DNA from: Clostridia bacterium
Lineage (GTDB): Bacteria; Bacillota; DTU025
Direction: 5' to 3'
Length of the DNA stretch: 61,001 bases
NCBI GenBank assembly: GCA_034926675.1
Contig: JAYFQW010000004.1
Coordinates: forward strand, 1-61,001
The notes under the pieces were generated by a model. It saw nothing but the letters and a program-made list of their open reading frames with translations, did not search any database and had not been told where the DNA came from. A program made the translations under genes and the position numbers. Positions 1-61,001 of this stretch are shown here, one piece after another (the stretch's first letter is position 1; every line of letters begins with the position of its first letter).

Positions 1-17
1 TCAAACTCTCCAAAAAA
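1..17 (-). rRNA. 16S rRNA, extreme 5' end (rest lies off the left edge)
   Basis: Read on the minus strand, the window ends with TTTTTTGGAGAGTTTGA, which matches the first bases of Firmicutes 16S rRNA, where GGAGAGTTTGATCCTGG is the standard start. Only about 17 bases are inside the window, so the exact first nucleotide is not certain. A leader motif and a promoter typical of rRNA operons lie just upstream at 111-130 and 190-218, which supports the call. Confidence 0.7.
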
Positions 18-110
18 CCATCTCGCGATGACTCTTTCGAGTTTGTCGCGCTCTTATCTTCTCTAGTCGCCCGCAATTTCAAACTCTTGCTATCGACTTC
101 AGGCTCCACG

Positions 111-130
111 CTGTTTGGTTTTCAAGGAAC
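111..130 (-). other. rRNA leader motif
   Basis: The minus strand reads GTTCCTTGAAAACCAAACAG here. The CCTTGAAAAC(C/T)AAACA type of sequence is found in Firmicutes rRNA leaders and 16S-23S spacers, where it takes part in processing and antitermination. It lies between the promoter at 190-218 and the 16S start, as expected for a pre-16S leader. Confidence 0.5.
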
Positions 131-189
131 ATCCGCCGGCCCAATGCCGCCCCGCGCGGCTTGACCTCGTTTGCAGCCGGCAAGTATTT

Positions 190-218
190 AATATACCACT
201 GAACACATCCGGAGGCAA
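190..218 (-). promoter_or_regulatory. rRNA operon promoter
   Basis: On the minus strand TTGCCT (218-213) and TATATT (195-190) are separated by exactly 17 bases, a good vegetative sigma-factor promoter. It points toward the 16S gene at the left edge and lies about 110 bases downstream of the diguanylate cyclase gene stop. No other gene could use it. Confidence 0.6.
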
Positions 219-327
219 GCAGGGGACTCACAATAAAACTCGACCTATCTCTCCTATTCGCGATGACGCCGTCCTCTCTCCGGGATTGCGCCATAAAGCT
301 CGATTAATCTCGATAGTTCTCTCTTTG

Positions 328-2151
328 TTACGTACTTGTGTCAGGCCGTCGCTCAATAGCAGGTCTCCTCGCCTTTTCCCTGTACAGCCTCGCATCGGCA
401 AACCCTAGGAGCCCATCGGCATCCGATGCATCATCCGGGAATGTGGCCACCCCAACAGAGAGTGTCACGCCTGTCCCGGACAGTGCGCCTGACTCAGCTG
501 AAAACCGCAATCGTGCGGCCAGCCCCGTTGCTTCCTCCTTTGTGGCTAAGGGCAGAAGTATTACGAACTCATCGCCACCGAACCTCACGACAGTATCGGA
601 CTGCCTCACGCCCGCCGCAAGCGAATTGGCGACTGCCGTGAGGGCCCTGTCTCCCTCTAGGTGCCCGCAGGAGTCGTTGTAGCCCTTGAAATCATCAACA
701 TCCATGAATATCACGGATAGGCGCTGCCCACGCTTCTCTGCCAGCGCAAGCTGGTTGCTCAACTCTTCGCGCAAACGGTTCCTATTGAATGCTCCAGTGA
801 GAGGGTCCTTCACCGCCAGGTCCTTGGCGGAGCGATATCTCATCACCTGGGCCATTACCTCCGCAAGCGCCAAACCCGCCATGCCGATGGGGCTGAGTTC
901 CCCAGCGCTCCCGCCCGCGCGGTAGCACCAAACATCGTGAATGACGACTGCTAGTATGAGAGGCGCCACGGCCAAGAGGTAAGCTGCTCGCTCACGCTTT
1001 CGAACGGCTGCAAGAACCACTACGTACACAAGGTAGACCGTTGCTGCTATCAGCGTAGCCTGGAAACCTGCTAGCGCCCGGGAGTAGACGCGGGCAGGAG
1101 TCACAGCCACCAGCATTGAGAACCCCACGCCGATGGTCTCAATCGCCACCACCAGCGGCCGCCATGTGTCAGCGCCGTACAAGTTCTCGACAAACATGCC
1201 TGAGAAGGTAACCGCCAGGCACATGGTCCAGTATTCCATCTTAAGCTGTACTTCCCAGTTGAAGCCAGGGGCGAAGCTCGTGAGGGCCACATCTCGTCCC
1301 AAGAGGGCTCTGATCGCCATGAGTAGGCTGAACAGCCCAAAATACAGGGCCGCCTTATCCTCGCGGTTGAATGCGTACGTCCAAATATACATCACTGCAG
1401 TTGCGAGGATGCAGCCGAAGATGAACATAGAGCGTGCCAGCCCACTCTCCCTCATCCGAACTACGTCCTGCACAGTCCCGATGTACATCCGCTGCCATGC
1501 GCCTCCGCGCCTATGATGGAAATTCGACACCTGCATCACAATGTCGATCACGCTATCATCAGCGAAAAGCTGCGCCACAGTGGGAAGGTATTGGGGCGAT
1601 GACTCGGCTCTGCTGGCTCCCACAGTGCCGTTCTCGGCGATCAGGGCGCCGTTGGCCCACATCTTGTAAGCAGTCGATGCATATGGGATCAGAATGCCGA
1701 CCCGCTCACGACCGTCTGCCACGGTGATCCGAAGCCGATAGGTTGCATATCCATCACCAGGAAGCAATCCCTGATTGTCCTCCAGTTTGATGCGATTCCA
1801 CGGCGCGGGCAGGCTGGCGAAACAGTCAATAGCGTCAGCTCCTGCCGCCGACTCGCGCATCTTCCCGTCGCTGGCAGCGGCGAAACCAGAAGGTTCAATC
1901 AACTGCTTCCAGTGAAACTCCCACTCCCCATCCAGTGAGGCGACGCCATTTGTGTCGAAGTCCCAGCCTGATAGGTCCAGACAGCCACTCATCGCGGTCG
2001 GCCATTGCAGCCCTCTCGTCGCAGCAGAGTCTATGTTCGCGCTCCATCGGATAGTCGCCCATGCGATCAACATGGCGCCGCACAGGATCACCGCCTCAAC
2101 CGGTCTGACTCCAGAGAGAATGCTCTTCCGCCTAGCTGCCAGCAATGCCAC
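328..2151 (-). CDS. Membrane diguanylate cyclase (7TMR-DISM sensor plus GGDEF)
   Basis: Makes cyclic di-GMP from two GTP. After one N-terminal membrane segment (about residues 17-35) comes an outside domain containing LDGEWEFHWKQL, typical of 7TMR-DISM sensor regions, then a multi-helix membrane block (about 235-430). The C-terminal GGDEF domain has an intact GGDEF signature at about 525-529. An RxxD inhibitory site (RQSD) lies five residues before it, so product feedback is likely. No EAL domain is present. The protein therefore probably senses an extracellular ligand and raises c-di-GMP. The start is uncertain: GTG at 2151 touches a GGGGG tract, and TTG at 2145 is better spaced. It is the last gene before the rRNA promoter and stands alone. 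Confidence 0.9.
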   Translation of the reverse strand: MALLAARRKSILSGVRPVEAVILCGAMLIAWATIRWSANIDSAATRGLQWPTAMSGCLDLSGWDFDTNGVASLDGEWEFHWKQLIEPSGFAAASDGKMRESAAGADAIDCFASLPAPWNRIKLEDNQGLLPGDGYATYRLRITVADGRERVGILIPYASTAYKMWANGALIAENGTVGASRAESSPQYLPTVAQLFADDSVIDIVMQVSNFHHRRGGAWQRMYIGTVQDVVRMRESGLARSMFIFGCILATAVMYIWTYAFNREDKAALYFGLFSLLMAIRALLGRDVALTSFAPGFNWEVQLKMEYWTMCLAVTFSGMFVENLYGADTWRPLVVAIETIGVGFSMLVAVTPARVYSRALAGFQATLIAATVYLVYVVVLAAVRKRERAAYLLAVAPLILAVVIHDVWCYRAGGSAGELSPIGMAGLALAEVMAQVMRYRSAKDLAVKDPLTGAFNRNRLREELSNQLALAEKRGQRLSVIFMDVDDFKGYNDSCGHLEGDRALTAVANSLAAGVRQSDTVVRFGGDEFVILLPLATKEEATGLAARLRFSAESGALSGTGVTLSVGVATFPDDASDADGLLGFADARLYREKARRPAIERRPDTST

Positions 2152-2286
2152 CCCCCGGTCACAGTCCCAACTGGGTGATCAGATCCATAGCAGCCCAGCT
2201 CGGCAGCTTGACCGGACACCAGTGGGTTCATGCGTGTCTCGTGGTAGTTCAACTATTGTCTCGGATGTCCTTCACAGGGGCCCAAA

Positions 2287-2333
2287 TTGACACGGCCCAT
2301 CTCGTCATGTGATGATGTCTGTAACATCATCAC
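2287..2333 (+). promoter_or_regulatory. Promoter with overlapping palindromic operator, upstream of mnmA
   Basis: TTGACA (2287-2292) is followed 18 bases later by GATGAT (2311-2316), a plausible promoter reading toward mnmA. A perfect 10-bp inverted repeat, GTGATGATGT-ctgta-ACATCATCAC (2309-2333), covers the -10 element, the usual place for a repressor site. The regulator is unknown. It could instead be read by the divergent diguanylate cyclase gene. Confidence 0.45.
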
Positions 2334-2434
2334 GAACTCGGCCTCCGCGGTGTGATGTGAGTGAGCTTCTATGCTGCTAGAGAAGCTAGGGCAGGCTCCA
2401 CCCGGAGAGCACACCCAATTGGGGGGCGCGTGGA

Positions 2435-3547
2435 ATGGAAATGCCCACAGATGGGCGCAGGATCGCAGCAGCGATGAGCGGAGGCGTCGACTCTGCTGTT
2501 GCCGCTGGGTTGCTTGTGTCGCAAGGTTGCAGTGTCATAGGGGTGACCATGCGGCTGTGGCATGCTCCAATGGTGGAGGATTGTGAGAATCTGTGCTGTT
2601 CCGCTGAGTCGGTTGATGCAGCGCGACGGGCTGCTCGAGTTCTCGGCATCGACCACATTGTCCTCAACGTGGCCGACGTCTTCCGGGATATCGTTGTAGC
2701 CGATTTCATTTCGGAGTACGCCGCCGGACGCACGCCGAATCCGTGCGTGGTGTGCAATGCACGCATTAAGTTCGGGGAATTGCACAGGCGCCTGATGATG
2801 TTAGGCGTCGACTTGGTGGCGACCGGGCATTACGCCCGCCGAACGGCAGATCCGATTTCCGGTAGATGGCTGCTTTCCAGAGCCGCCGACCGCGCCAAGG
2901 ATCAGACCTATGTGCTCTACAGGCTCACCCAAGATCAGCTTGCGAGGTCTCTGTTCCCTCTCGGCGGAATGACCAAGCCCGAGGTGCGTGCAATCGCAAG
3001 GTCGATGGGACTGGATGTAGCGGAGCGCCACGACAGCCAGGAGATCTGCTTCGTTCCTCCGGGGATGTACCGGGACTTCCTGGCAGCCCAGGATTCGGCG
3101 CTCACAACGCCCGGGCCTATCATGGATCCGGACGGTCGCGTGATCGGCGAGCATACAGGTGTCGCCATGTACACAGTCGGCCAGCGTAAGGGCCTCGGCG
3201 CCCTGACCACACACCGAGGCCCACTGTATGTGCTCGAGATACGCCCAGATGAGAACGGGATCGTCGTGGGCCCTGAAGAACTGCTATACCGACGGTCGTT
3301 CGATGCCTGCGACGTTGCCTTCATTCCGTTTGATAGCCTTGAGGACGAAATCGATGTGACCGCGCAGGTCAGGTACAAGTCGCCCGCCGCCCCTGCGAGG
3401 ATCTCCCCCCTGGGCAGGCAGTCGGTCCACGTTGAGTTCAGCACTGCACAGCGTGCCGTCACACCGGGCCAGTCAGTGGTGTTCTACTCAGGTGACCTCG
3501 TAGTAGGCGGGGGCGTCATACGCGGCAGAGCCAACAGATCCCGCTAG
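2435..3547 (+). CDS. mnmA: tRNA-specific 2-thiouridylase MnmA
   Basis: Cytoplasmic enzyme that adenylates and thiolates U34 in the wobble position of tRNA-Lys, -Glu and -Gln. The ATP-pyrophosphatase P-loop SGGVDS is at about residues 15-20. The catalytic cysteine motif NPCVVCN is at about 100, TGHYAR follows, and the second catalytic cysteine sits in DSQEICFVP. At 370 residues the length is normal for the family. The usual sulfur donor gene iscS is not adjacent. A G-rich tract just before 2435 can serve as ribosome site; a second in-frame ATG lies two codons on. Its 3' end overlaps the convergent radical SAM gene by 4 bases. Confidence 0.96.
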   Translation: MEMPTDGRRIAAAMSGGVDSAVAAGLLVSQGCSVIGVTMRLWHAPMVEDCENLCCSAESVDAARRAARVLGIDHIVLNVADVFRDIVVADFISEYAAGRTPNPCVVCNARIKFGELHRRLMMLGVDLVATGHYARRTADPISGRWLLSRAADRAKDQTYVLYRLTQDQLARSLFPLGGMTKPEVRAIARSMGLDVAERHDSQEICFVPPGMYRDFLAAQDSALTTPGPIMDPDGRVIGEHTGVAMYTVGQRKGLGALTTHRGPLYVLEIRPDENGIVVGPEELLYRRSFDACDVAFIPFDSLEDEIDVTAQVRYKSPAAPARISPLGRQSVHVEFSTAQRAVTPGQSVVFYSGDLVVGGGVIRGRANRSR

Positions 3548-4902
3548 TCGTGCGCCCCGGGATGGCTCGCATCCCACAGCTCGCCGGACACCTTGGCCCA
3601 GTGCTGTGTGTAGCGCTCCTGCAAGTCCTCAGCCAACGCCTGTGGCGCACATCCCCCATCGCCAAGCTGAGTCGAATGCGCACCGGACTGGTTCAGTATC
3701 TCCACGAGCTTCTCAGGGTTGTCGATGAGCGGACACGGCCTCAGCATGTTGTCATTGAACGGCTGCAGGCTCTGATAGGACTTCATCAGTGGCGATGTGA
3801 GAACTTCCTTTAGACTTTTCTCATTGATGTTGTCCATGGCATAGTGGATGAACGCACAGGGCTCCACGTCGCCCGCGGCATTGATATGAAGATATCGCCT
3901 GCCGCCTGCGATGCACCCACCTGAGTACTCGCCATCATTCCAGAAGTCCACTAGGAAGATGGGTTTAGTCTCACGGAATCGCCGCACTGCGTGGTACATC
4001 ATAGCGCGCTGTTCCGGTGTGGCCATCAGATCGAGATCCGGCCCTGCGCCAACAGGCACGTAAGTGAACAGCCATCCGAAGGAACACCCTTTTTGAACCA
4101 TGTCATCAATGAAAGCATCGCTTCCGACGATCTCGGCATTCGACCGCAAGTAGCACGCAGAGAATCCGAACACGCACCCGGCCTCACGCATCATCTTCAT
4201 GGCATGCGTGATCTTATCGAATACCCCAGGGCCTCTCCTTGCGTCGGTTTGCTCTGCTAGGCCCTCCACCGAAATCGCGGGGACTATGTTCCCGACCCTC
4301 ACCATGTCGGCGACGAATTTCTCATCAATGAGAGTCCCATTGGTAAACGGGTGAAAAACCTGGTTCGGATGGGCTTCCGCGAGCCTCACTAGCTTGTCCT
4401 TTGCCACAGTGGGCTCTCCGCCGGACACCACTATGACGTAAATCCCAAGTTCCTCTGCTTCCCGGCAGACCCTGTCCATCACTTTGTAGTCAAGTTCGCG
4501 AGCACGCTGATAATCCCCAGCCCAACAGCCAGTGCATTTCAGGTTGCACTTCTCGGTGGGGTCCATGAGTATCGCCCACGGAACCGACGCTCCAAGCTTA
4601 TCAGAGATCTCGCGCTGTTTCGGAACTCCCAGTAGCGATGCATTCACGAAGAAATTGACGACTACCTTCTTCAATATGTTCGGGCTAGTCTCTGTGAGCA
4701 CGCGGACAGCCAGCGCCCGCCAGTTGCTTTCGGGGTCCTGAACCACCTTGGCCACGGCGCGCACCTGCTGCTTGTGGTTTTCCTGTCGCGCAAGTTTCTC
4801 GGCGAGCGCCAGCACTTTGGGCATGTTCTCAACAGGATTGCGGCTCAGGTAGCCTACTGCCTGGTTCACGATTGGCTTGATTAAATCAGTACTCGAAATC
4901 AC
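3544..4902 (-). CDS. Radical SAM protein with C-terminal SPASM-like region
   Basis: Radical S-adenosylmethionine enzyme. The 4Fe-4S motif CNLKCTGC (Cx3Cx2C) is at residues 119-126 from the chosen start, followed by SGGEPT-type residues (VVSGGEP). A C-terminal cysteine cluster (GGCIAGG, EPCAF, PCPLIDNP, GGCAP) looks like a SPASM or twitch auxiliary-cluster region. About 110 residues precede the radical SAM core. The substrate cannot be told; the neighbours give no peptide substrate. The start is the GTG at 4902, because GGAGG sits 8 bases before it; the longer frame from 4941 has no usable ribosome site. Confidence 0.85.
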   Translation of the reverse strand: MISSTDLIKPIVNQAVGYLSRNPVENMPKVLALAEKLARQENHKQQVRAVAKVVQDPESNWRALAVRVLTETSPNILKKVVVNFFVNASLLGVPKQREISDKLGASVPWAILMDPTEKCNLKCTGCWAGDYQRARELDYKVMDRVCREAEELGIYVIVVSGGEPTVAKDKLVRLAEAHPNQVFHPFTNGTLIDEKFVADMVRVGNIVPAISVEGLAEQTDARRGPGVFDKITHAMKMMREAGCVFGFSACYLRSNAEIVGSDAFIDDMVQKGCSFGWLFTYVPVGAGPDLDLMATPEQRAMMYHAVRRFRETKPIFLVDFWNDGEYSGGCIAGGRRYLHINAAGDVEPCAFIHYAMDNINEKSLKEVLTSPLMKSYQSLQPFNDNMLRPCPLIDNPEKLVEILNQSGAHSTQLGDGGCAPQALAEDLQERYTQHWAKVSGELWDASHPGAHD

Positions 4903-5132
4903 GACAATCGCCTCCGTTCTAGGTCTACTGCATAGTACCACTCCTTAATGACACCGTTCTCCCCACGCATACGCCTCCATCAACCAACACTCGAAAGCCT
5001 TCGACGTTTTTCTTAATTGTATCATTCATTACATTTCAGCGCCAGAGCCGTTTTGCAGCGACAATGCTAAACCCCTGCCGTTGATATTGTCGCTATCCAT
5101 CGGAACTCCGTAAGGCGCCCGCCCGACGCGTA

Positions 5133-5166
5133 CGGAAAACAAAACGGGGCGCCGCCGTGCGCCCCG
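5133..5166 (-). terminator. Rho-independent terminator after the small Pro-rich gene
   Basis: On the minus strand, an 8-bp stem CGGGGCGC/GCGCCCCG with a 6-base loop (5166-5145) is followed by TTTTGTTTT. It lies about 20 bases after the stop of the gene at 5189-5563. Confidence 0.7.
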
Positions 5167-5188
5167 CCATTCCGATATTCGACCAACA

Positions 5189-5563
5189 CTACACTCGTGA
5201 TCCCAAGCCGATCGGCGCCTGCGGACAGGGGTAAGCCGGCCCGGGCGAGACTACTGGAGCACCCGGCCCCATCACGGGCACATACGGCATCGTACACCCT
5301 GGCATCGGTGTTGGCGCTGGCACTTGCGCTGGCGCCTCCCCGGAGTAGAGAGCCCTCGCGATCTCGTGCACTAGGTAGTAGATCTCATCGATCTTGTGCG
5401 CCTCGTCCTCCTCGTTCTTCAGCAGTCGGTGGAGGATCCGATACGACTCCTTTGCCATGTGCTTCTCTTCCCATTCATCATCGCCCCGCCAGGCCTCTCG
5501 GCCGCGCCAAGCCTGCCCGTACCCCCAGTATTCGGCGGGCCAACCCCATGGCCTCCCGTTCAC
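5189..5563 (-). CDS. Hypothetical small protein, Trp/Tyr-rich head and Pro-rich tail
   Basis: Not recognised. The 124 residues have an aromatic Gly/Trp-rich N-terminus (about 1-30), a charged helical middle (SYRILHRLLKNEEDEAHKIDEI, about 40-65) and a low-complexity tail rich in Pro, Ala and Met with several PxP steps. No signal peptide or membrane span is evident. A GGAAGAGG site lies just upstream of the GTG start and a clear terminator follows, which argues that the gene is real and monocistronic. Small proteins of this composition are found among spore-coat and surface proteins of spore formers, but that is only a guess. Confidence 0.6.
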   Translation of the reverse strand: MNGRPWGWPAEYWGYGQAWRGREAWRGDDEWEEKHMAKESYRILHRLLKNEEDEAHKIDEIYYLVHEIARALYSGEAPAQVPAPTPMPGCTMPYVPVMGPGAPVVSPGPAYPCPQAPIGLGSRV

Positions 5564-5707
5564 TGCTCACACCTCTTCCTTCGTCTTCGCTACGCATGTG
5601 CGGCCAATAGTGGCCATCCACGCCATACTATGATGACGAGCAGGACAAGGTTCATCTCACAGCAGCACAAGGGCCTAGAGACTGGCAGTCGGCGCCAATG
5701 AACAAGA

Positions 5708-7453
5708 TCATTCTCTTCCAGCCATGATCGATTGGATGCTCCCCACGGCAAGCCTGCGAGAGATGAGATGACCCAGGACGACAATCACGGCAAACAGCCC
5801 GTACCCCAGGGAAGCAGCGACTGCAGAGCTCATTCCGGCGAATAGACGGATCCTGGTGTAGTAGTGGGGGAACGCGAAAATCGCTCCTATGGCTGCAGTC
5901 CCGAGCTGCCCGATTCCCACAAGGATGAGAGCTTTCCCGGCGTCTCCCCGCTTCTGTGCGCCTGCAGAGCCGCTCACTCTGATCGCGAAGTTGGGCCTTA
6001 ACGCATCCAACATCACCTGGAATGCCGCCAGCAATGAGACAGCGGCGTACGCCACGGGCAATGAGATATACAGCGGATACTGGGGAACCGATCTCACGAA
6101 GGCCGCACCGATCATGAGGATCGATACGATGAAGGCCGATGGGACGGCGCCCGCCATCAGCTTCGCACTGTAGTAAAGCCCTGGTCGGACAGGCGCGGAC
6201 TTCAGAAGCCACAGCCCCTCCCCGTCCATGCTAATGCCCATGCTTGCAACCTGGCCGGTGGACACCGCCGCTAGCATTATGGTCATGAACAGGATCAGAT
6301 CCCGGAACATGATCTCGGCCTCGGGGCCGGACTGGCGCGCGCCGAACGACATGTTGTACATCAGAAATGCTGCAGCGACGAGCGACACGAGCACGCCATA
6401 CCACATGGTCGGAAGCCGCAGGTTCACAGTGATGTCTTTCGCCACAACACCCCAGACCTGCCCTGGATATCTTCCAATTAGTGTTGACGGCATGCTTGCC
6501 CCATTCGCAAGCGATTCACGGCGCCTCCCACTCTTGGCGCTATCCACCTCACGGCTGGACGACCAACCTCCGAGGAATGCGGTCGTGGCGAGGCGCGCAG
6601 CCATCGCGAACGAGCCCAAAGAGACTGCTGCAAGAGGCAGTATCGATTCCCACACAGAGAAGCGGAATCCAGGAGTGCCTAGGAGAGCGGTCTTGACCAC
6701 CCACACGTGGGGCATCCACGCGATCTTGTCCAGCCCCCACTTCCCTGCCGACTGAGCCATGGCGACGAAGTCGATCCCGTTCGACCGGCTCATGTAGGCG
6801 CTGAAAACCTGCGACACCAGCACGAAGGCAAAGCCCATCACTAATGATCCAACAAGGATGAGTTGCTTCATCTTCTGAGAAGGTATGTATCTCATTATGA
6901 GCATCACTATCATCGCGACGACCGCGGTGAATAGCACTGCAGCCATGACCATGGAAAGAAGAGACGCGAAGTAGAACAGCGCCGGCGCTCCCATCCCGGC
7001 GCCGTACCCAGCCCAGATCGGGTAAACGAACGGGATGATCGCCATGAGGTTCGTGACAAGCGCGATCACCAGCTTGGCGCTTACTACTGATCCCACTGGA
7101 ACCGGGGCCGCGAGCAGGAATTTCAGGTCGCCAGCTTCATACAGCGCACTGTGAACAACGGAAACGCCAGTCATGAACAGCATGATGAAGACTGTCATCG
7201 ACATTGCTGCCAGGAGGTTCACTCCGATCACACGAGCGAGATCCGGGTAACCAGTAAGCCCTCTTGAGATGGCCGAGCTCAGCTTGTGAGAACCGACTCC
7301 AAGGCCGACCATTACGGCCAGGATCACCGCATATCCGAAGATAGCCTTGATGAGCCTGTTGGAACGTTTCTTGCGCGCGTCTCCGTGAACCGTTGCATTC
7401 CAGATCTGCCGCAGCTCTGCGCCTAGTATTATGAGGGTTCTGTTCATGCTCAC
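5708..7453 (-). CDS. ABC exporter membrane subunit (putative ABC-2-like permease)
   Basis: The 581-residue integral membrane protein has many hydrophobic segments, starting at about residue 40 (IFGYAVILAVMVGLGVG) and running to LGYGLFAVIVVLGHLISRRL near the end, with a large central loop at about 300-340. The upstream gene ends inside its start (GTGA overlap), so the two are translationally coupled and form one transporter. The EAGDLKFLLAAPV segment is typical of putative ABC exporters of Firmicutes. Transport direction is probably outward; the cargo is unknown. The alternative ATG two codons later (7447) is equally possible. Confidence 0.8.
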   Translation of the reverse strand: MSMNRTLIILGAELRQIWNATVHGDARKKRSNRLIKAIFGYAVILAVMVGLGVGSHKLSSAISRGLTGYPDLARVIGVNLLAAMSMTVFIMLFMTGVSVVHSALYEAGDLKFLLAAPVPVGSVVSAKLVIALVTNLMAIIPFVYPIWAGYGAGMGAPALFYFASLLSMVMAAVLFTAVVAMIVMLIMRYIPSQKMKQLILVGSLVMGFAFVLVSQVFSAYMSRSNGIDFVAMAQSAGKWGLDKIAWMPHVWVVKTALLGTPGFRFSVWESILPLAAVSLGSFAMAARLATTAFLGGWSSSREVDSAKSGRRRESLANGASMPSTLIGRYPGQVWGVVAKDITVNLRLPTMWYGVLVSLVAAAFLMYNMSFGARQSGPEAEIMFRDLILFMTIMLAAVSTGQVASMGISMDGEGLWLLKSAPVRPGLYYSAKLMAGAVPSAFIVSILMIGAAFVRSVPQYPLYISLPVAYAAVSLLAAFQVMLDALRPNFAIRVSGSAGAQKRGDAGKALILVGIGQLGTAAIGAIFAFPHYYTRIRLFAGMSSAVAASLGYGLFAVIVVLGHLISRRLAVGSIQSIMAGRE

Positions 7454-8229
7454 TCCTCCAGATAGCGGGAGACTTCCGCGTAGTCGGATCCGCCAGTGAG
7501 CTCGATAAAGAGGTCCTCCAGTGTGGACGCCTCGGGGCGCTCAACACCGGAACTCTTAGCGGCTGCCTGCCTCAGATCATCCATCGTGCCCACTGCCAGC
7601 AGCCTGCCCTTTTGGATGATGCCCACCCTATCACACATGCGTTCGGCTATCTCGAGGACATGGGTGGACATGAATACGGTCACACCCTGCCCCGCCAGCT
7701 CCTTCAGGATATCTTTGACCATCCTTGCGCTCCTAGGGTCGAGGCCCACCGTGGGCTCGTCCATAAAAAGCGCCTTCGGATCGTGAAGCAGCGCACTGGC
7801 TATTACTACCTTCTGCTTCATTCCATGAGAGAACCCGCCCGTCTGCTCGAAAGCCCTGTCGGCAAGCCCGAACATCTCCAGCATGTTGCGGGCTTTTCTC
7901 TCCGCACGCTTTCGCTCCATCCCGTACAGGTTTCCCACGAACATGAGGAACTCCCACGCAGTCAGCTTCTCGTAAACGTTGGGCTGATCTGGAACGTACC
8001 CGATGAGCGCCTTCGCCTTGATGGGGTCTTTCTGCACATCGATTCCGTCGATCTCAACCCGTCCAGATGTAGGCGTCATTATCCCGATCATCATGCTTAT
8101 CGTAGTGGTCTTGCCTGCACCGTTAGGTCCGAGAAATCCGAATATCTCGCCGGACCGCACCTGCAAGTCGAGGTTGTCAACTGCCGCCGTGTCTCCAAAT
8201 CGCTTGCTAAGTCCAACAGCGGAAATCAT
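7450..8229 (-). CDS. ABC transporter ATP-binding protein
   Basis: Energises the exporter encoded just downstream. Walker A GPNGAGKTT is at about residues 37-45. The signature region is slightly unusual (GFSHGMKQK), and Walker B with the D-loop (ALFMDEPTVGLDP) follows. About 259 residues is normal for DrrA/CcmA-type subunits. GGAGG lies nine bases before the ATG at 8229, so the extra 24 codons of the open frame up to 8301 are left out. It is divergent from the DegV gene across a roughly 250-base gap. Confidence 0.92.
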   Translation of the reverse strand: MISAVGLSKRFGDTAAVDNLDLQVRSGEIFGFLGPNGAGKTTTISMMIGIMTPTSGRVEIDGIDVQKDPIKAKALIGYVPDQPNVYEKLTAWEFLMFVGNLYGMERKRAERKARNMLEMFGLADRAFEQTGGFSHGMKQKVVIASALLHDPKALFMDEPTVGLDPRSARMVKDILKELAGQGVTVFMSTHVLEIAERMCDRVGIIQKGRLLAVGTMDDLRQAAAKSSGVERPEASTLEDLFIELTGGSDYAEVSRYLEE

Positions 8230-8475
8230 AGGGCTTCCCTCCAGTTCATCACGCAGTCCAGCGGAGCAGTACTTTTCACAGACATGCCTATTGCTAAGCA
8301 TAACGCGATTGAGTGGCGAGCGTCAACTCAACAACTCAACGACGTTGTACTCAGGGAAACGACAGTACAATACTTCAGATACTGTGGTAATATTGGGCGG
8401 AGGAACATGTTTCTCATATCACACCACGCCCATCGGGCTACATCGGCGATTCAGCGCGCCGAGAGGAGGCAGCAC

Positions 8476-9339
8476 ATGCAGATTGTGAGCGACCGTGGGA
8501 TGGATGCATCAACCACACAGCTTGAGGGGCTCGATGTGCATCTGGCCCCACTCACCTTCACCCTTGATGGCAAGTCATACCGAAGCGGAGTGGATATCTC
8601 ATCTGAGGACTTCTACACACTCCTTGACGAGAGCAAGAGCTACCCCATTACATCCCAGCCGTCTCCCGGCGATTTCGCTGATATCTACCGGGGCGTGGCA
8701 GCCGTTGACCCCGAAATCCTGTCAATCCACATATCATCCGGCCTCAGCGGAACCATAAACGCCGCCCGCATGGGCGCGGCCATGGTCCCAGAGGCGAACG
8801 TGACTTTCTACGACACCAAGACACTCTCCGGAGCTGAGGGGTGGCACGTGGAGGCGGCGGCGAAGGCCGCGAAGGCAGGCTGGGCTAAGGACGCGATCCT
8901 GAGGATGCTCGAGCAGGTTACGTCGCTCACCGAAACGCTTTACACTATAGCCACCCTGAAGTACCTGATACACGGAGGGCGCATAAGCCATCTGAAGGGC
9001 CTGCTCGCATCGGTGCTCAACGTCAAACCCATCATAGGCGTTGAGAAGGCGCGAGGGACCTACGTGAATGTGGGGCAAGCCCGGACTCTTGACCGAGCCA
9101 TCTCAATGCTCGCGGATATGGTGGCGCAGAGGCTGCCAGCCGGGTCGGGCATACGCGTACAGGTCATGCACGGCAACAATCTCTCAGGCGCTGAGAACCT
9201 CTGCGCGCGACTTCAGTCCATGTTCAGCTGCACCTGGCTGCCTACAATGTCGATAGCGCCTGTGCTAGGCGCGCACACCGGCAGTGGACTTGTAGGAGTC
9301 GTGTTTGCTCCGGACGCGGCATTTCCACAGATTCCATAG
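8476..9339 (+). CDS. DegV family fatty-acid-binding protein
   Basis: DegV/FakB-type proteins bind a fatty acid and, with a FakA kinase, hand acyl groups to phospholipid synthesis. The N-terminal half carries the lipid-loop pattern (PITSQPSPGDF, about residues 57-67) and the SIHISSGLSGT motif (about 82-92). The C-terminal half has TLKYLIHGGRIS and KPIIGVEKARG, all typical of the family. Length is 287 residues. The start at 8476 has GAGGAGG six bases before it; the open frame continues far upstream through the antisense of the ABC gene, which is ignored. No fakA is nearby. Confidence 0.9.
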   Translation: MQIVSDRGMDASTTQLEGLDVHLAPLTFTLDGKSYRSGVDISSEDFYTLLDESKSYPITSQPSPGDFADIYRGVAAVDPEILSIHISSGLSGTINAARMGAAMVPEANVTFYDTKTLSGAEGWHVEAAAKAAKAGWAKDAILRMLEQVTSLTETLYTIATLKYLIHGGRISHLKGLLASVLNVKPIIGVEKARGTYVNVGQARTLDRAISMLADMVAQRLPAGSGIRVQVMHGNNLSGAENLCARLQSMFSCTWLPTMSIAPVLGAHTGSGLVGVVFAPDAAFPQIP

Positions 9340-9396
9340 GCAGGGGTTTTGCAGTGACGGTCTGCGCGACAAGCGGCCGGGAGGTGGCTCGGGGCC

Positions 9397-10050
9397 ATGA
9401 GGGACTACTACGCGATCCTGGGCGTGCCCCCAAATGCTTCGGAAGCGGAGATCAAGGCAGCCTTCCACCAGCTCGTAAAGGTGTGGCACCCTGATGTGCG
9501 CCGTCGCCCCGACGCGCACGAGCGATTCATCGAGATCGGCGAGGCCTACGAGATACTGGTGGACCCCGTTAGGCGCAGCGAGTACGATAGAGTGCGCGCA
9601 GCGACAGGCCCCGCTTGGACCGCCCGAACCTCTCGCGGCCGAGAGTACGCCTCAAGCGAAACCGTGAACGAGGCCAGGAGGAGAGCGGAGCAGTACTACA
9701 ACACGTCCATTGATGATCTACTCGACGAATTACTGAAGGCTGTGACCCACGCGGCTGTGGTAGTTGGCCGCGCTACCTGGTTCGGCGAGGACGACCGCTG
9801 CCCGATGCCATTCGGCGCCAGGCTCTGGATGGGGTTCAAGGGCATTCTTCTGATCACTATGGTAGTCCTCGCCCTCACTGGGATCCTAGCGCCAGTCTCG
9901 ATCCCGTTCGGCATTCTGATCTTCAGGTCGCTCAGTCACAAAGGCCGCTTCGTCGGGCTGGAAACCTTCTCTGCCTGCGTCTTTCAGGCCCTGGGGATCA
10001 TCCTTGCACTCCTTCTCGCTATTCTCGCCCTGCTCTACGCCATGGCCTGA
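9397..10050 (+). CDS. J-domain protein with C-terminal membrane segments
   Basis: An N-terminal DnaJ domain (residues 1-68) contains the HPD motif needed to stimulate DnaK ATPase (VWHPDV, about 31-33). There is no G/F-rich zinc-finger region as in true DnaJ. Two or three hydrophobic segments follow, ILLITMVVLALTGILAPV at about 150 and a long hydrophobic stretch to the end. So it is a membrane-anchored type III J protein that may recruit DnaK to the membrane. GGGAGGTGG precedes the ATG. Its last 32 bases overlap the convergent MFS gene. Confidence 0.85.
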   Translation: MRDYYAILGVPPNASEAEIKAAFHQLVKVWHPDVRRRPDAHERFIEIGEAYEILVDPVRRSEYDRVRAATGPAWTARTSRGREYASSETVNEARRRAEQYYNTSIDDLLDELLKAVTHAAVVVGRATWFGEDDRCPMPFGARLWMGFKGILLITMVVLALTGILAPVSIPFGILIFRSLSHKGRFVGLETFSACVFQALGIILALLLAILALLYAMA

Positions 10051-11371
10051 CCCCGTGCCTTGACCCCCGGTTCAGCGCGGGGATGATGAGTACTGCGACA
10101 ATGCCAGCTGTAATGCTGGTGGCCGCGAATGGCGCGGCAGGCCCGTGCCTGCCGGCTAGCACTCCGCCTACCACTCCCGAAACCAGAAATCCAATGCCGC
10201 AGAAGTTCTCACAGAGCCCCAGCGCCCATCCGCGGTGCGCCGGGGAGACGCAATCCACCCCGAGCGCCATTGCCACTGGAGCACACGCCCCTGAGCACAT
10301 TCCCATCATGGCAACTCCTGCGAACATGGCTGCTCCTGCACCCCCGTGCACCACTAGTGCAGATCCCACTGCGCCAAGGGCAAGTGCAGGCGCCATCACC
10401 ACGCTCCTCCCTACTCTCTCCGATGCGGCGCCCGCAGGCCATGAGACGATAGTGCGCCCAGCCCAGAACAACGCCACGAGAAGTCCAACGGCCTCCACTC
10501 CCATGCCGCGCGCTTCCGCGAGAAGTGGAAGATAAGTCCACATCAACGCCACCATGAGGCAGAAAGTGGTGCAGACCGTCAGGGCAACCGCGAACCCTGG
10601 CATCGAACCAGGCAGAATCCGGGATGCCAGCCAACCTCGGCGTACCTGGGCGCCTCCCATATTCTGGGGTCCAGTCCCCTGCGGCCACCCGTGCGAACCC
10701 GCTCGTCGGACCCGAGTGCTGCTCCTCTCCGTGCGCCGGAACGGACTAGTGGTCAACTTCCCTGTCGCCACCCCCGTCACTGACACGAGCCCGGCGGCAA
10801 GGCACGCAGCAAATGACGCCCGGTATCCGAATCGACCGGATATCCACCCGCTGGCCGCGCCTGCAAGGAAGGATGCCACGGGATAGGCCGTATAGATAAT
10901 GCCCATGGAATGGCCTGCGGCGCCGACTGCCGCAGTAGATGCGGTCTCCATGGCAGGCCAGAACGAAGCGATGACTAACGAATCGAAGGCCTTGCCCAGC
11001 GCCACCGCGCCCAGGGCGCCAGAGAACAGATAGGTAAGGCCGGAGAGCGCGACTGCCGAAGCGGCGATGAGAAACATCCACTCCGCCCCATAAACATCGG
11101 ACAGCCGACCCATCTGCACAGAGAACACGGCGTGCATGATTGATGCGGCGGCGGATATCATCCCGACCTGCCTGAAGGACGCCCCGACCGACTGGGCGTG
11201 AAGAGCGAAGACCGGCCCGGATAGCCCCGAACCGAGGCACACGAAGAAGGTCAGAATGGCGTACCCAGCCATCACCCTGTTCGCATCTAGACTTCTCGGC
11301 ACGGACACTCCGACATGCTGCCCCAGCTCAAACCCCGCCTTTGCTATATATCCCGCGAAGCAATCCACCAA
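10019..11371 (-). CDS. Major facilitator superfamily transporter
   Basis: The roughly 450-residue protein has about twelve hydrophobic segments in two halves separated by an Arg-rich loop (about 215-255). MGRLSDVYGAEWMFL matches the MFS loop 2-3 motif (GxxxDxxGxR-like). Secondary transport, probably efflux, is likely; substrate unknown. The start is doubtful: TTG at 11371 has no good ribosome site, and a GTG before PRSLDANRVMAGY would begin closer to the first membrane helix. The 3' end overlaps the J-domain gene, which may be an effect of a late stop codon. Confidence 0.85.
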   Translation of the reverse strand: MVDCFAGYIAKAGFELGQHVGVSVPRSLDANRVMAGYAILTFFVCLGSGLSGPVFALHAQSVGASFRQVGMISAAASIMHAVFSVQMGRLSDVYGAEWMFLIAASAVALSGLTYLFSGALGAVALGKAFDSLVIASFWPAMETASTAAVGAAGHSMGIIYTAYPVASFLAGAASGWISGRFGYRASFAACLAAGLVSVTGVATGKLTTSPFRRTERSSTRVRRAGSHGWPQGTGPQNMGGAQVRRGWLASRILPGSMPGFAVALTVCTTFCLMVALMWTYLPLLAEARGMGVEAVGLLVALFWAGRTIVSWPAGAASERVGRSVVMAPALALGAVGSALVVHGGAGAAMFAGVAMMGMCSGACAPVAMALGVDCVSPAHRGWALGLCENFCGIGFLVSGVVGGVLAGRHGPAAPFAATSITAGIVAVLIIPALNRGSRHGVRPWRRAGRE

Positions 11372-11525
11372 ATCACGGCTGCTATCATCTTACCATCCAT
11401 TAGGTCTCCGTAGAAGGCGTCGGTCCACATCGGCAAATACCCAATTGGCAAGCAGAATTATGCAGGAACACGGCGACCGACGGCGAAATGACAATCACCG
11501 ATTTTGAGTAAGGAGGATCAGGTAC

Positions 11526-12662
11526 ATGAGGAAGCTCGGTCTTGTGCTGGCCACGTTGGCCCTATTGGCCCTGGCATTTCCACTCACCGCGATTCCAGCT
11601 GAGGAGCCCATCAAGATTGGCGTATGCGAACCAATGACTGGCTCGATGGCTGCAGGCGGCCAGATGACATGGGAAGGCATCGTCCTCGCACAGGAGATGC
11701 TCCCAACCATCCTAGGACGGCCTGTTAAGCTGATCCTCGCGGACAACAAGAGTGACAAAGTCGAATCCGCAAACGCCGTTGCCAAACTCGTTGAGCAGGA
11801 CAAGGTCGTTGCGATCATAGGCTCGTACGGCTCCTCGAACACGATGGCCGGCGGAGAGGTTGCTGAGAAGGCCGGAGTCCCGATGATCTCCGACTCCGCG
11901 ACCAACCCCATGGTGACTCAGGGTAAGAAGTTCATCTTCAGGGCCTGCTTCATCGATCCATTCCAGGGAGAAGTGATGGCCAAGTATGCGTTCAACAATC
12001 TGAAACTCACCAAGGTGGCCATCCTCAAGGACGTAGCGCAGGACTACTCTGTAGGCCTAGCCGCCTACTTCAAGAAGACCTTCACGGCGCTAACCGGAAA
12101 CCCCAAGGCCGTCGTAGCCGAGGTAGCGTACCAAACCGGCGATCAGGACTTCAGCGCCCAGCTTACCCAGGTGATAAGCGCAAAGGCTGAGGCTCTATTC
12201 GTCCCGGGGTACTTCGGCGACATGGCTCTCGTGGCTAAGCAGCTCCGCGCCCTCGGGAGCAACATCCACCTGATGGGCGGAGACGCCATCGACGCTCCTG
12301 AGCTCGTGTCCATCGGCGGAAAGGCTGCAGAGGGCATCGTGTTCAGCACCTTCTACTCCGCAGATGCCCCTGGTTCAGCGGCTGCCAAGAAGTTCGTCGA
12401 TGCGTTCAAGGCCAAGTACGGCAAGACCCCCAACGCCAATGGCGCTCTGGGCTTCGACACCTTCAACATCCTAGTGGACGCCATCCGCCGTGCCGGCTCA
12501 GCCAACTCTAAGGCCATCAGAGATGCGCTTGCCACCACCAAGAACTTCGATGCCGTGACCGGCCTCACTACAATAGATGAGTCTGGCGACGCGGTGAAGG
12601 ATGCCGTCATCCTCAGGGTGGAGAACGGCAAGTTCAAGTACGTGGCGACAGTAAAGCCATAG
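11526..12662 (+). CDS. livJ: Branched-chain amino acid ABC transporter, substrate-binding protein
   Basis: Extracytoplasmic binding protein of the LivJ/LivK (periplasmic binding type 1) family that delivers Leu, Ile, Val or a related ligand to LivHM. It has a signal peptide at residues 1-25 ending near PLTAIPA. The family motifs IKIGVCEPMTGSMA (about 29-42), IIGSYGSSNTMA (about 97-108) and PMISDSATNP (about 119-128) are all visible. There is no lipobox cysteine, unusual for a Gram-positive binding protein, so anchoring is unclear. TAAGGAGG precedes the ATG. First gene of the liv operon; a hairpin separates it from livH. Confidence 0.93.
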   Translation: MRKLGLVLATLALLALAFPLTAIPAEEPIKIGVCEPMTGSMAAGGQMTWEGIVLAQEMLPTILGRPVKLILADNKSDKVESANAVAKLVEQDKVVAIIGSYGSSNTMAGGEVAEKAGVPMISDSATNPMVTQGKKFIFRACFIDPFQGEVMAKYAFNNLKLTKVAILKDVAQDYSVGLAAYFKKTFTALTGNPKAVVAEVAYQTGDQDFSAQLTQVISAKAEALFVPGYFGDMALVAKQLRALGSNIHLMGGDAIDAPELVSIGGKAAEGIVFSTFYSADAPGSAAAKKFVDAFKAKYGKTPNANGALGFDTFNILVDAIRRAGSANSKAIRDALATTKNFDAVTGLTTIDESGDAVKDAVILRVENGKFKYVATVKP

Positions 12663-12691
12663 TCTCATGATCTGACTACGCGACGCAGCGC

Positions 12692-12722
12692 GCAGGACAG
12701 CCTGCTCAACCGGCTGTCCTGC
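12692..12722 (+). terminator. Hairpin between livJ and livH (attenuating terminator)
   Basis: An 11-bp perfect stem GCAGGACAGCC/GGCTGTCCTGC with a 9-base loop is followed only by TTCATT. Such partial terminators after binding-protein genes commonly keep the binding protein in excess over the permease. Full termination seems unlikely because the rest of the operon follows at once. Confidence 0.6.
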
Positions 12723-12782
12723 TTCATTACCCACACATGCCGTTTCCGCGTTGGTGTGCATCGCCTGCTGGGAGGTGTGCTC

Positions 12783-13676
12783 TTGACCTGGGCAATTTTC
12801 GTTCAGAACCTTGTCAACGGTCTGTCGCTGGGGAGTCTATACGCGCTGGTGGCCATCGGATACACCATGGTCTACGGTATCCTACGCCTGATAAACTTCG
12901 CCCATAGCGACATCTTCATGCTGGGCGCATATGCCCTGTTCTACTTGAAACTCATATTTGTGCTGCCGTGGTGGGCCGCGTTTCTGCTCGCCATAGTGAT
13001 CACAGCGACGTTCGGGATCATGGTGGAGCGTGCAGCCTACAGGCCACTTCGAAGCGCGCCTCGAATATCCGCTCTGATCTCGGCCATAGGAGTCTCATTC
13101 TTCATAGAGAACCTCGGCATCGTGGTTTTCGGCGGACGTCCGAAACCATTCCAGGTTCCACCCTTCTTCGGCGACAGCTACGCCGTGGGCTCGGTGTACC
13201 TTCAGAACATCTCGTGGGTGGTCCCTGTTATGTCTATCGCCCTGCTAATGGGCCTCATGGCAATGGTATACCGCACGAGGGCAGGCCTCGCTATGCGGGC
13301 GATCTCCCATGACATGGAGACCTCTGGCCTCATGGCGATAGACGTGAACAAGACCGTATCTTTGACCTTCGGTGTTGGCTCCGCCCTGGCCGCAGCGGGG
13401 GGGATCATGTGGGCCCTGAAATACCCTCAGATCAACCCGCTTATGGGCACGATCCCCGGCCTGAAGGCCTTCATCGCGGCGGTCCTCGGAGGAATCGGAA
13501 GCATTCCCGGCGCCATGGCCGGCGGATTTCTCCTCGGAATGCTTGAGATCATGCTCGTAGCGTTCCTGCCTGCGCTATCAGGCTTCCGCGATGCCTTCGC
13601 CTTCATAATACTGATCGTCATCCTTCTGGCCAAACCCACCGGACTCATGGGCCAGGAGTTCAGGGAGAAGGTGTAG
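12783..13676 (+). CDS. livH: Branched-chain amino acid ABC transporter permease LivH
   Basis: Inner-membrane permease of the LivH family. The sequence WAIFVQNLVNGLSLGSLYALVAIGYTMVYGILRLINFAHSD opens with the typical first helix and the family motif GYTMVYGI. About eight membrane segments follow. The Q-loop partner motif for the ATPase is the segment around MAMVYRTRAGLAMRAISHD. The TTG at 12783 is chosen because GGGAGG lies eight bases before it, giving 297 residues. The longer frame starting at 12756 would read through that ribosome site. Confidence 0.92.
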   Translation: MTWAIFVQNLVNGLSLGSLYALVAIGYTMVYGILRLINFAHSDIFMLGAYALFYLKLIFVLPWWAAFLLAIVITATFGIMVERAAYRPLRSAPRISALISAIGVSFFIENLGIVVFGGRPKPFQVPPFFGDSYAVGSVYLQNISWVVPVMSIALLMGLMAMVYRTRAGLAMRAISHDMETSGLMAIDVNKTVSLTFGVGSALAAAGGIMWALKYPQINPLMGTIPGLKAFIAAVLGGIGSIPGAMAGGFLLGMLEIMLVAFLPALSGFRDAFAFIILIVILLAKPTGLMGQEFREKV

Positions 13677-13679
13677 CCC

Positions 13680-14834
13680 ATGGGAAATGGATCGATACCC
13701 GCAACGTCGCCAGGAAGAGACGGCAGCAATTCCATTCTCGTTGACCCGAGCGAGCAAAACGGGCAGCGCAATAGGACGAAACTGGTTCTGACCCTTGCAG
13801 GCCTGGTCGTCATCTTTGCCCTGCTCTACTGGCTCAATGGCGCGCTATCAGGCTACCAGCTGCGCATTCTCAGCCTCGCTGGCATCAATGCCATCCTGGC
13901 GGTGAGCCTCAACCTGATCTTCGGATTCACAGGCCTGTTCTCGCTGGGCCACGCCGGATTCATGGCAGTGGGCGCCTATGTGTGCGCTCTTCTGACCCTG
14001 CCGACAGCCACCAAGGAATCGATATTCCTCCTAACTCCGCTTGTTTGGCCATTCAACGCAATCTGCCTGCCGCCTCTGATATCTGTGATCGGCGGCGGCG
14101 TTGCGGCCGCGCTTCTCGCCTCCCTGATCGGGCTTCCAGTCCTTCGGCTCCGAGGAGACTATCTCGGCATAGCCACCCTGGGATTCGCCGAGATCATACG
14201 GGTGGTCGGGAATAACATACCATCAATAACCAACGGGGCCTTGGGGCTTAAGGGGATCCCGAACTTCGCGAAGAGCCTATGGTGGACATGGGGCTGGGCG
14301 ATCGTCACCATATGGGTCGTATCCAGGCTCGTGAATTCGATGTATGGAAAGAGCCTGCTCGCAGTTAAGGAGGATGAGGTGGCGGCCGAGATCATGGGCG
14401 TGAACCTAACCTACCACAAGACGGTGGCATATGTCGTCGGCTCGTTCTTCGCTGGAATCGGCGGCGCGCTGTTGGGCAGCCTCATCACCACGATCGACCC
14501 GAAGACCTTCAACTTCATGCTCACTTTCAACATCCTCATCATCGTCGTCGCGGGCGGGCTCGGGAGCATAACCGGATCCGTCATTGCCTCTGTTCTGTAC
14601 ACGGTGCTTCTTGAGGCCCTGCGTCCAATCGAGGCCAGTTGGCGCCTTGGCCCGTTGGCAGTGCCTGAGATCCCAGGGCTCCGGATGGTAGTCTTCTCAC
14701 TGGTCCTGCTGGTGATCATCCTCTTCTACCAGAAGGGGCTGTTCGGAGGCAGGGAGTTCTCCTGGGATCCGATCATCCGTCTATTCGAGCGGCGCAGAGG
14801 CGGAGGCGCCTCACGCGACAAATCCGCAAACTAG
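13680..14834 (+). CDS. livM: Branched-chain amino acid ABC transporter permease LivM
   Basis: Second permease of the importer. Residues 1-38 are polar; membrane helices begin at about 40 (LVLTLAGLVVIFALLYWLN). The family motif INAILAVSLNLIFGFTGLFSLGHAGFM sits at about 73-99. The ATPase-coupling segment is GKSLLAVKEDEVAAEIMGVN. It starts three bases after the livH stop with AGAAGG upstream, so the two are co-translated. At 384 residues it is slightly long because of the N-terminal tail. Confidence 0.92.
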   Translation: MGNGSIPATSPGRDGSNSILVDPSEQNGQRNRTKLVLTLAGLVVIFALLYWLNGALSGYQLRILSLAGINAILAVSLNLIFGFTGLFSLGHAGFMAVGAYVCALLTLPTATKESIFLLTPLVWPFNAICLPPLISVIGGGVAAALLASLIGLPVLRLRGDYLGIATLGFAEIIRVVGNNIPSITNGALGLKGIPNFAKSLWWTWGWAIVTIWVVSRLVNSMYGKSLLAVKEDEVAAEIMGVNLTYHKTVAYVVGSFFAGIGGALLGSLITTIDPKTFNFMLTFNILIIVVAGGLGSITGSVIASVLYTVLLEALRPIEASWRLGPLAVPEIPGLRMVVFSLVLLVIILFYQKGLFGGREFSWDPIIRLFERRRGGGASRDKSAN

Positions 14835-14867
14835 GGCGAGAAGAAGCAGAAGGAGACTGGATCGACC

Positions 14868-15650
14868 ATGTCAGAATTGGCAATAGATCATGTGACGATG
14901 CAGTTCGGGGGTTTGACCGCAGTTCACGACTTCTCGCTTGCACTTGACGCGAAGGAGTTGGTCGGCCTCATAGGCCCGAACGGCGCAGGGAAAACCACCG
15001 TGTTCAACATGGTCACGGGGGTGTATGCGCCAACCTCAGGACGGGTGCTGCTTGCAGACCGCGACATCACCGGGTGGCGGCCCGACCGGGTGTGCAAGGC
15101 GGGCATCGCAAGAACGTTCCAGAACATCCGCCTAATGAAGTCGTTGAGTGTCATCGACAACGTCCTCATCGGCCACAGGGCAAAGCTGCGGTCATCGCTT
15201 GCCAGCGCTATCCTGAGGACTCCCGGGTACCAGCGCGAGGAGAGTGCGCTCTACAGGGAGTCGTTCGAGCTTCTCCGCTCACTCGGACTTGCAGGGTACC
15301 GGGATGCTGCCGCTGGAAGCCTCCCCTACGGAGAGCAGCGGCGCGTGGAGATCGCCCGCGCGCTGGCCACCAAGCCGCGGGTTCTCCTTCTCGATGAGCC
15401 GGCAGCGGGGATGAATCCCCAGGAGAGCCAGGACTTGTGCATTTTCATACAGGACATCCGGAGTAGATTCTCTCTGACTATCCTCCTGATCGAACATGAC
15501 ATGAGCGTCGTAATGGAGATATGCGAACGGATGGCAGTGCTCGACCATGGTGAGACCATAGCCATGGGCAACCCCATGGAGATCCAGACCAACCCACGTG
15601 TAATCGAAGCATACTTGGGGGTCGGATATCAACATGCTGGAAGTATCTAA
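14868..15650 (+). CDS. livG: Branched-chain amino acid ABC transporter ATPase LivG
   Basis: One of the two ATPases of the importer. Walker A GPNGAGKTT is at about 37-45. The signature appears as SLPYGEQRRVEIARAL (LivG proteins have this LSYGQQR-type variant) at about 147-162, and Walker B VLLLDEPAAGMNP follows with the usual LivG glycine-methionine step. Its end overlaps the livF start by 17 bases, indicating coupling. Confidence 0.94.
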   Translation: MSELAIDHVTMQFGGLTAVHDFSLALDAKELVGLIGPNGAGKTTVFNMVTGVYAPTSGRVLLADRDITGWRPDRVCKAGIARTFQNIRLMKSLSVIDNVLIGHRAKLRSSLASAILRTPGYQREESALYRESFELLRSLGLAGYRDAAAGSLPYGEQRRVEIARALATKPRVLLLDEPAAGMNPQESQDLCIFIQDIRSRFSLTILLIEHDMSVVMEICERMAVLDHGETIAMGNPMEIQTNPRVIEAYLGVGYQHAGSI

Positions 15651-16362
15651 TCTCAATGTGTACTACGGCGGGATTCACGCCGTAAAGGACGTGTCGCTGA
15701 CAGTAGAAGACGGGCAGATTGTGACGCTCGTGGGTGCGAATGGCGCCGGCAAGAGCAGCACACTGCGGGCCGTGGCTGGAATAGTGAAATCGAAGACTGG
15801 TACGATCAGGTTCATGGGCCACGACATCACGAGAACGCCCACCCACCAGATCATCAAATCCGGGCTTACTATGTCGCCAGAGGGCAGAAAGATCTTCCCC
15901 AACCTCACAGTCGGGGAGAACCTGGCTCTTGGGAGCTATGGACGGAATGACCGAGAAGGCATAGCGAAGGATCTCGAACGCGTGTTCAGGCTGTTCCCCA
16001 GGCTCAAAGAGCGACAGACCCAGCGAGGCGGCACTCTGTCAGGCGGAGAGCAGCAGATGCTGGCGGTTGGACGCGCGCTGATGTCGCACCCGAAACTCCT
16101 TATGCTGGATGAGCCATCACTCGGACTCGCGCCCGTTCTCACTGATGAGATTTTCCAGGTGATCGCAACGCTCCACGCAGAAGGCACAACGATCCTCCTG
16201 ATCGAGCAGAATGCTTTCGGGGCGCTCAACATAGCTGATGTTGGCTATGTGCTGGAAAACGGGAAGATCGCACTGTCCGGGCCGGGAAAACAACTGCTTG
16301 AGAACGAGTTGATCCAGACCGCCTACCTAGGCAAGCGAAAGGCGGCAAACGCCACATGCTGA
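15634..16362 (+). CDS. livF: Branched-chain amino acid ABC transporter ATPase LivF
   Basis: Second ATPase. It starts MLEVSNLNVYYGGIHAVKDVSL, the standard LivF opening. Walker A is GANGAGKSS (about 36-44), the signature LSGGEQQMLAVGRALM (about 135-150), and Walker B LLMLDEPSLGLAP. Length 242 residues. Last intact gene of the liv operon; the broken glyA remnant begins inside its stop codon region. Confidence 0.94.
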   Translation: MLEVSNLNVYYGGIHAVKDVSLTVEDGQIVTLVGANGAGKSSTLRAVAGIVKSKTGTIRFMGHDITRTPTHQIIKSGLTMSPEGRKIFPNLTVGENLALGSYGRNDREGIAKDLERVFRLFPRLKERQTQRGGTLSGGEQQMLAVGRALMSHPKLLMLDEPSLGLAPVLTDEIFQVIATLHAEGTTILLIEQNAFGALNIADVGYVLENGKIALSGPGKQLLENELIQTAYLGKRKAANATC

Positions 16363-16644
16363 ACATCAGTCACATTGATCCCGAGCTCTCCGCCGCAATC
16401 GACGGGGAGCTCTCCCGTCAGGACAACACGATGCCTCATCGCATCGGAGAACCTCGTTCCGCCCGCGATCCTCGCTGTGCAGGGGTCGATTCTAACGAAC
16501 AAGTATGCTGAAGGATACCCGGGCAAGAGGCGCCATGGCGGGTGCGAGTTCATGGACACCGTAGAGTCCCTGGCCATCGAGCGAGCGAAGGCCCTCTTCG
16601 GGGCGGATCACGTGAATGCTCAGCCACACTCGACGCCGAGTTGA
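16356..16644 (+). pseudogene. glyA: glyA (serine hydroxymethyltransferase) remnant, frameshifted and truncated
   Basis: Starting at the ATG at 16356, overlapping the livF stop, one frame reads a typical SHMT N-terminus ([23 protein letters not shown]). After about residue 28 the similarity moves to another frame: LIASENL, then [20 protein letters not shown], then [18 protein letters not shown]. These are the most conserved blocks of SHMT. The match stops abruptly after the PHS block, at about residue 95 of a roughly 415-residue enzyme. So the gene has at least one frameshift and lacks the lysine for pyridoxal phosphate and all of the C-terminal three quarters. Its position suggests it was once the last gene of the liv operon or arrived by partial duplication. 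Confidence 0.85.
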
Positions 16645-16798
16645 ACACAGACGCACATCCCCTGCCCAGAGTGATCATGCCCACGGCGCTGCTTGCAGTT
16701 CGCCGCGGGCATTGGATTCTGTGACCTCCCAAAGAAGGGATTTCCCATGAGATGACCAATAGATACCTATCTGTTCCCGTGGAAGGAGGATGTGTGCG

Positions 16799-17701
16799 TT
16801 GCGTGGTCACCAGTCAAGCGTTCCGCGGAGGGCCCTAATCCTCGCCGCTGTCCTTGTCACTGCAATCCTGCAATCGGGGTGCAGTTCAGGCCCTATCATC
16901 TCATCCTATTCGGTGTCCGGGCGCGTTACAGACTCCCAGGGCGACGCCGGCCTCAACGGCGTCGTCCTTAGCTTCAGCGGCGGCTTCGGCACTGCCACCA
17001 CCGATGCAAGTGGGTACTGGACGAAGTCCGGGCTCTCGGGCTCGGTCACCATCACCCCCTCCAAGCAGGGCTGGACCTTTGCGCCGCCCACAAGGTCAGT
17101 GTCTGGCGCTGCCAGCGATGTGGACTTCCAGGGCACTGAGATTCCAGTCACATATTCGGTGTCCGGGCGCGTTACAGACTCCCAGGGCGACGTCGGCGAG
17201 GTCAATGTCCTCATCTTCCTAGGCGGCGGATTCGGAACAGTGAAGACCAACGCTGCCGGATATTGGAGCTCAGGGCCAATATTGGGCAATGTGACCGCGA
17301 CGCCAGCCAAATCGGGTCTGGTGTTCACTCCCCAGACCACAATAGTGAGTCAGGCTGCGAGCAACGTGAATTTCACATCTCAGCCGGCGCCGACAACGTA
17401 CAGCGTGTCGGGTCGAGTTACCCAGAGCCAGGGCGGTGCAGGACTAATCGGAGTATCGTTCACCTTCACCGGTGGGTTCGGCAGGACGCAGACCGACTCT
17501 GCCGGATGGTGGTCCAAATCGAGGCTGTACGGGTTCGTGACTGTCACGCCCTCGAAGCTCGGCTGGACCTTCGCGCCCGGATCCATCGCGCTCACCGGCG
17601 CCACAACGAATGCGAACTTCAGTGCATCGCCAGTGACTGGCGGGGGTGCAGTCGGTCTCTCTGGGTCCCTGTTTCCAACACCAGGGGGTGATGCACAATG
17701 A
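16799..17701 (+). CDS. Lipoprotein with three tandem beta-sandwich-like repeats
   Basis: Predicted lipoprotein: after an Arg pair comes a hydrophobic stretch (ALILAAVLVTAIL) and the lipobox LQSGC, with the lipidated Cys at about residue 28. Three homologous repeats of about 80-85 residues follow. Each begins YSVSGRVT(D/Q)SQG, has a GGFGT-like turn and TDxxGYW, and ends with TPxKxGWxFxP. They resemble the carboxypeptidase-regulatory-like (CarboxypepD_reg) fold, which is an inference. TTG at 16799 is chosen because AAGGAGG is 9 bases before it; an ATG at 16790 touches that site. The gene overlaps the protease gene by 4 bases (ATGA), so the two are coupled and may form a surface pair. Confidence 0.8.
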   Translation: MRGHQSSVPRRALILAAVLVTAILQSGCSSGPIISSYSVSGRVTDSQGDAGLNGVVLSFSGGFGTATTDASGYWTKSGLSGSVTITPSKQGWTFAPPTRSVSGAASDVDFQGTEIPVTYSVSGRVTDSQGDVGEVNVLIFLGGGFGTVKTNAAGYWSSGPILGNVTATPAKSGLVFTPQTTIVSQAASNVNFTSQPAPTTYSVSGRVTQSQGGAGLIGVSFTFTGGFGRTQTDSAGWWSKSRLYGFVTVTPSKLGWTFAPGSIALTGATTNANFSASPVTGGGAVGLSGSLFPTPGGDAQ

Positions 17702-20622
17702 CACGGCATATGTTCAAGGCGTTCGTAGCGTGTGGGGCGGCGATGGTTGCCATTCTGCTGGTGTCTGGCTCTGTTTTGGCGGCGCCAGCGCCTGATATCG
17801 TCCACACTCTCAGCCAGCCTAGCGGCATCTCCTTCGAAGCGCGCCAATGGGGCGACGAATGGCTGCACGGCTGGGAGACCGTTGATGGATATACCATCAT
17901 GCAGGACGAGGCAACTGAGTATTGGCACTACGCCCGCCAATCCTCAACCGGGGCTATTGAGCCATCGGGGCTTAGTGTGGGGATAGAATCTCCCATCGCA
18001 TCCCTCGAGGTGCATATCCGCCCGGATAGCAGCAAGATCCGCAAAGCTGATGTGCGCGATCCGAACGCCGATGCGAGCGTTGTCCGGCCAAGCGGCACTG
18101 CGAATGTGCCGGTGATCCTCATTGAGTTCAAGGATCGCGCGCACACGCACCAAGCATCCGATTTTGAGGACCTTCTGTTCGGAGACCATCCGAGCATAGC
18201 TACAGGCCCGGGAAGCTTCAAGGACTACTACAGGGAAGTGTCGTACGGTCGTTTCACCGTGTCAAGCGGTCCAGCGGGCGTGCAAGGCTGGTTCACATCG
18301 TCTCAGAACCATGATTACTATGGGCGCAACATCGGTATGGAACGAGGAGCGGCGCTGGTCAGGGAAGCTATCCTTGCAGCTGATCCCTACATTGATTTCT
18401 CCGATTACGCCACGAGTGGGGTAGTCCCCACTGTGATGATAGTCCACCAAGGCCAAGGAGCTGAGGAGAGCGGCAATCGGAGCGACATTTGGTCCCATCA
18501 ATGGTCTCTATTAGGCGCTGGGGTTGGCGTTGTGTACGCAGATGGTGTTTGGATAGACAGCTATGCGATCCAGCCTGAGCGCACCGCGACTGGCATGACA
18601 ACCATGGGCGTATTCGCCCACGAGTTCGGCCATGCGCTCGGACTGCCAGATCTGTACGACACAGACTCGAGTTCGGAAGGTGTAGGAGACTGGTGCCTAA
18701 TGGCGGGTGGGAACTGGAACCGCACATCTCAACCGGGGGACACGCCGGCCCACATGTCTGCTTGGTGCAAGTGGCGGCTCGGCTGGGTGAACCCAGTCCT
18801 GCTTAACCGGGGGCAGCGAGATTGGCATTTCGGTGCGGCCGCCTACTCCGACAATGTGGCGCTCCTGCTTCCAAACCCTGGCGGCCCCGCTGATTGGACC
18901 TGGGGGAACGGAGGATCTGGAGAGTACTTCCTGGTGGAAAACCGATTCAGAACCGGTTTCGATGCCGGCCTTCCCGGTTCAGGCCTCGCCATATGGCATG
19001 TGGACGAAAGCAAGACCGACAATAACGATGAGCAGCATAAGCTCGTCGATCTCGAGGAAGCGGACGGTCGCAACGACCTCGACCACAAGAAAAACCGGGG
19101 TGATGCTGGAGATTTGTACCCAGGATCCACCAACAATCGCTCTTTCTCGTTCTTCGACTACCCCGACAGCCGGTGGTATGACGAAAGGTCAACAGGCGTC
19201 TCGGTGTCCAACATAGGCGATGCGGGAAGTGACATGGCTGCAGACCTCCTCTGCCGCTACGCCGTCACAGGGGCGTCCTACGACGACATGGGTCTCGTGC
19301 TGCGTGCGCAGGGCAGTGACTACTTCGACATCCGCAAGGACTATAACAAGCTCGAGGATCCCAACCTCCTAAGCGTGTTCGGCACGGTGCTGATCAACTG
19401 CACCGACGATCTCACCGTCACCGCCCGGATGGCAAGCACACTGCGCAGCTTCGTCAGCAATGGCGGCGAGCTGTACGTTTCGGACTGGGCTTACCCAGTG
19501 ATAACCTCGGCGTTTCCAGGGCAGATCGAGTTCCTCGGCGCCGACCCACGAATCGGAGTAGCAGGTCAGACAGTCGCGGCCAACCCACAAGATCCGGCCC
19601 TCGCCCGCTACATGGGCTCGGACCCCATTACCCTGCAGCTGGACCTCGGCTACTGGGCGGTCATGAAGAGTGCAGCGCAGGAGGGCGGTGTCATGCTGCG
19701 CGGAGATGTGCAGGTGGATGCGACGAATCCGCCGCGGTTCAGCGGAGCATCACACGCGTCTGTCGTCCAAGCGACGCCCAGGAGCGTCGAGGTCCTTCAG
19801 AATAGGCCCCTCGTGGCGAGTTTCACGTACGGGAATGGCGCCGTGGTCTATAGCTCCATCCACTACAGCGCCCAGCTGGTCGCAAACGCTCCCACGAATT
19901 CCGGCGAGGCGCTGGGGCTCTCGCACAGCACCGCGGCGAATTCTGCCATGGAGCGTCTGGAATTGTGGAACCTCTTGGCCACGACCACCGGCAGAGAGGC
20001 AAACGACGCCAAGGGCGCTATCGAGGCCAGGAAATTCGCGGTAGTGGACAAGATCATCGATTCCGCCGCTTCAGGCAACGAAATGGAATATGAGATCAGG
20101 CATGCGACCGGAGGAGCGCTCGTGCTCACTGCAGCGTCGGAATCTGGTCCGATCATGATCTCCCTCTGCCGCCCCGACGGCGTCATCGCCTCATCGGGCC
20201 GAGCGCGAGGAGATGGCCAGGAGACGCTGGTGCTTGAGGTCCCCGATGCTGCCTGCGGAACCTGGACAGTGAGGGTCCGCCCTGTGAACAGCGGCGAGAC
20301 GAGCGCCGCATTCGTGATCTGCATCGGCGCCAAGGCTGGAGATCCGCCCGACCCATCTGTGAGTGAAGTCCGATTCGGACCTAACCCCGCCGGGTCGGCC
20401 TTGAACGTGTACTACTCACTGACCTGCGATTCCACGCTGACCGTGTACGACATCACTGGACGATCGGTGTTCACATGCGCCTTACCTGCGATAGGCAATC
20501 ACGTGGCATGGGATCTCACCTCCTCAGGAGGTTCTCCCCTGGCCAACGGGCTGTATCTGTGCATCGTATCGAACAGCGGGGGTTTCGTGGGGCAGGTGTT
20601 CAGGCTGTTGGTGCAACGGTAG
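17698..20622 (+). CDS. Secreted M6-family metalloprotease
   Basis: The signal peptide spans about residues 1-30 and ends ...SGSVLAAPA. The zinc-binding motif HEFGH is at 308-312 and is followed by ALGLPDLYD, typical of M6 (immune inhibitor A-like) peptidases. Upstream lies VPVILIEFKDRAHTH, the usual start of the catalytic domain. After the protease domain come several hundred residues of beta-rich sequence. The last roughly 85 residues (FGPNPAGSALNVYYSL ... LANGLYLCIV) look like the FlgD-like or type-A sorting-like domains seen at the ends of secreted proteins. 974 residues. It is translationally coupled to the repeat lipoprotein. Extracellular protein degradation for peptide and amino acid use would fit the liv importer next door. 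Confidence 0.88.
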   Translation: MTRHMFKAFVACGAAMVAILLVSGSVLAAPAPDIVHTLSQPSGISFEARQWGDEWLHGWETVDGYTIMQDEATEYWHYARQSSTGAIEPSGLSVGIESPIASLEVHIRPDSSKIRKADVRDPNADASVVRPSGTANVPVILIEFKDRAHTHQASDFEDLLFGDHPSIATGPGSFKDYYREVSYGRFTVSSGPAGVQGWFTSSQNHDYYGRNIGMERGAALVREAILAADPYIDFSDYATSGVVPTVMIVHQGQGAEESGNRSDIWSHQWSLLGAGVGVVYADGVWIDSYAIQPERTATGMTTMGVFAHEFGHALGLPDLYDTDSSSEGVGDWCLMAGGNWNRTSQPGDTPAHMSAWCKWRLGWVNPVLLNRGQRDWHFGAAAYSDNVALLLPNPGGPADWTWGNGGSGEYFLVENRFRTGFDAGLPGSGLAIWHVDESKTDNNDEQHKLVDLEEADGRNDLDHKKNRGDAGDLYPGSTNNRSFSFFDYPDSRWYDERSTGVSVSNIGDAGSDMAADLLCRYAVTGASYDDMGLVLRAQGSDYFDIRKDYNKLEDPNLLSVFGTVLINCTDDLTVTARMASTLRSFVSNGGELYVSDWAYPVITSAFPGQIEFLGADPRIGVAGQTVAANPQDPALARYMGSDPITLQLDLGYWAVMKSAAQEGGVMLRGDVQVDATNPPRFSGASHASVVQATPRSVEVLQNRPLVASFTYGNGAVVYSSIHYSAQLVANAPTNSGEALGLSHSTAANSAMERLELWNLLATTTGREANDAKGAIEARKFAVVDKIIDSAASGNEMEYEIRHATGGALVLTAASESGPIMISLCRPDGVIASSGRARGDGQETLVLEVPDAACGTWTVRVRPVNSGETSAAFVICIGAKAGDPPDPSVSEVRFGPNPAGSALNVYYSLTCDSTLTVYDITGRSVFTCALPAIGNHVAWDLTSSGGSPLANGLYLCIVSNSGGFVGQVFRLLVQR

Positions 20623-20790
20623 GCGAGCACAACACGACATATGCGCAGGACTGGGCGGGAGCATCGTACGTTTCACTCAGGGGGCTGGGACTTCCGTCCT
20701 CCTGCTTCCCATTTGAAGGAGATCGGAGGTATCCGCATTCGCGAGTAGAACCATCCTGTCAGTCACCCATGTGGGAGGAATCAGCTGAGT

Positions 20791-21969
20791 ATGGATTCCG
20801 CAGATCAAGGCCTTTCGCGTTTGCTCAGGATGCTCACCGACAACGACTGCGAGGAACGGCGGAACGCCGTTCGGATGCTCGGTCGCCTGCGGGGACCTAT
20901 GGCGATCAGCACACTCGTGCAGGTGTTGGAGAACGAGGAATCTGCCGGCGTGCTAGAGGCGGCAGCCAAGGCCTTGAGCGATATCGGTGAGGCTTCTGTC
21001 CCTGGCTTGGTGCGGGCTCTCGCGAGATCCCACGGCCAGTCCAGGGAGTTCATTACGCGCACTTTGGCCGAAATCGGCGCTCCCGCTGTACCAGAGCTCT
21101 CCCGCGGTCTGAGAGAAGCTAGGGCGGAAGACCGGATGGCAATAGTGGAAGCGCTCGCTGCGGTGGGGCCGTCCGCCAGTCACTGCTTGACGCAGCTGCT
21201 GGGTGATGGGGATCACGCTGTGCAGTCTTCCGCGACTGGCGCCCTTGGGAGGATGGGATACTCCGCAGTCCCACGTTTGAGCACTGCACTAGAGAGCAGG
21301 AATGAGACCGTTCGGCTCAATGCAGTTGCCGCGCTGGGCCTCATCGGTCCTGCTCAGGATGAACGGCTCACCGACTTACAGCCACACGACGGCTCATCCC
21401 CTCCAGCGCTGATCGCTCTTGCACAGGCAGCACAGGATGCAAGCCCACGCGTCCGTGCCGCTGCCGCGCACGCGCTCAGATGCTTCGGCGCCCAAGCATC
21501 TACGCTGCTCTGTCTGCTGAGCCAGGACCGAGACGAAGATGTGCGCCGTGCCACGCAGGGTATAATCGACGGAGGCGGGGCCCGCGCCAGTGACCCGCTG
21601 CCAACTCTGGTGAACGCTTTGAGAGACACTGAAGCCGCAAGGAAGAACGCGCTTGATGCTCTGGAACGGTTAGGCCGGGCAGCCGTCCCGGCCCTGTCCG
21701 ACGCGATGAACAGCCCAGATGCTCATGTTAGGAGCGCCGTAGCCTGGACCCTCGGGCGCATGGGCACAAAAGCGGGCACGGCCTGGGAATCATTGGCCAG
21801 AGCGCTCGAAGACCCCGACGCCGATGTGAGGCGCGCGTCTGCGTGGGCATTGGGAAGGATTGGCGCAGAGGCAAGGAAGGCCGCGCCTGCCCTGGTCCGA
21901 GCCCTTGAAGACCCCAGCGCCGATGTGCGATCAGCGGTATCGACGGCCCTGCGAACAGTCTGCAAATGA
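20791..21969 (+). CDS. HEAT-repeat (PBS-lyase-like) protein
   Basis: The 392 residues are built almost entirely from about 30-residue helical repeats with the pattern ALEDPDADVRRASAWALGRIGAEA, typical of HEAT/PBS-lyase repeats. There are roughly eleven; the first begins near residue 10 and the last two, near the C-terminus, are nearly identical to each other. A less regular stretch lies at about 185-215. No catalytic residues, signal peptide or membrane segment are visible, so it is probably a cytoplasmic scaffold for protein-protein contacts. GGGAGGAA lies about 11 bases before the ATG. Function unknown. Confidence 0.85.
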   Translation: MDSADQGLSRLLRMLTDNDCEERRNAVRMLGRLRGPMAISTLVQVLENEESAGVLEAAAKALSDIGEASVPGLVRALARSHGQSREFITRTLAEIGAPAVPELSRGLREARAEDRMAIVEALAAVGPSASHCLTQLLGDGDHAVQSSATGALGRMGYSAVPRLSTALESRNETVRLNAVAALGLIGPAQDERLTDLQPHDGSSPPALIALAQAAQDASPRVRAAAAHALRCFGAQASTLLCLLSQDRDEDVRRATQGIIDGGGARASDPLPTLVNALRDTEAARKNALDALERLGRAAVPALSDAMNSPDAHVRSAVAWTLGRMGTKAGTAWESLARALEDPDADVRRASAWALGRIGAEARKAAPALVRALEDPSADVRSAVSTALRTVCK

Positions 21970-22093
21970 CGCATATCGGCTTACCTTTCTTGGGCTTGGC
22001 TGTAGCCTATCCCGAAGCTTACACCGGGATCACCCGTGAACACAATCATCCCGCCCGTCGCTCATCTGCTCGTCGCTTATAGACGCGGAAACG

Positions 22094-22243
22094 AGTCTGC
22101 GGTTCATGAGATTCCGGTCTCGCAGGCGGTCAATGCCGACCAAACCGGCATCGTCGCGCGCTCAATGCCACTCAATTCGACATTGACCACGGGGTCAGTG
22201 TCCATTTCGTCGACATTGACGGTCCGGTTCCCGCAGTCGAGGC
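22094..22243 (-). repeat. Dispersed repeat, copy 1 (VNVDE-type module)
   Basis: About 150 bases are closely similar to 60509-60655. On the minus strand both copies keep an open frame reading RTVNVDxxDTDPVVNV, then LSGIERAT and LTACxTGI; this copy has CLDCGN before it and ends with a stop codon at 22097-22099. No start codon or ribosome site could be tied to it. It lies in a gene-free stretch (21970-22829). Possibly a fragment of a decayed repeated gene. Confidence 0.5.
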
Positions 22244-22310
22244 ACACGTGAACCGCATCGCGAGCCGGCCCGAGCGCGTTTCCGTGAGGTTTTCCGCGAA
22301 GGTGTAAGGA

Positions 22311-22542
22311 TCTGACCCAGGCTATTCCGCAAGGTGGTCGAAACCGGATCAGCTCGGCTCATGTTCGTGGTGAATCGCGCGGAACGGGGGGTATATGCCG
22401 GCTTGAGTTGGCTCAAATTGGCCAAAGTAGGCGCGGCTATGCCACAAATTCGGCGAAGAGAGGTCGCCGGGAGCGCTTCTGGGGCGTCGCAGGGTCCGAA
22501 ATCCCCCGTAGGCATGCGTTGTGGCGGTCAACCTGGGTCAGA
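22311..22542. mobile_element. Possible small element with 11-bp terminal inverted repeats
   Basis: TCTGACCCAGG at 22311-22321 is repeated exactly in inverse at 22532-22542 (CCTGGGTCAGA), enclosing about 210 bases without a convincing open frame. This is the layout of a miniature inverted-repeat element or of the two ends of a deleted insertion sequence. No target-site duplication is obvious beside the repeats, so the call is tentative. Confidence 0.3.
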
Positions 22543-22702
22543 AGCGCCCATCTCCCGCGAAAACCTGGTCGCTCCGCGTTCAGCTTGCACCTGGATACCG
22601 TGTTGGGTATGCGGCGCGTGCGAATCCGGGAGAAAGCTCGGACTCTGTGTTCGAGTGGAAGAACTTTCGTCCCTATCCCGTCAAGGGCGCCGAAGATGGG
22701 CG

Positions 22703-22794
22703 TCCGAGTGCTGAATGTGGGATGCAATATGCATTCCAGCGGGCAAAACGCGGATATGGGCAGCACTCGGACACTACCAAGTGCTGCCCATATC
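22703..22794. other. Nested inverted repeats with two exclusive pairings, downstream of tRNA-Leu
   Basis: Segment 2 (22753-22771) can pair in two ways. One is with segment 3 (22780-22794) in a perfect 15-bp stem around GGGCAGCACT. The other is with segment 1 (22703-22713), an 11-bp stem TCCGAGTGCTG/CAGCACTCGGA. The two pairings exclude each other, as in attenuators. On the minus strand the 15-bp hairpin lies about 35 bases after the tRNA-Leu 3' end and is followed by CGCGTTTTG, so it may simply end the tRNA transcript. Confidence 0.45.
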
Positions 22795-22829
22795 TATCGG
22801 CCCAGCTCAGGGGCCCAATTCATCATTCA

Positions 22830-22916
22830 TGGTGCCGAAGGCGGGATTTGAACCCGCACGTCCTTGCGGACACTAGACCCTGAATCTAGCGCGTCTGCCA
22901 ATTCCACCACTTCGGC
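22830..22916 (-). tRNA. tRNA-Leu (anticodon CAG)
   Basis: On the minus strand the acceptor arm GCCGAAG pairs with CTTCGGC. The anticodon arm is CTAGA-TTCAGGG-TCTAG with anticodon CAG. A long variable arm (TGTCC GCAA GGACG) marks a class II tRNA, and the T arm carries GGTTCAAATCC. The 3' CCA is encoded (discriminator A, then CCA at 22832-22830). 87 bases with CCA. It reads codon CUG. A promoter lies at 22982-23011. Confidence 0.95.
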
Positions 22917-22981
22917 ACAACCTCAAACCCTATGCGGCTGCAGCGCCCGATGCCAGTCGGCCCCGCAGGCCTTACTGTGCA

Positions 22982-23011
22982 AGTATACCACGGCATTCTC
23001 CCGATGCGCAA
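22982..23011 (-). promoter_or_regulatory. Promoter of tRNA-Leu
   Basis: On the minus strand TTGCGC (23011-23006) and TATACT (22987-22982) are 18 bases apart, about 65 bases before the tRNA 5' end. The left edge of the directly repeated element (23015) lies only three bases beyond the -35 hexamer, so an insertion has come right up to this promoter without breaking it. Confidence 0.55.
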
Positions 23012-23014
23012 GCA

Positions 23015-23714
23015 GAAAATGCCTCGAGCTTTCACTGAATGCGCTCCAGATGCTCTCCCGCGCTATGTGCTCGGAAACGCGAGGCACACGCTCACGCATG
23101 GCGCCCAGAGGCGCGAGGCGCACAGCCCTGCTTGATGGCGCGACCGGAGAGATGGTCCGAACTGATCCAGCGGGTGGTCAATGTCACTCCGCCAAAGAAC
23201 AGAAGCTGGACCGAAAGTATCCACCCAGCGTCGCTCACCCGTCGGCGACCTCCATATCGCGAAGAGACTGCTGCCAGAACGGGGGAGTCGGGGCTCAGGA
23301 TGGCTCGACACGCCATCAAAACACGTCCTAATGACGTAGTTGGTCAACTGCAGTCCAGCAAAACGCGAAGGCCGCAAGAAGAGTGACCAGGGGGTGGATC
23401 AAGACGGTCCACCCTTGGATCGGCGTGGCGTTTCGACAGGGAGAGAGCGGTGCGTTATCCGCCCGGCCCAACGCCGCTAGCGCTCGGGCAGCTAGGCCCC
23501 TGGCGAACGGGTGTGGCTCGTCGCTCGTCAGATGCGGTTTGAGAACACTCAGGGCTTCACCAAATCCTCCCCGGGGCTACGCAGCGTGCACCCTGTCGGA
23601 GTAGCTTCCCAGACGGTTCCGGCATTGCTGTCACTCCATCCTTACCACACGGCACAGCACTCTACCGAATCATGTTGCCGCAGTGTCAGTGGATTATGCC
23701 TGTCGCCGGATTAC
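23015..23714. repeat. Long direct repeat, copy 1
   Basis: About 700 bases match 33988-34732 in the same orientation, starting at GAAAATGCCTCGAGC and ending at GCCGGATTAC. The middle part (about 23070-23560) is very similar; the right quarter is more diverged. On the minus strand both copies hold a reading frame ending TAVDQLRH. In this copy that frame has a one-base deletion near 23560 and stops, so it is decayed. The left edge abuts the tRNA-Leu promoter and the right edge is 26 bases from the aldolase gene stop. No transposase is present. Confidence 0.8.
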
Positions 23715-23740
23715 CCACGAAGCCCGCCCTATCTCAAAGA

Positions 23741-24757
23741 TCACCTTCCGGAGGCTCTGGAGAGCTCATACGCCACATCGATAATCGTGTCTTCCTGCCC
23801 TCCGACTATCTTGCGCCGTCCGAGTTCCGCAAGGATATCCCGGGGGTCGACCCCGAATCTCTTAGCCGCCCGATGGGTGTGGAGCAGGAAGCTCGAGTAC
23901 ACTCCGGCGTACCCCAGCATCAGGCTGGCGTTGGATACCTGCTGAGGGCGCTGCATGAGCGGTTCCACAACTTGCTCTGCTGCGTCCATTGCCTTATAGA
24001 AATCTACTCCAGTGTCGTACCCGGCTCTGTCGAGCACTCCCGCCAGCACTTCGGTTGGAGCGTTGCCCGCCCCTCCGCCCAGCCCGCGCAGGGTAGCATC
24101 AACGTATGTGGCTCCGGATTCGATCGCAGCCAGCGTATTTCCGATCGCCAGCATGAGATTGTTGTGTGCGTGGAACCCGACGTCCACGCCGAGATTCTCC
24201 TTCACCAATCCCACTCGCGCCCGCACGTCATCTGGCATCATGGCGCCGGCGGAATCCGCGATATAGACGATCTCGGCCCCGTAGCTCTCCATCAGCTTCG
24301 CCTGCTCCAGCAGCTTCTCAGGCGAGACCATGTGGCTCATCATCAGGAAACCGACCGACCGCATGCCCAGGTCCCGTGCGAGCTTGATGTGCTGCTCGCT
24401 TATGTCTGCCTCGGTCGCGTGCGTAGCTACTCTCACCGCAACGGCCCCATGATCCCTGGCCATCTTGAGGTCTTCCTGAGTACCTATGCCGGGCAGCAAA
24501 AGCACCGCAAGTTGGGAATTGCTGATGACTCCGGCAACAGCCTTCAGGTATTCCTCGTCTGACGCCGCAGCAAACCCGTACTGCACCGATGACCCTCCGA
24601 GCCCGTCTCCGTGGCTCACCTCGATCATCTCCACCTTCGCGGCGTCGAGCGCGGTCGCTACGCGCCGGGCCTGGTCCGGCGTGAACTGGTGGCTCACGGC
24701 GTGCATCCCGTCTCGCAGAGTTGTGTCGACTATATGAATTCGCTTGCGCATCGTCAT
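23741..24757 (-). CDS. mhpE: 4-hydroxy-2-oxovalerate aldolase
   Basis: DmpG/BphI/MhpE-type class II aldolase that splits 4-hydroxy-2-oxovalerate into pyruvate and acetaldehyde. It is a HMGL-like TIM barrel opening with [17 protein letters not shown] (residues 9-25), with the metal-binding Asp and the catalytic Arg in TLRDG. The metal-binding histidines are in GFHAHNN (about 196-202), and a C-terminal communication domain follows. 338 residues, normal. ATGA overlap with the acetaldehyde dehydrogenase gene, as expected since the two proteins form a complex that channels acetaldehyde. Last gene of the nine-gene cluster. Confidence 0.95.
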
Positions 24758-25635
24758 GCCTTGCAGTCTCCCTTCTTCAGGAGGTTCGCTGCCAGCCTCT
24801 CTCCCACAGCGCAGGCCGCAGCGGTCATTATGTCGAGGTTCCCGGAGTATTTGGGGAGATAGTCCCCCGCCCCGACCACCTCGACCATAACGGTGACCCT
24901 GTCCTCCTCAACTAGAGGATCGAACTTGAGACGGTATCCCGGGACATAAGACTGCACCGTCTTGACCATCTCGCGCACTGAAGCGACGATCCGCTCACCG
25001 TCAGGTTCATCCACAATAGCATAGACCGTGTCTCGCATTATGATGGGCGGCTCGGCCGGGTTCAGGATGATTATGGCCTTGCCCTTTTCGGCTCCGCCAA
25101 CAGCGCAAAGCGCCCTGGCGGTGGTTTCAGTGAACTCATCGATGTTCTGCCTGGTGCCTGGGCCAGCGCTCTTGCTTGCTATTGTTGCGACTATCTCGGC
25201 ATACTTCACCCGGGAGGCCCGGTTTATCGCCGCCACAATCGGAACCGTAGCCTGGCCTCCGCAGGTGACCATGTTCATGTTGTGAGTGTTCAGATGCGCT
25301 TCCGCGTTAACCGCCGGGACCACGTATGGACCGACGGATGCGGGCGTAAGATCCACAGCGAGCTTGCCCGCGCGTTCTAGCAGCGGAGCGTGAGCCAGAT
25401 GCACCTTTGCGCTCGTAGCGTCAAACACGATCGCGATTTCGGGGTCCTCCAGAATAGGTCCAATCCCATCCGACGTAGTCTTGATGCCGAGCTGCCCAGC
25501 GCGCCTGAGACCCTCTGACGTGGGGATAATCCCCGACATCATGCGCAACTCCATGCGTTTGCTTCGAAGAATCTTATACATGAGATCGGTCCCGATGTTG
25601 CCGGGGCCGACAATAGCGACTCCTACTCTGTCCAA
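24754..25635 (-). CDS. mhpF: Acetaldehyde dehydrogenase (acylating)
   Basis: DmpF/MhpF-type enzyme that turns acetaldehyde, NAD and CoA into acetyl-CoA and NADH. The N-terminal Rossmann motif [13 protein letters not shown] is at about 10-22. The catalytic cysteine is in [11 protein letters not shown] (about 122-132). Near the C-terminus lies [24 protein letters not shown], a block typical of the family. 293 residues. The start is TTG with GGGAGG eight bases upstream. The ATGA overlap with the aldolase gene supports a bifunctional complex. Confidence 0.95.
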
Positions 25636-25662
25636 AACCTTAGCCTCCCAAAGACATCTCGG

Positions 25663-26487
25663 CTAACGGAAGCGCGCCGTTACGGTTCCCAAATGACCAA
25701 ACTCGGCGCACACGGCGTCTCCAGGCGACACAGGCACTGCAGCGGTGATGGCCCCTGAGAGCACCACCTCGCCAGCCTTGAGGCCCACGCCGAACTGGCC
25801 CAGCTGGTTGGCGAGCCAGGCTACTGCCGATGCCGGATGGCCGAGCACAGCAGCGCCGGCGCCCGTCGACATGATCTCGCCGTTCTTGCGCAGCACCATC
25901 CCCGTCAGTCGTAAGTCGAGATCTCGAACACTGACTAGCCTGCCGCCCAGCACCAGGCGGGCGCTGGATGCGTTGTCGGCCACAGTGTCCTGAATGCGTA
26001 TCTTCCAGTTCTCTATCCTCGAATCGACAATCTCGATGCAGGCTATCACAGCGTCCGTCGCCCGCAGAACATCGTACGCCGTGACGCCAGGGCCATGAAG
26101 ATCCGTCTGAAGGACGAATGCTATCTCACCCTCGGCCTTGGGCTGTATCAGCTCGGATGAGTCGACGGATTCGAACTCGTCTACTACCATGGAACTCAGC
26201 AGGATGCCGTAGTCAGGCTGGCAGACGCCAAGAAGCGCCTGCATCGGCTTGCTCGTCAACCCGATTTTCTTGCCCACTATCCTGTCTCCCGACTGTGTCT
26301 TCCTGTGAATCGTCTCTGTTTGAACCGCATATGCGTCATCAATAGTCATTTCAGGCAAGCCCACAGTAATCTGCGCAATCGGCCGGCGCTGCAGTTCAGC
26401 CTCGATCAGCCGTGTTGACAGATCCCGGATCATCTCCTGACCCAGTCCTGCACAGCAGGAAATGCCCTCATGATCCAGACCATCCAT
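25663..26487 (-). CDS. mhpD: 2-keto-4-pentenoate hydratase (MhpD/DmpE family)
   Basis: Adds water to 2-hydroxypenta-2,4-dienoate (2-oxopent-4-enoate) to give 4-hydroxy-2-oxovalerate, the substrate of the aldolase two genes on. Family features are KIGLTSKPMQALLGVCQPDYG, AEGEIAFVL with metal-binding glutamates (about 120-130), and AVLGHPASAVAWLANQLGQFG. GAGGAGG precedes the ATG at 26487 by nine bases, giving 274 residues; the open frame beyond it overlaps the regulator and is not used. Related 4-oxalocrotonate decarboxylases and fumarylacetoacetate-fold proteins are alternatives, but the genomic context favours the hydratase. Confidence 0.9.
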   Translation of the reverse strand: MDGLDHEGISCCAGLGQEMIRDLSTRLIEAELQRRPIAQITVGLPEMTIDDAYAVQTETIHRKTQSGDRIVGKKIGLTSKPMQALLGVCQPDYGILLSSMVVDEFESVDSSELIQPKAEGEIAFVLQTDLHGPGVTAYDVLRATDAVIACIEIVDSRIENWKIRIQDTVADNASSARLVLGGRLVSVRDLDLRLTGMVLRKNGEIMSTGAGAAVLGHPASAVAWLANQLGQFGVGLKAGEVVLSGAITAAVPVSPGDAVCAEFGHLGTVTARFR

Positions 26488-26554
26488 TCCGGACTTCCTC
26501 CTCGTTCCTTTCATACTGCCCGCCGCTTGCTGCCTGCTGCCTTCACAGGCCAGG

Positions 26555-27334
26555 TCAACCGCGACCGCCCAGTTGTCTCGAGAGTCGTTCCGCCGCCTCT
26601 TTGACTGCGAGAGCCATCTCTCGCATCCTTGCCTCATCCATGCGCGACGAAGGCCCGGAAATGCTGATAGCTGCGACGGGACGCCCGGTATGATTCGTGA
26701 CTACAGCTGACACACACATCACGCTCTCATCGAACTCCCCGTAGTCCTCCGCGTAGCCCTGTTTCCGGATCTTCCGCAGCTCCTCCCTGAGGAGCCCCAT
26801 GTCGGTCATGGTGCTGCTAGTGAATGCCTTCAGCTGCTTCCCTTTGTACAACTCTTCGACTTCATCATCCGTCATCTCGGCGAGAAGCGCCTTGCCAACC
26901 CCTGTGCAGTAACATGGGAGCCTGGTTCCCACTTTCGAGGCTATCCGCACCGACCGGGCCGACTCTCTCTTCTCTACATACACCACATCGGGTCCGTTTC
27001 GCACCACGAGGTGGCAGGTTTCCTGGTACTTCTCCACGAGGGATTCCATAATGGGGGCGGCCAGGGACTGGAAGTCCATTTCTTCTATGATTCGGTGGCC
27101 CATTTCGAACAGACGAATGCCCAACCGGTATTTCCCGGTAGAAGTGACCTGCTCGACCAGACCACGCTGTGCAAGTGTATTCAGAATCCCGTACACAGTG
27201 CTCTTGTGCAGGCCGAGTTCTCGTGACAGATCACTCACTCCAAACTCGCCCTTGCTGCGTTCCAGTGCCTCAAGTATATCCACAGCGCGCATGACTGATT
27301 GGACAATGTTGTCTTGTTTTCCCCGACCGCCCAC
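26555..27334 (-). CDS. IclR-family transcriptional regulator
   Basis: An N-terminal winged helix-turn-helix (about residues 10-75, DLSRELGLHKSTVYGILNTL as recognition region) is followed by an IclR effector-binding domain (about 85-250, with LPCYCTGVGKALLAEM). Such regulators control catabolic operons of aromatic and sugar acids by binding a pathway intermediate. It lies inside the nine-gene cluster, so it is the likely controller of it. GGAGG precedes the GTG start. 259 residues. Confidence 0.93.
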   Translation of the reverse strand: MGGRGKQDNIVQSVMRAVDILEALERSKGEFGVSDLSRELGLHKSTVYGILNTLAQRGLVEQVTSTGKYRLGIRLFEMGHRIIEEMDFQSLAAPIMESLVEKYQETCHLVVRNGPDVVYVEKRESARSVRIASKVGTRLPCYCTGVGKALLAEMTDDEVEELYKGKQLKAFTSSTMTDMGLLREELRKIRKQGYAEDYGEFDESVMCVSAVVTNHTGRPVAAISISGPSSRMDEARMREMALAVKEAAERLSRQLGGRG

Positions 27335-27370
27335 TGCTGTACCCTCCGTGACGCCAGTCCGGAAGAGGAA

Positions 27371-29038
27371 TCAGTTCGTCTCCCGGTTGCTGATAATCCA
27401 TGAAAGCCAGGCTCCGCTCAGGTTTCTCACATCGGCGAAGCCGCGTTGGGTTAGAATACGCGACGCGATATACGACCTAATGCCCGTCCTACAGTACACG
27501 ACCGTTGGCCGCGCAGGGTCAAGTTCTCCGAGCCTGCGCCGGAGCTCATGCAGAGGCATATGCACCGCCCCCGGTATCATCCCTCGGCGGGCCTCCTCAT
27601 CGGTCCTTACATCCACCAGCTGCAGAGCTGGGTCGTGAAGAATCTCCGCAAGACGAGATGAAGTGATGTTGCGCACTTCGTCTCTTACGATATTGCTTGC
27701 CGCCATCCCTGCCATGATCTCAGGGCCTTTGGCGGACGAAAACTGAGGCGCGTAGGCAAGGTCCAACTGCTCCAGGTCAAACACTGTCAGGCCAGCATAT
27801 ATCGCCGTCGCGAACACGTCTATCCGCTTGTCCACCCCAGCCTCTCCGGCTACCTGCGCTCCTAGCAGACGGCCTGTGTTCGACTCGACCGTCAGCTTTA
27901 TGTGAAGCTCCGTACTGCCCGGGTAGTATCCGGCATGGTCGCGCGCGTAGTTATCCGACACGAAATGCGGAATGCTCGCTATTTCTGCGTCGTGCTCGGA
28001 AAGGCCTGTCTTTGCCACTACCGTCCGCCCGACGCGCACTATGCACGTTCCCAGAACCCCGCGGAAGACGTAATCAGCGCCAGCCGCGTTGGCGCCGGCC
28101 ACCCTTCCCTGCTTGTTAGCGGGACCGGCGAGCATGCTCAGAACGCGCCTGCCGGTGAGCAGTTCCTCGCTCTCAACACAGTCTCCGGCTGCGTATATGT
28201 CAGAGTCGCTGGTCTGCATTCTATCGTTTACTGCGATTCCGCCAGCCCTGCCCATTTCAAGGCCTGCTCCGACAGCCAGTCTCGCATCAGGCCTCATGCC
28301 CGTCGCTGCCAGCACAAGCGAGCACGGCACCCTAACACCGCTTCCCAGCGCAGCGCCGGTTACGCGGTCGCCGTCCAAATCCAGTCCGACCACGGTGTCG
28401 CCCAATATCACTCTGACTCCCAGCCTGTCGAGTTCTTCTATCAACCTGTTGGAGAACTCAGCATCGACAACTGGCATCACCTGAGGGAGCCGCTCTACCA
28501 GTGTCACCGCGATGCCTCGCGCCGTAAGAGCTTCTGCGACTTCGAGCCCGATGAATCCTCCGCCAATGACCAGAGCCTGCTGCGGTTCGTCTTCTCGCAG
28601 GCATGCGCACGCCGCATCTACGTCTGGCACGGTTGAGAGAGTGAAGACGTTGCGCAAGCCGTCATGCAGTCCCTCGATATTCGGCACTACAGGCCGGCTT
28701 CCGGTAGCTAAGACAAGACGGTCGTAGTTCTCCGTGAATACTTGCCCGCTCTGAACGTCGCGTACAGTGAGCGTCCGCTTCTTCCTGTCGATTCCCTCAA
28801 TGCTATGCAGTGGGCGGGCATCGATGTTGAACCAACCGTCGAAACGTGAGAATGGAACGACAAACAGATCCTCACGCTTCTCTATCTCGCCTCCTAGAAA
28901 GAATGGGAGCCCGCAGTTGGCGTAGGAAAGGTGCGGTCCCCTGTCGTATATCACGACTTCCGCGTCTTCGCTTATCCTTCGCGCCTTCACAGCGGCGCTG
29001 GCCCCTCCGGCGCCTCCGCCTATAACCACTATTCTCAT
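27371..29038 (-). CDS. CoA-disulfide reductase-like FAD oxidoreductase with rhodanese domain
   Basis: A pyridine nucleotide-disulfide oxidoreductase. The FAD-binding motif VVIGGGAGGASAA is at the start. The single redox cysteine is in SYANCGLPFFLGG (about 43), the hallmark of CoA-disulfide reductase and NADH oxidases. The NAD-binding motif is VIGGGFIGLEVAE (about 155). A rhodanese domain fills the last 100 residues with active loop YCRTGIRS. Such fusions reduce CoA disulfide or persulfides. AAGGGAAGG before the ATG at 29038 fixes the start (555 residues). In this cluster it may keep CoA reduced for the acetaldehyde dehydrogenase, which is an inference. Confidence 0.9.
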   Translation of the reverse strand: MRIVVIGGGAGGASAAVKARRISEDAEVVIYDRGPHLSYANCGLPFFLGGEIEKREDLFVVPFSRFDGWFNIDARPLHSIEGIDRKKRTLTVRDVQSGQVFTENYDRLVLATGSRPVVPNIEGLHDGLRNVFTLSTVPDVDAACACLREDEPQQALVIGGGFIGLEVAEALTARGIAVTLVERLPQVMPVVDAEFSNRLIEELDRLGVRVILGDTVVGLDLDGDRVTGAALGSGVRVPCSLVLAATGMRPDARLAVGAGLEMGRAGGIAVNDRMQTSDSDIYAAGDCVESEELLTGRRVLSMLAGPANKQGRVAGANAAGADYVFRGVLGTCIVRVGRTVVAKTGLSEHDAEIASIPHFVSDNYARDHAGYYPGSTELHIKLTVESNTGRLLGAQVAGEAGVDKRIDVFATAIYAGLTVFDLEQLDLAYAPQFSSAKGPEIMAGMAASNIVRDEVRNITSSRLAEILHDPALQLVDVRTDEEARRGMIPGAVHMPLHELRRRLGELDPARPTVVYCRTGIRSYIASRILTQRGFADVRNLSGAWLSWIISNRETN

Positions 29039-29207
29039 AGCAAACCTTCCCTTTGTGGACCTTCGCCTTTTCGCAGTGAGACTTCGCACTGTAGACACTA
29101 GCCTCTGGATGGAGCGTGTCTCCTGGCGGCGGGGACCTTCCCTCGACAGGCAGGTTCCCCGCTCGCCCAGAACGGCCCCGGCATGAATATCGCCGGCCTG
29201 AATCTGA

Positions 29208-29789
29208 CTAGCCGTGCAGCGCTTTCATCTGCTCTAGAGTCCTCGGGTTATCCAGTATATCCAGTATATACCCTACAGTCCAGCTCGCTGCTAGAGCAAT
29301 AGTGCATCTATCCTTGCACAGGCATCCCCTGGCCTTTTCCTCTTTGGCGAATTCGGCCTTGGCAACCGGGTTCCACGAGTCCCACCACTTGCCCCACCGA
29401 TTCCATGTCACGTCGCGGCACCGCAGTCCGCCATACTCATGCATGAACTGTTTGCCGATGGTCTCCGCAACGTTGTCGAACGCGATCCAACGGTTCATCT
29501 TGTCCTCCAGCTGCTCCTGACGACCTATCCCGGAAGCAAGGCTGATCGCGAAAGCCGTACCGGCCAGGGCGCCGCATGTGCCCCCGCCCAGGTTTCCGGT
29601 TCCGCCGGATAATCCGATAAGCCCCTTGAATATCTCGTCCTGCTCTTCTTTAGAGACCAGCTCTACGCCCTCTTCCCTGAGGGCGTCCAATGTGGCGCTG
29701 AAGCTGGATTGTGCGCAACCCCAGTACTTGGTAGTGTACTGCGCTGCGAGTTCCCTTGCGCGCCGCATGCATCTCTCTTTATCAGCCAC
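29208..29789 (-). CDS. C_GCAxxG_C_C family redox-active protein, copy A
   Basis: 193 residues with the spaced cysteine pattern that defines the family: an early Cys (residue 7), WGCAQSS (about 23-29), GTCGALAG (about 90-97), then GLRCRD and GCLCKDRC. The Cys residues may bind metal or heme or form disulfides; the biochemical role of the family is not settled. No signal peptide. GTG start with GAGAGGGAGA upstream. Clearly homologous to the next gene along its whole length, so the pair arose by tandem duplication. Both are in the same operon as dehydratase and flavoprotein genes. Confidence 0.8.
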   Translation of the reverse strand: MADKERCMRRARELAAQYTTKYWGCAQSSFSATLDALREEGVELVSKEEQDEIFKGLIGLSGGTGNLGGGTCGALAGTAFAISLASGIGRQEQLEDKMNRWIAFDNVAETIGKQFMHEYGGLRCRDVTWNRWGKWWDSWNPVAKAEFAKEEKARGCLCKDRCTIALAASWTVGYILDILDNPRTLEQMKALHG

Positions 29790-29839
29790 GTCGATCTCCC
29801 TCTCTCTCGGCTTGCTCGGCGATTCTTGGTGTGCGACTT

Positions 29840-30436
29840 CTACTTCTCGTGCTCATCTATGACCCAGGTGAGATCCTGAGGATTGTGCACCATGTCCCAT
29901 ATGCGCTCGGTGGCCCATCCGGCTCCGTTGGCGATAGTGCACGCCCCGGGCGTCTGGCAATTGTGCTTGCTCGCGCATCCAAAAAGCTCCTTGTTCCTGC
30001 CAGGAACTCGAGAATCGAACGCCATGCCGAATATCTTGAGCTGCATGTCGCGACAGACAATCGAGCCGTACTTCTCGATGAATCTGTTGGCCACACCATC
30101 GGCCACGTTGTAGTAAGCGATCCATCGCAGCCCCTTGCCCTGCTGTTCGGTTACTTCTCTAGTGATGTTGCATGCCAAGCTAACTGCGAACGATGCTCCG
30201 GTGACAGCGCCGCAGGTTCCAGTATTCATATTCCCGACTCCCGCGGTCAATCCGACGAGCCCTCTGAACATGGTGTCTTCCAGTTCCGGAGTTGCGAGTT
30301 CCATGCCGAACTCGCGCAGCGCATCAACTGCAGCTGCAAAGGAGCAATGCGCACAGCCGACCAGGGTGGTCTGGTACTCCACGGCAAGCTCTCTTGCCCT
30401 CTGGATGCATTTCTCCCTGTTACCGTTGGTGTCCAT
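29840..30436 (-). CDS. C_GCAxxG_C_C family redox-active protein, copy B
   Basis: 198 residues, tandem paralogue of the gene at 29208-29789. It keeps the same cysteine framework: REKC near the start, VGCAHCSFAA (with an extra Cys), GTCGAVTG, IVCRDM, and a Cys-rich end (LFGCASKHNCQTPGACTI). The duplicated copies differ most in the C-terminal Cys spacing, which suggests different metal or partner preferences. It lies 22 bases after the dehydratase gene, so the two are surely co-transcribed. Biochemical role unknown. Confidence 0.8.
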   Translation of the reverse strand: MDTNGNREKCIQRARELAVEYQTTLVGCAHCSFAAAVDALREFGMELATPELEDTMFRGLVGLTAGVGNMNTGTCGAVTGASFAVSLACNITREVTEQQGKGLRWIAYYNVADGVANRFIEKYGSIVCRDMQLKIFGMAFDSRVPGRNKELFGCASKHNCQTPGACTIANGAGWATERIWDMVHNPQDLTWVIDEHEK

Positions 30437-30458
30437 GATTGTCCACTTCCCCTCAGTA

Positions 30459-32126
30459 CTAGTTCTGTCCTCGAAACACCGCCCCGGTGCTAGCGGATGT
30501 AGCTAGTCTTGAATACACGCTCAGGTAGCCTTTCTTCACCTTGGGCGCAGGAGGTCTCCAGGCATCCAGTCTGTCGCGAAGTTCCTCATCCGGCACGAGC
30601 ACATTGAGCTTCTTCTCCGGAATGTCGATCTCGATGATGTCGCCCTCCTGCACTACCGCTATTGGGCCGCCCGCCATGGCCTCAGGCGATATATGGCCGA
30701 TGGCGATGCCTCTGGTGGCGCCGGAAAACCGACCGTCCGTAATCAAGGCCACGTCCCGGCCCAGGCCCAGTCCTACCAGCGCGGCCGTCGCCATCTGCAT
30801 CTCCCGCATTCCAGGCCCTCCCATTGGCCCCTCGTAGCGGATCACAACAACGTCTCCTTTGTTGATCTTGTGTCCGAAGATGGCCTCCTCAGCCGCCTCT
30901 TCCGAGTCGAACACCCTGGCTGGCCCTTTGTGATGCCACGCTTCGCGCGCCACTGCACTCCGCTTGACCACGGCGCACTCGGGAGCCAGATTCCCTCTGA
31001 GCACAGCGATTCCGCCCTGGGCATGATAGGGATTATCCACTGGCCTGATCACGTCGGGCCGCCGAACCTGAGCGTTCCCCAGGATGCCTCCGATGCTCAC
31101 CCCGAGCACGGTCTGCGCGTCCTCATGTATGAGGCCTAGTTGAGAGAGCTCCTTCATGACCGCCGGCACGCCCCCGGCTTCATACAGGTCCTGAAGGTGA
31201 TGCGATCCAGCAGGGCTCATGTTGCACAGGTGTGGAGTCTTCTCGCTGAGTTCGTCGAACAGGTCGAGGTCGACGTGCAAGCCCAGTTCGTGAGCGATAG
31301 CCGGAAGATGCAAGACCGTATTGGTGGAACCGCCAAGAGCCATGTCCACGGCGATGGCGTTCTCAAACGCATCTCGGGTCATTATGGACGAAGGCTTCAC
31401 ACCCGTGCGCAGCAGGTCCATTATTCTCATGCCTGCGGTTTTGGCAAGACGGATCCTCTCTGCATACACAGCCGGAATGGTCCCATTGCCCGGCAGGCCC
31501 ATTCCCAGCGCCTCGGTGACGCAGTTCATGGTGTTAGCGGTGAACATCCCAGCGCACGATCCAACAGTCGGACAGCCTCTGTTCTCGTATTCTCGAAGCC
31601 CCTCGTCGTCAATTCGCCCGGCTGCATACATTCCTTGAGCTTCGCCCACTCTGCTCACGTCGATATCCTCACCGCACAGCCTGCCCGCAAGCATCGGGCC
31701 CCCGCTGATCATTATCGACGGGATGTCGAGCCTGGCCGCAGCCATCAGCATTCCGGGCACAACCTTGTCGCAGTTGGGTATGAGCACGAGGGCGTCTAGC
31801 TGGTGAGCACAGGCCATGATCTCAACGGAATCGGCGATGTGCTCCCTGCTGGGCAGAGGATACCTCATGCCGCCATGTCCCATGGCCAGACCGTCGCAGA
31901 CGGCGATCACCGGAAACTCCACCGGGGTTCCGCCAGCCATCCGTATCCCTGACTTGACGGCCTCCGCGATCTGATCCAGATGCTGGTGGCCTGGCACTAT
32001 CTCGTTCTGCGAGTTGGCAACGCCCACTAGCGGGCGCGACAACTCCTCATCAGTGTAGCCGTTCGCCTTGAGCAGCGACCTGTGCCATGCCCTCTGGTAA
32101 CCTTTCTTGATCTCGTCGCTCTGCAT
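30459..32126 (-). CDS. ilvD: IlvD/Edd-family dehydratase (dihydroxy-acid or sugar-acid dehydratase)
   Basis: Fe-S dehydratase that removes water from a 2,3-dihydroxy acid to give a 2-oxo acid. Cluster-ligand cysteines are seen in [10 protein letters not shown] (about 120-129) and [16 protein letters not shown] (about 189-204). The substrate-binding end motif [20 protein letters not shown] is present. 555 residues with GGAGG before the ATG. By sequence style it fits classical IlvD, but there is no ilvB, ilvC or leu gene nearby. It is sandwiched between a GntP-type acid permease and a catabolic pathway, so a sugar-acid substrate is quite possible. The gene symbol names the family only. Confidence 0.85.
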
Positions 32127-32198
32127 TTCGATACCTCCGTAAGCAGTAAGCGAGCTTAGTTGCCATCCTCGCCTAGCCCGATCCAGCCGAACTCTGAC

Positions 32199-33548
32199 CT
32201 ACAGGGCCGGGAAGAGAAGCTGGCCGATGACGATAAACACCATTGCCACAACCGCCACTATTGTACAGGTGAGAGTGTAGGTCTTGAGTCCCCCCGAAGT
32301 AGTGAATCCGGCTGTTTTGGCAGTGACCCAGAAACCGGAGTCGTTTATGTGGCCCAGGGCGATGCCGCCAGCGGAGGCCGCCATCGCTACCCAAAGCCCG
32401 CCGCCTCCCGTCTGTTGGAGCATCGGCGCCAGTAGACCGGCTGTGGTGATCATGGCGACAGTTCCAGACCCCTGTGCAAGCTTGATCAAGACCGCGACGA
32501 TGAAGGCCAGCACCACCGGCGCAAGCCTCAGCGACTTGCTCGCAGCCACCATCACGCTGCCGATGTCGGTCTTGCCCAGAATCGCACCGAGCGATCCTCC
32601 CGCGCCTGTTATGACCAACACAACGCCTGCTGCAGACATTGCCTTGCCGATGGACTTGTCGATCTGGTCATGGCCTATTCGAGTTGAGGCGAGCACGTAT
32701 GCAGCAATGGTGCCTGCTAGCATGGCCACGGTCCTATCGGACACGAACTTGACGACGGCAGGCACGTCTTTGCCGTAGATCGCCTGGCTTACAGTGCCGA
32801 TCAGGATGAAGATCACCGGAAGAGCTATCGGAAGCATCGAAGCGAAAAAGCCCGGCAGTTCCTTGGAATCGAGAGTGGCGCTTCCGGCGCCGGCCATTAT
32901 GTCGATGTCGACATCCTTCGCTGGATTCCAGAATCCGGGTCTGTCAACGAAGAAAGCCTTGTATACCAAGACTGATGCGATGAGTATGGGGATGCCAATC
33001 ACGATGCCTACCCCTATCATCGTGCCTAGAGGAACACCGAGGATTGCGGCGGAAGCCAAGGGGCCCGGCGTTGGGGGCACGAAGCAGTGCGCTATTCCAG
33101 CACCTATCACTAGAGCGCCGACATAGTATTCGAGCTTCATCTTCGTCATCTGCGAAAGGCTAGCTGCAAGTGGAACGAGAATCACGAACACCACGTCGTA
33201 GAAAACCGGTATGGACACCAGAAAGCCCGTGAGCGCCAGCGCCCAAATGCTCCCCTTGATCCCGGTGAGCTTAAGGAAGGTTGATGCGATTGACTGAATG
33301 CCGCCTGAGATCGCGACTAATTCGCCCAGCATTATTCCGAATGCGATTGTGAGACCGATACCACCCATTGTGCCGCCGAAGCCTTGCGATACGGTCTGAA
33401 CAGTCACGTCCAGCGGCAGCCCACATGCGATTCCCATGTAAAGCGCACCGATGACCAGAGCTATGCCCGCGTTGAGGCGGAGTTTCATGATCAGGAACAG
33501 CACCAGGAGAATAGTGATGACCAGGTGGACAATTACCATGGAATTCAT
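32199..33548 (-). CDS. GntP-family gluconate/sugar-acid:H+ symporter
   Basis: Membrane permease of the gluconate:H+ symporter family, with about 12-14 hydrophobic segments over 449 residues. Family blocks are FGIMLGELVAISGGIQ, IPVFYDVVFVILVPL, HCFVPPTPGPLASA, GSGTVAMITTAGL and ALGHINDSGFWVTAK (the last two near the C-terminus). Members import gluconate, glycerate or related hydroxy acids. GGAGGAAAGCAC before the ATG at 33548 fixes the start; the nine extra codons of the open frame are ignored. First gene of the cluster, about 310 bases downstream of a strong promoter. Confidence 0.92.
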   Translation of the reverse strand: MNSMVIVHLVITILLVLFLIMKLRLNAGIALVIGALYMGIACGLPLDVTVQTVSQGFGGTMGGIGLTIAFGIMLGELVAISGGIQSIASTFLKLTGIKGSIWALALTGFLVSIPVFYDVVFVILVPLAASLSQMTKMKLEYYVGALVIGAGIAHCFVPPTPGPLASAAILGVPLGTMIGVGIVIGIPILIASVLVYKAFFVDRPGFWNPAKDVDIDIMAGAGSATLDSKELPGFFASMLPIALPVIFILIGTVSQAIYGKDVPAVVKFVSDRTVAMLAGTIAAYVLASTRIGHDQIDKSIGKAMSAAGVVLVITGAGGSLGAILGKTDIGSVMVAASKSLRLAPVVLAFIVAVLIKLAQGSGTVAMITTAGLLAPMLQQTGGGGLWVAMAASAGGIALGHINDSGFWVTAKTAGFTTSGGLKTYTLTCTIVAVVAMVFIVIGQLLFPAL

Positions 33549-33721
33549 GTGCTTTCCTCCTACTATTGTTGCCACATCGGATCAGTTCTGCGACCCTTGC
33601 CAACAAGACGATAGACAGATGCCATGGTAGATGGTTGTATCGCCCCCCTTTAAGCCGACGCACCGCATTTGACAATCCTTTGGCAGAAGGCGCCGCCGAG
33701 AGGCTGCACCATCCGTTTGCT

Positions 33722-33737
33722 ATTGCCAAACAGCGTT
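33722..33737 (-). promoter_or_regulatory. Operator-like motif, copy 1
   Basis: ATTGCCAAACAGCGTT, containing the palindrome AAAC-AGC-GTTT, recurs 111 bases away as ATTGCCAAACGCCGTT (33833-33848). On the minus strand it follows a TATTAA hexamer and the shared context CCGAAA. It is a likely binding site of the cluster regulator, inside the gntP-type gene leader. Confidence 0.45.
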
Positions 33738-33832
33738 TCGGTTAATAGGCATCCGCAAAGAACACAAGCACAATACCGGTGATACTGACACGCATGCTGA
33801 TGGAGTAGTGTACCCGCTCAGTTGGGTATGGC

Positions 33833-33848
33833 ATTGCCAAACGCCGTT
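33833..33848 (-). promoter_or_regulatory. Operator-like motif, copy 2
   Basis: ATTGCCAAACGCCGTT, the second copy of the motif at 33722. It lies about 15-30 bases downstream of the -10 hexamer of the promoter at 33863-33890, the place where a bound repressor would block transcription. Two copies in direct orientation could permit looping. Confidence 0.5.
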
Positions 33849-33862
33849 CTGATTTCGGCTAT

Positions 33863-33890
33863 ATTGTATCGTACCAGTACCGACTGTCAA
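33863..33890 (-). promoter_or_regulatory. Main promoter of the nine-gene catabolic cluster
   Basis: On the minus strand consensus TTGACA (33890-33885) and TACAAT (33868-33863) are 16 bases apart. It points to the permease gene and leaves a leader of about 300 bases. All nine genes downstream lie on the same strand with small gaps or overlaps, so they may be read from here. I saw no riboswitch in the leader. Confidence 0.65.
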
Positions 33891-33920
33891 TACGTATCTC
33901 GACTTGCGCAGAGCGTCTGT

Positions 33921-33961
33921 GATATTGTCACCCCGTAACGCGACTGAGATAATGTCACCCA
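33921..33961. repeat. Short direct repeats, possible insertion-sequence end
   Basis: GATATTGTCACCCC (33921-33934) and GATAATGTCACCC (33948-33960) lie 27 bases apart, right beside the left edge of the second long repeat (33988). Multiple short repeats near the ends are a habit of IS21-like elements, but no transposase is found, so this would be a remnant only. Confidence 0.3.
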
Positions 33962-33987
33962 TGAACAAGGGGGACGTCATCCTGACG

Positions 33988-34732
33988 GAAAATGCCTCGA
34001 GCTTTCACTGAATGCGCTCCAGATGCTCTCCCGCACGCTATGTGCTCGGAAACGCGAGGCACACGCGCTATCTATATGCGAGGCACACGCTCACGCATGG
34101 CGCCCAGAGGCGCGAGGCGCACAGTCTTGCTTGATGGCGCGACCAGAGAGATGGTCCGAACTGATCCAACGGGTGGTCAATATCACTCCACCAAAGAGCA
34201 GAAGCTGAACCGCAAGTATCCACCCAGCGTCGCTCACCCGTCGGCGACCTCCATATCACGAAGAGACTGCGGCCAAAGCCGGGGAACCTGGGCTCAGGAT
34301 GGCTCGACACGCCATCAAAACACGTCCTAATGACGTAGTTGGTCAACTGCAGTCCAGCGAAACGCGAAGGCCGCAAGAAGAGTGACCAGGGGGTGGATCA
34401 AGACGGTCCATCCTTGGATGGGCGTGGCATCTCGACAAGGAGAGCGCGGTGCGTGATCCGCCCGGCCCAACGCCGCTAGCACTCGCGCAGCTAGGCCCCT
34501 GGCGAACGGGTGTGGCTCGTCGCTCGTCAGATTCGGCTCCAGAATGCTCAGGGCTGCGTCGAACTCCTCCTGGGCCAGACAACCTTCCGCCTGTCGAGAT
34601 AGCTTAACAGACACCCCCCACACAGTTCCGACATAGACATCACTCCATCCTTGGCATACAGCAGCGTTCAGCATGACACTCCACCGCTCATGTTGCCGCG
34701 GAATCGGGGGATTATCCATGTAGCCGGATTAC
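33988..34732. repeat. Long direct repeat, copy 2
   Basis: Matches 23015-23714 in the same orientation. It carries an extra internal duplication near 34062-34090 (GCGAGGCACACG occurs twice). Its right edge is 12 bases before the small open frame that precedes hsdM. Together the copies bracket the nine-gene catabolic cluster, and this copy separates it from the restriction-modification system. Confidence 0.8.
34327..34719 (-). CDS. Hypothetical protein inside the long repeat (TPR-like plus hydrophobic end)
   Basis: The frame of 130 residues is intact here but frameshifted in the other repeat copy. The middle (about 45-85: AEGCLAQEEFDAALSILEP, then LAARVLAALGRADHA) reads like tetratricopeptide helices. 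A hydrophobic stretch (WTVLIHPLVTLLAAFAF) follows near the end. No Shine-Dalgarno sequence precedes the ATG, so expression is doubtful. It may be the last trace of the gene once carried by the repeated element. Confidence 0.35.
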   Translation of the reverse strand: MDNPPIPRQHERWSVMLNAAVCQGWSDVYVGTVWGVSVKLSRQAEGCLAQEEFDAALSILEPNLTSDEPHPFARGLAARVLAALGRADHAPRSPCRDATPIQGWTVLIHPLVTLLAAFAFRWTAVDQLRH

Positions 34733-34744
34733 GCAGGAGTCTGT

Positions 34745-34825
34745 ATGGAAAAGGCGAAACCTATTGAATTGGAGATGCTTGACATAGCGACCGTCACAGC
34801 AGCTATCGCAAGGATGGTGCATTGA
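34745..34825 (+). CDS. Small open frame (26 residues) before hsdM
   Basis: Too short for standard gene finders. ATG at 34745 has CAGGAG six bases before it and encodes MEKAKPIELEMLDIATV followed by TAAIARMVH, ending three bases before the hsdM start. It may be a leader peptide whose translation is coupled to hsdM, or chance. Not recognised. Confidence 0.35.
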   Translation: MEKAKPIELEMLDIATVTAAIARMVH

Positions 34826-34828
34826 CCA

Positions 34829-36976
34829 ATGGTTGAGAACGGACTGAATTGGATCACCAATTTCATCTGGGGAATTGCCGATGATGTCTTGCGCGACGTA
34901 TATGTGCGCGGCAAGTATCGAGATGTTATCCTTCCCATGACGGTTCTTCGCCGCCTCGACGCGGTGCTGGAGCCTTCCAAGCAAGCTGTTTTGGTCATGA
35001 AGGGACACCTAGACGAGGCGGGCATTGTGAACCAGGACGTGGCGCTGAAGAATGCGGCTGGCCACGCTTTCTATAACATGTCTCCCTTCACCCTGCGTGA
35101 TCTCCAGACCCGATCAAGGGCCCAGCAGCTCAGGTCGGACTTCGAGGCATATCTGGACGGATTCTCGTCCAACGTGCAGGAGATCCTGGACAAGCTCAAG
35201 TTCCGAAACCAGATCCCCACGCTCGTTGAGGCCGACATCCTGGGCAGCTTGATCGAGAAGTTCCTCGATACGTCTATCAACTTGAGTCCGAACCCCGTAT
35301 TGAACGGCGATGGCTCGGAGAGACGCCCCGGGCTGGACAACCATGCCATGGGCACGATCTTCGAAGAGCTGATTAGGCGGTTCAACGAGGAGAACAACGA
35401 GGAAGCCGGCGAACACTTCACACCGCGCGATGTGGTAAGGCTCATGGCCGACCTGGTTCTTCTACCCATCGCCCATCAGATTGAGTCCGGCACATACCTC
35501 GTGTACGACGGTGCGTGCGGCACCGGCGGCATGCTCACTCTTGCAGAATCCCGCCTCGTCGAACTCGCTCGCGAGCATGGAAAGGAAGTTTCAATCCACC
35601 TGTACGGACAGGAGGTCAACCCTGAGATCTACGCTATCACAAAGGCGGACTTGCTGCTGATGGGCAAGGGAGACGACGCGGACGGGATCCACTTGGGCTC
35701 CACGCTCTCGCAGGACGGCTTCCCCGCGCATGATTTCGACTTCATGCTCTCCAACCCGCCCTACGGCAAGAACTGGAAAGCCGACCTGGACCGCATGGGC
35801 GGGAAAGACAGCATCAAGGACCCCCGGTTCATCGTGGAACATGCCGGCGATCCAGAGTTCAGCCTGATAACCCGCTCCAGCGATGGTCAGCTAATGTTCC
35901 TCGTAAACAAGCTCTCCAAGATGAAATCAAACACTTCGCTCGGCCTCGGCAGCCGCATCGCCGAAGTCCACAACGGGTCGTCGCTTTTCACAGGCGACGC
36001 CGGCCAAGGGGAGAGCAACATCCGTCGGTGGATCATCGAGAACGACTGGCTCGAGGCCATCATCGCCCTTCCGTTGAACATGTTCTACAACACGGGCATC
36101 GCGACGTACATATGGGTGCTTACAAACCGCAAACCGGAACACCGCAAGGGCAAAGTTCAGCTCATCGACGCCGCCCAGTGGTTCAGCCCCCTGCGCAAGA
36201 ACCTGGGCAGGAAGAACTGCGAGCTGTCGGAAGAAGACATCAACCGCATCGTTCAGGTCTTCCTCGCATTCGAGGAGACTGAGCAGTCCAGAATCTTCCG
36301 CAACGAGGCCTTCGGCTATCACAAGATAACAGCCGAACGGCCCCTCAGGTTGAAGGTTGACCTGTCGGAGTCCAGGCGCGCCCGGTTCCGCCTCGCCTGC
36401 AAGACCGCAGGCGAGGAGCCCCTAGCCGACCTGGTCGACTGCCTGTCGCAAACCCTTGGCCCCGGGCCGCACATGGACTTCAACGTCTTCATGGCCCACG
36501 CGCAGGATGACGCTGACCGATGCGGCGCCAAGCTCACAGCCAGGCGCCAGAAGCTGCTCCAGTCTGATCTGTCGGAGAAAGACGAGGCCGCGGCGCCGGT
36601 CTTCAAAAGGATACACAGGTCAGGCAGAACAGTGCCTGATCCGCTGCATGGCCTATTCCCTGCTTTGGTGGACGGCAAGCACTGCGCAGTTGAGTATGAG
36701 CCCGACACCGAGCTCCGCGACACCGAGCAGGTTCCGCTCCTGGAGGAGGGCGGCATTGAGGCGTTCTTCAGCCGCGAGGTGCTGCCATATGTCCCAGACG
36801 CCTGGATAGACGAGAAGGCCACCAAGACCGGATACGAGATCTCGTTCACCCGATACTTCTACAAACCCCAGCCACTGCGCACCTTGGACGAAATCCGCGC
36901 CGACATCGAGGCCTTGGAGCGCGAGACCGATGGGCTGCTTCAGCAGATCATGGTGGAGACGGAGGCAGGCCGATGA
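34829..36976 (+). CDS. hsdM: Type I restriction-modification system, methyltransferase subunit HsdM
   Basis: N6-adenine DNA methyltransferase. The N-terminal HsdM helical domain (about 1-160, NFIWGIADDVLRDVY) is followed by the SAM-binding region with DGACGTGGML (motif I, about 228-237) and the catalytic NPPY (about 310). The C-terminal part beyond about residue 480 is longer than usual; 715 residues compares with about 500 for the classical enzyme, resembling the long HsdM of some type I families. It overlaps hsdS by 4 bases. It starts about 100 bases after the repeat, which suggests the whole system was acquired. Confidence 0.95.
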   Translation: MVENGLNWITNFIWGIADDVLRDVYVRGKYRDVILPMTVLRRLDAVLEPSKQAVLVMKGHLDEAGIVNQDVALKNAAGHAFYNMSPFTLRDLQTRSRAQQLRSDFEAYLDGFSSNVQEILDKLKFRNQIPTLVEADILGSLIEKFLDTSINLSPNPVLNGDGSERRPGLDNHAMGTIFEELIRRFNEENNEEAGEHFTPRDVVRLMADLVLLPIAHQIESGTYLVYDGACGTGGMLTLAESRLVELAREHGKEVSIHLYGQEVNPEIYAITKADLLLMGKGDDADGIHLGSTLSQDGFPAHDFDFMLSNPPYGKNWKADLDRMGGKDSIKDPRFIVEHAGDPEFSLITRSSDGQLMFLVNKLSKMKSNTSLGLGSRIAEVHNGSSLFTGDAGQGESNIRRWIIENDWLEAIIALPLNMFYNTGIATYIWVLTNRKPEHRKGKVQLIDAAQWFSPLRKNLGRKNCELSEEDINRIVQVFLAFEETEQSRIFRNEAFGYHKITAERPLRLKVDLSESRRARFRLACKTAGEEPLADLVDCLSQTLGPGPHMDFNVFMAHAQDDADRCGAKLTARRQKLLQSDLSEKDEAAAPVFKRIHRSGRTVPDPLHGLFPALVDGKHCAVEYEPDTELRDTEQVPLLEEGGIEAFFSREVLPYVPDAWIDEKATKTGYEISFTRYFYKPQPLRTLDEIRADIEALERETDGLLQQIMVETEAGR

Positions 36977-38508
36977 CCGTGAGGCTAGGGTTTCCGAATG
37001 AAGCAGAATATTCTCGTTACGTCGTCAGAGCAAGCGTCAACAGCCAGGCGTGGGCGCTCGCATGTCCCCCGAGGTGGCGACATAAGCGTCTTCGGATGCT
37101 ATGCAGGATCAACCCAGCGAGAAGCACATGTCCTAGCGGTAACGGTAGTGCCCTAGTGTCATTTCTTCCGATGGAGCTGGCCAAAGCGAATGATCCCCAC
37201 TTCAGGACGAGAGCAGTGTCGCTAGCGGACGTGTCAAATGGATTCACGCCCTTTCTGGACGGCGATCTACTGATAGCCAAGATCACACCGTGCTTTGAGA
37301 ATGGGAAAGGCGGAATCGCATGCAACCTACATGGCGGTTTGGGTTTTGGGTCAACGGAATTCCACGTACTAAGACCTGGTTCCGAGATAGATGCACGATT
37401 CTTGTACTATGCAACGCTATCTCGACCGTTCCGTGACGTCGGCGCAAAGATGATGAAGGGTTCCGCAGGCCAGAAGCGCGTCCCCGCTGAGTTCTTGGCC
37501 GATTTTGTGATGCCGCTTCCGGATATTGAAGAGCAAAGGCTTGCAGCCAGGTTTCTAGGTGGAAACGGTCAGCTGGTAAGCCACCTCATCCGCGCCAAGC
37601 GCCGGCAGATCGACCTTCTCAACGAGCAGAAGCAGGTCATCATCCACCGGGCCGTGACCAGAGGGCTCGATCCTGACGTTCGGCTCAGACCATCGGGCAT
37701 CGACTGGCTATCAGGCATTCCTGAACACTGGAAATCGGTTCGTGCAGGAACCCTGGCGTCCTCGCTCCAGACCGGGCCTTTCGGCAGCCAGCTTCACGCA
37801 CAGGAGTATCGGTCAAATGGCATACCAGTCATCAACCCATCTCACATGGCAAATGGGAAGATCTGTCCTGACCCAGAGTGTGCCATTGGTCCAGAAAAAG
37901 CCGCACAGCTGTCTCGACACCGCTTGCGAGTTGGGGACATTGTGTTTGCACGGCGCGGGGAGCTTGGAAGATGCGCGCTTGTCGGCGATCAGGAGGCAGG
38001 TTGGTTCTGCGGCACAGGTAGCCTTCGCATGAGACTAACAGATCAAGTAGCTCACCCCGAGTACATGCTCCAGCTGTTCCTTTCGAAGGGCGTTGCCGAA
38101 TGGCTGTCTCTACAGTCTGTTGGAGCGACAATGGATAACCTCAATACGGGTATTCTTGCGCGACTACCACTACCACTGCCCCCGAAGGATGAACAACGGG
38201 CTATTATCGACTACCTCAGCACGCAGCGAGCGATGATCGATGGAGTCATTGGGCGTGTCCAACGCCAAATCTCCCTCCTCCAGGAATACCGCACTCGCCT
38301 CATCGCCGACGTGGTCACTGGCAAGCTGGACGTTCGCAACGCAGAACTGGCTGGTTTCGACGGGCTCGAAACGCCGGACGACATAGAAGCGTCAGAGGAA
38401 TCCTATGACAAATGCGACAACAACGCGGACGATGGCGATACTGCTGACGCCGCCCGCTCGACGGACATAACCGACCACGAGGAGGTTGACGCGTATGTCG
38501 ACGACTGA
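36973..38508 (+). CDS. hsdS: Type I restriction-modification system, specificity subunit HsdS
   Basis: Target recognition subunit with two halves. The first target domain is at about 45-200 with DGDLLIAKITPCFENGK. A conserved coiled-coil follows (RRQIDLLNEQKQVIIHRAVTRG, about 212-233). The second target domain opens with GIPEHWK and contains GDIVFARRGELG. A second coiled-coil (about 410-445) is followed by an unusual acidic tail (ESYDKCDNNADDGDTAD...) of about 35 residues. The two domains set the bipartite DNA target. ATGA-type overlap with hsdM; the end overlaps the hsdR start. The N-terminal 20 residues look odd and a later start is possible. Confidence 0.92.
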   Translation: MTVRLGFPNEAEYSRYVVRASVNSQAWALACPPRWRHKRLRMLCRINPARSTCPSGNGSALVSFLPMELAKANDPHFRTRAVSLADVSNGFTPFLDGDLLIAKITPCFENGKGGIACNLHGGLGFGSTEFHVLRPGSEIDARFLYYATLSRPFRDVGAKMMKGSAGQKRVPAEFLADFVMPLPDIEEQRLAARFLGGNGQLVSHLIRAKRRQIDLLNEQKQVIIHRAVTRGLDPDVRLRPSGIDWLSGIPEHWKSVRAGTLASSLQTGPFGSQLHAQEYRSNGIPVINPSHMANGKICPDPECAIGPEKAAQLSRHRLRVGDIVFARRGELGRCALVGDQEAGWFCGTGSLRMRLTDQVAHPEYMLQLFLSKGVAEWLSLQSVGATMDNLNTGILARLPLPLPPKDEQRAIIDYLSTQRAMIDGVIGRVQRQISLLQEYRTRLIADVVTGKLDVRNAELAGFDGLETPDDIEASEESYDKCDNNADDGDTADAARSTDITDHEEVDAYVDD

Positions 38509-41500
38509 TACCAGCGAGAAGGGCCTGGAAAGCTTGATCGTCGCGTCGCTGACTGGACAAGCACAGCTCGTGGATGCGGCTACGGCTGCATCGGCGATGG
38601 AGGATAGAGCTTCGGGCGCGTACCCAGACGGTGTACGGGAGTCAGCTGCTTCGTACGCGGGGGGTGGCTACGTGCTGGGCCGCTCAGCGGATTACGACCG
38701 CGATCACGCTGTGGACTTGGCCAAGCTCCTTGCATTCCTGCGCGCAACCCAGCCTCGTGTCGTCGATCAACTCGGTCTGGATGAGGAGGGGCCCAGGCGA
38801 CTGGCTTTCCTCGCCCGCCTTCAGGGCGAGATCGCCAAACGGGGCATTGTGGACATCCTGCGCCGGGGCATCAAGCACGGCCCGGCATCGGTGGACCTCT
38901 TCTACGACACCCCCTCTCCCGGCAACGCCAAAGCCGCTGAGCAGTTTGGGGCCAATGTCTTCAGCGTCACCCGTCAACTGCGGTACAGCAAGGACGAGAC
39001 CCCGCTGGCCCTGGATCTCTGCCTATTCGTCAATGGACTACCGACAGCCACCTTCGAACTGAAGAACAGCCTGACAAAACAGACGGTCGAAGATGCCGTT
39101 CAGCAGTACATGAGGGACCGCGACCCGCGGGAACCGCTGTTTGAGCTAGGCCGCTGCCTGGCGCATTTCGCCGTGGACGATCAAGAAGTGCGCTTCTGCA
39201 CCCACCTGAAGGGCAAGGCCTCATGGTTCCTGCCGTTCAACAAGGGCTACAACAACGGCGCCGGCAACCCGCCCAACTCGAGCGGCATCAAAACAGACTA
39301 CCTGTGGCGGCAGATTCTGACCCGCGAGAGCCTGACTGGCATCATCGAAAACTACGCACAGCTAGTTGAGAACAAGGACCCCCACACTGGCAAACGCAAG
39401 CGTACACAGGTATTCCCCCGCTTTCACCAGCTCGATGTGGTGCGTAAGCTTCTGGAGCATGTGGGTCAGCACGGCGTCGGCCACCGATACCTCATCCAGC
39501 ATTCAGCCGGCAGCGGTAAGAGCAACTCCATCGCATGGCTGGCCCATCAGCTCGTGGGGCTAGAGCGCGACGCCAGGCCCGTCTTCGATTCAGTCATCGT
39601 CGTAACTGACCGCAAAGTCCTCGATTCTCAGATCAAGGGCATAGTCAAGCAGTTCGCCCAGGTGTCGGCCACAGTCGGGCATGCTGAACACTCTGGGGAT
39701 CTCCGGCGATTCCTGGCCGCCGGCAAGAAGATCATCATCACCACTGTGCAGAAGTTCCCGTTCATCCTCGACGAAATCGGTGATGAACACAGAGTGCGCT
39801 CCTTCGCCATCCTGATCGACGAGGCCCACTCCAGCCAGGGCGGGCGCACCGCAGCCCAGATGAACATCGCGCTCTCCAGTCACGGCGAAGCACCCGATGA
39901 AGAGACTGTGGAAGACGCTATCAACCGCATCATGGAAGCGCGGAAGATGCTCACTAATGCCAGCTATTTCGCCTTCACCGCGACGCCCAAGAACAAGACG
40001 CTCGAGATCTTCGGCGAGGCTTTCCCAGACGGCGACAAGGTCCGGCGCCTGCCATTCCACACGTACACGATGAAGCAAGCCATCCAGGAAGGCTTCATCC
40101 TGGACGTGCTGCAGAACTACACGCCGGTCGAGAGTTACTACCGGCTGATGAAAAAGGTAGAGGACGACCCCGAGTTCGACACCAAGAAGGCTCAGAAGAA
40201 GCTCAGGCGGTTCGTTGAGTCGAACGACCATGCCGTCCGCACAAAGGCGGAGATCATGGTGGACCACTTCCACGACCAAGTTGCCGCCAAGCAGAAGATC
40301 GGCGGCGAGGCCCGCGCCATGGTAGTCACCGGCAGCATCGAGCGGGCAATCCAGTACTATTGCGCCGTCAGCGACTACCTCCGGGAACGCAAGAGCCCGT
40401 ACGGGGCCATAGTTGCATTCTCGGGCGAACACGAGCACGGGGGCATAATGGTTACGGAGGCGTCGTTGAACGGCTTCCCGAGCAACCAGATCCCGGACCG
40501 CTTTCGCGAGGATCCATACCGCTTTCTGATATGCGCCGACAAGTTTCAGACAGGCTACGATGAGCCTCTGCTTCACACGATGTACGTGGACAAAGCTCTC
40601 TCCGGGATCAAGGCGGTGCAGACCCTGTCGCGGCTAAATCGGGCTCACCCCAGGAAGTACGACACTTTCGTGCTGGATTTCCAAAACGACGTCGATACGA
40701 TTCGTAAGTCTTTCCAGGACTACTACCAGACCACGATCCTGAGCGAGGAGACCGACCCTAACAAGCTGCACGACCTCAAGACGGACCTCGACAACTACCA
40801 GGTGTACAACGGCGGCCAGATCGGCCGTCTAGTCCAACTCTACCTAGGCGGCGCCCAGCGTGACAAGCTCGACCCCATCCTCGACAGCTGCGTAGATGTG
40901 TACGTCCGCGACCTGGATGAAGACGAGCAGGTGGACTTCAAGGGCAAGGCAAAGGCCTTCGCGCGGACATATGGATTCCTGGCCTCGATCCTGCCGTATT
41001 CTAGTGCCGACTGGGAGAAGCTCGCTGTCTTCCTCAACTTTCTCATCCCCAGGCTGCCGGCGCCGATGGAAGACGATCTGTCCAAAGGCATTTTGGAGGC
41101 CATCGACATGGACAGCTACCGGGTGGAGGTCCGCTCAAACATGAACATCCGGCTAGACAACGTCGACGCTGAGATCGACCCAGTCCCAACAAGCGGCGGC
41201 GGGCACATGCCCGAGCCCGAACTCGACCGCCTAAGCAGCATTCTTAGGGACTTCAATGACATGTTCGGCAATGTCGACTGGAAAGACAAAGACAAGATAG
41301 GCCGGGTCATCGCCCAGGAGATCCCGGTGAAAGTAGCGGCCGACAAGGCATATCAGAATGCCATGAAAAACTCCGACAAGCAGAACGCCAAGATCGAGCA
41401 TGACAAAGTGCTTCAGCAGGTGATACTGGAGATGTTGTCGGACCACGCTGAACTCTACAAGCGGTACAGCGATGACCCGGATTTCCGGAAATGGCTCAGC

Positions 41501-41539
41501 GACGCGATATTCGCTGCAACATACAAGGCGGCTGTGTAG
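38495..41539 (+). CDS. hsdR: Type I restriction-modification system, restriction subunit HsdR
   Basis: ATP-dependent DNA translocase and nuclease. The N-terminal nuclease domain carries the ExK element in FELKNSL (about residue 187). Walker A is HSAGSGKSNSIAWL (about 330-340), then the DEAH box LIDEAHSSQGG and motif III TATPKNK. The second RecA-like domain has FQTGYDEPLLHTMYVDK and QTLSRLNRAHP. About 1014 residues from the ATG at 38495, which has GAGGAGG upstream; a TTG nine bases earlier is less likely. It completes an apparently intact type I system. Confidence 0.95.
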   Translation: MSTTDTSEKGLESLIVASLTGQAQLVDAATAASAMEDRASGAYPDGVRESAASYAGGGYVLGRSADYDRDHAVDLAKLLAFLRATQPRVVDQLGLDEEGPRRLAFLARLQGEIAKRGIVDILRRGIKHGPASVDLFYDTPSPGNAKAAEQFGANVFSVTRQLRYSKDETPLALDLCLFVNGLPTATFELKNSLTKQTVEDAVQQYMRDRDPREPLFELGRCLAHFAVDDQEVRFCTHLKGKASWFLPFNKGYNNGAGNPPNSSGIKTDYLWRQILTRESLTGIIENYAQLVENKDPHTGKRKRTQVFPRFHQLDVVRKLLEHVGQHGVGHRYLIQHSAGSGKSNSIAWLAHQLVGLERDARPVFDSVIVVTDRKVLDSQIKGIVKQFAQVSATVGHAEHSGDLRRFLAAGKKIIITTVQKFPFILDEIGDEHRVRSFAILIDEAHSSQGGRTAAQMNIALSSHGEAPDEETVEDAINRIMEARKMLTNASYFAFTATPKNKTLEIFGEAFPDGDKVRRLPFHTYTMKQAIQEGFILDVLQNYTPVESYYRLMKKVEDDPEFDTKKAQKKLRRFVESNDHAVRTKAEIMVDHFHDQVAAKQKIGGEARAMVVTGSIERAIQYYCAVSDYLRERKSPYGAIVAFSGEHEHGGIMVTEASLNGFPSNQIPDRFREDPYRFLICADKFQTGYDEPLLHTMYVDKALSGIKAVQTLSRLNRAHPRKYDTFVLDFQNDVDTIRKSFQDYYQTTILSEETDPNKLHDLKTDLDNYQVYNGGQIGRLVQLYLGGAQRDKLDPILDSCVDVYVRDLDEDEQVDFKGKAKAFARTYGFLASILPYSSADWEKLAVFLNFLIPRLPAPMEDDLSKGILEAIDMDSYRVEVRSNMNIRLDNVDAEIDPVPTSGGGHMPEPELDRLSSILRDFNDMFGNVDWKDKDKIGRVIAQEIPVKVAADKAYQNAMKNSDKQNAKIEHDKVLQQVILEMLSDHAELYKRYSDDPDFRKWLSDAIFAATYKAAV

Positions 41540-41580
41540 GCGGCTGTGGGAACGGTTGGGCGACTGGAGCCGACATTCCC

Positions 41581-41606
41581 CCGTCAGAGCCCTCTGCTGC
41601 TGACGG
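41581..41606 (+). terminator. Weak terminator-like hairpin after hsdR
   Basis: A 7-bp stem CCGTCAG/CTGACGG with a 12-base loop lies 42 bases after the hsdR stop. No U-run follows, so it may only protect the 3' end. The rest of 41540-41742 shows no gene. Confidence 0.35.
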
Positions 41607-41742
41607 AAGTACTCCTTATTGGTACGCCTTCATGGCTCGCGTGTGAGTCCTGCCACGATGAACACAGAAGCAGATCACAGTCCTGCCCGTCCTAGTGCTA
41701 TGCCCTCCCGTGCAGTGCAACCGGCCCGTGGTTTCCGCATGA

Positions 41743-43035
41743 CTACTGCCCCTTGCCTCCATCCAGCATCATCTCGAGTTCGATCTCGTCCCGAATCGGT
41801 ATTCCTTCCTCTCCAATCAAGGGTATCTCCGGCTTCAATCGCCGCCCCTCAGTCACGGAATCCCGATGAACCGCAGCTATGCGGAAACCCGCCTTCTGGT
41901 AGAACCTAAGGGCGCGGGTGTTGTCATTCGTTGTGATCAGCCACACCCTGGAGGCCTCTGCTTCTCTGGCACGCTCAAGTACCCCGCGGATCAGCTGCTG
42001 CCCAATTCCGACCCCGCGTCGCAGGGCATCAAGCGAGACAATTTCGTATTGCCCATCGCGTACCTCATAGGTCAGCAACCCAAGGCGCCTGCCATCAACC
42101 GACACTGCAATGAGAGCTGGAAGCCGTGCCGCATCAACTAGCCTTCCACGTGTTACGATCCTCGTGGAACCCCATCTGTCTTTCAGCAGTCTCTCAGCCC
42201 ACTCCTGTTCATCATCAAGCAACGGGCGCACAATTGTCCAGCTTCTACCCACAACTGACAGAGAGTCGGCGAGTGCTCTCAAGGGATCGGCCGGATCCCA
42301 TATCTGCAGCATGAACAGTCCACGCCAGTCGGCGTCCCTCAGCACCGCCAGGAGAGCATCCCAGTCCACAATGCCTCTTCCCAGCGCAAGGTGCTCATCC
42401 CACTGGCCACCGTTGTCGTGGGCGTGCACCGCGCCAAGCCTCGGCATCCACAGACGTGCACACTCTGCAGCGTCGAACCCCTGGAGGACCGCATTTCCAG
42501 CGTTAAGTGCAAGCGATGTTGCTGGAGAGCACGCATCGAGGAGATCGAACGCATCCTCCGGGGAACCAAGTAGGCTGGTGGTCCCCGAGGCGGTGTTCTC
42601 AATCGTTAGCCTAATGCCAAGCGCCACGGCCCTCTCGCTGATCACGCGGAGTCCGCTCTTGGCAAGCGCGACTGCCTCAGCGCACGACATGCTCGGATCG
42701 GACTTGTGGCCACAGTGAACCGCCACCGTCATCGCATCGACCCGAGCCGCAAGCGTGAGTGTGCTCAAATATGCCTCGACGGAGCGCAGCCTATCGGCTG
42801 GATCGTTCGAAGCGATATTGATCCCTTTGGATGGAGGATGTAGAGAGAACATGAGGTCATGCCTGTTTCTGAGCTCGCACAGGCGCCCAACCTCGGCCTG
42901 ATCAGGCAGAAATGGGTTCAGCTGTGGCGCATCGCACGTAAGCTCGACGACGCGCAGTCCCTGCCTTACCAGGGCCTCAACAGCAGACACAGCATCCAGG
43001 TTCCCGTAGAGCCGTGTCGATACTCCCAAGCGCAT
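41743..43035 (-). CDS. Fusion of a sugar isomerase/epimerase-like TIM barrel and a GNAT acetyltransferase
   Basis: Residues 1-270 form a xylose-isomerase-like (AP endonuclease 2) TIM barrel, homologous end to end with the gene at 44393-45232. Residues about 290-430 form a GNAT domain with the acetyl-CoA loop RRGVGIGQQL and the typical NDNTRALRFYQKAGF. In the barrel the metal ligands Glu146, His206 and Asp207 remain. Three positions that are Asp178, His181 and Glu244 in the paralogue are Asn, Asn and Gln here. The barrel has therefore probably lost its metal and isomerase activity and may serve to bind a sugar for acetylation. The catalytic role is inferred. Confidence 0.85.
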   Translation of the reverse strand: MRLGVSTRLYGNLDAVSAVEALVRQGLRVVELTCDAPQLNPFLPDQAEVGRLCELRNRHDLMFSLHPPSKGINIASNDPADRLRSVEAYLSTLTLAARVDAMTVAVHCGHKSDPSMSCAEAVALAKSGLRVISERAVALGIRLTIENTASGTTSLLGSPEDAFDLLDACSPATSLALNAGNAVLQGFDAAECARLWMPRLGAVHAHDNGGQWDEHLALGRGIVDWDALLAVLRDADWRGLFMLQIWDPADPLRALADSLSVVGRSWTIVRPLLDDEQEWAERLLKDRWGSTRIVTRGRLVDAARLPALIAVSVDGRRLGLLTYEVRDGQYEIVSLDALRRGVGIGQQLIRGVLERAREAEASRVWLITTNDNTRALRFYQKAGFRIAAVHRDSVTEGRRLKPEIPLIGEEGIPIRDEIELEMMLDGGKGQ

Positions 43036-43106
43036 TCCGCAGTCGTACGCCCTTTCACGGTATCATTACACGGCATGGAATTCATCACTGACTTGAAACC
43101 ACCTGC

Positions 43107-43127
43107 GTGTGCCACAAATTGGCACAC
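43107..43127. promoter_or_regulatory. Palindromic operator candidate
   Basis: GTGTGCCA-caaat-TGGCACAC, a perfect 8-bp inverted repeat, lies 72 bases before the start of the TIM-barrel/GNAT gene. Such sites are typical for LacI-, ROK- or GntR-type repressors of sugar genes, but no such regulator is in the window. Confidence 0.45.
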
Positions 43128-43179
43128 TACGAGTAAGCAAGAAGTGCGCATATAATCTCCGAAGCAGGAATCTCAATGG

Positions 43180-43377
43180 CTAACCTATTCCCCTGCTGTG
43201 CGCAGATGACGCGCCCGCACTCTCCATCGATGCTGTGGCGTGATGAAGCCCGGCTGCCCGATCATCCCTAACGAGATCGAGGCGAGGATTTACCATGTTC
43301 ACCTGCGTGTACTCTGAGAGAGTGGACTTGAACAGCTCAAAGAACTCATCTGTCGTTTCCAGAATCCTGTCACTCAT
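43180..43377 (-). CDS. Small open frame, possibly real or a gene fragment
   Basis: Encodes 65 residues starting MSDRILETTDEFFELFKSTL. The first half reads like a normal soluble helical protein, while the second half is rich in Ala, His and Ser and less convincing. No clear Shine-Dalgarno sequence precedes the ATG. It sits between the sugar kinase gene and the TIM-barrel/GNAT gene, all on the same strand. It might be a small protein of that cluster or a decayed remnant. Not recognised. Confidence 0.25.
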   Translation of the reverse strand: MSDRILETTDEFFELFKSTLSEYTQVNMVNPRLDLVRDDRAAGLHHATASMESAGASSAHSRGIG

Positions 43378-43414
43378 AGAAAACAACCAGACAAGCGTCA
43401 CGGCTGCCCCTTCA

Positions 43415-44389
43415 TTATCCGGACAACAGCTCTCGGCAGGCCGCCTCGTGCTGGAGCCTCTCCAGTGTGCCATGGGCCAATGGGCCGGGCGATGCCGCCA
43501 TTTCCATAGCCCGGAGAATTGCGCCAAAGGCCGGGGAGAACTTCGGGCGCACGACACTGCACGAGCCATCCACCTCTGCGATGGACTGTGCAAAAGCGGC
43601 ATGCAGAACAGGATGAGCCCTGGACACGCCGCCTGCGAGTGCCACCGGGCAGCCTTCTCCACGCATCTCAAGGTGAGTGAGCACGTGACCCGCAAGGGAT
43701 CCAAGTTCCCTTCCTGCCTGCGCAAGTATGCGGATGGCCACCGCGTCGCCCCGGCCCGCGGCCTCCGACACTAGCCTTGCGAGGCCGGCCACTCGGTCGC
43801 GGCTTCCAGAGGCGCCCACCAGTTCCCGCTCGGATTCAAGGCTCCACTCATCGAGGATGGCCTTTCCCAGAATGGTCGGCTCTTCCCGCCCCTCGGATGC
43901 TCGGGTGGCTGCCTTCAGCGCATTCAGACCTATCTGGTATGCGCTTCCCTCATCACCTAGGAGTGGACCCCACCCGCCCATGGTGGCATTCTCGCCTGCA
44001 CGGTTGAACCCAGTGGCGAACGACCCCGTTCCTGCCAGCGCCACGACTCCATACCTCTCTCCCATGGCCCCGATGAACGTGCTCAGCTCATCTCCGGCAG
44101 CCTCCACAGCAGCCGACTCCACAATGCCATCCAGGGCGGATGTTACAATGGCCTCACCCGCGCCCGGTGCGCTCGCATAGAGCGCATCCACCCGCACCCT
44201 CTCAAGGCCCGCCTCAGCGAGAGCAGCCATGGCCGCATGTCGGATGGAACCCCGAGCGACCTCCACCGGCACGAACAGAGCGTTCAGCGGCCCGCCGCAC
44301 CCTACTCCCAGAACTGATCCATCCGTCCTGGCAAGCGCGAATACTGTCTTGGTGCCGCCCCCGTCGATGGCAGCTATGAGGTGATCCAC
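43415..44389 (-). CDS. BadF/BadG/BcrA-type ATPase, N-acetylglucosamine kinase-like
   Basis: ASKHA-fold sugar kinase. The phosphate-1 motif AIDGGGTKTVFAL is at residues 7-19. GVVALAGTGSFATG (about 114-127) is phosphate-2, followed by GGWGPLLGDEGSAYQIG, which is characteristic of N-acetylglucosamine kinases of the BadF group. CPVALAGGVSRAHP completes the adenosine site. 324 residues. It starts 3 bases after the stop of the isomerase gene upstream, so the two are one operon. Likely phosphorylates an amino sugar taken up from cell-wall or chitin breakdown. Confidence 0.88.
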   Translation of the reverse strand: MDHLIAAIDGGGTKTVFALARTDGSVLGVGCGGPLNALFVPVEVARGSIRHAAMAALAEAGLERVRVDALYASAPGAGEAIVTSALDGIVESAAVEAAGDELSTFIGAMGERYGVVALAGTGSFATGFNRAGENATMGGWGPLLGDEGSAYQIGLNALKAATRASEGREEPTILGKAILDEWSLESERELVGASGSRDRVAGLARLVSEAAGRGDAVAIRILAQAGRELGSLAGHVLTHLEMRGEGCPVALAGGVSRAHPVLHAAFAQSIAEVDGSCSVVRPKFSPAFGAILRAMEMAASPGPLAHGTLERLQHEAACRELLSG

Positions 44390-44392
44390 GAG

Positions 44393-45232
44393 TTACAGGC
44401 CCCCTTTTCGCAGGCAATCACATAGAGCAGCAGGGACACGCTCACCGATGGCTCGGATGGAAGCGGCCAGGGCTTTAGCGGGTTCACTGCACTCACCCAC
44501 CTCGATCATGAACACTCCGTCCCAATCCGCTGTTCGCAGAAGCGCAAGGAGCGCGCTCCAGTCAATCACACCGGCCCCAACCGCGAGGTGCTCATCGGAT
44601 TGGCCCCGGTTATCATGTGCGTGAATCTGAACAAGACGAGACATCCACGCCACAGCGCACGCAGCCGGGTCGAATCCTTGAAGAACTGCGTGACCTGTGT
44701 CGAGAAGGAGTCCAGTGTCGGGTGGGCACGCTTCGGCCAGAGTCATGAGATCGTCAGGGGTGCGAAGGAACCTCAATTCGCTCCATCCAGTGTTCTCGAG
44801 CATGAGACGAACGCCCAGATCATTGGCTGTGTCGCTCACCGCTCTCATGGTCTCGCACGAGAAGGCAAATGCCTGCGCATCACCGACATCCGGAGATGAC
44901 TTGTGGCCGGAGTGGACGACCATGTCTTTGGCCCCCAGCCTCGCGGCCAGTTGCAGGCTGCCACGGTAGTCGGCCACGGTCTGGCGCCGCAACTGCGGAT
45001 CGGAAGATGCAGGGTTGTTGTGCGCGCAGGGCGGATGAATGGAGTAGATCAGGCCATGCTTGGATGCAAGGCCCTGAAGCCTGTCGATGGTTGCAGGCAA
45101 GATGCTTTCCGGATGGAACCCGTCGAGTTCGCAGAAGAGCTCAATCCTTGTGAATCCATAACCTGCGATTACCTCAGTCGCCGTCACGATGTCAGCTGTC
45201 TCGTGGAGGAGTGTCGATACGCCAATGTTCAA
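44393..45232 (-). CDS. Sugar phosphate isomerase/epimerase (xylose isomerase-like TIM barrel)
   Basis: 279-residue TIM barrel with the full set of metal ligands expected for the family: Glu146 (LMLENT), Asp178 and His181 (LLLDTGH), His206 (IHAHDN) and Glu244 (FMIEVGE). Such enzymes interconvert keto-sugars or sugar phosphates or act on inositols. It is first in an operon with the BadF-type kinase. The homologue fused to a GNAT domain follows after the kinase, so the ancestor was duplicated in place. Substrate unknown. Confidence 0.85.
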   Translation of the reverse strand: MNIGVSTLLHETADIVTATEVIAGYGFTRIELFCELDGFHPESILPATIDRLQGLASKHGLIYSIHPPCAHNNPASSDPQLRRQTVADYRGSLQLAARLGAKDMVVHSGHKSSPDVGDAQAFAFSCETMRAVSDTANDLGVRLMLENTGWSELRFLRTPDDLMTLAEACPPDTGLLLDTGHAVLQGFDPAACAVAWMSRLVQIHAHDNRGQSDEHLAVGAGVIDWSALLALLRTADWDGVFMIEVGECSEPAKALAASIRAIGERVPAALCDCLRKGGL

Positions 45233-45452
45233 ATGTGGTTACCCCCGATCTGCACCGCCGCTCCAATAATCGCCATGCGCACATTCGACCAACGACGTCG
45301 GAACTCCTGTCTCGATGTGCGGTGAGTCATCTCCGTTTCGCACAGCTCCTCACGCATGCGCATGCCGCGATGTCACACGCTGTGATGCCGCAGGGCTCAT
45401 GAAGGAAATGGGGTCAACGGGAAAAACGGAGGCAACGGGGAAACTGGGGCGC
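45233..45452. other. Intergenic stretch without a gene
   Basis: Between the isomerase gene start and the metal ATPase stop. It holds a small palindrome TCACA-cgc-TGTGA (near 45373) and a short A/G-rich run with repeated ACGGGAAA-like words (about 45418-45445). It must contain the isomerase operon promoter, but no convincing hexamer pair was found. Confidence 0.4.
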
Positions 45453-47612
45453 TCAGCTGACGGCACGCCGAGAGGAAGCAGGCGGTCCGTACGCTCTAGT
45501 GGCATTCGCCACTGCGATCAGGGTGACGCCAACGTCCGCGAACACCGCGCTCCACATCGTCGCGATCCCTGCCGCTCCGAGAGCGAGCACCAGAGCCTTC
45601 ACAGAGAGGGCGAGAGTAATATTCTCAATGACAACCCGCCTGGTCGCATGCGCTACGTCTATCGCGTCTACGATACGGGCAGGGTTATCATCCATTATGA
45701 CCACATCGGCCGCCTCTATCGCAGCATCGGATCCGAGGCCGCCCATGGCCACACCCACGTCTGCCCGGGTAAGCGCCGGGGCATCGTTGATTCCATCGCC
45801 AACGAACACTACCTTGCCCCTGCCGCAACCCTTGCCGAAACCCCTGCCCTTGCCCTTGCCGAAACCTTTGCCTCTACCGAAACCCTTGCCCCCACGCCGG
45901 CCACTCTCCCGCTCCGCCATGATTGCCTCCAGAGCTGCAACCTTCTCAGCGGGGAGCAGGTTCGCGCTGTATTCGTCGATCCCCACCTGCCCCGCAACCT
46001 CCTCGGCCACCTGCGCAACATCGCCGGTAAGCATGATTACCCTGCTCACCCCGGCATCATGAAGACGCCGGATAGCGTTAGGAGCCGCAGGCTTCACCTC
46101 GTCGGCCAAACGAATCCTCCCTGCCAGAATTCCGTCAGCGGCCACATTGACCACGGTTCCATCCGTGATGCACGTATCGTGCTGCACATTCTCCCTATGA
46201 AGCAGCCTGTCGTTCCCGGCGAGCACCCGTTCACCCCTGTAGATCGCACGGACTCCGCATCCGCCCACCTCATCGGATTCACTGACCAATGAGCGGTCAA
46301 CTTCAGCGAGGTTTTCATACTTCTCCCGAATTGAAACCGACACCGGGTGCGTGGAATGGGCGCCTGCATGCGCTGCGATGCGTAGCACCTGTTCCTCGTT
46401 GTACCCATTCTCTCCAGTCACCTCCACCACTCTGAAAGACCCACGGGTGAGAGTGCCGGTCTTGTCGAAAATCACGGTATCCACCTGATTCAGAGCCTCG
46501 AGGAAGTTCGCTCCTTTGACCAGCACCCCTCGGCGAGAGGCGCCGCCGATGCCGGCGAAGTAGCTGAGTGGTATGGAGATGACCAGCGCGCAGGGGCACG
46601 AGATGACCAACAGGACAAGCGCCCGATGAAGCCACATGGAAAAGAGCTGCCCCGGAACGAGCAGCGGAGGAACAAGGGCGACGGTCGCGGCGACGCCTAC
46701 AACGGCAGGCGTATAGTACCGAGAGAAGGTGGTTATGAATCGCTCCGTCTGAGCCTTTCGGCCCGCTGCCTGTTCCACCAAAGACAAGACCCGCGCCACT
46801 GCCGACTCTGCGTAGGGCCTTTCTACTGAAAGCGTGATGACACCACTGGTGTTGACCATGCCCGCGAGGACCTCATCGCCCAGTCCCACGGGACGGGGCA
46901 TCGACTCGCCGGTCAGCGCCGACGTGTCCACAGACGATTCACCCTCGACGACCCTTCCGTCCAGGGGTGCTCTCTCGCCAGGCCTCACAACGATCCGGTC
47001 GCCAGGAGACAAGGATTCCGGCGCTGCCTGCACCACCTGTCCATCCCTGATCACCCTCGCCGAATCAGGACGAATGTCCATTAGCGAGGAGATCGCCCCG
47101 CGGGACCGCTCCACCGCAATGTCCTGCAGTATCTCTCCTATGGAGAAGAACACCATAACCCCTACCGCTTCAGGGATCTCGCCGACAGCGATCGCTCCAA
47201 CCGAGGCCACAGCCATCAGGAAGTTCTCATCGAATAACCGGCCGCGCACGATATTGAGCCCGGCGGAAGCCAAAACCCTCCACCCAGCCAGCACGTACGC
47301 CGCGAGCAACAGAACCAGCCAGGCCTTTCCTGCCCCCGGCACAGCGCCGAACCAGGCGCGAACAGCCATTCCCGCCGCAAACATCACCAGAGCCCCGCCT
47401 GTTTCGGCAGCGTGAAGCCTCTCGCTGCCAGGATCTCCGTGATCTCCGTGCGCGTGGTCGTGACGATGGCCTCGACCGAGGCTATGGTCGTGATCGTTAC
47501 AGTGGTCGCAGGCGTGGACGGGGCCGGAATCGTTCCCGGGTTTGCCAGCGTGATTCGGCTCGTTCCCGTGCCTTCCGACCGCACCGCACTTGTTGCTAGC
47601 TTTCATCCCCAT
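45453..47612 (-). CDS. Heavy-metal P1B-type ATPase
   Basis: Metal-exporting ATPase. The N-terminus is His/Asp-rich (residues about 30-60: CDHCNDHDHSLGRGHRHDHAH) instead of an HMA domain. Motifs in order: TGES (about 246), the transmembrane metal site SCPCAL, the phosphorylation site DKTGTLT, the nucleotide-binding HP in STHPVS, and GDGINDAP (about 605-612). CPC with a His-rich N-terminus suggests Zn, Cd, Co or Pb. An odd Gly/Lys/Arg/Phe insertion of about 31 residues (570-600) sits just before the GDGINDAP block. The gene is 5 bases downstream of the ArsR-type regulator, forming one operon. Confidence 0.95.
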   Translation of the reverse strand: MGMKASNKCGAVGRHGNEPNHAGKPGNDSGPVHACDHCNDHDHSLGRGHRHDHAHGDHGDPGSERLHAAETGGALVMFAAGMAVRAWFGAVPGAGKAWLVLLLAAYVLAGWRVLASAGLNIVRGRLFDENFLMAVASVGAIAVGEIPEAVGVMVFFSIGEILQDIAVERSRGAISSLMDIRPDSARVIRDGQVVQAAPESLSPGDRIVVRPGERAPLDGRVVEGESSVDTSALTGESMPRPVGLGDEVLAGMVNTSGVITLSVERPYAESAVARVLSLVEQAAGRKAQTERFITTFSRYYTPAVVGVAATVALVPPLLVPGQLFSMWLHRALVLLVISCPCALVISIPLSYFAGIGGASRRGVLVKGANFLEALNQVDTVIFDKTGTLTRGSFRVVEVTGENGYNEEQVLRIAAHAGAHSTHPVSVSIREKYENLAEVDRSLVSESDEVGGCGVRAIYRGERVLAGNDRLLHRENVQHDTCITDGTVVNVAADGILAGRIRLADEVKPAAPNAIRRLHDAGVSRVIMLTGDVAQVAEEVAGQVGIDEYSANLLPAEKVAALEAIMAERESGRRGGKGFGRGKGFGKGKGRGFGKGCGRGKVVFVGDGINDAPALTRADVGVAMGGLGSDAAIEAADVVIMDDNPARIVDAIDVAHATRRVVIENITLALSVKALVLALGAAGIATMWSAVFADVGVTLIAVANATRAYGPPASSRRAVS
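45813..45905 (-). repeat. Low-complexity insertion in the metal ATPase gene
   Basis: Degenerate 12-base units (variants of TTGCCGAAACCC on the plus strand) encode a GKGFGKGRG-like peptide of 31 residues in the hinge before GDGINDAP. Other P1B ATPases have only a few residues there. The repeat is in frame, so the enzyme may still work. Confidence 0.75.
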
Positions 47613-47617
47613 CGCCG

Positions 47618-48175
47618 CTACCGCTCCTCATCATAATGCTCCTGGGCAAGGTTGATCAGGCCGACTATGTGGTGATCCGCGAGCGCGTAGAAGACATGCT
47701 TTCCCTGTGGACGGGTTTTCACGAGGCGCAGGGCCCTCAGAAGCCTGAGATGATGAGAGACAGCAGGCATAGTGATCCCCAGTGCTTCTGCAAGTTCGCA
47801 CGTGCAAAGCTCCTCTACCGAAAGCATGTGGACTATCCGGCATCTGGTTTCGTCGCCAAGCACACGGAATATCTCAGATACCCCGGCCACAACAGGTACT
47901 CCAGCCACGCGGGACCCCCCGGGCGCCCCGGTAAACCCAGCCAGCGCAGCCACCCCGGCAACGCCGGCCACCTCAGTAAACCCAGAGGGTTCCGGAGTTC
48001 CCAGGGTGTCTTGAGTCTCCGTGAATCCATGGGCATCCGCAACAGCAGGGACAGCAGGAATGTCCGGGGCACGCCGGACAGCCGGGATAGCCCGGGCCCC
48101 AGTGCCGCAATCGAGGCAGGTTCGGCGACTCAGGTGAACGGGAGGCGACCCCGCTGCTGCTTTACGTTTCTCCAT
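47618..48175 (-). CDS. ArsR/SmtB-family metal-responsive repressor with extended N-terminus
   Basis: The C-terminal 95 residues are a standard ArsR winged helix (FRVLGDETRCRIVHML to KHVFYALADHH). The metal-sensing motif ELCTCELA is in the recognition-helix region, as in CadC/ArsR-type sensors of Cd, Pb, Zn or As. Before it stand about 85 residues of low-complexity sequence rich in Gly, Ala, Val and Pro, plus an isolated CLDCG. Such an extension is unusual. The start is set at the ATG at 48175, preceded by GAGGGGG; the frame to 48214 would run into the operator. Autoregulated together with the ATPase. Confidence 0.92.
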   Translation of the reverse strand: MEKRKAAAGSPPVHLSRRTCLDCGTGARAIPAVRRAPDIPAVPAVADAHGFTETQDTLGTPEPSGFTEVAGVAGVAALAGFTGAPGGSRVAGVPVVAGVSEIFRVLGDETRCRIVHMLSVEELCTCELAEALGITMPAVSHHLRLLRALRLVKTRPQGKHVFYALADHHIVGLINLAQEHYDEER

Positions 48176-48202
48176 ATCCACGCCCCCTCGCAGATCAGAT
48201 AG

Positions 48203-48226
48203 ACGATTAAGCAATCATCTAATCGT
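48203..48226 (-). promoter_or_regulatory. ArsR-type operator
   Basis: ACGATTA-N10-TAATCGT, a perfect 7-bp inverted repeat, lies just downstream of the promoter at 48234-48262 and 28 bases before the regulator gene. It overlaps the expected transcription start, the usual place for ArsR/SmtB binding and metal-dependent release. Confidence 0.65.
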
Positions 48227-48233
48227 TACCCAT

Positions 48234-48262
48234 ACGATATTCCACGTTCTCGCGAAAGTCAA
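48234..48262 (-). promoter_or_regulatory. Promoter of the metal-resistance operon
   Basis: On the minus strand TTGACT (48262-48257) and TATCGT (48239-48234) are 17 bases apart, followed directly by the ArsR-type operator. It reads toward the regulator and ATPase genes. Confidence 0.6.
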
Positions 48263-48505
48263 CTCCACAGACCTGTGGGGTTGTAGGGTTGAGGTCGACT
48301 CCATCCACAATATGGGAAGTCCGCGCCGTGACGCTAGGACTCACGTTTCGCACGTGACATATGGCAAGCAGGCATCTCGGAGATGACCAGCTAGGCTCAT
48401 TTTCCGCAGTAGGAATCTACTCCCTCGCCAGACCGCTCGTCTGGCGCCGCCCAAAATGCCGCGACTGAAGCATCTACGTGCGGAACGTGAGTCATGGAGC
48501 GACCT

Positions 48506-48794
48506 GTACGGAGATCTCCGAAAAACTCGGTGTTTCTCAGAGACCTGTACGGAATTCGTACTGCCAACACCGGATACCAGTACGGATTCCGTACAGCGCT
48601 GAAGGCAAGACCGGCGAACGATCCTCAAAAGCTGCTCCAAACTCCCGAAATATGACATATATGCACGCATTGCGGGCATATATTACCATTATCTAGGTGT
48701 TTTGGGCCCTCGCAGACCCATCTTTCATCGAATGAGTCCTGGGGCCGTACGCATTCCGTACTGGTTGCACGGCAAACCTGTACGAATTCCGTAC
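48506..48794. repeat. Ordered array of 15-bp palindromes in non-coding DNA
   Basis: Five variants of GTACGGAnTCCGTAC start at 48506, 48547, 48580, 48747 and 48780. The copy at 48580 is a perfect palindrome. Sites 2-3 and 4-5 are each exactly 33 bases apart, and the two pairs are exactly 200 bases apart. Between them lies an AT-rich block with the inverted repeat ATATATGC-N11-GCATATAT (48657-48683). The spacing suggests a protein-binding array. In one plus-strand frame each pair would also encode 11-residue repeats around VRIPY, so a decayed coding repeat is the alternative. Confidence 0.65.
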
Positions 48795-49307
48795 TACGCG
48801 CACGGGATTGACTGTGAGAATCATGAGATGACTTCGGATGCTCAGGACTCAGGGCGCCGGATCGACAGTTTTGCTGAAAATCGGACGCATGGGCAGGAAC
48901 TTCGAATTGGAACGGACCGTCAGCAGATGATGCTCGCAAGAGGCCCAGCAGCACGCGCAGCATCACATCACAGCAGCACAACGCAGCAGCACAACGCAGA
49001 GTCGCAGAGCAACACGCAATAGAACACTCTTCTAGGCCGATGCACCTCCGCGCCCGCGCTCCACCACAGCTCGGACGAGTGGGACGGCCTCGTCGCAGGA
49101 ATCAGCTCTGCCGAATGCTGTTTTCCCTGCATGCCTGCTACAACTGCTACGCTTGTCCATGCTCGCGCGGCGGGCTTCCACGCACAGCGGTGCTGATGAG
49201 CCCGTGGCGCCAGGACATCTGGCAACGGACGGAGTTGGAAGCCCAGAGGCTGGGCACTTGGGCCATCGGTATGCCGATGATCCGGGCGCTATGGCGCTTC
49301 CGATGGC

Positions 49308-49455
49308 GCGGGCTAACCCTGGGAAACTGCGGACTAGCCCCTGGTAACCGCGGGCTAACCCTGGGCTACCGCGGGCTAACCCCGGCAGTCCCGCCGACCC
49401 GCCAGTCCCGCCCGACCCGCCGACCCGCCCGACCCGCCCGACCCGCCAGCCCTGT
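49308..49455. repeat. Tandem repeats: four 21-bp units followed by a CGACCCGCC run
   Basis: Four adjacent 21-base units (consensus GCGGGCTAACCCTGGGnnACC) fill 49308-49391. A run of 4-9-base variants of GACCCGCC extends to about 49455. Upstream, 48970-49010 has doubled CAGCACAACG words. No convincing gene covers this part of the 48263-49474 gap, although a plus-strand frame (49040-49459) stays open through it. Confidence 0.7.
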
Positions 49456-49474
49456 CTGACCCTGATAGCCCCAG

Positions 49475-49861
49475 CTAGCTCTGGCCCGCCTCAGCCCTGG
49501 GCATGCTCCTGCTTGCGATGATGCTGACCCCTGTTCCTGCAACACTCTCCACGATCACCTGGTGAATCGCAACTGGCGCATCGACCCGTGTACTGGCTAT
49601 CTGCCGAAGTGCCTCCATGATCTTCTCCTTCGGGATCGGGGACGAGGTTCTCACGGGCACGAGTGGGAGGAAACCGCCCCTCACCCTCACAGTCGATGTT
49701 ACTGTCCTCTTAGGGGCGCAGAGCTCGTCAAGGGCGTACTGTGCACCTCGCTTGCAGCTATTGCCCTCAACCGACGTCACCTGGCCGCCCTCAAGCTTCA
49801 CCCGGAGCCTGCACCCGACAGGGCACACAATGCAGGTAAGCTCGCGTTCTTCCTCTATCAT
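49475..49861 (-). CDS. DUF1667 protein
   Basis: 128 residues with CIVCPVGCRL (about 10-19) and a further Cys in NSCKRGAQYA, the pattern of DUF1667. This small domain is always found beside the two flavoproteins encoded upstream, in anaerobic glycerol-3-phosphate oxidation clusters of Firmicutes. The cysteines may bind metal or Fe-S. It overlaps the preceding flavoprotein gene by 4 bases, so the three are coupled. Last gene of the glycerol operon; the exact biochemical role is not known. Confidence 0.88.
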   Translation of the reverse strand: MIEEERELTCIVCPVGCRLRVKLEGGQVTSVEGNSCKRGAQYALDELCAPKRTVTSTVRVRGGFLPLVPVRTSSPIPKEKIMEALRQIASTRVDAPVAIHQVIVESVAGTGVSIIASRSMPRAEAGQS

Positions 49862-51171
49862 GCCTTCTCGCCCCCGTCTCTGTGCCTCGGAGTGATTCTG
49901 ACGAGCAGCTCAGGTTGGCCGTTCCCTGTTCCGTCTACTACCTTTCCCCGATTCACCTTGCCGAGGGGTATGGTCAGAGCGACCATCTCAGCAGGCCTTA
50001 CCACTCTCTCATACTTGCTGTGCACAACTCGTTCCCCAATGACCGCTTCTACGTTCACGTTCTCAGCAGGCCGCGCGACTCGCATGAACAAGCGGATATC
50101 CCGTTTCTCCAGACTCTCCACATGCAACACCTGCGGAACCACGTACCTAACTCCATCTCCCGCCCGGGTCCGCACTGTGGGCCCAGTCGGCTGCTGTCCG
50201 TTTACCAGCCGACCTGCGCCCTCGCCTGCCACCCACGCCTCGCGAGTCACATTGTCCACCAGGTCGTGCACCTGCACCACATTTCCACAGGCAAACACGC
50301 CTGGAATAGATGTCTCCATTTCGTCAGTGACAACCGGGCCCTGAGTGATCGGATCTATCACTGCCCCTGCTGCCCTGGTAAGCTCGTTCTCTGGAATGAG
50401 CCCGATGGAAAGAAGCAGGGTGTCGCAGGGGATTTTCCACTCAGTGCCCGGTATTGGCCGGAGCTTCTCATCCACCTTCGCCACAGTCACGGCAGTCACA
50501 CGCTCATCGCCGTGCACATCCACTACAGTGTGGCCGAGGTATAGAGGTATGCCCTGATCATCCAGGCATTGCACTATGTTCCGGGTGAGCCCTGATGGAA
50601 AAGGCAATATCTCAAGAACGGCTTCCACCTTCGCGCCTTCCCAGGTGAGCCGGCGGGCCATTATCAGCCCTACATCTCCGGATCCGAGTATCACTACCCT
50701 TTTCCCGGGCATGTACCCTTCCATGTTCACAAACCGCTGGGCAGCGCCTGCAGTGAACACACCCGCCGGACGCGAGCCGGGAATGGTGATCGCACCTCGA
50801 TTCCTCTCCCTGCACCCCATGGCCAGGACGACGGCTTTTGCGGATATCTCCATCATGCCTTGGGCACGATTCACCGCATATATCCGCCGGTCTGGTGCGA
50901 GTTCCAGGACCATTGTATCGAGGAGGACCTCAACTCCGGCCTCTCTGGCCTCGTCGATGTAGTGTTCTGCGTACTCAGGCCCCGTGAGCTCTTGGGATAG
51001 GGTCTGGAGCCCGAATCCGTTGTGGATGCACTGCTGAAGGATGCCCCCGAGTTCGCGATCACGATCCATCAGGATCACCCGGCCCGAACAGGACTTCTTC
51101 GCACTTGCTGCGGCCCCAAGGCCTGCGGGGCCCCCGCCGATCACTGCTGCATCGCACTCGACTCTATGCAT
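49858..51171 (-). CDS. FAD-dependent oxidoreductase of the glycerol-3-phosphate operon
   Basis: 437-residue flavoprotein with FAD-binding motif AAVIGGGPAGLGAA near the start. It has the GGILQQCIHNGFG block typical of the oxidoreductases paired with GlpA-like subunits, and a second nucleotide-binding motif RVVILGSGDVGLIMARRL (about 167-184). TSIPGVFACGNVVQVHDLVD closes the FAD site. It probably passes electrons from the GlpA-like subunit onward. The ATG at 51171 overlaps the end of the upstream gene by 8 bases and is preceded by GGAGAGGGGG. Confidence 0.88.
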   Translation of the reverse strand: MHRVECDAAVIGGGPAGLGAAASAKKSCSGRVILMDRDRELGGILQQCIHNGFGLQTLSQELTGPEYAEHYIDEAREAGVEVLLDTMVLELAPDRRIYAVNRAQGMMEISAKAVVLAMGCRERNRGAITIPGSRPAGVFTAGAAQRFVNMEGYMPGKRVVILGSGDVGLIMARRLTWEGAKVEAVLEILPFPSGLTRNIVQCLDDQGIPLYLGHTVVDVHGDERVTAVTVAKVDEKLRPIPGTEWKIPCDTLLLSIGLIPENELTRAAGAVIDPITQGPVVTDEMETSIPGVFACGNVVQVHDLVDNVTREAWVAGEGAGRLVNGQQPTGPTVRTRAGDGVRYVVPQVLHVESLEKRDIRLFMRVARPAENVNVEAVIGERVVHSKYERVVRPAEMVALTIPLGKVNRGKVVDGTGNGQPELLVRITPRHRDGGEKA

Positions 51172-52708
51172 TGCCGAGCGCCCCCTCTCCGCCATCTGCC
51201 TCCACATCCTGCTCCACATCTTGCTCCACATCCTGCTCTACATCAGGCAGCGGCTGTTTGGTGCGCCCATCGAGTATCCTCGACAACCCGCCCTTTTTCG
51301 TAACCTCCTCCATGGGAATGCCCAGCTCCCTGCTTATTATGGCTGTGACACGAGGCCCGCAGAATCCGCCCTGGCATCTTCCAGCGCCCGCCCGAGTTCT
51401 TCGTTTTATGCCATCCAAGGTCGTGCACGGAACTGGCCTGTGGATCGCTTCCACGATTTCCGCCTCGGTTACACTCTCGCACCGGCAGATGATATGTCCC
51501 CACAGCGGGTTCTTCTCCATAAGCTCCGCTTGGACCTCACGAGGCATCTCAGCGAACTGGAGGGGTCGCTTTCTTATGGGGTTGAAATCGGGCCTCTCCA
51601 CCAAATCCAGACCCGCATCGGAAAGCAGGTCACGGATCGCGACAGCGATAGCAGGCGCAGCAGTGAGCCCTGGCGACTGGATTCCGGCGGCGTTGATGAA
51701 GTTGGGCACTCCTGGCGCGGGGCCAATCACAAAGTCGCCGGCTGGTTTCGCGACTGCACGTAGGCCTGTGAAATTCGTTATCGATTCCCGCGTCGGAAGA
51801 CTGGGCATGAGCTTCAACGCGCCGGATAGCACCTCCGCAAGGCCGGCCGCCGTCGTGGCGCGGTCATGTTTGTCATCTACCTGCTGGGAGTTGGGGCCGG
51901 CGAGCATGTTCCCATCCACAGTGGGCGCCACCACGATTCCCTTGGAGAACGGAGTCGGAACCGGGAACAGCGGCCTTCTCACATACCCGCCAACCCTCTT
52001 GTCGTACAGATAGTACTCGCCTTTCCGCGGCGATATGGTGTAGTCTGTCTGACCCACCATGTGGGACATTTCATCAGCATCGATTCCTGCGGCGTTGACC
52101 ACGAAACGAGTGTGAACCAAGCAGTTCGGGCATTTCACAACCGAAGCGCGCCCATTCTCCACATCTATTCCAATTACCGGAGAGCTGAGCAGCACTCTCA
52201 CACCGTTCACTGCGGCGTTCTCAGCGCACGCGATGGCAAGCTCCCACGGGTTCGTGATTCCCGCCGACGGCGCCCACAGAGCTCCAACTGCTGCAGGCGA
52301 TATGTTGGGCTCCAGGTCAACGACTTTCCCATGTGGGATGATCTCAAGGCCGGGCACACCATTCCTGATTCCCCTGTCTCTCAGAAAACGGAGCCCTTCC
52401 ACCTGGTCCTTCTCCAGGGCCACAACCAGTGAACCAGTGTTCCTGTACGCGACCCCAAGCTCCGCAGTTATCCTTGGATACATCGCGCATCCCATCACGT
52501 TCAGCTTAGCCTTCCAGCTGCCTGGATCAGCATCGTATCCAGCATGCACCAGCGCAGTGTTGGCCTTTGTTGTTCCGCAAGCCACGTCTGCCTGTCGTTC
52601 CAGCAAGACCACGTTGAGCTGGAATCGAGATAGCTCACGGGCTATCGCGGATCCCACGACCCCTGCCCCGATGACTACAACATCTGCCGACATCATCTCT
52701 AGCTGCAC
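51164..52708 (-). CDS. GlpA-like glycerol-3-phosphate dehydrogenase with [2Fe-2S] BFD domain
   Basis: Oxidises glycerol-3-phosphate to dihydroxyacetone phosphate. The FAD motif VVVIGAGVVGSAIARELSR lies at the start, the DAO-family fold extends to about 380, and then a BFD-like [2Fe-2S] domain with CRCESVTEAEI and AGRCQGGFCGPRV (about 415-460). The C-terminus ends in a DVEQ repeat encoded by a 12-base microsatellite. GTG at 52708 is taken as start, with AAGGGGG upstream; the ATG at 52696 is an alternative. It starts eight bases after the glpK stop. Confidence 0.9.
   Translation of the reverse strand: MQLEMMSADVVVIGAGVVGSAIARELSRFQLNVVLLERQADVACGTTKANTALVHAGYDADPGSWKAKLNVMGCAMYPRITAELGVAYRNTGSLVVALEKDQVEGLRFLRDRGIRNGVPGLEIIPHGKVVDLEPNISPAAVGALWAPSAGITNPWELAIACAENAAVNGVRVLLSSPVIGIDVENGRASVVKCPNCLVHTRFVVNAAGIDADEMSHMVGQTDYTISPRKGEYYLYDKRVGGYVRRPLFPVPTPFSKGIVVAPTVDGNMLAGPNSQQVDDKHDRATTAAGLAEVLSGALKLMPSLPTRESITNFTGLRAVAKPAGDFVIGPAPGVPNFINAAGIQSPGLTAAPAIAVAIRDLLSDAGLDLVERPDFNPIRKRPLQFAEMPREVQAELMEKNPLWGHIICRCESVTEAEIVEAIHRPVPCTTLDGIKRRTRAGAGRCQGGFCGPRVTAIISRELGIPMEEVTKKGGLSRILDGRTKQPLPDVEQDVEQDVEQDVEADGGEGALGNA
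51201..51248 (-). repeat. 12-bp microsatellite in the GlpA-like gene tail
   Basis: Four copies of a 12-base unit (TCCACATCCTGC on the plus strand, with single-base changes) encode DVEQ repeats in the last part of the dehydrogenase. The copy number could vary by slippage without shifting the frame. Confidence 0.85.
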
Positions 52709-52715
52709 TGAAGCC

Positions 52716-54410
<1,695 letters not shown>

Positions 54411-54568
54411 CTAGTTATGCAGTTCGATGAGATGCCTTAGTAGTCACTGCCCCATGCCATTGGAGAGATGCCAGCACGGACATTCCCCTCTGCCGCTATT
54501 GTAGCACAACACGCAGTGAAACGTCCGCGGTTTGAGCGCACCTTGTGTAGAGCGCATCTCGCCGTACG

Positions 54569-55483
54569 TTATCCGACCCGTTCCCAGAGAAGCCTTCCGC
54601 CATCTATCATCGTCCGGACCGCGCCCTTTCCGAACAGATGGCTCAGGCAGGCGAGGACCCCTGCGTGGTACAGGTAGTAGACCCCGGGGTTCGGAATCCG
54701 AGCGTTCCCGCCTGCCGCCCTGCACAGCCTGTCCACAATCTCCTGTGAACCAGCAGGGCCTTCCACAAGGGCGGCAAGCACGCTCTCTATGGTTGCCTCT
54801 GCGATTCCCAGGTTCTTATCCGCCAGGTCCGTCCCACCGGGCACCCCGTGGCCTGGCACAACTATATCGAACGCGAGTTCCTTGAGCCTAGCATGGGATG
54901 CCATCAGTGCAGTCATGTTAGTGTTGTAGGGCACAATGAACTTGCCCAACACCTCGGGCGCGAACACTGCATCGCCGGCAAACAGCACGGCGCCAGCGGC
55001 GATCCCAACCGATCCGGGGCTGTGACCTGGCAACGAGTAGACTGCGAACTCGACGCCGCCCACCGACATCGGCCCATCCACAAATCTGCCTGCAACAGGC
55101 GCCGGCTGGGCCATGAGAAACTTGCCCTGCATCTCAGTCCATGGCGCCGCCCCCGAAAGGAGCATGCACGTCTCAAGCGTGGTGTGTTCCACGAAAGCGG
55201 ACTCCACCGCTGACACATACACCGGTGCGCCCGTCTCCTTCACGATCGCGGCGCATCCCCCAATGTGATCTGCATGGGAATGCGTCAGCAGAATCCCAAC
55301 AAGCTCGTGCCCAGATTCGCGAACAGCGCGCGCGAGCGCCTTCCCTCGATCCCGGTCACCGCCCGCATCCACCAGAAGTGCAGACCCATCGGACACTATC
55401 ACTCCGCTGTTCGGATTCCCAGGCACGTAGAATACGCCATCTCCAAGAGGAACTAGCTCAGCCGAACGGCTCAAACCGATCAC
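54569..55483 (-). CDS. MBL-fold metallo-hydrolase
   Basis: Metallo-beta-lactamase fold protein of about 304 residues. The zinc motif is HSHADHIGG (about 67-75), a further metal Asp is in AGDAVFAPE (about 167-175), and a late metal His is in VPGHGVPGG. DGSALLVDAGGDRDRGKAL is typical of the N-terminal half. This broad family hydrolyses esters, thioesters or lactones; the substrate cannot be told. The start may be GTG 55483 or a TTG three codons later, which is better placed behind GGGAG. It stands between the glycerol and FMN-protein genes and probably has its own promoter. Confidence 0.85.
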   Translation of the reverse strand: MIGLSRSAELVPLGDGVFYVPGNPNSGVIVSDGSALLVDAGGDRDRGKALARAVRESGHELVGILLTHSHADHIGGCAAIVKETGAPVYVSAVESAFVEHTTLETCMLLSGAAPWTEMQGKFLMAQPAPVAGRFVDGPMSVGGVEFAVYSLPGHSPGSVGIAAGAVLFAGDAVFAPEVLGKFIVPYNTNMTALMASHARLKELAFDIVVPGHGVPGGTDLADKNLGIAEATIESVLAALVEGPAGSQEIVDRLCRAAGGNARIPNPGVYYLYHAGVLACLSHLFGKGAVRTMIDGGRLLWERVG

Positions 55484-55554
55484 GCTCCCTGTTCAAGTGG
55501 ACTCACCTACCCGATCAAGGCCTGCGTCCCAGCCTGCCCGAGGGATCTGCCTGC

Positions 55555-55582
55555 GCATGCCCTCGCATGCCCTCGCATGCCC
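55555..55582. repeat. 10-bp tandem repeat
   Basis: Almost three copies of GCATGCCCTC stand between the MBL hydrolase gene and the FMN-binding protein gene, just before the stop codon of the latter. No function is visible. Confidence 0.7.
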
Positions 55583-55585
55583 ATG

Positions 55586-55981
55586 TCACTTCGCTTCCGT
55601 CAGCGCGTTCTCCACTGCTTTGAGATATGCCTTAGTCGTGATGGTTGCACCACTGACAGTGTCCACCTGAAGCGATTGGGCTTCCATGATTGACCTCACT
55701 ACATCCTCGGCGAATTTGGGCGTAGCGAATCGGATACCCCGAAGGATACGGATGTCGGTTACCCTTCCTGATGACACGGTGACCTTGACCTCATTCGACC
55801 ATCGGCCCGCCTGATGGCGCCCTGTGTATACCCCGTCCTTGAGTTTGGAGAAGTCCAAGACGCCGATGGGAAGGTTCCTGCCGGCTTCGAGCCCCGACTT
55901 AAGGAATATGGCGCCTCCCAAACGCAGGGCAACTAGTACAATGGCAACTCCCAACACCACCTTGAGCACTACCTTGATCAC
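55586..55981 (-). CDS. Membrane-anchored FMN-binding domain protein
   Basis: 131 residues: one N-terminal membrane segment (about 4-28) followed by an FMN-binding (FMN_bind) domain. DGVYTGRH and the flavinylation motif SGATITT (about 113-119) are visible; the Thr in SGATxT is the residue to which ApbE attaches FMN. It follows apbE by about 18 bases, and the GTG start has GGAGGGAGAGG upstream. The flavin would face the outside of the membrane, where such small proteins pass electrons between membrane donors and extracellular acceptors. Confidence 0.88.
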   Translation of the reverse strand: MIKVVLKVVLGVAIVLVALRLGGAIFLKSGLEAGRNLPIGVLDFSKLKDGVYTGRHQAGRWSNEVKVTVSSGRVTDIRILRGIRFATPKFAEDVVRSIMEAQSLQVDTVSGATITTKAYLKAVENALTEAK

Positions 55982-55999
55982 CTTATCCTCTCCCTCCGA

Positions 56000-57136
56000 T
56001 CATTGGATAGTATCCACGCGCACGCCCTCGGCGGCGAGAAAGCGATCCTTGAGTCCCTTGGTAACGCAAACTGACGACCCGGCATCAATGAAAATCGCCT
56101 CGGCGCCGTCAAACCCCCTGATAAGCTCGAGCCCTCTTCTCAGCCCGGCTACGAACAGCATGGTCGACAGCGCGTCAGCTATCATGGAGCTGTCCGCAAC
56201 CACCGTGACGCCTACCAGCCCAGCCTTTGCCGGGTATCCGGTAGACGGATCGAGGATATGATGCCATCTGTTTCCGCAGCCGTCTATGAAGTATCGCTGA
56301 TAGTCGCCGGATGTCACCACTGCCTTGTCTTCCACAGATACAAGTCCGATCAGTCCGTTATCCTGCCTGGGGTGCTGTATGCCGATGCGCCACGGCGAAC
56401 CGTCAGGTTTGGTCCCCAATGCCACCACATTGCCTCCTAAGTTTACGAAAGCTGACGAAACGCCGTGACCCCTGAACACCTCGGCTAACCTATCGCCCGC
56501 ATAGCCCTTGCCTATGCCGCCGAGGTCGATGGACTGCCCAGGCCTGCGAAGCCCGGCGGTTCTTTCCTCGGGATCAAGCGCCAGATCGGTGTAGTTCACC
56601 AGAGAGAGAACCCGCCTTATTCTTGAGTCCTCTGGCGGACCTGATGCACCCGCACCGATGCCCCACAGGTCGACAAGGGGCCCAATAGTGACGTCAAACA
56701 GACCATGGCAGACCCCTGAAAACTCGGCAGCACGCGATAGCACTTCGAATGTCTCAGGGCTGAGTTCTTCGCATGACCTTCCTGCAGACCTGTTTATCGC
56801 GCTTATCTCGCTTCCGGGAACAAAGCGGCTGAACATGCTCTCTAGCCGCGCAGCCTCGCGCTCGACGGCCTTAAGAGATTCCTCCGCATGTTTGCCGAAG
56901 GCTCTGTGCGTAATCACCGTGCCCATCCCAAAGCTAGTGGATTCCACCGCGAAGGACCTAGCCAATGGCAACGCCTGCTTCCCATCTGCCCCATGCTTCT
57001 GCGTTCTATTCGGGATTTCTGGGTCAACACCTTTCGGCGGGTGATCAGGGCCTATCACAGTCCCTATGGGCGCCAAGGCGCGCCGTCTGGCATGTGAGAA
57101 CAGAAAGGAGGAAGGACAGCAGCCCTCGAGCCCCAC
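56000..57136 (-). CDS. apbE: FAD:protein FMN transferase ApbE
   Basis: Attaches FMN from FAD covalently to Thr of target proteins; the FMN-binding protein next door is the obvious target. Family motifs are SFGMGTVITHRAFGKHAEESL, a run around IDLGGIGKGYAGDRLAEVF (about 206-224), SSAFVNLGGNVVALG, and WRIGIQHP with VVTSGDYQRYFIDGCGNRWHHILDPSTGYP. The Asp in the ADALSTMLFV region is the metal site. The start at 57136 has no ribosome site and the first 60 residues are not family-like, so a later start is likely. The secretion signal is therefore not clear. Confidence 0.9.
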   Translation of the reverse strand: MGLEGCCPSSFLFSHARRRALAPIGTVIGPDHPPKGVDPEIPNRTQKHGADGKQALPLARSFAVESTSFGMGTVITHRAFGKHAEESLKAVEREAARLESMFSRFVPGSEISAINRSAGRSCEELSPETFEVLSRAAEFSGVCHGLFDVTIGPLVDLWGIGAGASGPPEDSRIRRVLSLVNYTDLALDPEERTAGLRRPGQSIDLGGIGKGYAGDRLAEVFRGHGVSSAFVNLGGNVVALGTKPDGSPWRIGIQHPRQDNGLIGLVSVEDKAVVTSGDYQRYFIDGCGNRWHHILDPSTGYPAKAGLVGVTVVADSSMIADALSTMLFVAGLRRGLELIRGFDGAEAIFIDAGSSVCVTKGLKDRFLAAEGVRVDTIQ

Positions 57137-57221
57137 ATGTGATTCCCGGCTGCGACCCGCGCCTTACCCCAGAGCGCGAATCAGCATAGACTACCCATGG
57201 ACTCTGCAAGGAGGCGCCTCA

Positions 57222-57656
57222 ATGCTCACACCAAGCCTGGAAGATTATCTGGAGGAATCATACAGGCACCTCGAAGCGCATGGCATCGTGCGGCCCAAGG
57301 ATCTAGCCACCAGGCTGCACGTATCCATGCCGTCTGTCACCAAGGCGCTCCAGAAGCTGAGTGAACAGGGTTTTGTGGTGTATCGATCACGCAAGGACGT
57401 GACGCTAACCGGGAAAGGCATAGACGTAGGACGCTACCTGGTGAGCCGAAACCGGGTTCTCCAGGATTTCCTGAGGGTTATCGGAAGCACTCTGAACATA
57501 GAGTCCGAGGTGGAGGCGATGGAGCACTACCTGAGCCCTGAGACAATCGATAGGATCGCGTTTCTCACCCAGTTCCTTATGCAGCCAGGCCAGGCGCAGG
57601 AATTTCGGCGATTGTGGGAAACCGCGCGCCAAACCGAAATGTGCACCCGGCCGTGA
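57222..57656 (+). CDS. DtxR/MntR-family metal-dependent regulator
   Basis: 144 residues. The N-terminal winged helix (SLEDYLEESYRHLEAHGIVRPKDLATRLHVSMPSVTKALQKL) is that of DtxR/MntR proteins, followed by the metal-binding and dimerisation helices (SEVEAMEHYLSPETIDRI). There is no C-terminal SH3 domain, as in MntR-type short members. GGAGGCGCC before the ATG at 57222 fixes the start. It converges with the feo genes and is the probable iron- or manganese-sensing controller of them, acting at the palindrome at 60094. It is divergent from apbE. Confidence 0.88.
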   Translation: MLTPSLEDYLEESYRHLEAHGIVRPKDLATRLHVSMPSVTKALQKLSEQGFVVYRSRKDVTLTGKGIDVGRYLVSRNRVLQDFLRVIGSTLNIESEVEAMEHYLSPETIDRIAFLTQFLMQPGQAQEFRRLWETARQTEMCTRP

Positions 57657-57664
57657 AGCCTGAC

Positions 57665-57686
57665 GCGGCGCCGGCGTTCGCGCCGC
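57665..57686. terminator. GC-rich hairpin between convergent genes
   Basis: GCGGCG and CGCCGC (57665-57670, 57681-57686) form a stem in the 42-base gap between the DtxR/MntR-like gene and feoB. Neither side has a clear U-run, so it is only a weak bidirectional terminator candidate. Confidence 0.35.
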
Positions 57687-57698
57687 CCGCCGGCCGCT

Positions 57699-59051
57699 TC
57701 ACCGCACCATTCCCGCCCAACGTGCAGCCAACGTCAGTGCAGAACAGGCCCCGACTGCCACCGAGAGCGGGATGATGACAGATAAGAGAGTCCACTTCAG
57801 GCTCCTTGTCTCCCGAGCGATGGTCAGTATCGTCGTACTACAGGGGAAATGCAGAACAGAGAAGAGCATGGTATTGAGCGCGGTGAACCAGGTCCATCCG
57901 TTCGCCGTCAAGGTCCCTGCAAGGAATGCGGAATCGCCCACATCCACGAGGCTTCCCCGGGAAAGGTATCCCATGGCCAGTATGGGCAGGACAATCTCAT
58001 TCGCTGGCAGGCCCAGAATGAAGGCAGTGAGGATCAGGCCGTCCAATCCCATTGCTGTGGCCACTGGGGTCAGAAACCGGGCCGTGTGACCAATGACACT
58101 GCACCCGTGGATACTGACATTGCCCAGGATCCACACGACTACCCCTGCTGGAGCCGCAACTACCACCGCTCTCCTGAGAACGAGCATGGTCCGGTCGCGC
58201 AGAGACCTCACAAGGATATTGGATACCTGAGGTCTTCTGTATGATGGCAGCTCCAGGATGAAAGATGACGGCACTCCGCACAGCAACGTTTTCGATAGGA
58301 CCCATGACACCGCGAAAGTGGCCATTATGCCCAGCAGCACCATAGCCACGACCACAAGCGATGAGACAGCCGGGCACAATCCAGGACGCGCCAACCCAAT
58401 GGCCATGAATGAGGCCAGGGTTATCAATGTGGGGAAGCGTCCGTTGCACACTGCGAAGGTGTTGGTGATGATGGCGATCAGCCTCTCCCGCGGTGAATCG
58501 ATGATTCGGCATGCCATTACCCCTGCTGCGTTGCATCCCAGGCCCATCGCCATGGTCAGGGCCTGCTTGCCGTGGGCGCCGCTCTTCCGAAAGAACCAGT
58601 CGAGGTTGAAACTGACTCGCGCAAGGTACCCCAGATCCTCAAGGAGAGTGAAGCAAGGGAAGAAGATGGCCATCGGCGGAAGCATGACAGCTACCACCCA
58701 GGCGAGAGTCCTGTAGCCCCCTAGCACCAGAGCGCCGTGAATCCATGCCGGGGCGCCTAGCCACTGGAACAGCTCAGTGAGCCGAGCCTCGACCCAGAAG
58801 AGCGCAGCCGCCAGAACCTGGGACGGGTAGTTGGCCCCTGCCACAGTGATCCACAACACCGCTCCCAGCAGGACGATCATTATGGGGAACCCGAAAATCT
58901 TCGACGTGAGGACGTTGTCCAGCCTGCTATCTATGTCCGGCCCCACCGTCGCGGTCTTGCGAACACACTCCACTGCGACCGACTGCGCTCTCTGGTATAT
59001 GTCTGACACCAGTTTGTCCTGGATGGTGAGGGCGTCCGACGGTTCTTTCAT
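57699..59051 (-). CDS. feoB: Ferrous iron transporter FeoB, membrane part (split)
   Basis: Fe(II) permease part of FeoB: about 450 residues with two Gate (nucleoside-recognition) domains. Conserved blocks are LGAPAWIHGALVLGGYRTLAWVV, PMAIFFPCFTLLEDLGYLARV, MGLGCNAAGVMACRI, TNTFAVCNGRFPTL and LGLPANEIVLPI. In most bacteria this is fused to the GTPase domain; here it is a separate gene coupled to it by an ATGA overlap. The ATG at 59051 has a purine-rich site (AAGGGGGA) upstream; the longer open frame is inside the GTPase gene. The small FeoB spacer domain is reduced. Confidence 0.92.
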   Translation of the reverse strand: MKEPSDALTIQDKLVSDIYQRAQSVAVECVRKTATVGPDIDSRLDNVLTSKIFGFPIMIVLLGAVLWITVAGANYPSQVLAAALFWVEARLTELFQWLGAPAWIHGALVLGGYRTLAWVVAVMLPPMAIFFPCFTLLEDLGYLARVSFNLDWFFRKSGAHGKQALTMAMGLGCNAAGVMACRIIDSPRERLIAIITNTFAVCNGRFPTLITLASFMAIGLARPGLCPAVSSLVVVAMVLLGIMATFAVSWVLSKTLLCGVPSSFILELPSYRRPQVSNILVRSLRDRTMLVLRRAVVVAAPAGVVVWILGNVSIHGCSVIGHTARFLTPVATAMGLDGLILTAFILGLPANEIVLPILAMGYLSRGSLVDVGDSAFLAGTLTANGWTWFTALNTMLFSVLHFPCSTTILTIARETRSLKWTLLSVIIPLSVAVGACSALTLAARWAGMVR

Positions 59052-59806
59052 CCTGTCAATCCCCCTTGGGCAGCACCGTCCATGGTGGCGGCGCCGGAGC
59101 CCAGCCATTGAATGGCGCGCCACCGCGGATTTGCCATATTCGGGCCCTGCCATTGGCTCGTGAATACCCTCTCCAGCTCACCCAGGGCATCTTCAACCTC
59201 GCGCCGATACACAACGGTGCGAGGGACAGGGATCACCCGGCCTTCCGCCACGTCTGTCACGGTCTTCTTCAGTTCGCTAAGCCCCTGCCCGAGCCTGGCG
59301 GCGGTGAGCACCACAGGCGCCCCGAGCTCCCTGGCCAGCGCCTCTCCATCCACAGAAATGCCTTTTCGGTTGGCCTCGTCCACGAGGTTCACGCACACCA
59401 CTACTTTCGCGGTGATCTCCATCACCTGCAGCACCAGATTCAGGTTTCGTTCCAGGCAGGCAGCGTCGGCCACAATCACTGTAGCACTGGGATTGCCAGT
59501 GCACAGGAAGTCCCGCGCAATCCTCTCCTCCTCGGAGTTCGCAAGAAGTGAGTAGGTTCCAGGCAGGTCCACAACTGTGAACAATAGCCCCTCAAACGTG
59601 AACGAACCGCGGGCTGCATCCACCGTTTTCCCTGGCCAGTTCCCAGTGTGCTGCCTAAGGCCGGTGAGCGCGTTGAAGACCGTGCTCTTTCCAGTGTTCG
59701 GATTCCCAGCCAGCGCGATGAGCCTGCTCGGCCGGGCGCTACTGCATACCGTCCTGCACACATTGGGCTCGCGTCTGTCGAGCCACCTCTCTTTCACATC
59801 GAACAA
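59048..59806 (-). CDS. feoB: Ferrous iron transporter FeoB, GTPase part (split)
   Basis: Cytoplasmic G domain that drives FeoB. G1 is GNPNTGKST (about 34-42), G3 is DLPGTYSL (about 79-86), and G4 is NLVDEA (NxxD, about 139-144). GLRQHTGNWPGKTV is the FeoB switch I region. The last 50 residues correspond to a shortened helical spacer. 252 residues ending inside the membrane-part gene start. The ATG at 59806 lies inside the end of feoA with GGAGG ten bases upstream, so all three genes are translationally linked. Confidence 0.92.
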   Translation of the reverse strand: MFDVKERWLDRREPNVCRTVCSSARPSRLIALAGNPNTGKSTVFNALTGLRQHTGNWPGKTVDAARGSFTFEGLLFTVVDLPGTYSLLANSEEERIARDFLCTGNPSATVIVADAACLERNLNLVLQVMEITAKVVVCVNLVDEANRKGISVDGEALARELGAPVVLTAARLGQGLSELKKTVTDVAEGRVIPVPRTVVYRREVEDALGELERVFTSQWQGPNMANPRWRAIQWLGSGAATMDGAAQGGLTG

Positions 59807-60056
59807 CCGCCTCCACCTCCCGGATATCGCCGACAGTTATGCACGCTGCATCCTCTCCTCTCAGAGCGATCACCGCGCCCCTGATCAGAAAGGCGATGGG
59901 ATCCCCCAACGGGCTGCGCCTCACCGCCGTGACCTCGGTTCCGGGAACAAGACCCAGGTCCAAGAGCCTCCGCCTGATGAGGCCTGTTGCAGATAGTGCG
60001 ATGACCGACCCTTTAGTTCCTGCACGCAGATCCTTGAGGATGATGGCGTTCTGCAA
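59739..60056 (-). CDS. feoA: FeoA family SH3-like protein
   Basis: Small cytoplasmic SH3-like partner of FeoB (105 residues). It contains LKDLRAGTKGSVIALSATGLIRRRLLDLGLVPGTEVTAVRRSPLGDP, the standard FeoA fold. TTG at 60056 is chosen as start because GGGAGGG lies eight bases before it; TTG at 60083 lacks a site. Its end overlaps feoB(G) by 68 bases. First gene of the feo operon, 38 bases downstream of the palindrome at 60094-60107. Confidence 0.88.
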   Translation of the reverse strand: MQNAIILKDLRAGTKGSVIALSATGLIRRRLLDLGLVPGTEVTAVRRSPLGDPIAFLIRGAVIALRGEDAACITVGDIREVEAVVRCEREVARQTRAQCVQDGMQ

Positions 60057-60093
60057 AGCAACTACCCTCCCACAAGAATTCAAATGGGATCAC

Positions 60094-60107
60094 TTAGCCG
60101 CGGCTAA
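60094..60107. promoter_or_regulatory. DtxR/MntR-type operator upstream of feoA
   Basis: TTAGCCGCGGCTAA is a perfect 14-bp palindrome with TTAG/CTAA ends like those of DtxR and IdeR boxes. It lies in the feo promoter region, and a DtxR/MntR-type regulator is encoded at the other end of the operon. Metal-bound regulator would repress iron uptake here. Confidence 0.6.
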
Positions 60108-60508
60108 TTCCTATCATGATGACAGGTTATGAGCCAGACGCGGTTCTGTGCAGCATCCATTTGGCACTTTGGCATATAGCCGTTTGACACTCCGCATTCC
60201 CGCGCATCATTTCGCAGAATCTCACGGTCCGCATGTAGATGCTTCCAGCTTGGCATTTGGGGATGAGCCCCTCAGCCAATTCGGCGAAGGATCGGTGTAT
60301 ATGTTGGCGTCAAAGCCTGCAAGCCGAAGGAGTTGTGGCGCGTCAAGATCGTGGCGCGAATCCATCCCATGTTCAGCACCATCGAGCGTTCAATCGCTCG
60401 GTTCTCGCTGCAGCCCTGAGCTCGTTAGGCACTCTCTCTGCACCTGGGGCACTGCCTTGGCATCGCGGAAGGCAACGTCTCGCACGCCGTTTACAGCCGC
60501 TGATGCGG

Positions 60509-60655
60509 CTCCGTGGTTCTCAAGATTCCGGTCCCGCAGGCTGTCAATGTCGGCCAAACCAGCATTGTCGCGCGCTCAATGCCACTCAATTGGACATTGA
60601 CCACGGGGTCAGTGTCCAATTGGTCGACATTGACGGTCCGACTTCCGCGGTCGAG
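60509..60655 (-). repeat. Dispersed repeat, copy 2 (VNVDQ-type module)
   Basis: Closely similar to 22094-22243 over about 150 bases and lying in the same orientation. The minus-strand frame 60491-60712 is open (73 residues) and reads RTVNVDQLDTDPVVNV, LSGIERAT, LTACGTGI. The rest of 60108-61001 shows no recognisable gene. Confidence 0.5.
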
Positions 60656-60785
60656 GTTCGCGCAGATTCCATGACGCGCGCGGGCGATTTCCGAAAACAC
60701 GTCTAGCTGCAAGTCAGCCGCGCCACATTATGCCATCATCCCGCCCTCTCGCGCGCAGTGTCGCCAATCTCGCCGGAACGCGCGT

Positions 60786-60860
60786 TTGGAGAGTCTCAAT
60801 GCTGGTTTCCTCGACATGATCGACGTTTCACGGTCGATTTCATCGACATTGACCTCCATC
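60786..60860 (-). repeat. Dispersed repeat, diverged copy 3
   Basis: On the minus strand this reads MEVNVDEIDRETSIM, sharing only the VNVDE(M/I)D start with the two other copies, so it is a partial or strongly diverged third copy near the right edge. Confidence 0.3.
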
Positions 60861-61001
60861 CTCCGGGGTTCAAGGGGTTGAAGCGATCTCATGTCAATGC
60901 CGGAATCGCCGGCATAGCTTCCATATACGATTTTGTGGTCGCCCGAACAGATGAACAGACCTTCGCTTGCATTCCAGAGGGCACGTTTGTCCGAGCTTAC
61001 G

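Follow-up and report, generated by a model that had tools for sequence, protein, structure and literature searches.

To our knowledge, bacterial chromosome-organising sites that are defined by sequence are few, and those that we can name are single short motifs. The structural proteins MatP and ParB have a small number of chromosome-wide palindromes each (matS and parS), and the ram sites of RacA are chromosomal palindromes of Bacillus sporulation. Dimeric regulators typically use palindromes of 15-21 bp, phasing by 33 and 200 bp suits cooperative looping, and AraC, GalR and LacI exemplify the looping operators. Noc has about 70 binding sites (NBS) per genome, each a 14-bp palindrome, and SlmA has 24-52 (SBS) per genome (PMC4726725); RefZ uses five nearly palindromic motifs (RBMs) in Bacillus sporulation (PMC6657595). 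Lastly, REPINs and BIMEs, with their RAYT transposases, lie between genes and consist of conserved palindromes paired in inverted orientation around a variable interior (PMC3116915, PMC2817692), a description that the present element also fits.

The window analysed here is a stretch of 61,001 nt, the entire contig C4 of a MAG of an uncultured Bacillota (3.38 Mb, 90 contigs), which carries spo0A and whose nearest named relatives, as judged by one protein, are unclassified Firmicutes MAGs at 63-65% identity. The element within it works somewhat like known dispersed chromosomal sites, and we claim membership in none of these systems. As with Noc and SlmA, palindromic sites of a kind that one protein could read are dispersed along the chromosome in numbers of similar magnitude, and, as with SlmA, Noc and RefZ, they are not tied to promoters; in contrast, the Noc and SlmA sites are single and depleted near ter, whereas here they form four-site units of fixed spacing on 90 unordered contigs. 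The sites of RefZ and RacA are likewise a few palindromes by which a spore former's chromosome is marked for a protein, and the genome studied here has spo0A, but those sites are single, have another sequence and keep their positions relative to oriC. The elements resemble matS and parS in being few chromosome-wide palindromes, and differ from them in sequence and in that those are single sites; a ParB-domain search of the genome gave one chromosomal ParB, on contig C9, which holds no element, and one weak partial match. Unlike REPINs and BIMEs, the family has no Y1/RAYT transposase, no recognised GTAG-tagged hairpin and nearly no singlets, and it combines 19 copies, as opposed to hundreds, with a rigid 200-bp ruler. 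Finally, DNA looping could bring together phased dimer sites that lie 33 and 200 bp from each other, as in operators of the AraC, GalR and LacI type, but the elements are not tied to promoters or to a functional regulon and often lie between convergent genes.

The window copy and its genomic family

The first-pass annotation had proposed five palindromic sites around an AT-rich inverted repeat, with two 33-base pairs exactly 200 bases apart. The window contains eight matches to the motif at up to three mismatches, as compared to 1.49 expected by shuffling (0 of 100 shuffles reach 8), and four of these have at most one mismatch. Their spacings (33, 167 and 33 bp) confirm the two pairs and their distance, and together they make up one element of about 248 bp, in which the 48-bp site pairs are each self-complementary and repeat one another in inverted orientation (Table 1). 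The proposed fifth site did not hold up: only its left half is intact, its right half is shifted, and it does not belong to the element that other copies conserve. The AT-rich inverted repeat is present in the window copy and weakly in its two nearest sisters, but it is not conserved across the family.

Table 1. Features of the window copy and its intergenic region (positions in the window).
Feature	Position	Strand	Remarks
Intergenic region with element	48215..49474	.	flanked by the start of the arsR-family gene and the 3' end of the DUF1667 gene
arsR-family gene	47618-48214	-	start at 48214
Half site GTACGGA(GATCTCCG), whole GTACGGAGATCTCCG	48506..48520	+	not a conserved part of the element
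Whole element by family-model match	48524..48806	+	199 bits
Site A, GTACGGAATTCGTAC	48547..48561	+	strong half (CCwGTACGGA) leftward, i.e. outward
A-B spacer, 18 bp	48562..48579	.	63% mean identity among copies; site-adjoining GG/CC kept as site extensions
Site B, GTACGGATTCCGTAC	48580..48594	+	33 bp (about 3 turns) from A; strong half leftward
Middle, 152 bp	48595..48746	.	length kept, sequence not; includes the AT-rich inverted repeat
Site C, GTACGCATTCCGTAC	48747..48761	-	200 bp from A; strong half rightward, i.e. outward
C-D spacer, 18 bp	48762..48779	.	between sites C and D
Site D, GTACGAATTCCGTAC	48780..48794	-	33 bp from C; strong half rightward
DUF1667 gene	49475-49861	-	3' end at 49475

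Several other repeats lie nearby. The CadA-type ATPase (45453-47612) carries a Gly/Lys-rich low-complexity insert, GKGFGRGKGFGKGKGRGFGKGCGRGK, directly before its GDGIND motif, and the DNA that encodes this insert is a tandem array (45812-45892); the ArsR protein (47618-48214) has a repeat insert rich in Ala, Val and Gly. Between arsR and the element is an 18-nt inverted repeat (48338-48355 and 48476-48493, 94% complementary, 120 bp apart), and downstream of the element are short-period tandem arrays at 48946-48999 and 49307-49449 (a 13-bp unit, CAGCAGCACAACG, and 21-bp and 9-bp GC-rich units). Comparable arrays adjoin copies L047, L048, L051 and L035.

The genome holds 19 such elements, all intergenic and dispersed, of which 18 are complete and one is cut by a contig end; statements on the whole genome rest on pattern searches of the assembly and on the 1.24 Mb of stretches that were examined. 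At up to two mismatches, the 15-bp motif has 81 sites, as compared to 22 for a reversed control pattern, and essentially all 81 belong to the 19 quartets of one geometry. Matches to the 33-bp pair pattern number 32 in forward and 33 in reverse orientation, and the control for this pattern has none. Outside the quartets, 1.24 Mb of the genome contains only two 2-mismatch sites, and the one that was inspected (L291) seemingly lies in coding DNA; this near-absence indicates that the sites exist as quartets rather than as single sites. The genome-wide search for motif and spacing, which the first-pass annotation had suggested, accordingly found recurrence within identical quartets only, and the motif is not common at random positions. 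Further, the family model finds no decayed or partial copies above noise (its best non-element match scores 12 bits), and a genome search with the 33-bp pair pattern found no longer version with the pairs further apart.

Across the 18 complete copies, the sites start at offsets of 0, +33 (18 of 18, in the element's orientation), +200 (n = 10) or +201 (n = 8), and +232 to 234; copies L047 and L048 have one pair spaced by 32 bp instead of 33 bp. Each site is a 15-bp palindrome, or about 21 bp with its CC/GG flanks. When 74 sites are turned outward, their consensus is CC(A/T)GTACGGA(A/T)T(T/C)CGTAC, with 10 of the 15 positions invariant in all 74. The outward half is the stronger one (position 6 is G in 70 of 74 sites, with CC ahead of it), while the inward half accepts T, C or others at position 10. 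Sites A and B therefore point left and sites C and D point right, a head-to-head dyad, and this outward polarity is fixed in the 74 sites. At about 10.5 bp per turn, offsets of 33, 200-201 and 233-234 are near whole turns, which would place all four sites on roughly the same face of the helix.

The 19 elements, about one per 180 kb, occupy 17 contigs, as compared to 15.4 expected at random placement, and the closest two that share a contig are 39 kb apart. Their placement agrees with a uniform distribution and hints at even spacing (P 0.07), and their orientation follows no consistent direction with respect to local GC skew.

Constraint on the sites, and coding, RNA and promoter readings

Pairwise identity between copies is 93% at the sites (gap-free), 63% in the 18-bp spacers and 53% in the 152/153-bp middle. 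When changes were counted by parsimony on a tree of the non-site columns, whose length is 5.2 substitutions per site, 2 fell in the 48 fixed site columns (0.04 per column, 46 invariant) and 551 in 151 middle columns (3.65 per column); the tree has long terminal branches whose copies keep intact sites. Six independent sister pairs have 0 changes at fixed site positions, as compared to 28.8 predicted from the divergence of their shared flanks (P ~3e-13). The rate of change in the middle equals or exceeds that in the shared flanks, yet the length of the middle varies by no more than 1 bp (152/153 bp in 18 copies). Sequence is thus conserved nowhere but at the sites, and length nowhere but between them, which is the signature of a protein that recognises four sites together with a ruler. 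Because the family is private to one MAG, selection is deduced here from paralogues only, and a hidden lineage of active copies that spawned all the others could, through selection for copying alone, give part of the pattern.

Three other kinds of constraint were weighed against these data. The 33-bp spacing is divisible by three, and the first-pass annotation had offered a decayed coding repeat (VRIPY, 11 residues) as one explanation. However, the window copy has stops in all frames, at most 5 of the 18 copies have any given frame open, the copies differ in length by 1 bp, and 200 is not divisible by three; the stops and the 1-bp changes refute a coding repeat, to which we give next to no credence.

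The palindromes might instead be hairpins of a structured non-coding RNA or of a DNA cruciform, since the 48-bp pairs are self-complementary and mutually inverted, and RNAalifold pairs site A with D and B with C. Against this, its covariation term is only -0.25 kcal/mol, double changes occur in only 2 of 28 pairs, and the T/A bases adjoining the sites vary without compensation. Moreover, the left wobble positions would pair on one strand only and the right ones on the other only, and Rfam gives no match. Structured RNA was rejected on the missing covariation (compensatory changes) and Rfam match, and this whole reading is very improbable.

Two promoter-related candidates were also set aside. 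The 33-bp spacing recalls the enhancer pairs of NtrC, but there are no sigma-54 -24/-12 sites within 350 bp of any copy. An invertible promoter of the Mpi/RecV kind was rejected on the grounds that the relative orientation of middle and flanks is constant within subfamilies and that no promoter is present; sigma-70-like sites in or near the elements are few and differ in place, and no sigma-70 promoter common to the copies was found.

Gene neighbourhoods, the origin of copies and searches in other genomes

The first-pass annotation had also suggested that the sites bind a dimeric protein, as an operator array or a segregation-like site. Sites that are palindromic, frozen and helically phased fit a dimeric protein, and their size of 15-21 bp and their 33-bp and 200-bp phasing suit a global regulator that binds two operator pairs about 200 bp apart, loops the DNA cooperatively and represses or activates the adjacent gene, the 19 loci forming its regulon. 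Several copies do lie 5' of a gene, including the window copy upstream of arsR. But among the 16 copies with both neighbours readable, 6 are between convergent genes, 9 between tandem genes and only 1 between divergent genes (L045, whose neighbour was recognised as FliS, is counted as tandem). The neighbours are also unrelated in function: they include arsR/cadA, DUF1667, POR with DUF3866, GntR, LysE, oligopeptide transporters, a histidine kinase, an FA_synthesis (fatty-acid synthesis) protein, a C69 peptidase, an L,D-transpeptidase, an amidohydrolase, MgsA, FliS, an NtrC-type regulator, a phosphofructokinase, a ribonucleotide reductase, a microcompartment shell protein and SIS proteins, and no neighbour function shared among the copies was found. 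The 6 of 16 convergent placements and the lack of shared function disfavour a plain operator array. The copies do not sit, as those of a regulon would, upstream of genes related in function and within reach of a promoter, and no common promoter was found inside or near the elements; furthermore, operator architecture varies across regulons, whereas the arrangement here is absolutely rigid. Overall, a looping operator is quite unlikely.

The flanks record how the copies arose. Sister copies have flanks in common of variable length, from 0 to ~230 bp on the left and from 10 to ~350 bp on the right, which indicates that copies were born by copying the element together with random neighbouring DNA. 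For example, L036, L038 and L052 have common left flanks, and the flank of L052 overlaps an alkaline phosphatase/endonuclease gene at the 3' end of that gene, and L047 and L048 have a common right flank that includes the 3' end of a nitroreductase gene but differ to the left of site A. The 3' ends of neighbouring genes have been copied along with the element, with variable breakpoints, in both groups. At the locus of copy L035, the POR-gamma and DUF3866 genes are adjacent in relatives too, where the gap between the aligned regions is ~37 bp in UBA5389 (L092) as compared to ~650 bp at L035. As a separate observation, the match to an MgsA-like gene in a same-family genome (L204, G003:C13:29737-31065) spans two in-frame TGA codons, the result of a broken gene, an assembly error or recoding.

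Such copies are what a miniature mobile element, REPIN- or MITE-like, would leave. A transposase acting in trans would recognise the paired inverted palindromes, and a copy would have to retain four good sites to go on spreading. Dispersed intergenic copies with subfamily flanks in common, the empty POR-gamma/DUF3866 locus in a relative (L092) and a bias away from divergent promoters are consistent with this, and inverted doublets of conserved palindromes around a variable interior recall REPINs (PMC3116915). However, the Y1 transposase that REP/REPIN systems need is missing: PF01797 (Y1/RAYT) has no match in the element-bearing genome but does match in 5 of 14 controls and in 4 of 12 genomes from the class. 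Nor do the copies have the constant ends of MITEs, with terminal inverted repeats and target-site duplications (the latter judged by eye only), as their flanks vary and include gene 3' ends. REPINs leave singlet relics (PMC3116915), whereas this family has nearly no singlets, its only candidates being the two 2-mismatch sites in 1.24 Mb, and neither decayed or partial copies nor a longer autonomous version with the pairs further apart. Finally, the sites stay intact on long terminal branches. A mobile element is the main rival reading but, on this balance, unlikely.

Searches elsewhere found the family in this genome alone. The exact pair pattern, run on 119 relatives including the element-bearing genome, matched only in the latter, and so did the family model among 12 genomes of the class, where one other hit was 12.5-bit noise. 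A looser GTAC frame, run on 398 genomes of the phylum (397 besides the element-bearing one), gave only two unrelated repeats. The element was not found in GTDB genome contigs, and an origin from a prophage, plasmid or phage was rejected after searches of plasmids and phages gave no matches. Individual matches were discarded on inspection: one in a viral contig (L067) is an unrelated GTACGCATTGCGTAC hairpin with no second pair; GTAC matches of 33-bp period in a genome of another family (G099, C9:35517-35630; L088, L090, L091) are, by translation by eye, a coding 11-residue repeat (GTxxVP); and one in G041 is a short unit in a tandem repeat. The same architecture with different palindromes was absent from a further 1.01 Mb of the element-bearing genome and from 436 kb of three same-family genomes, where only 2.4 would be expected at equal density, so that the latter absence is only suggestive. 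A literature search for the motif gave nucleosome papers only.

A candidate four-dimer platform

The MAG thus holds 19 dispersed, non-coding elements of about 248 bp that preserve four palindromic sites with their helical spacing, whereas the intervening DNA is free to change. The best reading, with a probability of roughly 0.45, is a platform of four protein dimers with a chromosome-level role, be it organisation, anchoring or division control. We infer a dimeric binding protein and a loop: a single sequence-specific protein would occupy each palindrome as a dimer, all four dimers would lie nearly on one helix face (33 bp is ~3.1 turns and 200-201 bp ~19 turns), and the two outward-facing pairs would clasp or wrap a loop of ~150 bp. 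The loop's sequence would be irrelevant, so that the middle would act as a ruler.

The chromosome-level role is more speculative. Dispersal at about one element per 180 kb, in intergenic regions of any type and with no shared neighbours or promoters, suggests that the complex may serve the chromosome rather than the adjacent gene, perhaps as a site for nucleoid organisation, anchoring or division control comparable in its working to those of SlmA, Noc, RefZ, RacA or MatP, but with four sites per locus. Several points count against the platform: the restriction of the family to one MAG leaves only paralogues from which to judge selection; duplications of the element to new places together with neighbouring DNA, and an empty locus in a relative, would also be expected of a selfish element; and, in place of quartets, the known analogues have dispersed sites that stand singly. 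A fuller version of the platform reading, which we hold more tentatively, is that the family represents chromosome-organising sites of a new type, rigid clamps of four dimers with a 200-bp, sequence-free DNA ruler at ~19 loci, which may have spread by small duplications, each copy being kept by selection for a chromosome-level function of a putative lineage-restricted DNA-binding protein.

If the family were selfish instead, it would be an element without the usual transposase, constant ends or dead copies. If the platform reading is true, four dimer sites and a 200-bp ruler, frozen at 19 loci, would amount to a novel chromosome-gripping or chromosome-looping architecture, and the element would be a ready-made probe with which to fish out its binding protein; it would also mean that a single lineage can have such a system to itself.
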